Shown here piece after piece: positions 1 to 21,422 of a stretch of DNA of 21,422 bases. A program made the translations under genes and the position numbers. Under the pieces are notes generated by a model that was given only the letters and a program-made list of their open reading frames with translations, was not told the origin of the DNA and searched no databases. The number at the start of each line of letters is the position of its first letter. Position 1 is the first letter of the stretch. Source of the stretch: a virus; IMG/VR virus record IMGVR_UViG_3300021139_000179, positions 1 through 21,422 of that record. The stretch is one strand, 5' to 3'.

Positions 1-252
1 TGCGCCCGTGAGGTTTGCGACCCTGAGGTCTGCGTTCCTGAGATTTGCGTTCTTGAGGTCTGCGTTCCTGAGGTCTGCGCCCGTGAGGTTTGCGCCACCG
101 AGGTCTGCGTCAACGAGGTATGCGCCCGTGAGGTTTGCGTCCGTGAGGTATGCGTTCCTGAGTTCTGCGTTCCATAGGTCTGCGTCAACGAGGTATGCGC
201 CCGTAAGGTCTACGTTCCTGAGGTATGCGTTCCTGAGGTATGCGTTCCTGAG
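1..252 (-). repeat. 15-nt tandem coding repeat (pentapeptide units)
   Basis: The stretch is a perfect-phase array of 15-nt units with no indels, encoding residues 101-184 of the pentapeptide protein. Many units differ by only one to three bases; the core CTCAGGAACGCA recurs at least six times. A longer block, GGGCGCATACCTCGTTGACG, occurs twice. The array runs off the left edge. Confidence 0.9.
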
Positions 253-552
253 GCTCACCACTTCGCCAACGAGAACTCGCTTGGCTCGCAACTTGTCGCC
301 AGTGTCCACGATAAGTTCACCGTCCGGCACTGTCACCGTGACCACAGTTCCACCCTTAGCCCACCTCAACGCACCGGCAAGGGTTGAGCAGAAGTTGATA
401 CCTGCACCGCAGTCCTTGTCGGGGTCAAGGTTTAGGTCATCGGCTTCGATAATCGTTCCCGGCGTGTAGGTAAGTTTGTTGGTTTGTGTTGGTGATTTCA
501 GGTTTTTTGTGACACCCTTGTAGTAGGGCTTGTTTCTGATAATGTTGTTCAT
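1..552 (-). CDS. Pentapeptide-repeat protein (3' end beyond left edge)
   Basis: The minus-strand frame is open from ATG 552 to the window edge (184 codons, no stop), so the C-terminus is missing. Residues 1-100 form a non-repeat domain containing DKDCGAGINFC near residues 45-55. From residue 101 there are 17 consecutive A(D/N/Y)LXX pentapeptides such as ADLRN, AYLVD and ANLTG. Such repeats fold into a right-handed beta-helix that can mimic DNA; Qnr and MfpA are gyrase-protecting members, but membership alone does not give a function. A GGAGGG ribosome site lies 6 nt before the ATG, and the start overlaps the stop of the preceding 47-aa gene (ATGA). It is the last gene visible in the accessory operon. 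Family call is firm; role is unknown. Confidence 0.88.
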   Translation of the reverse strand, partial: MNNIIRNKPYYKGVTKNLKSPTQTNKLTYTPGTIIEADDLNLDPDKDCGAGINFCSTLAGALRWAKGGTVVTVTVPDGELIVDTGDKLRAKRVLVGEVVSLRNAYLRNAYLRNVDLTGAYLVDADLWNAELRNAYLTDANLTGAYLVDADLGGANLTGADLRNADLKNANLRNADLRVANLTGA

Positions 553-692
553 AGTTTCCCTCCAAATAACATGCGAACATGACGTTCAGCCGTACGGTCG
601 AAGTGGTCCATTTGTCGTGCTTCTACTGGACCATTTAGCACTTTTGCTTTACGCATAAAGATACGCTTCAAAACATTACGGACGCGCTTCAT
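549..692 (-). CDS. 47-aa basic peptide, unknown function
   Basis: A very basic N-terminus (MKRVRNVLKRIFMRKAK) is followed by a His/Arg-rich tail (DRTAERHVRMLFGGKL). The ATG at 692 overlaps the stop of the upstream 23-aa membrane peptide by 4 nt (ATGA), and its own stop overlaps the pentapeptide gene start the same way. These couplings are the main evidence for the reading. A longer frame from TTG 779 exists but lacks a ribosome site and would overwrite two upstream microproteins, so I prefer the short form. I do not recognise the protein; an amphipathic, nucleic-acid- or membrane-binding role is only a guess from charge. Confidence 0.6.
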   Translation of the reverse strand: MKRVRNVLKRIFMRKAKVLNGPVEARQMDHFDRTAERHVRMLFGGKL

Positions 693-760
693 CGCCGCCA
701 CGCTACCGCTACAAGTAACCAAATGACGCAAAGCGTTAGAATAAGTTGAGAAGTAGTCAT
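689..760 (-). CDS. 23-aa single-helix membrane microprotein (second of pair)
   Basis: The peptide begins MTTSQLILTLCVIW, continues with LLVAVAW and ends in two arginines: one hydrophobic helix of about 17 residues with a positive C-terminus. Both ends are coupled by 4-nt ATGA overlaps, to the upstream 23-aa peptide and the downstream 47-aa peptide. No Shine-Dalgarno is evident, so translation probably depends on reinitiation. No family is recognisable at this length. A small holin-like or membrane-protein-modulating peptide is possible but unproven. Confidence 0.5.
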   Translation of the reverse strand: MTTSQLILTLCVIWLLVAVAWRR

Positions 761-828
761 CGCAGATACCAAACAACAACTGCTGTTGTGACTACCACAC
801 CATCAAGCAGGCCAGCGAAGTAAAACAT
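757..828 (-). CDS. 23-aa single-helix membrane microprotein (first of pair)
   Basis: It starts MFYFAGLLDGVVV and ends AVVVWYLR, giving a hydrophobic segment of about 18 residues with one internal Asp and an Arg at the C-terminus. The ATG is 4 nt after the stop of the 79-aa gene and the stop overlaps the next peptide's start (ATGA). No strong ribosome site is visible. Two consecutive peptides of identical length, both single helices ending in basic residues, argue that these are genes and not chance frames, but expression is unshown. Confidence 0.48.
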   Translation of the reverse strand: MFYFAGLLDGVVVTTAVVVWYLR

Positions 829-832
829 GGCG

Positions 833-1072
833 CTAGACATTGCTGCTTGGCTTCCAGTAGCGAGACTGGTATTCGGTCAACAGCCAGTCTTGTGCCGGAG
901 GTTGAGCCAAATGCTTTTCCAGCAGGTCAAGCACCCTGTTAACGTCGCAGGACACGTCATCAAACGTGTTGCAAGCATCACAAAAAGCGTATTGGTCGTT
1001 GCCATCAAGGGATGGCTCAATAGTGATTTCGTGCTTTTCTCGCATTTCTGCAATAAATTCTTTAACGTCCAT
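833..1072 (-). CDS. 79-aa hypothetical protein
   Basis: Starts MDVKEFIAEMREKHEI at ATG 1072, chosen because GGAGGAAAATA immediately precedes it; an upstream in-frame ATG at 1102 has no such site. The central part has FCDACNTFDDVSCD, a CxxC plus a third Cys that could bind metal, followed by a helix (VNRVLDLLEKHLAQ). Predicted soluble and acidic at the N-terminus. Not recognised. It lies in the run of small genes between the 71-aa Cys-rich gene and the tiny membrane peptides, all on the same strand with short gaps. Confidence 0.75.
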   Translation of the reverse strand: MDVKEFIAEMREKHEITIEPSLDGNDQYAFCDACNTFDDVSCDVNRVLDLLEKHLAQPPAQDWLLTEYQSRYWKPSSNV

Positions 1073-1132
1073 TATTTTCCTCCGTAGGTGTAAACAACGC
1101 AAATGCTGGCGATGTAGTGAACAAACACTGAC

Positions 1133-1348
1133 TTAGGCAATGTTCTCCCAAGCGTGTTCAGCGGCCCACTCACGAGCCTCAATAATGTCTCCGGGGTCAG
1201 GCCCCAAGTCACCGTGAAGGCTGCACTCGCACTCGTCAGCGTCGCAGTCCTCGTGGTAGCCCTCGTTGCACTCGCACTCCACGCCACACTCGTCGGTGCA
1301 GGGAATGGAGTAGCACTCGGGGCAGATGTTGTCGGGGTGGTATCTCAT
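1133..1348 (-). CDS. 71-aa acidic, cysteine-rich metal-binding-like protein
   Basis: Nine cysteines fall between residues 9 and 42 (C9, C12, C17, C21, C25, C27, C35, C40, C42) with His at 4, 32 and 45, set among many Asp and Glu. A short helical tail (EAREWAAEHAWENIA) follows. The pattern suggests one or two small zinc sites, or a metallothionein-like chelator, rather than a recognised finger family. ATG 1348 overlaps the stop of the upstream gene (ATGA) and is preceded by GGAGAG. Function is unknown; metal binding is inference from composition. Confidence 0.75.
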   Translation of the reverse strand: MRYHPDNICPECYSIPCTDECGVECECNEGYHEDCDADECECSLHGDLGPDPGDIIEAREWAAEHAWENIA

Positions 1349-1635
1349 AGTTTCTCTCCACATTTTGGGCAATAAGTAAATTTAATTAACCTACCAACTT
1401 GTAATTCAACAAGTGATTCAACATCGTAAGTGTGAGTCAAGTGGTCACACTTGGAGAAAGTTGTTTCTTCAAGCGCAAGTTCCTCCATTTCGTCCTCGTT
1501 GTAGGAGCCAAAGCCACCATCAAAATACTCAACGCAATAAGAAAAGAAGATTTCGTAAACAGTGGCAAAAGACACCCCTGCTTGCACTTTATCCCCAATT
1601 TTAAATTTGGGCACGCCGCCCTGTGCATAATCCAT
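1345..1635 (-). CDS. 96-aa small protein with beta-barrel-like N-terminus and C-terminal zinc ribbon half
   Basis: The N-terminus FKIGDKVQAG...ATVYEI and YFDGGFGSYNEDEMEEL has the look of a small SH3-like barrel of the kind common in phage accessory proteins. The C-terminus ends TYCPKCGEKL, a CPxCG zinc knuckle, with another Cys-His near residue 63 (KCDHLTHTY). A strong AGAAGGAAGG ribosome site precedes ATG 1635. It overlaps the 71-aa Cys-rich gene downstream by 4 nt. Not assignable to a function. Confidence 0.82.
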   Translation of the reverse strand: MDYAQGGVPKFKIGDKVQAGVSFATVYEIFFSYCVEYFDGGFGSYNEDEMEELALEETTFSKCDHLTHTYDVESLVELQVGRLIKFTYCPKCGEKL

Positions 1636-1637
1636 GA

Positions 1638-1712
1638 TTACCTTCCTTCTCGGTCTGCAAGACTAACGCAGATAATGATGGCAATAAAACAAGCGGAAAG
1701 AATTAACGGCAT
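1638..1712 (-). CDS. 24-aa single-helix membrane microprotein
   Basis: The peptide starts MPLILSACFIAIIICVSL and ends in ADREGR: one hydrophobic helix with a charged tail. ATG 1712 lies inside the 3' end of the 69-aa gene (10-nt overlap) and the stop sits 2 nt before the next ATG; its last codons carry that gene's ribosome site. The LSAC string resembles a lipobox, but no basic n-region precedes it, so a lipoprotein is unlikely. It is the third microprotein of this type in the operon. Support is positional and compositional only. Confidence 0.4.
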   Translation of the reverse strand: MPLILSACFIAIIICVSLADREGR

Positions 1713-1912
1713 TCTGTTTTCACCTGAATTGTTGCAACTGGTGACTGCTCCCCTGCTGCTGGCTTGTAACCGTGACCAAAGCACAGTTCGTAGGGCATGA
1801 GGTTGTTGTGCCTCAACTGACCAAACAAGTTGTGACCGATTGGCTGACCACAATTGGCACAATCGCCAACCATTTCCAGAACCGTCCATCCGTACTTCTC
1901 ACTGTAAGGCAT
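1703..1912 (-). CDS. 69-aa zinc-knuckle protein
   Basis: Starts MPYSEKYGWTVLEMVGD at ATG 1912, with GAGGA just upstream; a longer frame reaches 1954 but would take in the probable promoter. It contains CANCGQPIGHN (C18, C21) and LCFGHG (C44, H47), a plausible four-ligand zinc site. It is the first gene after a consensus-like promoter at 1945-1974. Its stop overlaps the start of the 24-aa membrane peptide. Function is unknown. Confidence 0.75.
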   Translation of the reverse strand: MPYSEKYGWTVLEMVGDCANCGQPIGHNLFGQLRHNNLMPYELCFGHGYKPAAGEQSPVATIQVKTECR

Positions 1913-1944
1913 CTGTCCTCTTCTCTTTCGGTTGCCTAGTGACA

Positions 1945-1974
1945 ACGGTACCACAGTTGTTGTAGTTGTGTCAA
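1945..1974 (-). promoter_or_regulatory. Minus-strand promoter, TTGACA-N18-TACCGT
   Basis: On the minus strand TTGACA (1969-1974) is followed by 18 nt and TACCGT (1945-1950), with TGG directly before the hexamer as an extended -10. Transcription would start near 1938, about 26 nt before the 69-aa gene. The -35 begins within 2 nt of the stop of the 55-aa gene. Confidence 0.65.
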
Positions 1975-1975
1975 C

Positions 1976-2143
1976 TTAGAATTTGAAATTAGTTGGGGTG
2001 TCGGGATGCCCAAGGATTTCAGGCTCCATCGCCGTACAGCGACAGTTCTCAACGGTGCAACGCCCCCAGCCATCTTGCTCGTGGCTCTCAAGGCCATGAA
2101 AGCAGGTGCAGCGTTCGTGGTCGGATGGAATAAGTGTAGCCAT
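1976..2143 (-). CDS. 55-aa cysteine-rich protein
   Basis: Starts MATLIPSDHERCTCFHG at ATG 2143 with AAGGA six nt upstream. Cysteines at 12, 14, 29, 34 and 36 plus H16 and H21 could hold one zinc ion (RCTCFHG ... GRCTVENCRC). A different frame over the same DNA is longer but gives a low-complexity Arg/Thr/Leu product without a ribosome site. It opens the small-gene run downstream of the structured 2144-2395 gap. No function is recognised. Confidence 0.72.
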   Translation of the reverse strand: MATLIPSDHERCTCFHGLESHEQDGWGRCTVENCRCTAMEPEILGHPDTPTNFKF

Positions 2144-2239
2144 AGTGTTCCTTTCAATTAGGGCCGGTTGGCTTGCGGGCCTCGCTAAAGCATTCCGGGG
2201 ACCGGCAACTCCCCTATCTTGTATCGTGTGCCTAGGCTG

Positions 2240-2248
2240 ACTATAGCA
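2240..2248 (-). promoter_or_regulatory. Extended -10 promoter TGC-TATAGT
   Basis: The minus strand reads TTGCTATAGT; a TTGACT lies 20 nt upstream of the hexamer, longer than ideal. A start near 2233 would give a roughly 90-nt leader to the 55-aa gene. Confidence 0.5.
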
Positions 2249-2339
2249 AGCAAGTCATCAACCCTAGTCAAGTAGCCATACAGGGGACCACCCTATATCG
2301 GCAGGCTGGTTAGGCCATTGTCCTTGGATTTCGGCTACC

Positions 2340-2389
2340 CCCGCCGAAGCGGGACGCTTGGGGCTTAAAGCGGTTTAAAGTCGCCCCAA
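2340..2389 (-). other. Two consecutive RNA hairpins after the C5 methyltransferase
   Basis: Hairpin one pairs TTGGGGC with GCCCCAA (2358-2364 and 2383-2389) around an 18-nt loop. Hairpin two pairs CCCGC with GCGGG around a TTCG tetraloop on the minus strand (2340-2353). They begin 6 nt after the methyltransferase stop. No T-run follows, so this is not a standard intrinsic terminator. It could stabilise the 3' end, mark a processing site or help factor-dependent termination. Confidence 0.5.
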
Positions 2390-2395
2390 CGACTG

Positions 2396-3079
2396 TTACA
2401 ACAAAGAGATTTGTCCATCAAGTTCCTGTTCCCACTTTACACCATTAAGTTGACAACCAATCCAATTTGTGTACAAAGGAGGAATGGCTAATATTAGCCT
2501 ATACCAAGGCATCCAGTCAATTCCCATAGCCTCTTGCCCTTCTTCAAGTGTTCGTGCTGTTCTGCCGCCCGAAGGTATGTCATCCTTCTTGCGACCGTAA
2601 ACCCCCACCGGACGCCCCTGCTCTTTGTGTCGGCAAGGCGGTGGTGCGCCCCATTCGACGTTAGATTCAAACAACCTGTGCCGCCGCACCTTTAGCCCAA
2701 ACATAGAACCGCAAAGAACCACAGGGTTGATAAGGGGAGCGCCGGGTACGTTTTCTATGACGTAATCTTTTCCAGAGGCAATAAGCAGTTCTCTGGTTGG
2801 TTCAACCAAATCAATTTCTGATTTCTTTTTGCCTTGTGCTTTTGCCAAGTTTCCGGTGACGGAGTATGCCTGACATGGCGGACTGGCATGAATAACGTCG
2901 AACTCAAAACCATGCTTAATCAAATACTCTAACGCATCGCCCTTATGAAACTCAAAAGGGTAATTAACTTGATTCTCAATGTCAACCCCGACCACTTCAA
3001 AACCGGCGTTGTGGTATCCCATTGCTGAACCACCTGCGCCACAGAACAAATTAAGAAGTTTGGGTTTGTTTCCTGACAT
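2396..3079 (-). CDS. DNA (cytosine-5)-methyltransferase, short phage form
   Basis: Transfers a methyl group from S-adenosylmethionine to C5 of cytosine in DNA. Motif I is LFCGAGG (residues 11-17), motif IV SPPCQ (66-70, catalytic C69), motif VI IENV (108-111), motif VIII RRHRLFE (132-138) and motif X-like AIPPLYTNWIG (198-208). At 227 aa it is shorter than typical C5 enzymes, with a target-recognition region of only about 60 residues. ATG 3079 directly abuts the WhiB-1 stop (GTATTAAATG) with GGAAGAACG as ribosome site. No restriction endonuclease is seen beside it, so it is probably an orphan enzyme that modifies phage DNA. Specificity cannot be read from sequence. Confidence 0.93.
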   Translation of the reverse strand: MSGNKPKLLNLFCGAGGSAMGYHNAGFEVVGVDIENQVNYPFEFHKGDALEYLIKHGFEFDVIHASPPCQAYSVTGNLAKAQGKKKSEIDLVEPTRELLIASGKDYVIENVPGAPLINPVVLCGSMFGLKVRRHRLFESNVEWGAPPPCRHKEQGRPVGVYGRKKDDIPSGGRTARTLEEGQEAMGIDWMPWYRLILAIPPLYTNWIGCQLNGVKWEQELDGQISLL

Positions 3080-3388
3080 TTAATACGTTCTTCCGCCCTT
3101 AATCCATTGACCGGTTTCGGGCATGTAATAAGAAGGTTGTGGCAATTGAAGCGACTTTCGCATTTTCATTCGCTGCTTCTCGGACGTGCCGCCCCAAATG
3201 CCAAACTTAATGTAAGAGCACAAAGCGTAGTCAAGGCATTCCTGCTTTACTTCACAGGTAGAGCAAAATTCCTTGGCTGCGACCGTCTTGTGAAACTCAT
3301 GCGATTCTGGAAAAAAGAAATCTACCGACTGCGGCTCCAACTTGCATCTTGCTCGCTCGGTCCAGTTTCCTTCTTGAGTGCTTTGCAT
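3080..3388 (-). CDS. WhiB-like transcription factor 1
   Basis: The WhiB family binds a [4Fe-4S] cluster through four cysteines and usually acts by contacting region 4 of the host primary sigma factor. Here the cysteines are C15, C42, C45 and C51 (C-x26-C-x2-C-x5-C), followed by the family turn GIWGGTSE (63-70) and a basic stretch (KQRMKMRKS). The 102-aa length is normal. Ribosome site GGAGGGG precedes ATG 3388 and an extended -10 lies at 3428-3436. It is co-transcribed with the C5 methyltransferase. Mycobacteriophage TM4 encodes a WhiB that interferes with host WhiB2, a precedent for host reprogramming. Confidence 0.93.
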   Translation of the reverse strand: MQSTQEGNWTERARCKLEPQSVDFFFPESHEFHKTVAAKEFCSTCEVKQECLDYALCSYIKFGIWGGTSEKQRMKMRKSLQLPQPSYYMPETGQWIKGGRTY

Positions 3389-3427
3389 TGCTTCCCCTCC
3401 AACATGGGTTTGTTTGTCGTGTTGATA

Positions 3428-3436
3428 ATCCTAGCA
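3428..3436 (-). promoter_or_regulatory. Extended -10 promoter for WhiB-1
   Basis: The minus strand reads TGCTAGGAT with TTTGCA 18 nt upstream of the hexamer. Start of transcription near 3421 gives a 33-nt leader carrying GGAGGGG. Confidence 0.5.
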
Positions 3437-3462
3437 GGTATCTCCGAGCACTGCAAATCGTG

Positions 3463-3471
3463 TGCTACACT
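3463..3471 (+). promoter_or_regulatory. Plus-strand extended -10 TGC-TACACT
   Basis: The same TGN-TACACT motif precedes the ERF gene and the tandem-HNH gene. No good -35 is seen, but a CCGAG sits exactly 17 nt before the hexamer, as it also does before the recA hexamer. No protein gene follows on this strand. Confidence 0.5.
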
Positions 3472-3477
3472 GTGGTC

Positions 3478-3597
3478 CTACCCGCATAGCCCAGATGGTC
3501 TGGGCGAACTGCAAACTTGCATCAAACCTGTAGTAAACCCCATCTTGACTCCAACACAAGATATCAAACTGGTGGCCTTCGGGCCACCTTTTTGATT
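3478..3597 (+). ncRNA. Candidate phage small RNA of about 120 nt
   Basis: A plus-strand promoter-like motif (3463-3471) is followed about 120 nt later by a textbook intrinsic terminator (3571-3593), with no open reading frame or ribosome site between. Inside, GCCCAGA and TCTGGGC (3489-3505) form a perfect 7-bp hairpin, and TGCAA/TTGCA forms another short stem. A tRNA-like D-arm is visible, but no anticodon, T or acceptor stem can be built, so it is not a tRNA. Flanking genes are all on the other strand. Prediction only; transcription is not demonstrated. Confidence 0.45.
3571..3593 (+). terminator. Intrinsic terminator, plus strand
   Basis: GGTGGCC-TTCG-GGCCACC is a 7-bp GC-rich stem with a UUCG tetraloop, followed by TTTTT. 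The minus strand has no T-run after the stem, so it acts on plus-strand transcripts only. Confidence 0.85.
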
Positions 3598-3603
3598 TGC
3601 GGA

Positions 3604-3810
3604 CTACAGTTTTCCTTTTTGCTCAGGGTTCTTCAACAGGAAGATTTCCACCTCGCTGGCAATCAACTCTTCTCTTGTCTGAACAACCTCTGCCCAAAGA
3701 CGAATGGCATCGCAGGGCCAAACGCTGTAGCAATAAACGCAACTTGCTTCAAACCGTGTTTTCGTTGGAAAATGGCGAGCCTCAATTGCTTCTATTTCGT
3801 TCTGGTTCAT
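3604..3810 (-). CDS. 68-aa hypothetical protein
   Basis: MNQNEIEAIEARHFPTKTRF begins a small acidic protein with SCVYCYSVWPCDAIRLW (a CxxC plus a third Cys) and a helical C-terminus ending in lysines. The EARH...CxxC...WPCD arrangement resembles small zinc-site phage proteins seen near DNA-modification genes, but I cannot name a family. ATG 3810 overlaps the methyltransferase stop (ATGA), so it is the last gene of that transcription unit. Confidence 0.8.
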   Translation of the reverse strand: MNQNEIEAIEARHFPTKTRFEASCVYCYSVWPCDAIRLWAEVVQTREELIASEVEIFLLKNPEQKGKL

Positions 3811-4421
3811 TTCAATGGTTTTTTAAACACAAACAACGTCGAAAGGTTGCGACGAGCATGAACTTGCCGCCGACCTGAAGGCTGCGGTCTGCCACGACCA
3901 ATGTGTTCCCAACGGTCAATCACCAGAAAACCCAACTTGATAGCGTGGGCCAACGTGAAGTGCGTTCCTAGGAACATTTTGCCGCCAGAAATGTAATCTT
4001 GACATTTAACAAGAACAATGCCACCGGGCTTAACAATGCGATACATTTCTGTTAGCCCATCATTAATGAGCCATTGCAACTCCAATGGAGTTTTAGGTGC
4101 ATTGAGCAGGCCGTAATGGTCGTACATTTCTTTTTGGTTGCTGGTTGCTCTGCCGCCTACCGAAACGTAAGGAGGGTCATATGCAATTGCATCAAACTGC
4201 CCCTCCGCAAACTCGGTGCGCCGAAAATCAAACGAAGGGTCCTCAACGTTTGAGCGCGTCACAAGATTCTGTGGCCTCCATTGTTGCCACCAAACGCCCT
4301 TGCCGTAGGTCGGGTCCAAAATGGTGTCAGTGTCTTTCAGGTAGCCAATCTTGTAGGCATCAAGAATTAAATGCCCGTTTGTTTTCCAGTTGGTTGCAGC
4401 GTAAATAAGTTCTTCGCCCAT
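3807..4421 (-). CDS. DNA N6-adenine/N4-cytosine methyltransferase
   Basis: An amino-methyltransferase that modifies the exocyclic amine of adenine or cytosine in DNA. Motif I is LDPTYGKG (residues 35-42, SAM binding) and motif IV is YDPPY (81-85, catalytic). A later strand-helix region (IVKPGGIVLVKCQDY) and the C-terminal RRNLSTLFVFKK, seen in phage and restriction methylases of this class, complete the fold. At 204 aa it has little room for a separate recognition domain. It overlaps the 65-aa gene upstream by 1 nt (TAATG). No partner nuclease is visible. Whether A or C is modified cannot be told; DPPY occurs in both classes. Confidence 0.9.
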   Translation of the reverse strand: MGEELIYAATNWKTNGHLILDAYKIGYLKDTDTILDPTYGKGVWWQQWRPQNLVTRSNVEDPSFDFRRTEFAEGQFDAIAYDPPYVSVGGRATSNQKEMYDHYGLLNAPKTPLELQWLINDGLTEMYRIVKPGGIVLVKCQDYISGGKMFLGTHFTLAHAIKLGFLVIDRWEHIGRGRPQPSGRRQVHARRNLSTLFVFKKPLK

Positions 4422-4618
4422 TAATCGCCAAGACCGGAGACAAGGAGAAACTTGCTCATTGCCTGAGTGACCTCTGCCGATGCCTTTGCAACTTTGTCAC
4501 CAAGCACAAGATTGGCAAGCCGCATCAAGTCAATTAGCGCATAGGAAGCGTTAATGCATTCCTTACGCAGGTCTTGAACAATCTGCTCCCACTCTTCGTT
4601 ATCGTTTTGTTGGGTCAT
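4421..4618 (-). CDS. 65-aa helical hypothetical protein
   Basis: MTQQNDNEEWEQIVQDLRK begins an all-helical, acidic small protein (ASYALIDLMRLANLVLGDK). ATG 4618 overlaps the stop of the 48-aa gene (ATGA) and carries TTGGAGGAAATAGA upstream. Not recognised. It sits directly before the amino-methyltransferase with a 1-nt overlap, which suggests co-expression with it. Confidence 0.78.
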   Translation of the reverse strand: MTQQNDNEEWEQIVQDLRKECINASYALIDLMRLANLVLGDKVAKASAEVTQAMSKFLLVSGLGD

Positions 4619-4761
4619 TCTATTTCCTCCAATATTTTGAGAATTTTAACTGCCAGTTTTGGGTCAGTTGCATAACTGCGCACTGCTTGCCAAATTTTGT
4701 CCAAAGCACTTTCCATTACCCAAATTTTACGAATCAAATCTTGGTAATCACTGTCTTCCAT
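4615..4761 (-). CDS. 48-aa helical hypothetical protein
   Basis: The peptide begins MEDSDYQDLIRKIWVMESAL and ends KILKILEEIE, predicted as helices throughout. ATG 4761 is preceded by GGAGTTAAC, and the stop overlaps the next gene by 4 nt. It is the first gene of the leftward operon, starting about 16 nt after a promoter at 4784-4792. Not recognised; the 65-aa neighbour has similar character. Confidence 0.72.
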   Translation of the reverse strand: MEDSDYQDLIRKIWVMESALDKIWQAVRSYATDPKLAVKILKILEEIE

Positions 4762-4772
4762 GTTAACTCCTG

Positions 4773-4781
4773 TGGTATCGT
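4773..4781 (+). promoter_or_regulatory. Extended -10 for the rightward cassette (TGG-TATCGT)
   Basis: TGGTATCGT would start transcription near 4788, about 30 nt before GTG 4818. There is no clear -35. It overlaps the transcribed start of the leftward promoter. Confidence 0.4.
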
Positions 4782-4783
4782 CC

Positions 4784-4792
4784 ATAATAACA
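4784..4792 (-). promoter_or_regulatory. Extended -10 for the leftward operon (TGT-TATTAT)
   Basis: The minus strand reads TGTTATTAT; start near 4777 gives a 16-nt leader with GGAGTTAAC before ATG 4761. It interlocks with the rightward -10, only 2 bp away. Confidence 0.5.
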
Positions 4793-4817
4793 CTTTACAC
4801 CACTAGGAAAGGGAACT

Positions 4818-5297
4818 GTGAACCATTTCGAGAAACCTCAAGAATGGAAAATTGCTTTTTACGCAAAACAAAATCGCACCTACGTAGAAATTGAAACTTT
4901 TCTTGAGGTGACTGCCACGCAGCCCGAAGCCTTTGAAATCATGGAGCAATTTTGCAGCGGTTTTCCTCCGCACTCAATTGTGCGCCATGCCGCCGAAGAA
5001 TTGCTTGGCCCCACTTGCTACGAGGTGAGGCTGCTCAACGCAAGCAATTACTATCGCGAGGTTGTTGTTGTGCATTGGGACAACGCCACCATAGCAGAAT
5101 GCCTTGAGGACTACCGCAACAAGAATTTCACGGTGTATCAAGTTGTGGCTAACGTCACCGTCGAAACAGAGGAGGGAGATAACCCTGAACTGTGGGATTG
5201 GGAGGAGATTCTTGCAACCGATTCGTTTGACGTTGTTGACAGCACAAAAGTTAGTGTGCTAGGGTTAGTTCATCCACCAGAGAGAGAGGAAGACTAA
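4818..5297 (+). CDS. 159-aa hypothetical protein
   Basis: GTG start with AGGAAAGGGA upstream. A mixed alpha/beta, strongly acidic protein: IAFYAKQNRTYVEIETFLEV near the N-terminus, then helical AFEIMEQFCSGF and HAAEELLG, then strand-rich EVVVVHWDN and YQVVANVTVETEE. No signal peptide, membrane helix or catalytic motif is seen. It is first in a four-gene rightward cassette with 2-nt and 1-nt spacings, divergent from the methyltransferase operon. Not recognised. Confidence 0.82.
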   Translation: MNHFEKPQEWKIAFYAKQNRTYVEIETFLEVTATQPEAFEIMEQFCSGFPPHSIVRHAAEELLGPTCYEVRLLNASNYYREVVVVHWDNATIAECLEDYRNKNFTVYQVVANVTVETEEGDNPELWDWEEILATDSFDVVDSTKVSVLGLVHPPEREED

Positions 5298-5299
5298 CC

Positions 5300-5617
5300 A
5301 TGAGCAACTGGGGAAGCAGCGAAGAATGGATTGAGGACGAGGACAAGAACCTCATTAGCGAAGCCACGCTAGATGGCTACCGTGTTGTAGCAATTGTTGC
5401 ACCACCAGAATCTATCGTTGGCAGCAGCGACTTTGAAGACACGGCAGATTTCATTGTGATGGACGAGCACAATGCCGTTCTTGCATTCAACCGTGACTTT
5501 GTTGATTACATGCTGCACGAATCAGCCGTTAACATGACGCTCGGAGCGTTTGGGTTTGGAGTGGTTGTTGGTCAATATCTGACCGAGGCATTAAACAAGA
5601 TGAAGGAGGTCAAGTAA
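5300..5617 (+). CDS. 105-aa hypothetical protein
   Basis: MSNWGSSEEWIEDEDKN begins an acidic N-terminus, followed by strands (YRVVAIVAPPES, DFIVMDEHNAVLAFN) and a moderately hydrophobic C-terminal helix (MTLGAFGFGVVVGQYLTEAL) that could be an amphipathic or membrane-associated segment. GAGGAAG lies before ATG 5300. Its stop overlaps the next start (TAATG). The helix has no flanking charge pattern typical of a firm membrane anchor. Not recognised. Confidence 0.82.
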   Translation: MSNWGSSEEWIEDEDKNLISEATLDGYRVVAIVAPPESIVGSSDFEDTADFIVMDEHNAVLAFNRDFVDYMLHESAVNMTLGAFGFGVVVGQYLTEALNKMKEVK

Positions 5618-6003
5618 TGCCGTTTGACTACGAAGCAATGGAACGGTTGCGCGCCCACCACGTTATCGCCAAGGCCCAACGTGACGGTGACAACATTGTG
5701 CAGGCTCTCTCCAATCATGGAGTGAGTAGAAGCATTTTGGAAACCTTGGAGTTTGACACCACCGCCCCTGCAAAGCGCGGCAAGCGCAACAAGGAGGAAG
5801 CGTTTCACAACTGGGCAACCAAAAACGCTGGTAAAGACGTTACGGTTGAAGACCTTGAGGCAGGTTTGCAAATTTCCAAGCCAACCGCTTACAAGATTAT
5901 TCGGGACAACCCCGGTTTTTTTGTTAAGGCTCGGCGGGGTGCCTACACCGTTCACGATGTAATTTCTGAGCGTGAGCAGGCAAAACAGTTGACTGTCAAG
6001 TAA
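5617..6003 (+). CDS. 128-aa winged-helix-like DNA-binding protein
   Basis: The N-terminal part is helical (MERLRAHHVIAKAQRDGDN). A basic linker (PAKRGKRNKEEAF) leads to a C-terminal helix-turn-helix at about residues 80-120: VTVEDLEAGLQISKPTAYKI then a wing-like FFVKARRGAYTVHD. This suggests a small DNA-binding regulator. ATG 5617 overlaps the previous stop and AAGGAGG lies just upstream. It may regulate its own cassette or the interlocking promoters at 4773-4792, which is inference from position. Confidence 0.82.
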   Translation: MPFDYEAMERLRAHHVIAKAQRDGDNIVQALSNHGVSRSILETLEFDTTAPAKRGKRNKEEAFHNWATKNAGKDVTVEDLEAGLQISKPTAYKIIRDNPGFFVKARRGAYTVHDVISEREQAKQLTVK

Positions 6004-6029
6004 CTACAAGTCTAAAATCAAGACAGCAA

Positions 6030-6068
6030 GACAGGTGGGTTGGTAGGGGGATTACCAACTCACTTGTC
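6030..6068 (+). other. Strong 16-bp RNA hairpin between two rightward genes
   Basis: GACAGGTGGGTTGGTA pairs with TACCAACTCACTTGTC over 16 bp (two G-U pairs) around a 7-nt loop, GGGGGAT. It lies 33 nt before ATG 6101. The tail TGCACCTTTTAATC has only a short, displaced T-run, so it is at best a leaky terminator; a processing or stabilising element is equally possible. Confidence 0.7.
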
Positions 6069-6100
6069 TGCACCTTTTAATCAACCCTACGGAGGAACAT

Positions 6101-6424
6101 ATGCAAATCGAAGACATTACCCCACTTGTTAAGTCCAACCCACGCCCTCGTCGTTCGGGGGGCATTCGTGGTGGCTCTGCTAAGACCATCGCTCGCCGCC
6201 AGCAGTTGCAAAGCAACCCCGGTGAGTGGTTTCTGTGGAAGAACAACGCTACGACTGGTGGAGACACTGGACAGGCTCTCCGTACCCTTATGGGCATGAC
6301 AAGCATCAAGGGCCTTGACCGCAATACGCTTCCCTACCAAGCCACTTCACGCCTGAACGAAGATGGCACTTGGAGCATCCACGTTCGTTACGTTGGCGAG
6401 CATCAGGAAGCAATTAACGCCTGA
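6101..6424 (+). CDS. 107-aa basic hypothetical protein
   Basis: The basic N-terminal half (NPRPRRSGGIRGGSAKTIARR) leads to NPGEWFLWKN, then a C-terminal strand pair DGTWSIHVRYVG. The NPGEWF plus late W-x-V-x-Y pattern recalls small actinophage proteins of unknown role. A strong GGAGGAACAT ribosome site and its isolation by a hairpin upstream and a terminator downstream suggest high expression. It could bind nucleic acid. Not assigned. Confidence 0.85.
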   Translation: MQIEDITPLVKSNPRPRRSGGIRGGSAKTIARRQQLQSNPGEWFLWKNNATTGGDTGQALRTLMGMTSIKGLDRNTLPYQATSRLNEDGTWSIHVRYVGEHQEAINA

Positions 6425-6484
6425 TTGTTGCACTCAAGCAACAATTGAATGCTAAAAGCCGGGGCTTGCGCCCCGGCTCTTTGC
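6425..6484. terminator. Bidirectional intrinsic terminator
   Basis: AGCCGGGGC-TTGC-GCCCCGGCT (6457-6478) is a 9-bp GC-rich stem. The plus strand continues CTTTGCTTT and the minus strand TTTTAGC, so it can end both the rightward cassette and the leftward Rpf/WhiB-2 operon. A second hairpin, TTGTTGC/GCAACAA (6425-6444), starts right after the plus-strand stop. Confidence 0.88.
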
Positions 6485-6505
6485 TTTACGTGGGTATTTG
6501 TTGCG

Positions 6506-7198
6506 TTAAACGTCAAGGATGCCAGCAGCCCAAGTTGGCTCAATGGCGGGGCCAAGTTCTTGCATGCGGGTAGCAAAGAGGCTACGAGCAAGGTCAACTT
6601 GAGCCTCAGTAAGACGCAGTTCGCCGCTAAGGATGATTGCCATAAACGCTGCGCCAATTAACTGAGCCTGACGCTCTTCTAGTTCGACAACGCGCTTTTG
6701 CAAATCATGCTTCAGCATAAACTCCAACGCAGACTGAAAACGCTCCCAGCCTCGCTCTAAGACTTCAATGAGGGCACGAGTGTGCTCTACACCAGCCTTG
6801 TCTGTGGTTTCAAGAACATCGTTAAGTTCGTCCAGTTTTTGCTCAAGCATAATTGACCATTGCTTCATCTTTGAGGCAAGAATCCATGCTTCAACTTCTG
6901 GCGGTCCAATGGGAGGAGCCTCCCCAAGTCGTTCGGAGAGGCTGGTCAGTTCTTTTTGCAATTTAGTCCTTACGGCTGTTTTGGCATGATTGGCGGAGTT
7001 GCCCAAATGCCATTTACAAGTTCCTTCGCCAAAATGATTTGTTCCCATTCCAGCAGTTTTGTTGCAGTAGCGAACAATGCCTAGTTCTCGCAAACGCTTG
7101 TCTCTAAGTTTTGCTCCGCACTTGCCCGGCAATGATTCTGGAACACCGGGCAATTTGTCATCGGGATAGTTTTCTGCCCAAACGTCTTCGTCGCTCAT
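6506..7198 (-). CDS. 230-aa zinc/coiled-coil protein, small-terminase-like
   Basis: The N-terminal motif KCGAKL...RYCNKTAGMGTNH...GTCKWH has potential metal ligands C27, C45, C61 and H64; the CxAKLR...C..AG.GT.H.G.G.CK.H string is typical of phage small-terminase-like proteins. Helical segments follow (about 85-180), then a hydrophobic helix (QLIGAAFMAIIL). ATG 7198 is chosen because it overlaps the WhiB-2 stop (ATGA); no Shine-Dalgarno is evident. A large terminase subunit is not in the window, so the packaging role is tentative. Alternative: a zinc-site DNA-binding protein of other use. Confidence 0.8.
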   Translation of the reverse strand: MSDEDVWAENYPDDKLPGVPESLPGKCGAKLRDKRLRELGIVRYCNKTAGMGTNHFGEGTCKWHLGNSANHAKTAVRTKLQKELTSLSERLGEAPPIGPPEVEAWILASKMKQWSIMLEQKLDELNDVLETTDKAGVEHTRALIEVLERGWERFQSALEFMLKHDLQKRVVELEERQAQLIGAAFMAIILSGELRLTEAQVDLARSLFATRMQELGPAIEPTWAAGILDV

Positions 7199-7629
7199 GC
7201 CTTGTTCGCTTTCTTTGCTTTGCGGTATTCGTTCACCTTGTTTCGGTGGGCAGTCAGACAATCCTTGCAGGGCGTAACGCCTCGCTTGCGCTCTTGCTGA
7301 TAGCCGCCCGGAGTGCCGTGAATAATGTTGGGCAGAGGTTTGTTTTGAGCCTTTTGGCTTACAGCACTTTCCTGCTTAATGTGAGTAATTTTCATTGAGC
7401 GATTGCGACGCTCTGCCTCTCGCTGGTTTTCGGTCATGCCGCCCCAGTAGCCGTATGGTTCGTATTGCAACGCGTAGTTGCGGCAGGCATCTACAACAGG
7501 GCAAGACGCACAAGTTTGGACAACCTCTGCCGATGGAATTTCCGCAAAAAAATCTAAGCGGCGGTTGGTTCTTGCACAAGCGGCAAGTTCTTTCCAGCCT
7601 AAATCAACTACTACTTCGTCAACTACCAT
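7195..7629 (-). CDS. WhiB-like transcription factor 2 with C-terminal HGT...CxxC extension
   Basis: Cluster cysteines are C18, C40, C43 and C49, followed by GYWGGMTE (60-67) and a basic segment. Residues 104-129 add a second motif, HGTPGGYQQ...RGVTPCKDC...HR, whose His/Cys spacing suggests a separate zinc site, and a Lys-rich tail. Most WhiB proteins end soon after the WGG turn, so at 144 aa this is a two-module protein. ATG 7629 is preferred because AGGAGG lies 9 nt upstream; a TTG at 7638 would place the ribosome site against the start. It overlaps the Rpf-like gene by 7 nt. Confidence 0.9.
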   Translation of the reverse strand: MVVDEVVVDLGWKELAACARTNRRLDFFAEIPSAEVVQTCASCPVVDACRNYALQYEPYGYWGGMTENQREAERRNRSMKITHIKQESAVSQKAQNKPLPNIIHGTPGGYQQERKRGVTPCKDCLTAHRNKVNEYRKAKKANKA

Positions 7630-7994
7630 GAATGACAACCTCCTTGGTCAGGAACAGCGTAGCCTCTGTTGATGCGCTTTGCAACTGCAATTTGTTGAAT
7701 AGGGGTAGCGTCGGCGGCGTTAGCAGGGAAGCCCATGCCCCGACTGTAGTAGGCCCAGTTGTGGTTGGTAATGCCAAGGCCACCAGAATACAGGGAGCCT
7801 CTGACGTGCCAATTGCCGCCCTCTTCGCAAACTGCAACCTTGCTCCATGCCCGAACATCGGCGGCGGTTACGCCCCAAGGCCAACCGTGCGGTGGTCTGT
7901 GGCGGTTAGTAGAAGCCTGTGCGCTATTGCTTGCGGCAATGGACAACAGGGTAGCAAAAATGACAATAACAAGGTGAAAACGGTTTTTCCGCAT
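7623..7994 (-). CDS. Secreted Rpf-like transglycosylase/lysozyme-fold enzyme
   Basis: Residues 1-28 are a signal peptide: basic start (MRKNR), hydrophobic core (LVIVIFATLLSIAAS) and AQA-S cleavage motif. The mature part matches the resuscitation-promoting-factor fold: WSKVAVCEEGGNW with the catalytic Glu after the first Cys, SGGLGITNHNW, then QQIAVAKRI and a final Cys (GGCHSW) for the conserved disulfide. Rpf enzymes cleave peptidoglycan glycan strands outside the cell. At 123 aa it is little more than the catalytic domain. GAAAGAAAG precedes ATG 7994. It may act in lysis, in wall remodelling during infection or in waking dormant hosts. Family call is strong; role is inferred. Confidence 0.88.
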   Translation of the reverse strand: MRKNRFHLVIVIFATLLSIAASNSAQASTNRHRPPHGWPWGVTAADVRAWSKVAVCEEGGNWHVRGSLYSGGLGITNHNWAYYSRGMGFPANAADATPIQQIAVAKRINRGYAVPDQGGCHSW

Positions 7995-8213
7995 AACACT
8001 TTCTTTCGGTAGCGCGTCATTGTTGACGCATTTCTTTCAGTTGTGGTGCGGGCAACCGTTTGTCTCATTCATACCCCAGTCCGGTTCCGGTGTGGAATGC
8101 ATCGGCCTAATCTATAGCGATAAAGGGTGTGAGCCGGTTTGTGGCCCTTGTTAGTTCATATCAAACCTCATACTCCATAATAGCACACGAATCAAACATT
8201 AACTGCGTTAGTG
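7995..8213 (-). other. Leader/intergenic region upstream of the Rpf-like gene
   Basis: Holds the extended -10 at 8177-8185 and an unusually long predicted leader of about 175 nt. In that leader GCGTCA-ACAA-TGACGC forms a perfect hairpin about 20 nt before the start region. A 21-codon frame starting MHSTPEPDW is present but lacks a ribosome site. No gene is convincing. Confidence 0.5.
8177..8185 (-). promoter_or_regulatory. Extended -10 TGC-TATTAT for the Rpf/WhiB-2 operon
   Basis: The minus strand reads TGTGCTATTATGG. A TTGACA at 8212-8217 is 29 nt upstream of the hexamer, too far to be its -35, so this would be an extended -10 promoter. Confidence 0.5.
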
Positions 8214-8699
8214 TCAAACATTTATAACTTTAGCAGGCATGGTCACGTATGGGGACCACTTTGCAGCAGTTGCTACTGCGCCCTTAAGCGTTTTGAGTTC
8301 GATGTTTGACTGACCGGCGAGATAACCGATTGCATAGGCTCCGCCTGCCCCAACTGCCATAAATGGCGATTGGACGGTGACGGTTGAAAATCCGTTTGTT
8401 TGGAGAATGACAATGGGTTGCCCCGGCGAGACAAAGAGGACTTCCGAATCCGACCAATCTTCTTCATTTTTTACGCCTTTCAACATTTCAATAACTAACT
8501 GTGGGGTGACGTTTTCGTTTTTGACTTCGTTCAGCATGTTAATAATGCGCCACGAGCCAACTGCCCCCACAATTCCACCGCCAGCGTGCTTGACAGCCTT
8601 GGCAGTAGAGGAAGCAAAGATAATGCTTTCCCCAACCGCCGCAGAATCGTGAGCCATCAGGCAACCGTTTTTATGCGTGTATGCAACTAAAACACTCAT
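8214..8699 (-). CDS. Proteasome-beta/HslV-like Ntn hydrolase
   Basis: Ntn peptidases use the N-terminal residue exposed after Met removal as nucleophile. The protein starts MSVLVAYTHKNGCLMAHDSA; with the Ser as residue 1, Asp falls at 17, Lys at 33 (SSTAKAV) and Gly at 47 (GAVGSW), matching proteasome and HslV T1/D17/K33/G47. The later AVGAGGAYAIGYLAG resembles the family's IGSGGNYA helix. The nucleophile is Ser rather than Thr, and at 161 aa it is close to HslV in size. ATG 8699 overlaps the HNH gene stop (ATGA). A longer in-frame start would hide the Ser. No unfoldase partner is visible. Target unknown. Confidence 0.78.
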   Translation of the reverse strand: MSVLVAYTHKNGCLMAHDSAAVGESIIFASSTAKAVKHAGGGIVGAVGSWRIINMLNEVKNENVTPQLVIEMLKGVKNEEDWSDSEVLFVSPGQPIVILQTNGFSTVTVQSPFMAVGAGGAYAIGYLAGQSNIELKTLKGAVATAAKWSPYVTMPAKVINV

Positions 8700-9373
8700 T
8701 TTTGTAATCTTTCTTGTGTTGTAACACGATGGCAGTTGGCACAAATAACGTCGCATTTTTCAATTTCTTCAATTAATGCTTTTAGTGCGACTTTACCCAT
8801 GCCAGCACTAATGGCAAATTTCTTTTCTCCACGAACATGGTCAAACTCCATAGATTGCCATGCAAATTTTCTTTTGCATTTGATGCAAGGAACTGATTTT
8901 GCTTCTTGAACAAGTTGATACATTTTTTCGATGCCCGGTCTTTTTGTTTGTCTTGGTTTTCTTCTTGAAATAGTTCTTAGGACATGACAATTGGCGCACA
9001 CTAATTCGCATTTATTAATCTCTTCTAAAACATTTTCAAGATTGTACCTTCCCCAAACCGCCTCAGAAACGTTAAACTTTTTTTCTCCACGAACATGGTC
9101 AAAATCCATTGCAACTGGTGGAAAAGTTTCACCGCAATCCGAACAAGGCGCATTTTTTAAAGGTAAAATAATTTTAGAGTATTCTTCCTTTAACTTGCTT
9201 CTTCGTGCCGTATCGGATAATTTTTGTTTTTCTAAGTATGTTGCTTGATACCACAACTTCTTTTTGGCTTTTTGTTCTTCTTTATGCTCCTCGTAATATT
9301 TTTTGTTTTTTGCTCTAATTAATTCTTTGTTGGCAAGGTAATACTGTCTTGCTCTTTCTGCTTTGGTAACCAT
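8696..9373 (-). CDS. Tandem HNH endonuclease-like protein
   Basis: Two copies of the same HNH zinc-nuclease module in one chain. Module 1 has CSDC (77-80), FDHVRGEKKF (91-100) and CANCH (126-130). Module 2 has CIKC (163-166), FDHVRGEKKF (177-186) and CANCH (211-215). The first 70 residues are a Lys/Tyr-rich basic helix, probably DNA binding. Such modules cut DNA using the DH and terminal His residues. The gene is visibly richer in A and T than its neighbours and has its own promoter, with the -10 box only 6 nt before ATG 9373, which fits a mobile acquisition. It may be a homing-type nuclease. Confidence 0.88.
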   Translation of the reverse strand: MVTKAERARQYYLANKELIRAKNKKYYEEHKEEQKAKKKLWYQATYLEKQKLSDTARRSKLKEEYSKIILPLKNAPCSDCGETFPPVAMDFDHVRGEKKFNVSEAVWGRYNLENVLEEINKCELVCANCHVLRTISRRKPRQTKRPGIEKMYQLVQEAKSVPCIKCKRKFAWQSMEFDHVRGEKKFAISAGMGKVALKALIEEIEKCDVICANCHRVTTQERLQK

Positions 9374-9379
9374 ATCAAT

Positions 9380-9407
9380 AGTGTAGCAGGATGCTTTGTC
9401 TTGTCAA
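9380..9407 (-). promoter_or_regulatory. Consensus promoter TTGACA-N16-TACACT, leaderless geometry
   Basis: TTGACA (9402-9407), 16-nt spacer and TACACT (9380-9385) preceded by TGC. Only 6 nt separate the -10 from ATG 9373, so the message should begin at or beside the start codon. It fills the 37-nt gap after the helicase gene. Confidence 0.75.
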
Positions 9408-9410
9408 CGG

Positions 9411-10628
9411 TTAATAACTAGGAATCCCAGAGTCCCATACGCCATCAAAAAGCCAAGTCTTATCCCTAACAATGCGGTCTGGCCAGTTCACGCCCTGAAG
9501 TCTATCGCCACGGAACCTTTTAACATGAAGCGTTGTCGGGTCATTAACGTCTTTGTAGAGGGAAATCCCGGCCTCGGGCCACGCCATCCACCGTTGCGAA
9601 CCCATCGGTGCGAGGTCTCGCTTCTCCCCCTGCTTACCCTTGGCCGCGTGGTGCTCCATGATAAGGGCAAACCCATACTTGGTACGGAGGTCATCAAGAA
9701 CAGCCATCGCTTCGTCTGCGGAATCTTCGTAGGATTCGCCAGAGCCACGACGATACATTTTGTAGATAGGTCCGATGCAAACAAGGTCGGGACGGTGGTA
9801 GGCAATTTCTCGCTGCAACTCCGCCTTGTCCGACAGGCTGCGAATTTCGATGCCACCGGGCCTGCGCCAAAAGCGAATACGCTCGTCATCGTAAACATCG
9901 GGAGCGCGGTCATACAACACCTTGGCATAGGGAACAGCAGTCTGCAAGATTGCCTGCGTAGGGTTCTCAAGGTCAATGACCAAAGCACGAATAGGCTTAA
10001 TGCGTTGGTGACTAAAGGGGTGAAAACCCTGAGCAGCAGACATGGCAATCGTACGCAGCAGCAGCGACTTACCAGTTCCTTCTTCTGCCACAACAATCGT
10101 TCGGTACTCTTGGTGGAGCATGCCCGGAATGACCACCGGAGACAATTCCTCGGCGTTCATGGCGAGTTCGCCAAGGGTCACCGATTCGGGACCGTCTGAC
10201 CCCAACATACCAATCGTGGAAACAAACTTCTCCACACCGTCAGCCTCGTTGTATGGGTCTTGTCCTGCGTAGAGCGAATCAACGCCCTCCAACAAGCGGT
10301 GCATCAACCGACGAGAGGTTCCGTGCTTCGCCACAATTTCGGCGTAGATGCGAGCGTTCGTGTATGACGGAGTTTCCATCATCATGTCCATCAACGCTGG
10401 CATCACTTCGCTGTTGTTCATGTTGGAAGCAACAACAAGCGAATCAACATCAACGCCGTTGTTGACCAGTTGGCAAATCGTGCCGTAAATCTCTCCGTGC
10501 AGAGGACTGTAGAAATCTTCAGCCTTGCACACCTCCATCGCTGCGATGGCTGCACCGGAGTTCAGGAGCATGGCTCCAATCAAACTGCGTTCTGCCTGTA
10601 AGTCGTGAGGGGGGATTTGCTTACTCAC
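9411..10628 (-). CDS. Replicative DNA helicase (DnaB N-terminal domain plus RepA/AAA_25-type ATPase)
   Basis: Unwinds DNA at the phage fork. Residues 1-110 match the DnaB N-terminal domain (PPHDLQAERSLIGAMLL ... DFYSPLHGEIY). The ATPase part starts near 150, with Walker A AEEGTGKS (181-188), Walker B-like ALVIDLEN, and GPIYKMYR and IMEHHAAKG later. This resembles RepA/AAA_25 helicases rather than full DnaB. The 405-aa length is typical of actinophage versions. The GTG start at 10628 is preceded by AGGAAAGGAAACA. It is third in the operon after the SNF2 and loader-like genes, 11 nt downstream of the latter. Confidence 0.88.
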   Translation of the reverse strand: MSKQIPPHDLQAERSLIGAMLLNSGAAIAAMEVCKAEDFYSPLHGEIYGTICQLVNNGVDVDSLVVASNMNNSEVMPALMDMMMETPSYTNARIYAEIVAKHGTSRRLMHRLLEGVDSLYAGQDPYNEADGVEKFVSTIGMLGSDGPESVTLGELAMNAEELSPVVIPGMLHQEYRTIVVAEEGTGKSLLLRTIAMSAAQGFHPFSHQRIKPIRALVIDLENPTQAILQTAVPYAKVLYDRAPDVYDDERIRFWRRPGGIEIRSLSDKAELQREIAYHRPDLVCIGPIYKMYRRGSGESYEDSADEAMAVLDDLRTKYGFALIMEHHAAKGKQGEKRDLAPMGSQRWMAWPEAGISLYKDVNDPTTLHVKRFRGDRLQGVNWPDRIVRDKTWLFDGVWDSGIPSY

Positions 10629-10639
10629 TGTTTCCTTTC

Positions 10640-11608
10640 CTACTTCCAGTAGCCCAACGGCTTTCGTTGACCCTGTGCATCCAACTCATAAGGCTCTCCG
10701 CTTGCACTCACAAGTTGGCCCTTTGGGTTGGTGGGGCGAGCGTAGCCGTACTTTGCAGGGTTGTCAAATCGAGTTTCCCACTCACCGTTCTGACTGTCCA
10801 CCCACTCACCGTTTTGGTCGTACAGGTCGTAAATGGTCGCAGCAACCATTTCTGCGCCATCAGGAACGTAGGTGTCCGCCTCGTCGGGCTTCGTCAGGTA
10901 GTCGGACCAACGGTTGTTCGGACCGAAGAACGTTGCAGCGTACATGGTGAACTGCTCGTCCTGCCCCATACGCAGCGTTGCATAGGCGGTGGTGGCTGCA
11001 AGCAGGTCATCGTACTTCACGCCCTTCTTCATCAGAGCGCAGTACGCCTTGTACGCCCCACCCTTGTTGACGTGCCTTGGGTACAACTTCCAAAGGGTAG
11101 CAAACTGCTCGTCGTAGGACTGCTTGGTGCGCTTTTTGCGAGTAGCAGAATTTTGCGCGTTATCTTTATTGATATTAATATCTATATCGGCTGGCAACTG
11201 GCTGCCACCGGGGGTGGCAATCTCTCGCCACCCCTCCACCTTGCTCGGAGCACTTTCCTCGCCCTGAGGGACCGCTGGCCAAACGTAGTAGGCGTTGCCA
11301 ATTTGAGCATTGTCCTTGAAACGTGGCACAACCCTGATTGCCCCTGCATCACGCAACTCGTACACCGCTTCACGCGCCGTACGCTCGCTTACGTTCAACA
11401 GGTCTGCAACCTGAACGTGGCGCAACCCCTTGATTTGGATTGCTTCGACAACAGCGCCCTTCATGTAGGCAAACAGTCGCACCGCCCGGTCGGACAGGTG
11501 GGGGTGGGTGATAATCCACGATGGGATGCTCACCGACAACTCATTCGTTACATCGGCAATAATTTCATCATCACCGTGCTTGTGGATTGCATAGACCAAC
11601 TCACTCAT
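10640..11608 (-). CDS. Replication initiator/helicase-loader-like winged-helix protein
   Basis: An N-terminal winged helix (about 30-95: LSDRAVRLFAYMKG ... QVADLLNVSERTAREAVYEL then GAIRVVPRF) suggests DNA binding. A low-complexity linker (DIDININKDNAQNSATRKKR) leads to FATLWKLYPRHVNKGGAYKA, a helical segment found in many phage DnaD/loader-like proteins. The C-terminus is less structured, with a repeated NGEW motif. The start overlaps the SNF2 stop by 8 nt and the helicase follows, an order that supports an initiator or loader. The exact role is not proven. Confidence 0.8.
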   Translation of the reverse strand: MSELVYAIHKHGDDEIIADVTNELSVSIPSWIITHPHLSDRAVRLFAYMKGAVVEAIQIKGLRHVQVADLLNVSERTAREAVYELRDAGAIRVVPRFKDNAQIGNAYYVWPAVPQGEESAPSKVEGWREIATPGGSQLPADIDININKDNAQNSATRKKRTKQSYDEQFATLWKLYPRHVNKGGAYKAYCALMKKGVKYDDLLAATTAYATLRMGQDEQFTMYAATFFGPNNRWSDYLTKPDEADTYVPDGAEMVAATIYDLYDQNGEWVDSQNGEWETRFDNPAKYGYARPTNPKGQLVSASGEPYELDAQGQRKPLGYWK

Positions 11609-13658
11609 GCTTCATTCCTCTCCGTGCTAACTCAATCATCAAATCTACCATAACTCCACGCCCCTCGGTCACGTCAACTCCGTCAGTCACCGAGTTGACT
11701 ACCTTCTGCTTCTTTTCTAGCAACGCGTAGATTTGCTCGTCAATGGTGCGAGGGGCAAGAAGATACCACGCCGTTGCACCGTGCATATCATTGACGCGCC
11801 CGTAGGCACGGGAGGCGCATTGCTCGTGCGTTGCTGGTGTCCATGCCAACTCACAGAACACAATGTCCGATGCCGCCGTGAGCGTTAGCCCTTCCGATGC
11901 TGCTTGCATGTTGGCAACAAACATTCTGCAAGTGGGGTCAGTTTGAAAACGGTCAACCGCTTCTTGACGTTGGCGCGTTGATACCCCGCCACGAATTTTT
12001 ACGGCAATGTCGCTGTATTGTTTGTAGATTTTCTCAACCAATTCAATGTGTTCGGCAAAAACAATTACCTTTTCATTGTCGCTGGATTCCAAAAAATTCT
12101 TCAACCAATCGTTAATAGCGTCGTATTTAATCTTCGATACAGCGTCACGCAACGCAGTAATTTTAATGATGTGGGCTGCGTACTCCAGCGAAATTTTCTT
12201 TTGCCAGTAGATTTCTTCACCGTTTTCACCGGCTTCTTCGGCCAGTTGCATTGCGCGTTGTGCAAAGTATTCTACTGCATCGCTTTCAATTTTTTGATAC
12301 CAACGCATAGATTTGTTAGATACCTCAAGCAATTGAACGGCATTGCGAAGCGGTGGCAATTCACCATAAACATCTTTTTTGGCTCGTCGTACAAAGCACA
12401 ATTCACGCAGTTTATCGTTAAGTTCTTTGGTGTTTAACGCAATGTTTCGCTTGGGTGCATATCGTGACTTAAACCGATACACCCCACCAAAATTTTCTAA
12501 ACGACCGATTGCTTCCAGTTGGGGAATCAACTCTTCTGGTCGGTTGGTAATGGGAGTGCCGGTGAGGAGCAACACAAAGTCTTCGGGTGACAAAGACTTA
12601 GCCAATTTCATTACGGCTGCGGTGCGCTTGACGGTCCACTTCTCTTCGGGCTTGATTCCCTTAGCACCACAGGCAGAGCAGTTTTTAGCGTTGGAGCGAA
12701 CCGCTTGATGGCATTCAGGGCAGGCGTGCTTTTTTACGCCGTTCTTAATGGCATGCGATTCGTCAACAATGAGGGAAACAAAACCGTGCTGCATAATGTC
12801 CCCGATGCGTTCGTAGAGAATGTCGTAGTTGATGACCACCACATCGCTTGGCTCAATGGGTTGAGATTTTGTGCCGTTGAGAATAGCAACACTGAGGTTG
12901 GGGAAGAACTTGTTGATTTCTCGCTCCCAATTCAACTTCAACGTGTTCGGGCACACAACAACTGCGGGGAAACGATGCTCGGAGGCAATGGTAGCGATGG
13001 CCTGCACCGTTTTGCCAAGCCCCGGCTGGTCTCCAAGGATGCTCTTGCGCGCTTTCTTGAGGTACAACACCCCTGCTTTTTGATACGGAAGCAAATCTTG
13101 AGCGATGTTTGGAATGTCAATTTCACCAGTCAGGGCCGACGATGCAATTTGCATCTGCATAGATTCCTGCGCCACCGATTTTGCAAGTTCGGCAAGGGAA
13201 TCTTCTACGCACAAATTGTACTTGCCAGCGAACCGCAAAGCCTCGGTAAGATTAGCCTTGCCGGTAATCCAATGCTTGTCTTTTGATGACCATTTGACGC
13301 CGGGCACAAAGTTTTTAATTGCTGCAATCTTGTCGGGGTCATAGGTAAACGCAATGACCACGTTGTCACCTTGCAAGCGAACTTGCAGCGGGTCAAACCG
13401 AACTTCTGAGTTGTCTTTTGCAACTTGATAGTTAAGTTCCACCGGCACAGGCAGATGCCACTTTTCGCACAACGCTTTTACCATTGGTGCTGATGAAAGC
13501 GGGAAAACGTTTGCTTTAGCAGCAGCATCCCAATAGCGACCTTCAATTACTCGACAGTCTTCCACAAATGCTTCGCTGTATCGGGTAACGACAAAAACTT
13601 CTTCGTTTCTGACCCAAGCGGTGTTCTTACGTGCAAAAGAAAAGTTATTTTGTCTCAT
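11601..13658 (-). CDS. SNF2-family helicase, SMARCAL1/HARP-like
   Basis: A superfamily 2 ATPase that translocates on duplex DNA. Two short N-terminal repeats precede the motor; the second (about 95-145, YDPDKIAAIKNFVPGVKWSS) resembles the HARP domain of annealing helicases. Motor motifs are GDQPGLGKT (209-217), VDESH (298-302), LTGTP (365-369) and the late ASRAYGRV. A zinc insert, CPEC...CSAC (313-330), sits between motifs II and III. At 685 aa it is complete. Fork remodelling or strand annealing during replication is likely. ATG 13658 has no Shine-Dalgarno; a -10 box lies 6 nt upstream, predicting a leaderless start. First gene of the replication operon. Confidence 0.92.
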   Translation of the reverse strand: MRQNNFSFARKNTAWVRNEEVFVVTRYSEAFVEDCRVIEGRYWDAAAKANVFPLSSAPMVKALCEKWHLPVPVELNYQVAKDNSEVRFDPLQVRLQGDNVVIAFTYDPDKIAAIKNFVPGVKWSSKDKHWITGKANLTEALRFAGKYNLCVEDSLAELAKSVAQESMQMQIASSALTGEIDIPNIAQDLLPYQKAGVLYLKKARKSILGDQPGLGKTVQAIATIASEHRFPAVVVCPNTLKLNWEREINKFFPNLSVAILNGTKSQPIEPSDVVVINYDILYERIGDIMQHGFVSLIVDESHAIKNGVKKHACPECHQAVRSNAKNCSACGAKGIKPEEKWTVKRTAAVMKLAKSLSPEDFVLLLTGTPITNRPEELIPQLEAIGRLENFGGVYRFKSRYAPKRNIALNTKELNDKLRELCFVRRAKKDVYGELPPLRNAVQLLEVSNKSMRWYQKIESDAVEYFAQRAMQLAEEAGENGEEIYWQKKISLEYAAHIIKITALRDAVSKIKYDAINDWLKNFLESSDNEKVIVFAEHIELVEKIYKQYSDIAVKIRGGVSTRQRQEAVDRFQTDPTCRMFVANMQAASEGLTLTAASDIVFCELAWTPATHEQCASRAYGRVNDMHGATAWYLLAPRTIDEQIYALLEKKQKVVNSVTDGVDVTEGRGVMVDLMIELARRGMKHE

Positions 13659-13664
13659 GGCGAT

Positions 13665-13694
13665 AGCCTACATAAGTAGTCACTATTTAGTCAA
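13665..13694 (-). promoter_or_regulatory. Promoter TTGACT-N18-TAGGCT for the replication operon, leaderless geometry
   Basis: TTGACT (13689-13694) and TAGGCT (13665-13670) are spaced by 18 nt, and 6 nt (ATCGCC) separate the -10 from ATG 13658. It is divergent from the recA promoter about 40 bp away. Confidence 0.65.
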
Positions 13695-13717
13695 ATGAGT
13701 TTTGTAGTCACCGAGTT

Positions 13718-13729
13718 GAACAAAAGTTC
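13718..13729 (+). promoter_or_regulatory. SOS-type LexA box in the recA promoter (GAAC-AAAA-GTTC)
   Basis: GAACAAAAGTTC is a perfect inverted repeat matching the GAAC-N4-GTTC core used by LexA in Gram-positive bacteria including mycobacteria. It lies between the -35 and -10 regions of recA, so a bound repressor would block polymerase. I noticed no other perfect copy in the window, reading by eye. Confidence 0.75.
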
Positions 13730-13738
13730 TGATACGAT
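13730..13738 (+). promoter_or_regulatory. recA extended -10 (TGA-TACGAT)
   Basis: TGATACGAT follows the SOS box by zero nt. Transcription near 13745 gives a 20-nt leader with AAAGGGG before ATG 13765. Confidence 0.65.
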
Positions 13739-13764
13739 GGTGTCCCACCTACGAAAGGGGCAAC

Positions 13765-14802
13765 ATGGCAAAGAAAGCCAATGAAACCAGCCTTGAAGAT
13801 GTTCTCAAGGAAATCAACGACCAGTTTGGACCGAACAGCATTGTCCGTCTTAACGGAGATTCCATTGTTCCGGTAGAAACCATTTCCACTGGCATCTTGC
13901 CGTTGGACCTTGCTCTTGGAGTTGGCGGTTTGCCGCGTGGACGCATTGTTGAGTTCTACGGCCCACCATCGTCAGGCAAGTCAACGCTGGCTCTTCATGC
14001 CATTGCGGAGGCTCAGTCAAGGGGTTTGGTTTGTGCGTACGTTGACGCCGAGCATGCGTTCGACAGCATTTACGCCAAGGCTATTGGCGTTGACATTGAC
14101 CAACTTTTGTTCTCGCAGCCAAACAACGCCGAGGAAGGTTTGGAAATCACCATTCGCCTCACCGAAAGCAACAAGGTTGCATTGATTGTTGTGGATTCAG
14201 TTGCAGCACTTGTGCCACGCGCCGAGATTGAGGGCGAGATGGGCGATGCCCATGTTGGCAAACACCCCCGGTTGATGGGGCAGGCTCTTCGCAAGATGAC
14301 CGGGTTTGTCTCCAAGACAAACACGTTGGTCATTTTTATTAACCAGTTGCGTGAATCCATTGGCAAGATGTATGGGCCAAGCGAATACACCCCCGGTGGC
14401 AAGGCGCTTCCTTACTACGCATCGGTTCGTCTTGATGTTCGACGCATCCAAACAATCAAGACCGGGGACGAGGCAACAGCCAACCGAACTCGTGTCAAGG
14501 TGGTGAAGAACAAAGTTGCTCCGCCACTCAAGGAAGCAGAATTTGACTTGCAGTATGGAATTGGTGTACCCAAGGCTAACGCCCTTGTTGACTGCGCTCT
14601 TGACTTTGGGTTGATTAAGAAGTCCGGTGCATGGTTTGCCTACGAAGGCGAGCAGATTGGTCAGGGCAAGGCTAAGGCTTCGGCGTTTATTGCAGCGCGT
14701 CCTGAAATGTACGACGAGATTTACAACAGGGTCATTGAGGCCGCTGGCATTGCCAAGGTGGAAGCACCCAAGGAATTTGACGATGACAACGACGAATACT
14801 AA
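13765..14802 (+). CDS. recA: RecA recombinase
   Basis: ATP-dependent strand-exchange protein. Walker A is GPPSSGKST (residues 66-74), followed by AYVDAEHAFD (91-100), Walker B LIVVDS (140-145), RLMGQALRKM (169-178) and the loop-1/2 region INQLRESIGKMYG (193-204). The 345-aa length is standard and the acidic tail (FDDDNDEY) is present. Several signature residues depart from bacterial RecA (PPSSGKST for PESSGKTT; HVGKHPRLM), which points to a phage lineage rather than a recent host copy. Ribosome site GAAAGGGGC precedes ATG 13765. The promoter carries a LexA-type box. First gene of the recombination operon. Confidence 0.95.
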   Translation: MAKKANETSLEDVLKEINDQFGPNSIVRLNGDSIVPVETISTGILPLDLALGVGGLPRGRIVEFYGPPSSGKSTLALHAIAEAQSRGLVCAYVDAEHAFDSIYAKAIGVDIDQLLFSQPNNAEEGLEITIRLTESNKVALIVVDSVAALVPRAEIEGEMGDAHVGKHPRLMGQALRKMTGFVSKTNTLVIFINQLRESIGKMYGPSEYTPGGKALPYYASVRLDVRRIQTIKTGDEATANRTRVKVVKNKVAPPLKEAEFDLQYGIGVPKANALVDCALDFGLIKKSGAWFAYEGEQIGQGKAKASAFIAARPEMYDEIYNRVIEAAGIAKVEAPKEFDDDNDEY

Positions 14803-15007
14803 ACTTGCTCACGAACAAACAATTGTGCAAGCCATAAAAACGTGGTACACTACCCATACATACGGACCTAGTTACAGAGACTTGGCGAAGTTGACAAGTA
14901 TCTCGCTTGGAACTGTGTATGCTGTGTGTCACGAACTTAGGGAAGTCGGAATCATTGAGTTTTCTGATGGCGTGGCTCGGACAATCAAGATGAAAGGCAA
15001 CAGATGA
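14783..15007 (+). CDS. LexA-like winged-helix protein lacking the protease domain
   Basis: 74 aa that match only the LexA N-terminal DNA-binding domain: HEQTIVQAIKTWYTTHTYG, then the helix-turn-helix GPSYRDLAKLTSISLGTVYA, then VCHELREVGIIEFSDGVART as wing. There is no C-terminal S24 protease or cleavage site, so it could not be inactivated by RecA-stimulated self-cleavage. ATG 14783 lies inside the recA 3' end (20-nt overlap), with AAGGAA 9 nt upstream; the stop overlaps the next gene (ATGA). It may bind the SOS-type box before recA. Function is inferred from fold and position. Confidence 0.82.
   Translation: MTTTNTKLAHEQTIVQAIKTWYTTHTYGPSYRDLAKLTSISLGTVYAVCHELREVGIIEFSDGVARTIKMKGNR
14823..14851 (+). 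promoter_or_regulatory. Possible internal promoter TTGTGC-N17-TACACT
   Basis: TTGTGC (14823-14828), 17-nt spacer ending TGG, then TACACT (14846-14851), inside the LexA-like gene. It could drive the nuclease gene at 15004 independently of recA. The motif matches other promoters here, but coding constraint could also produce it. Confidence 0.35.
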
Positions 15008-16029
15008 AGAACTGTACAGTTATCCCGGTTTGGGACAAGACGCATGAAGAGTGGCAGGAACTGCGACGTTCAATGCGTGGCATTGGAGGCTCTGACGCCG
15101 GAACTGTTTGCGGCGTGAACGCTTACAACTCTGCGTACGCACTGTGGGCAGAAAAGACCGGCAGGGTGGAAAACACTTTTGAAGGTAACGAAGCAACCAA
15201 GTGGGGGCAGCGTTTGGAGCGCATTGTGGCTGAGGCTTACGCCGAGGACTACAACCGTGCCATTGTTGCGTGGCCTGTCATTCTTGTATCGGAAGACAAC
15301 CCATTCATGTTTGCCAATGTTGACTTTCTTGAGGTTGAAGCCAGCGACGAATTTCCTGCCGGTCAAATCACCACTTGGCGCTTTCGTGACGCACCACCAA
15401 ACATCGTCAGCATTCTTGAGGTCAAGACCTCTGGCATTGCTACACACGGCAACGCTGGTCATTGGGCCAACGACCAAATTCCTCAATCATACATGTTGCA
15501 GGGATACCACTACGGCATTGTCACCGGCATTGAGAACGTGACCTTTGCAGCCCTTATTGGCGGTCAGGGTTTGCTTGCTCGCCAAATGGAGTGGGATGCC
15601 GAAATTGCGGAGAACATTGTCATTGCTGAAAGCATGTTTTGGGATTTGGTCGAATCCGACACCGCCCCCGAAGTTGACGGTAGCGATGCTACGGAAGCGG
15701 TGCAGCAGCAGCGTTACCCTCGCCACGCCGAAGGCAAGGAATACGAAGGTGACGCAGCGTTCCGTGAACTGTGGCAAGAATTCCGAGCAGCCAAGGTTGC
15801 GGCAGAAGAAGCAGACACCCATCGCAAATCCCTGCGAGCAAAGGTTATTGAAACCATTGGCGATGCTGAGTTTGCAAGCGTTGATGGTGTGCCTGTTCTG
15901 TCGTACAAGGCCAACAAGGACACAGAGACCCTTGATACCGACCGTTTGAAGCGTGAGGCTCCCGAAATCTTCAATCAGTTTAAGAAGGTTCGTGCCGGTG
16001 CTCGCACTTTGCGAGATTTGTCGAAGTAG
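15004..16029 (+). CDS. YqaJ-type viral recombinase/exonuclease
   Basis: A PD-(D/E)xK nuclease related to lambda exonuclease that resects double-strand ends for annealing. RGIGGSDAGTVCGVN (25-39) is the conserved N-terminal motif; E72 (RLE), D107 (ANVDF) and E139-V-K141 (LEVKT) form the active site. The later QSYMLQGYHYGIVTG segment also fits the family. The C-terminal third is helical and charged (EFRAAKVAAEEADTHRKS). 341 aa, complete. ATG 15004 overlaps the previous stop. The ERF protein downstream is its expected partner. Confidence 0.9.
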   Translation: MKNCTVIPVWDKTHEEWQELRRSMRGIGGSDAGTVCGVNAYNSAYALWAEKTGRVENTFEGNEATKWGQRLERIVAEAYAEDYNRAIVAWPVILVSEDNPFMFANVDFLEVEASDEFPAGQITTWRFRDAPPNIVSILEVKTSGIATHGNAGHWANDQIPQSYMLQGYHYGIVTGIENVTFAALIGGQGLLARQMEWDAEIAENIVIAESMFWDLVESDTAPEVDGSDATEAVQQQRYPRHAEGKEYEGDAAFRELWQEFRAAKVAAEEADTHRKSLRAKVIETIGDAEFASVDGVPVLSYKANKDTETLDTDRLKREAPEIFNQFKKVRAGARTLRDLSK

Positions 16030-16033
16030 TGTG

Positions 16034-16061
16034 TTTACCACCTCAAAAAGTGTGGTACACT
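16034..16061 (+). promoter_or_regulatory. ERF promoter TTTACC-N16-TACACT
   Basis: TTTACC (16034-16039) and TACACT (16056-16061) preceded by TGG. Start near 16068 gives a 25-nt leader with GAGAGAGGAAG. The gap after the YqaJ gene is 63 nt. Confidence 0.65.
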
Positions 16062-16092
16062 ATCCAAGAACCCCAAGAGAGAGGAAGTAATT

Positions 16093-16776
16093 ATGCGTAG
16101 TGACGAGATTGACAAGTTGGCGGCATCGCTGGTGGCAGCACAGGGACAGTTCTCTGCCGTGCCCAAGACCTCCAACAACCCTTTTTACAGCAGCAAGTAC
16201 GCTGCGCTGCCAGATGTTGTTGCGGCGGTTACGCCCATCCTGCAAGCCAACGGTTTGGCGGTGAGCCAGTTCATTGACACCGTTGATGGCGAGGACAGCC
16301 TGACCACTTACCTGATGCACGAATCAGGTCAGTACATGAGCCACAGCATGCGTCTTCACCTTGTCGCTGACAAGAACGGCGTGGTGACCCCACAGGCTCA
16401 GGGTAGCGCTGTGACCTACGCTCGTCGCTACAGCCTTATGGCGGTGCTTGGCATTGTTGCAGACGTTGACGATGATGGCAATGCTGCATCGCAGAGCGCC
16501 CCTCGTCCGCAGCAGTCTGCTGCACCTTCGCTTGGCAACAAGGTGGCTGCTGCTGCCAATCGTCCGGCAGCGCAAGGCGGAGACCGTCTTGCTACCGAGG
16601 GAATGGCTCGCAAGATTTGGGCGATTACTCACAAGAGCCTTGGTTGGAGCGACGCTCAAATGGTGCAGTTTATTTTTGACACCGTTGGGGCAAAAGTCTC
16701 TAAGGCTGACCAACTTAACTTTGATGATGCCAAGGCTGTCATTGACGCACTAGAGGCTATTCAAAACGGCAACTAA
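16093..16776 (+). CDS. ERF-family single-strand annealing protein
   Basis: Anneals complementary single strands during phage recombination. The N-terminal 140 residues carry the ERF signature: FSAVPKTSNNPFYSSKYAAL, LPDVVAAVTPILQANGLAVS, TTYLMHESGQYM and GSAVTYARRYSLMAVLGI, with DVDDDGNAA next. A low-complexity Ala/Pro/Gln linker follows. The C-terminal about 60 residues form a small helical domain (KIWAITHKSLGWSDAQMVQF). 227 aa is usual. It has its own promoter and a GAGAGAGGAAG ribosome site. Confidence 0.93.
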   Translation: MRSDEIDKLAASLVAAQGQFSAVPKTSNNPFYSSKYAALPDVVAAVTPILQANGLAVSQFIDTVDGEDSLTTYLMHESGQYMSHSMRLHLVADKNGVVTPQAQGSAVTYARRYSLMAVLGIVADVDDDGNAASQSAPRPQQSAAPSLGNKVAAAANRPAAQGGDRLATEGMARKIWAITHKSLGWSDAQMVQFIFDTVGAKVSKADQLNFDDAKAVIDALEAIQNGN

Positions 16777-16805
16777 AGTGAGTATTCACTTTGATGCAAG
16801 CAGTA

Positions 16806-16814
16806 TGCTACAAT
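16806..16814 (+). promoter_or_regulatory. SSB extended -10 (TGC-TACAAT)
   Basis: TGCTACAAT with no recognisable -35 at the normal distance. Start near 16821 gives a 20-nt leader with AAGGAGCGAAC before ATG 16841. Confidence 0.6.
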
Positions 16815-16840
16815 ATCTTTACAAACGCTAAGGAGCGAAC

Positions 16841-17221
16841 ATGAGCAATATTAACATTACCGGCAACATTACTCGTGACCTTGAGTTGCGTTACAGCGAT
16901 GGTGGAAGTGCGTACACGCGCTTTGGTGTTGCTGTCTCACGTAAGGACAAGGCTGGAACCGAAACCACGTCATTCTTCGACGTTGTTGCTTTTGGTTCAC
17001 TTGCAGAAAACGCCGCTTCTTCCCTTGCTAAAGGCAACCGTGTGACCGTCGCTGGTCGTGTGGAAGTCAAGACGTATGAGAAGAAGGATGGGACCGGAGA
17101 AGGCAAGTCGGTTGAAATTGTGGCTGACAGCCTTGGACCTGACCTGCGTTGGGCAACCGCTACCGTTTACAAAAACGAGCGAACCAACGGTGGCGGCAAC
17201 TCTAACTACGACGCGTTCTAA
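16841..17221 (+). CDS. ssb: Single-stranded DNA-binding protein
   Basis: OB-fold protein that coats single-stranded DNA. The family strands are clear: INITGNITRDLELRY, AYTRFGVAVSRKD, SFFDVVAFGSLAENAA, KGNRVTVAGRVEVKTYEKKD and SVEIVADSLGPDL. 126 aa, with a short Gly/Asn tail ending NYDAF. Bacterial SSB normally ends in an acidic DDDIPF-type tip that recruits partners; here only Asp and Phe are kept. Ribosome site AAGGAGCG precedes ATG 16841. The stop overlaps the next start (TAATG). Confidence 0.93.
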   Translation: MSNINITGNITRDLELRYSDGGSAYTRFGVAVSRKDKAGTETTSFFDVVAFGSLAENAASSLAKGNRVTVAGRVEVKTYEKKDGTGEGKSVEIVADSLGPDLRWATATVYKNERTNGGGNSNYDAF

Positions 17222-17586
17222 TGACCGCGCCAACAGCGTTGAACTACGGCCAAATTGAATCTTCAATGGCTAGAGCAATGGAACAATTGGAGGAATTGAC
17301 GGAGCAATTCGCAGTTACCGCCGACGAGTTTGCTATTGCCGAGGCTGAGTTTAAGACTGAGTTTGCCAAGCAACGTTTGATGGCGAGAGCCAGTGGTGAC
17401 GCTGAAGGTCGGAAGGTAACAGAGAGTTACGCCGAGGACCTTGCCACCGTTGCCACTGGCAGTGCTCGTTTCAGAGTAGAGGCTGCTAAGGCAAAGCATG
17501 ATGCTGCTAGGCAGGCTTTGCTGTCGGTTAGAAGTCGTTTGGAAGCGCTAAGAAGTCTTATGGCTTCATATCGGGAGGTTCGATGA
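17221..17586 (+). CDS. 121-aa coiled-coil hypothetical protein
   Basis: Almost entirely helical: SSMARAMEQLEELTEQFAV, AIAEAEFKTEFAKQRLMARA, a central GDAEGRKVTESYAEDL turn, then AAKAKHDAARQALLSVRSRL. No membrane segment, catalytic motif or zinc ligand is seen. It is translationally coupled to ssb and to the next coiled-coil gene. Position suggests a recombination accessory protein. Not recognised with certainty. Confidence 0.85.
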   Translation: MTAPTALNYGQIESSMARAMEQLEELTEQFAVTADEFAIAEAEFKTEFAKQRLMARASGDAEGRKVTESYAEDLATVATGSARFRVEAAKAKHDAARQALLSVRSRLEALRSLMASYREVR

Positions 17587-17741
17587 CCACTTACGACGAG
17601 GCTTTGGCGGATTACGTCAAAGAACTTGAGACAGAACTCACACAAGCCAACGCAAAGTTGACTGAGGCTTTGGCAGACTTGGCTGTAGCACGGCGGCAAA
17701 TCGCTTTGCTAGAGGAGCAAGTTCGCCACTACTACTTGTAA
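17583..17741 (+). CDS. 52-aa coiled-coil peptide
   Basis: MTTYDEALADYVKELETELT starts a continuous amphipathic helix with heptad-like Leu spacing, ending LLEEQVRHYYL. ATG 17583 overlaps the previous stop (ATGA) and the stop overlaps the HNH start (TAATG). It may pair with the 121-aa coiled-coil protein encoded just before it. No family is recognised. Confidence 0.7.
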   Translation: MTTYDEALADYVKELETELTQANAKLTEALADLAVARRQIALLEEQVRHYYL

Positions 17742-18133
17742 TGAAACGCAAAAAACCCCTTCTTCCCAAGAAATCTCTTGAGAGGAAGGGGTCTTTGCGT
17801 CGTGGGGCAGGTTTAACAACTAATAAACCTTTAGTCTCTAAAACTCGCATCAAACCACGCTCTCAAAAAACTCAGCAAGCGTATGAGGAGCGTAGGCCAT
17901 TTGTTGCCAAGTTTATAAAGGAAAATCCTGTTTGCCAAATTAATTGGGATGCAGAGTGTCAAGGCGCAAGCGTTGACGTACACGAAATAATGTTTAGGTC
18001 GCATGGGGGAGAAATCGTTGGCGATAACCCCAATCAATTCTTAGCCGCTTGTCGCTATTGTCATGGTATGATTCACGACAACCCACAAGAGGCACACGAA
18101 CGAGGATTTAGGAAATGGTCATGGGAAAAGTAA
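17741..18133 (+). CDS. HNH-type endonuclease (recombination nuclease-like)
   Basis: A basic N-terminus (MKRKKPLLPKKSLERKGSLR) leads to a compact zinc-nuclease domain: C65, C73 (NPVCQINWDAECQG), the DVHE motif (79-82), then AACRYCHGMIH with C104, C107, H108 and H112. The layout resembles NinG-like and other phage HNH proteins that process recombination intermediates. 130 aa. The start overlaps the coiled-coil gene (TAATG). Its first 20 codons form a very strong hairpin, described separately, which could limit translation. Confidence 0.83.
   Translation: MKRKKPLLPKKSLERKGSLRRGAGLTTNKPLVSKTRIKPRSQKTQQAYEERRPFVAKFIKENPVCQINWDAECQGASVDVHEIMFRSHGGEIVGDNPNQFLAACRYCHGMIHDNPQEAHERGFRKWSWEK
17747..17799 (-). 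terminator. Antisense intrinsic terminator inside the HNH gene
   Basis: On the minus strand a GACCCCTTC...GAAGGGGT stem, extended inside by CAAGA/TCTTG, is followed directly by TTTTTT. CGCAAA/TTTGCG closes the base. About 22 pairs form with small internal loops. It would stop leftward transcription arriving from the structural region before it crosses the recombination operon. The plus strand lacks the T-run. Confidence 0.7.
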
Positions 18134-18282
18134 CTAAGCACAGCGTTGAGATGGTTTTTGAGCGCAATGCGTATCAAGTGACTTGCAATTGCGGATGGCG
18201 CTACAAAGCAACTGATAGAAACATTGGAATGGCAAATGGTCACATTCACATTGCTTCTCAAGCCGTTGCCGCCAATGAGTGA
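18121..18282 (+). CDS. 53-aa small zinc-motif peptide
   Basis: MGKVTKHSVEMVFERNAYQV precedes TCNCGWRYKA (C22, C24) and GHIHIAS (H41, H43), spaced as a possible zinc site. An ATG two codons earlier (18115) is an alternative; 18121 is preferred because GGAAATGG lies just before it. It overlaps the HNH gene by 13 nt and WhiB-3 by 8 nt (ATGAGTGA). Similar short CxCGWR...HxxxA peptides occur in actinophages. Function is unknown. Confidence 0.68.
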   Translation: MGKVTKHSVEMVFERNAYQVTCNCGWRYKATDRNIGMANGHIHIASQAVAANE

Positions 18283-18592
18283 GTATAGCGATTTTTTTGT
18301 TGAGGAATTTTGGCGCTCGTTAAATGCTTTGCGCCCTGCGTTCCACCAAAAAGCGCTTTGCAAGACAATGGACAATAACTTGTTTTTCCCCGGTCAAGGG
18401 CAATCAGGCAAGGCACAGCAGGCCGTTGAAATTTGTTTTCAATGCCCTGTTCAGATTGAATGCCACGATTACGCTTGCAAAGAAAAGATTGAGCACGGCG
18501 TTTGGGGCGGTTCAACCGCAGACCAACGCAAACAATGGTTTAAGCAAGGGCTGACGCCTAGCGCCGCTTGGGAAGAATTAGCCCCCGAATAA
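18275..18592 (+). CDS. WhiB-like transcription factor 3
   Basis: Cysteines C29, C54, C57 and C63 (C-x24-C-x2-C-x5-C) and HGVWGGSTADQRK (74-86) define the family; the basic tail (RKQWFKQG) follows. ATG 18275 is chosen because it lies at the end of the zinc-peptide gene (8-nt overlap) and gives a normal 105-aa protein; a start at 18224 would add a hydrophobic stretch not seen in WhiB. No Shine-Dalgarno is visible, so translation is probably coupled. It is the last gene of the recombination operon, and its 3' end overlaps the convergent 79-aa gene by 15 nt. Confidence 0.9.
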   Translation: MSEYSDFFVEEFWRSLNALRPAFHQKALCKTMDNNLFFPGQGQSGKAQQAVEICFQCPVQIECHDYACKEKIEHGVWGGSTADQRKQWFKQGLTPSAAWEELAPE

Positions 18593-18817
18593 AGTACCGT
18601 TGCCAACGTCTTTGTTTTCACGTTTGCGACGATACAAAATGTTTCTGGCTCGCATGGTGGTAGAGCAAGTTGGGTGAAACCCGCCTTCAATATGCGGGAA
18701 AAAAACGCACCAGTTATGGCAGACTTCGCAAACCGTAAACACCCAATCGGGGTGCTTTAGTTTCATAGCATCTTTAACGTCTGTGTTTTTAGGTTCGTTG
18801 TCTTTATGCTTACCCAT
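18578..18817 (-). CDS. 79-aa zinc-motif protein
   Basis: The charged N-terminus (MGKHKDNEPKNTDVKDAMKL) is followed by TVCEVCHNWCVFFPHIEGGF and HPTCSTTMRARN: C30, C33 and C37 with His and Cys partners about 15-20 residues on, a likely zinc site. A basic segment (LYRRKRENK) follows. It starts in a TGATG overlap with the metallophosphoesterase stop. It is the last gene of the leftward structural-side operon and runs into the WhiB-3 3' end. Not recognised. Confidence 0.75.
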   Translation of the reverse strand: MGKHKDNEPKNTDVKDAMKLKHPDWVFTVCEVCHNWCVFFPHIEGGFHPTCSTTMRARNILYRRKRENKDVGNGTLFGG

Positions 18818-19974
18818 CAGTCTAGGTTAGCAGAGAAAAACTTTCCATGGTAAAGAGCCTGACCGTTGTTAATGACCACTTGCTCAGGCCAGAATTGACC
18901 GTCACCTTCTTCGTAGGTGATAACAGCAATGCCTTGCTGCCAATCTTCCACAACCGGGACTGGAATGCCATCAAGGTCCATGCCGCCCTTGGTGCTAGGC
19001 ACGGAGCCATCAACGCGTGCCAAACAGCCAGCAGACAGGGCTGTAATCGTTTTTGAGCCACCAGCATTACGAACGGTGCGTTCTGCCCACTCTCGGCGGT
19101 GAATGTGACCGTAGGCAACAGAAACACGCTCACTGGCAAGATACTTGTGAGCAGTTGAACCGTTACTGACAACGTTGGTGCCGTGAATAACCCGGAAGTT
19201 GTCGCTAAGCCAAAACTCATTTGCGGGATAGCCTGAAGCGTAAACGACATTGTATTCGTCAAGTCGGCACAAGTGAGGGACGCTCATTACGGGCCAATCG
19301 TCCGGCACGTTGGCGCGCTTAATGCCAAACGCTGCTGCTGCGTTATCAAGCAGGTAATTAGAAAGACGCAACTCATGGTTGCCCTCAAGCCAAACAATTT
19401 GAGCGTTGGGAGCAACAGCACGAACTTGTGCAACCATCAAGCCGCCTCGGTCAATGGTTGCCTGCGTTGTGCGCGCAAACGCCGGGGTCAATCGGTACTT
19501 GCCCAATTCGGGGAAGTCCAAGTTGTCACCGTGCATCACAACTACGTCAGGTTGAATTTCTTGCACAAGTTGGAGGGCAACGTTGATTGCCTCCTCGTCG
19601 TGTGTGGGGTGCATGACATTAAAACGGTCAAAGTAGTAGCCAATCTGCATGTCTGGCAGCAACACGGCACGCTTGTAGCCATCGTCAGGGCGAGACTTTT
19701 TGATAGCAGCAGGCTTGACTACAGTTGGCTTAGATGGTTGAACAACCGGCCATTCCGGGCCATCTTCCCATGAAGGGCTAAACGAAATGCCCGACATATC
19801 TACAACGTGGGCCTCGCCCTCGTCATCTTTGTAAAACCCTTGGTAAAGGTTAATTCTCTGCACCTTGCCAACGTCATCAAGGTCAATTCCATTGCGCTCA
19901 AGAATGTCAAGAATCTTGTTGAGGTTTTTCTTGCGCTTCTTGTCTTCAGGAATAAATTCGGAAACGTCGGTCAT
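18817..19974 (-). CDS. Calcineurin-like metallophosphoesterase
   Basis: A two-metal phosphoesterase. After a roughly 100-residue N-terminal extension with a helical, HTH-like start (KNLNKILDILERNGIDLDDV), the catalytic motifs run in order: LLPDMQIG (D108), MHGDNLD (147-153), EGNHE (197-201), IHGT (263-266) and YGHIHRRE (288-295). 385 aa. The usual first motif DxH is replaced by DMQ, as in several phage members. Nuclease activity is possible, but the substrate is unknown. Ribosome site AGGGAGGAACCC precedes ATG 19974. Confidence 0.9.
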   Translation of the reverse strand: MTDVSEFIPEDKKRKKNLNKILDILERNGIDLDDVGKVQRINLYQGFYKDDEGEAHVVDMSGISFSPSWEDGPEWPVVQPSKPTVVKPAAIKKSRPDDGYKRAVLLPDMQIGYYFDRFNVMHPTHDEEAINVALQLVQEIQPDVVVMHGDNLDFPELGKYRLTPAFARTTQATIDRGGLMVAQVRAVAPNAQIVWLEGNHELRLSNYLLDNAAAAFGIKRANVPDDWPVMSVPHLCRLDEYNVVYASGYPANEFWLSDNFRVIHGTNVVSNGSTAHKYLASERVSVAYGHIHRREWAERTVRNAGGSKTITALSAGCLARVDGSVPSTKGGMDLDGIPVPVVEDWQQGIAVITYEEGDGQFWPEQVVINNGQALYHGKFFSANLD

Positions 19975-19986
19975 TAGGGTTCCTCC

Positions 19987-20199
19987 CTAGTCGCAGCAAC
20001 ACACGCCTCGGCGGTGTTCTGATAGGCTGGTTTTTTTAACGGGAAAACCCCAATCATGTAAGACTTGTTGAATCTTGACGTTGGGGATTTCCGATTGAGG
20101 GTAAGACAATGCGGCGTTTAATTTTGTGCGTTGGTCATCAGAAAGAGGGAGCATCCCAATTACGCAACGTCTTTGGGTAAGAAATTCTGACAAGTCCAT
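19987..20199 (-). CDS. 70-aa small protein with WG...SxxEHRRG motif, HTH-like
   Basis: MDLSEFLTQRRCVIGMLPLS begins a helical domain; the end LHDWGFPVKKTSLSEHRRGV with a CCCD tail resembles the WG-xx-S-xx-S-xx-RHRRG-C motif found in small actinophage DNA-binding proteins near terminase and phosphoesterase genes. No ribosome site is present. A perfect TATAAT lies 7 nt before ATG 20199, predicting a leaderless message. It may bind DNA, possibly in packaging; this is inference. Confidence 0.78.
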   Translation of the reverse strand: MDLSEFLTQRRCVIGMLPLSDDQRTKLNAALSYPQSEIPNVKIQQVLHDWGFPVKKTSLSEHRRGVCCCD

Positions 20200-20206
20200 A
20201 ACGCAT

Positions 20207-20212
20207 ATTATA
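20207..20212 (-). promoter_or_regulatory. Consensus -10 TATAAT, leaderless geometry
   Basis: The minus strand reads CTGTATAATATGCGTT immediately before ATG 20199, leaving 7 nt between box and start codon. No clear -35 is seen. Confidence 0.55.
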
Positions 20213-20227
20213 CAGCATTAAGCAAGA

Positions 20228-20602
20228 CTACAGCGTGAATGCAGGAGCCTCTACCGTAATTGTTCCATCAAAGCGGACAGCGGTTTTGGTTTCGTCGCTG
20301 GCGTAATTGGTTGGTTTGCCAATAATGCTGTACGCCCAAATTCCTGCGCCATACGGCGTGGTGTCAACGGTGGCAGCGTAGTAACCAATTGCCCCATCGG
20401 GGTTTTTGATAATAGTTCCCGTTGGGTCTCCGGTTGGCTCCGTGTAGGTAAACGAAACAGGAGTGGCTCCGTCAACAGAGAAGGCAACAATTACCTTGTC
20501 CGGGTTAACAATTGTGCCATCGGCGGCGGTAAACGGAGTGCTGGTGTAGAACGTAATCTTGGTTCCCAAAATTGTCTTTTGCACTGGTTGCATCATGGTC
20601 AT
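20228..20602 (-). CDS. 124-aa virion-type structural protein
   Basis: MTMMQPVQKTILGTKITFYT opens a beta-rich Thr/Val/Gly protein: VIVAFSVDGATPVSFTYTEP, then DGAIGYYAATVDTTPYGAGI WAYS, and a closing TITVEAPAF. This looks like a small Ig-like or head-tail structural protein and fits phage structural proteins that begin with a material or ratio-type constraint loop. AAGGATTTGCT precedes ATG 20602. It lies after two other structural genes on the same strand. The exact role cannot be set. Confidence 0.8.
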   Translation of the reverse strand: MTMMQPVQKTILGTKITFYTSTPFTAADGTIVNPDKVIVAFSVDGATPVSFTYTEPTGDPTGTIIKNPDGAIGYYAATVDTTPYGAGIWAYSIIGKPTNYASDETKTAVRFDGTITVEAPAFTL

Positions 20603-20611
20603 AGCAAATCC

Positions 20612-20845
20612 TTACACGGTTGGCAGGAGTGGTGTCCCCTGCATAATGTCTTCATACACAACGCCGGTTACGGTGGGCATAAGAACCTGCGGGTACACAG
20701 AAGCGGTAATTGTAACCCCAACAGATTCAGGCAAAAGTGCAGCAACGTAAACGGTTGGCACCATAACGGTTACTGCAAATTCTTGGTTTAAAAACGGAGC
20801 AGGTGGATGTACGTTTGTTCCAAAAAATCCAAAACCAAATGTCAT
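20612..20845 (-). CDS. 77-aa structural-type protein
   Basis: MTFGFGFFGTNVHPPAPFLN leads to a beta-rich segment with VTVMVPTVYVAALLPESVGV and ITASVYPQVLMPTV, typical of small virion proteins. The ATG at 20845 is 2 nt after the Gly-rich gene stop; a GTG at 20854 overlaps that stop and is an alternative. Neither has a good ribosome site. It ends 9 nt before the 124-aa gene. Family not recognised. Confidence 0.7.
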   Translation of the reverse strand: MTFGFGFFGTNVHPPAPFLNQEFAVTVMVPTVYVAALLPESVGVTITASVYPQVLMPTVTGVVYEDIMQGTPLLPTV

Positions 20846-20847
20846 GT

Positions 20848-21422
20848 TTACCACGCAATCACAATAATAACGCCGTTGCCACCGGTGCCACCGGTGCCAG
20901 ATGTATAACTAGCGGTTGTTCCGGCATACGCTCCGCCACCTCCACCACCAGAACCAAGGCCACCGTTTCCACCAGTAGAACCGCTAAACGTTCCACCACC
21001 AGAACCCCAGCCACCACCACCTCCGGTGCTGATAATTCCGTTTGCTCCAATTGAGCCAGTTCCGTTTGAGCCGCCCGAAGCAACGCCGGTTCCTCCAGCG
21101 GGCGCTGTCATGTTGGGTTGAACAAGGGGGGTGCCTCCTGCCCCACCAGCATTGTTGTTTGAACCTCCACCTCCGCCGCTGGAAGTGTAAACTCCCCCGG
21201 ACCCAGCATAACCAACTCCGTTAGTGTTGCCTCCCGAAGATGCTCCGCCTGCAAACATACTGTTTGTATTAGTGCTGGCTATACCGCCGACATTGCCCAA
21301 AGCACCGCCCGGTGCCCAAAGGTAACTTGCAGCGGCAGTCGAAGCAGACGAACCGTAAGTGCCAGCAGCGAGGCTACGGGTAGCCATGGCTGAGGGGGCG
21401 AAGGAGATACTGGATTCCTTGC
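20848..21422 (-). CDS. Glycine-rich tail-fibre-type protein (5' end beyond right edge)
   Basis: The frame is open from the right edge to the stop at 20848. Most of it is Gly/Ser/Ala/Thr/Asn with GGGGG runs, ending GGTGGNGVIIVIAW, the usual closing strand of phage tail glycine-rich domains. An in-frame ATG at 21387 would give 179 aa, but it has no ribosome site and the frame continues upstream with ISFAPSAMATRSLAAGTY, which reads like ordinary tail-protein sequence. I therefore treat it as the C-terminal part of a longer protein. It is likely an adhesion or tail-tip component. Confidence 0.83.
   Translation of the reverse strand, partial: KESSISFAPSAMATRSLAAGTYGSSASTAAASYLWAPGGALGNVGGIASTNTNSMFAGGASSGGNTNGVGYAGSGGVYTSSGGGGGSNNNAGGAGGTPLVQPNMTAPAGGTGVASGGSNGTGSIGANGIISTGGGGGWGSGGGTFSGSTGGNGGLGSGGGGGGAYAGTTASYTSGTGGTGGNGVIIVIAW

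Follow-up and report, generated by a model that had tools for sequence, protein, structure and literature searches.

The gene at positions 8214 to 8699 on the minus strand of the viral DNA analysed here (21,422 nucleotides in full, referred to as the window) encodes a divergent phage proteasome homologue, new to an otherwise known kind. Profile searches and the predicted structure support its assignment to the proteasome/HslV-like Ntn-hydrolase superfamily. We consider it probable, at roughly 60%, that the product is a cytosolic Ntn peptidase of this superfamily that works without an ATP-driven unfoldase of its own. The computed support consists of homology and fold, a conserved catalytic triad, a signal of purifying selection and the overlap between genes; catalytic activity, ATP independence, an oligomeric state, substrates and a biological role are what we infer.

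The peptidase gene and its N-terminal motif

The gene and the codons at its active-site positions, all on the minus strand, are as follows.

8214..8699, minus strand: Ntn peptidase gene, proteasome/HslV-like; intact ORF of 161 amino acids (MSVLVAYT...), identified by PHROG 1040, AlphaFold2 and dN/dS
8694..8696, minus strand: Ser1 codon, predicted nucleophile once Met is removed (alignment: Thr in 108/115 and Ser in 7/115 relatives)
8646..8648, minus strand: Asp17 codon (Asp in 115/115 relatives)
8598..8600, minus strand: Lys33 codon (Lys in 113/113 relatives having a residue there)
8556..8558, minus strand: Gly47 codon, oxyanion-hole position (Gly in 99/112 relatives having a residue there)
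8346..8348, minus strand: Ala codon at the proteasome Ser129 position (GAG, not GSG; alignment)
8253..8255, minus strand: Ser codon at the proteasome Asp166 position (alignment)
8244..8246, minus strand: Val codon at the proteasome Ser169 position (alignment)

Counting the Ser after Met as residue 1, the spacing of Ser1, Asp17, Lys33 and Gly47 is identical to that of HslV and proteasome beta subunits. A first-pass annotation of this DNA had singled out this exact spacing and the presence of Ser in place of Thr1, and the intact minus-strand frame, in which Ser follows the initial Met, bears out both. The corresponding pattern, M[ST]-x15-D-x15-K-x13-G, matches 10 of the 30,363 candidate ORF starts in all loci compared, namely nine copies of the window gene or its close relative and one actinobacterial proteasome-like protein. 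Support for the start at 8699 comes from a 69%-identical relative (L001, L002) that opens at the same Met and from an overlap with the stop codon of the upstream gene, by a 4-base ATGA in the window and by TGATG in L001. A longer start at 8756 was ruled out, its extension not being conserved. Comparison with L001 reveals purifying selection on the gene (dN 0.21, dS 1.09, dN/dS about 0.2), and the subfamily is known from just these two distinct sequences.

Superfamily membership and predicted fold

The PHROG 1040 profile ('peptidase HslV family') matches the window protein with an E-value of 1.6e-10 and its close relative with 2.8e-11; the same profile also matches control genomes, bacterial and archaeal, in which HslV or a proteasome is known to occur. 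When the window pair was left out, a profile of 12 phage proteins recovered the window protein at 3.4e-5 and one from a larger set at 1.3e-10, with no shuffled sequence reported. On the strength of these leave-out profiles and of the rarity of the motif among the candidate starts, we rejected a chance resemblance. Searches of Pfam, NCBIfam and PADLOC with the peptidase returned no significant match, tblastn with the window protein against phages and plasmids gave no match even at high E, and no close relative turned up in GTDB contigs or in 201 genomes from a freshwater order of actinobacteria.

Using 40 aligned viral sequences, AlphaFold2 generated a model with a pLDDT of 94.9 and a pTM of 0.90. 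The two close sequences alone gave no usable model (pLDDT 32.7), and it is therefore the wider family that supports the fold. In a Foldseek search against the PDB, the best solved matches are HslV (1m4y, 3e-9), the beta-proteobacterial proteasome homologue BPH (PDB 5OVS/5OVT; 5ovs, 4e-9) and 20S beta subunits, with E-values of 3e-9 to 8e-8 and TM-scores of about 0.7-0.78; more than 1000 PDB entries match at E <= 0.001, and the model displays the four-layer Ntn fold. The viral matches include proteins annotated as HslV, proteasome or proteasome beta, and a sequence-level search of the PDB with a profile of the same 40 sequences recovers proteasome beta, HslV and BPH. The Ntn/HslV-like identity proposed at first pass is upheld by this comparison: the fold is predicted to be proteasome-like, where a non-Ntn fold would have spoken against that identity, and Ser/Thr1, Asp and Lys, whose loss among homologues would have done the same, are conserved.

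The model places helices at residues 50-58 and 66-74, so that a short second helix is predicted, and a short helix 3 at residues 120-128. In HslV, helix 3 forms part of the inter-ring contact. Ring assembly of the window protein is uncertain because this helix is short in the model.

Active site, gene context and alternative readings

The predicted product carries no propeptide, and Ser1 would become the N-terminus once the host's methionine aminopeptidase had taken off Met1. Asp17 would then hold Lys33, which would deprotonate the Ser1 hydroxyl, and peptide bonds would be cleaved with the Gly47 amide serving as the oxyanion hole. The peptidase, translated together with phage replication genes and probably an oligomer, would during infection attack peptides, unfolded proteins or particular target proteins, most likely with no unfoldase of its own, a mode of action also suggested for BPH and further proteasome homologues.

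Among 103 distinct homologues collected with a DNA pattern for the N-terminus, 97 have Thr and 6 have Ser as residue 1; this residue is always Thr or Ser, and Asp and Lys are invariant, in more than 100 phage relatives. Asp lies at residue 13 in 53 of 68 classic phage homologues of the PPH type, with a hairpin four residues shorter, while the window protein and Microbacterium phage proteins keep the residue-17 spacing. At the positions of Ser129, Asp166 and Ser169 the window pair has Ala, Ser and Val (S129A, D166S, S169V). By alignment, then, the pair keeps the first triad and is devoid of the second active-site set, the residues by which the N-terminal amine is tuned. That this loss is unique to the window protein was an idea we dropped when a search unbiased at these positions found other phage homologues with it. 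Across 109 phage homologues, Ser129 and Asp166 are both missing in 22, which still keep Thr1/Asp/Lys, and only one of them is missing in 8; the two losses go hand in hand (Fisher P 2.6e-15, with no correction for relatedness).

Studies of the yeast proteasome indicate that the Thr1 amine has its charge set by Ser129 and Asp166 and that a T1S proteasome is 40-45% less active, leaving 55-60% of the activity; in true proteasomes, neither autolysis nor catalysis proceeds with D166A, and D166N severely reduces activity (PMC4792962). By analogy with the Ser1 mutant, a Ser1 nucleophile would be compatible with activity, which we count in favour of a working peptidase. We count against it the replaced Ser129/Asp166/Ser169 set, which by analogy with the D166 mutants may impair the enzyme, the short modelled helix 3 with its bearing on ring assembly, and a subfamily of two sequences whose close pair alone could not be modelled. 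The joint loss of Ser129 and Asp166 with fixed Thr/Ser1, Asp17 and Lys33 is consistent with the proposal that the proteasome active site has two parts. A bolder idea, which we hold unlikely, is that this subfamily and some other phage homologues are proteasome-fold enzymes that use the Ser/Thr-Lys-Asp triad only and dispense with Ser129/Asp166/Ser169 for a different chemistry. If true, the difference from the studied proteasome relatives could lie, for instance, in ligation, in making just one specific cut or in a shifted pH optimum.

Two observations concern other homologues in the alignment. Viral proteasome homologues of 176-180 amino acids form a tight group (L146, L151, L153, L155, L157, L197, L199, L201, L211, L216, L221) with D17 spacing, no Asp166 and fixed neighbours, including a glycine/proline-rich protein just downstream. 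In Citromicrobium phage RXM, the deposited start of g89 ('proteasome subunit beta', L007:7756-8226) lies too far downstream; the open frame starts MTTIAFRAG, which gives Thr1.

The best-surviving alternative, to which we give about one chance in five, is a narrow-specificity, connectase-like Ntn amidase or transpeptidase, a monomer or small oligomer processing one phage or host protein. It would accommodate the lost second active-site set and the short helix 3 of the model, and novel quaternary structures are expected in such homologues according to a 2021 survey (PMC8665760). The first 20 residues also weakly resemble the connectase N-terminal domain, at a Pfam E of 0.11 that may be chance. 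However, the model lacks the two-helix insertion that connectase has between strands 3 and 4, and the best structural matches are HslV and BPH, connectase being absent from the 50 best Foldseek matches listed.

Somewhat less likely still is a catalytically dead or weak homologue acting by binding, for instance by joining a ring of host HslV or proteasome subunits or by capping it. The missing equivalents of Ser129, Asp166 and Ser169 fit such a protein, but the triad does not vary across the family, the window pair included, the gene is under purifying selection, and the triad persists in the 22 phage homologues that have lost Ser129 and Asp166. A host proteasome would also be scarce: of 61 genomes sampled from one freshwater order of actinobacteria, a plausible host order that may not be the host's, 2 carry a PF00227 proteasome gene. 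The same scarcity argues weakly against a Pup-proteasome target, with the same reservation about the order, and we found no support for the earlier suggestion that the protein interferes with or borrows the host Pup-proteasome.

The preferred reading, an active peptidase without its own unfoldase, also draws on the gene neighbourhood, whose relevant members are listed here.

8696..9373, minus strand: HNH endonuclease gene between helicase and peptidase (PHROG 3106, E 1.6e-51); its stop overlaps the peptidase start (ATGA)
9411..10628, minus strand: DnaB-like replicative helicase gene (PF00772 1.2e-18, PF13481 7.3e-19); L001 orthologue about 86% identical
7623..7994, minus strand: transglycosylase-like gene (PF06737, Pfam 5.5e-12), downstream; same order in L001; apparent signal peptide (by eye)

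The stop/start overlap with replication genes and the synteny extend over two phages. In L001 the peptidase directly follows and overlaps the DnaB-like helicase orthologue, with no HNH gene at that place, and the order SNF2-type helicase, replication initiator, DnaB-like helicase, peptidase, transglycosylase, WhiB and terminase-like gene is conserved. The HNH endonuclease of the window (8696-9373) has two similar zinc-knuckle-like halves and looks like a free-standing homing-type insertion. In agreement with the first-pass annotation, which saw no ATPase partner nearby, profile annotation of the window, which is a fragment, recognised helicases and RecA and no HslU- or ClpX-type unfoldase, and hence no operon with HslU as expected of HslV.

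Among the relatives, neighbourhoods vary widely, with a DnaB-type helicase within 3.5 kb in 5 of 83 loci, the window pair included. A search for a conserved partner gene beside them gave no recurrent family except within one contig group, the five helicase loci being too few. In Salmonella phage Ent2 (L023) an HslV-family gene stands just upstream of two holins and an endolysin, and in phAPEC8 and Shewanella phage 1/40 (L015, L025) one lies near a lysozyme and a PhoH gene.

The window RecA is closest to Actinomycetota (58-60%), and RecA and the WhiB-like genes point to a host that is probably actinobacterial. Three WhiB-like regulator genes are found in the 21-kb fragment (3080-3388, 7195-7638 and 18224-18592), which ends in a pentapeptide-repeat ORF on the left (1-552) and a glycine-rich collagen-like ORF on the right (20848-21420).

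An anti-defence or host-takeover protease, directed against a host factor and grouped with the replication genes for early expression, is improbable: the gene does overlap the replication operon, but there is no PADLOC match and no defence-linked context, and the neighbourhoods of the relatives vary. A defence role suggested at first pass likewise gained no support, nor did a role in the virion.

Comparison with known proteasome-like systems

Fuchs, Alva and Lupas described 22 novel proteasome homologues in 2021, including PPH and AAH; PPH occurs in phages and their hosts, has about 140 residues and lacks helix H2, and no AAA+ partner was found to co-occur with the novel homologues, which are expected to adopt novel quaternary structures (PMC8665760). 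Phage proteasome homologues (PPH, AAH) have thus been known since 2021 and are present in over 300 sequenced phages: tblastn from the E. coli phage member phAPEC8_0094 returned 313 phage records. These include Microbacterium phages, LeeroyJenkins gp16 among them, so that actinophage members were on record before the window protein. A phage-encoded Ntn peptidase, as first proposed, is therefore correct as to identity and not unusual, such homologues being described and widespread (PMC8665760; 313 phage records). In the literature found, no function has been assigned to any phage proteasome homologue, despite the hundreds of sequenced phages carrying one. The window peptidase is a convenient test case, being small, propeptide-free and serine-using, with a start that overlaps replication genes.

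In a phylogenetic tree, the window protein lies on a long branch inside the phage group, apart from HslV and PrcB (split support 95/90). With PPH and PHROG 1040 it shares phage encoding, compact size, the absence of a propeptide and of an AAA+ partner, the Ntn triad and the same profile. It differs from PPH in having Ser1 instead of Thr (Ser in 6/103 sampled PPH-like proteins), Asp at 17 rather than 13, a longer chain (about 160 residues against 140), a short second helix, and GAG with no Asp166. At 161 residues, and with the helices modelled at 50-58 and 66-74, it falls outside the strict PPH definition (about 140 residues, no H2).

HslV has the same fold (TM up to 0.77) and exactly the same S/T1-D17-K33-G47 spacing, whereas identity in fold alignments is 12-19% and the window protein differs by its Ser nucleophile, GAG in place of GSG and the absence of HslU nearby. 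BPH, which has an acidic pore loop, shares the fold (TM 0.78) at 15-16% identity, and neither protein is tied to a dedicated unfoldase. Actinobacterial PrcB, the 20S beta subunit, belongs to the same superfamily with the same triad spacing, whereas the window protein is much shorter, has neither propeptide nor alpha partner and is separate in the tree; at the second active-site set that marks a proper 20S beta subunit (Ser129/Asp166/Ser169) it has Ala, Ser and Val. Among actinophage-encoded, proteasome-like proteins, that of Gordonia phage Daredevil is recognised by fold, and LeeroyJenkins gp16 ('protease') has the D17 spacing of the window protein; gp16, at about 27% identity, differs in retaining Thr1, GSG and D-x-x-T-G-G and in its gene neighbourhood. 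Taken together, what distinguishes the window protein at the residue level is its Ser nucleophile, the full Ser1-Asp17 spacing and the loss of the second active-site set, the last of which it has in common with some phage homologues.
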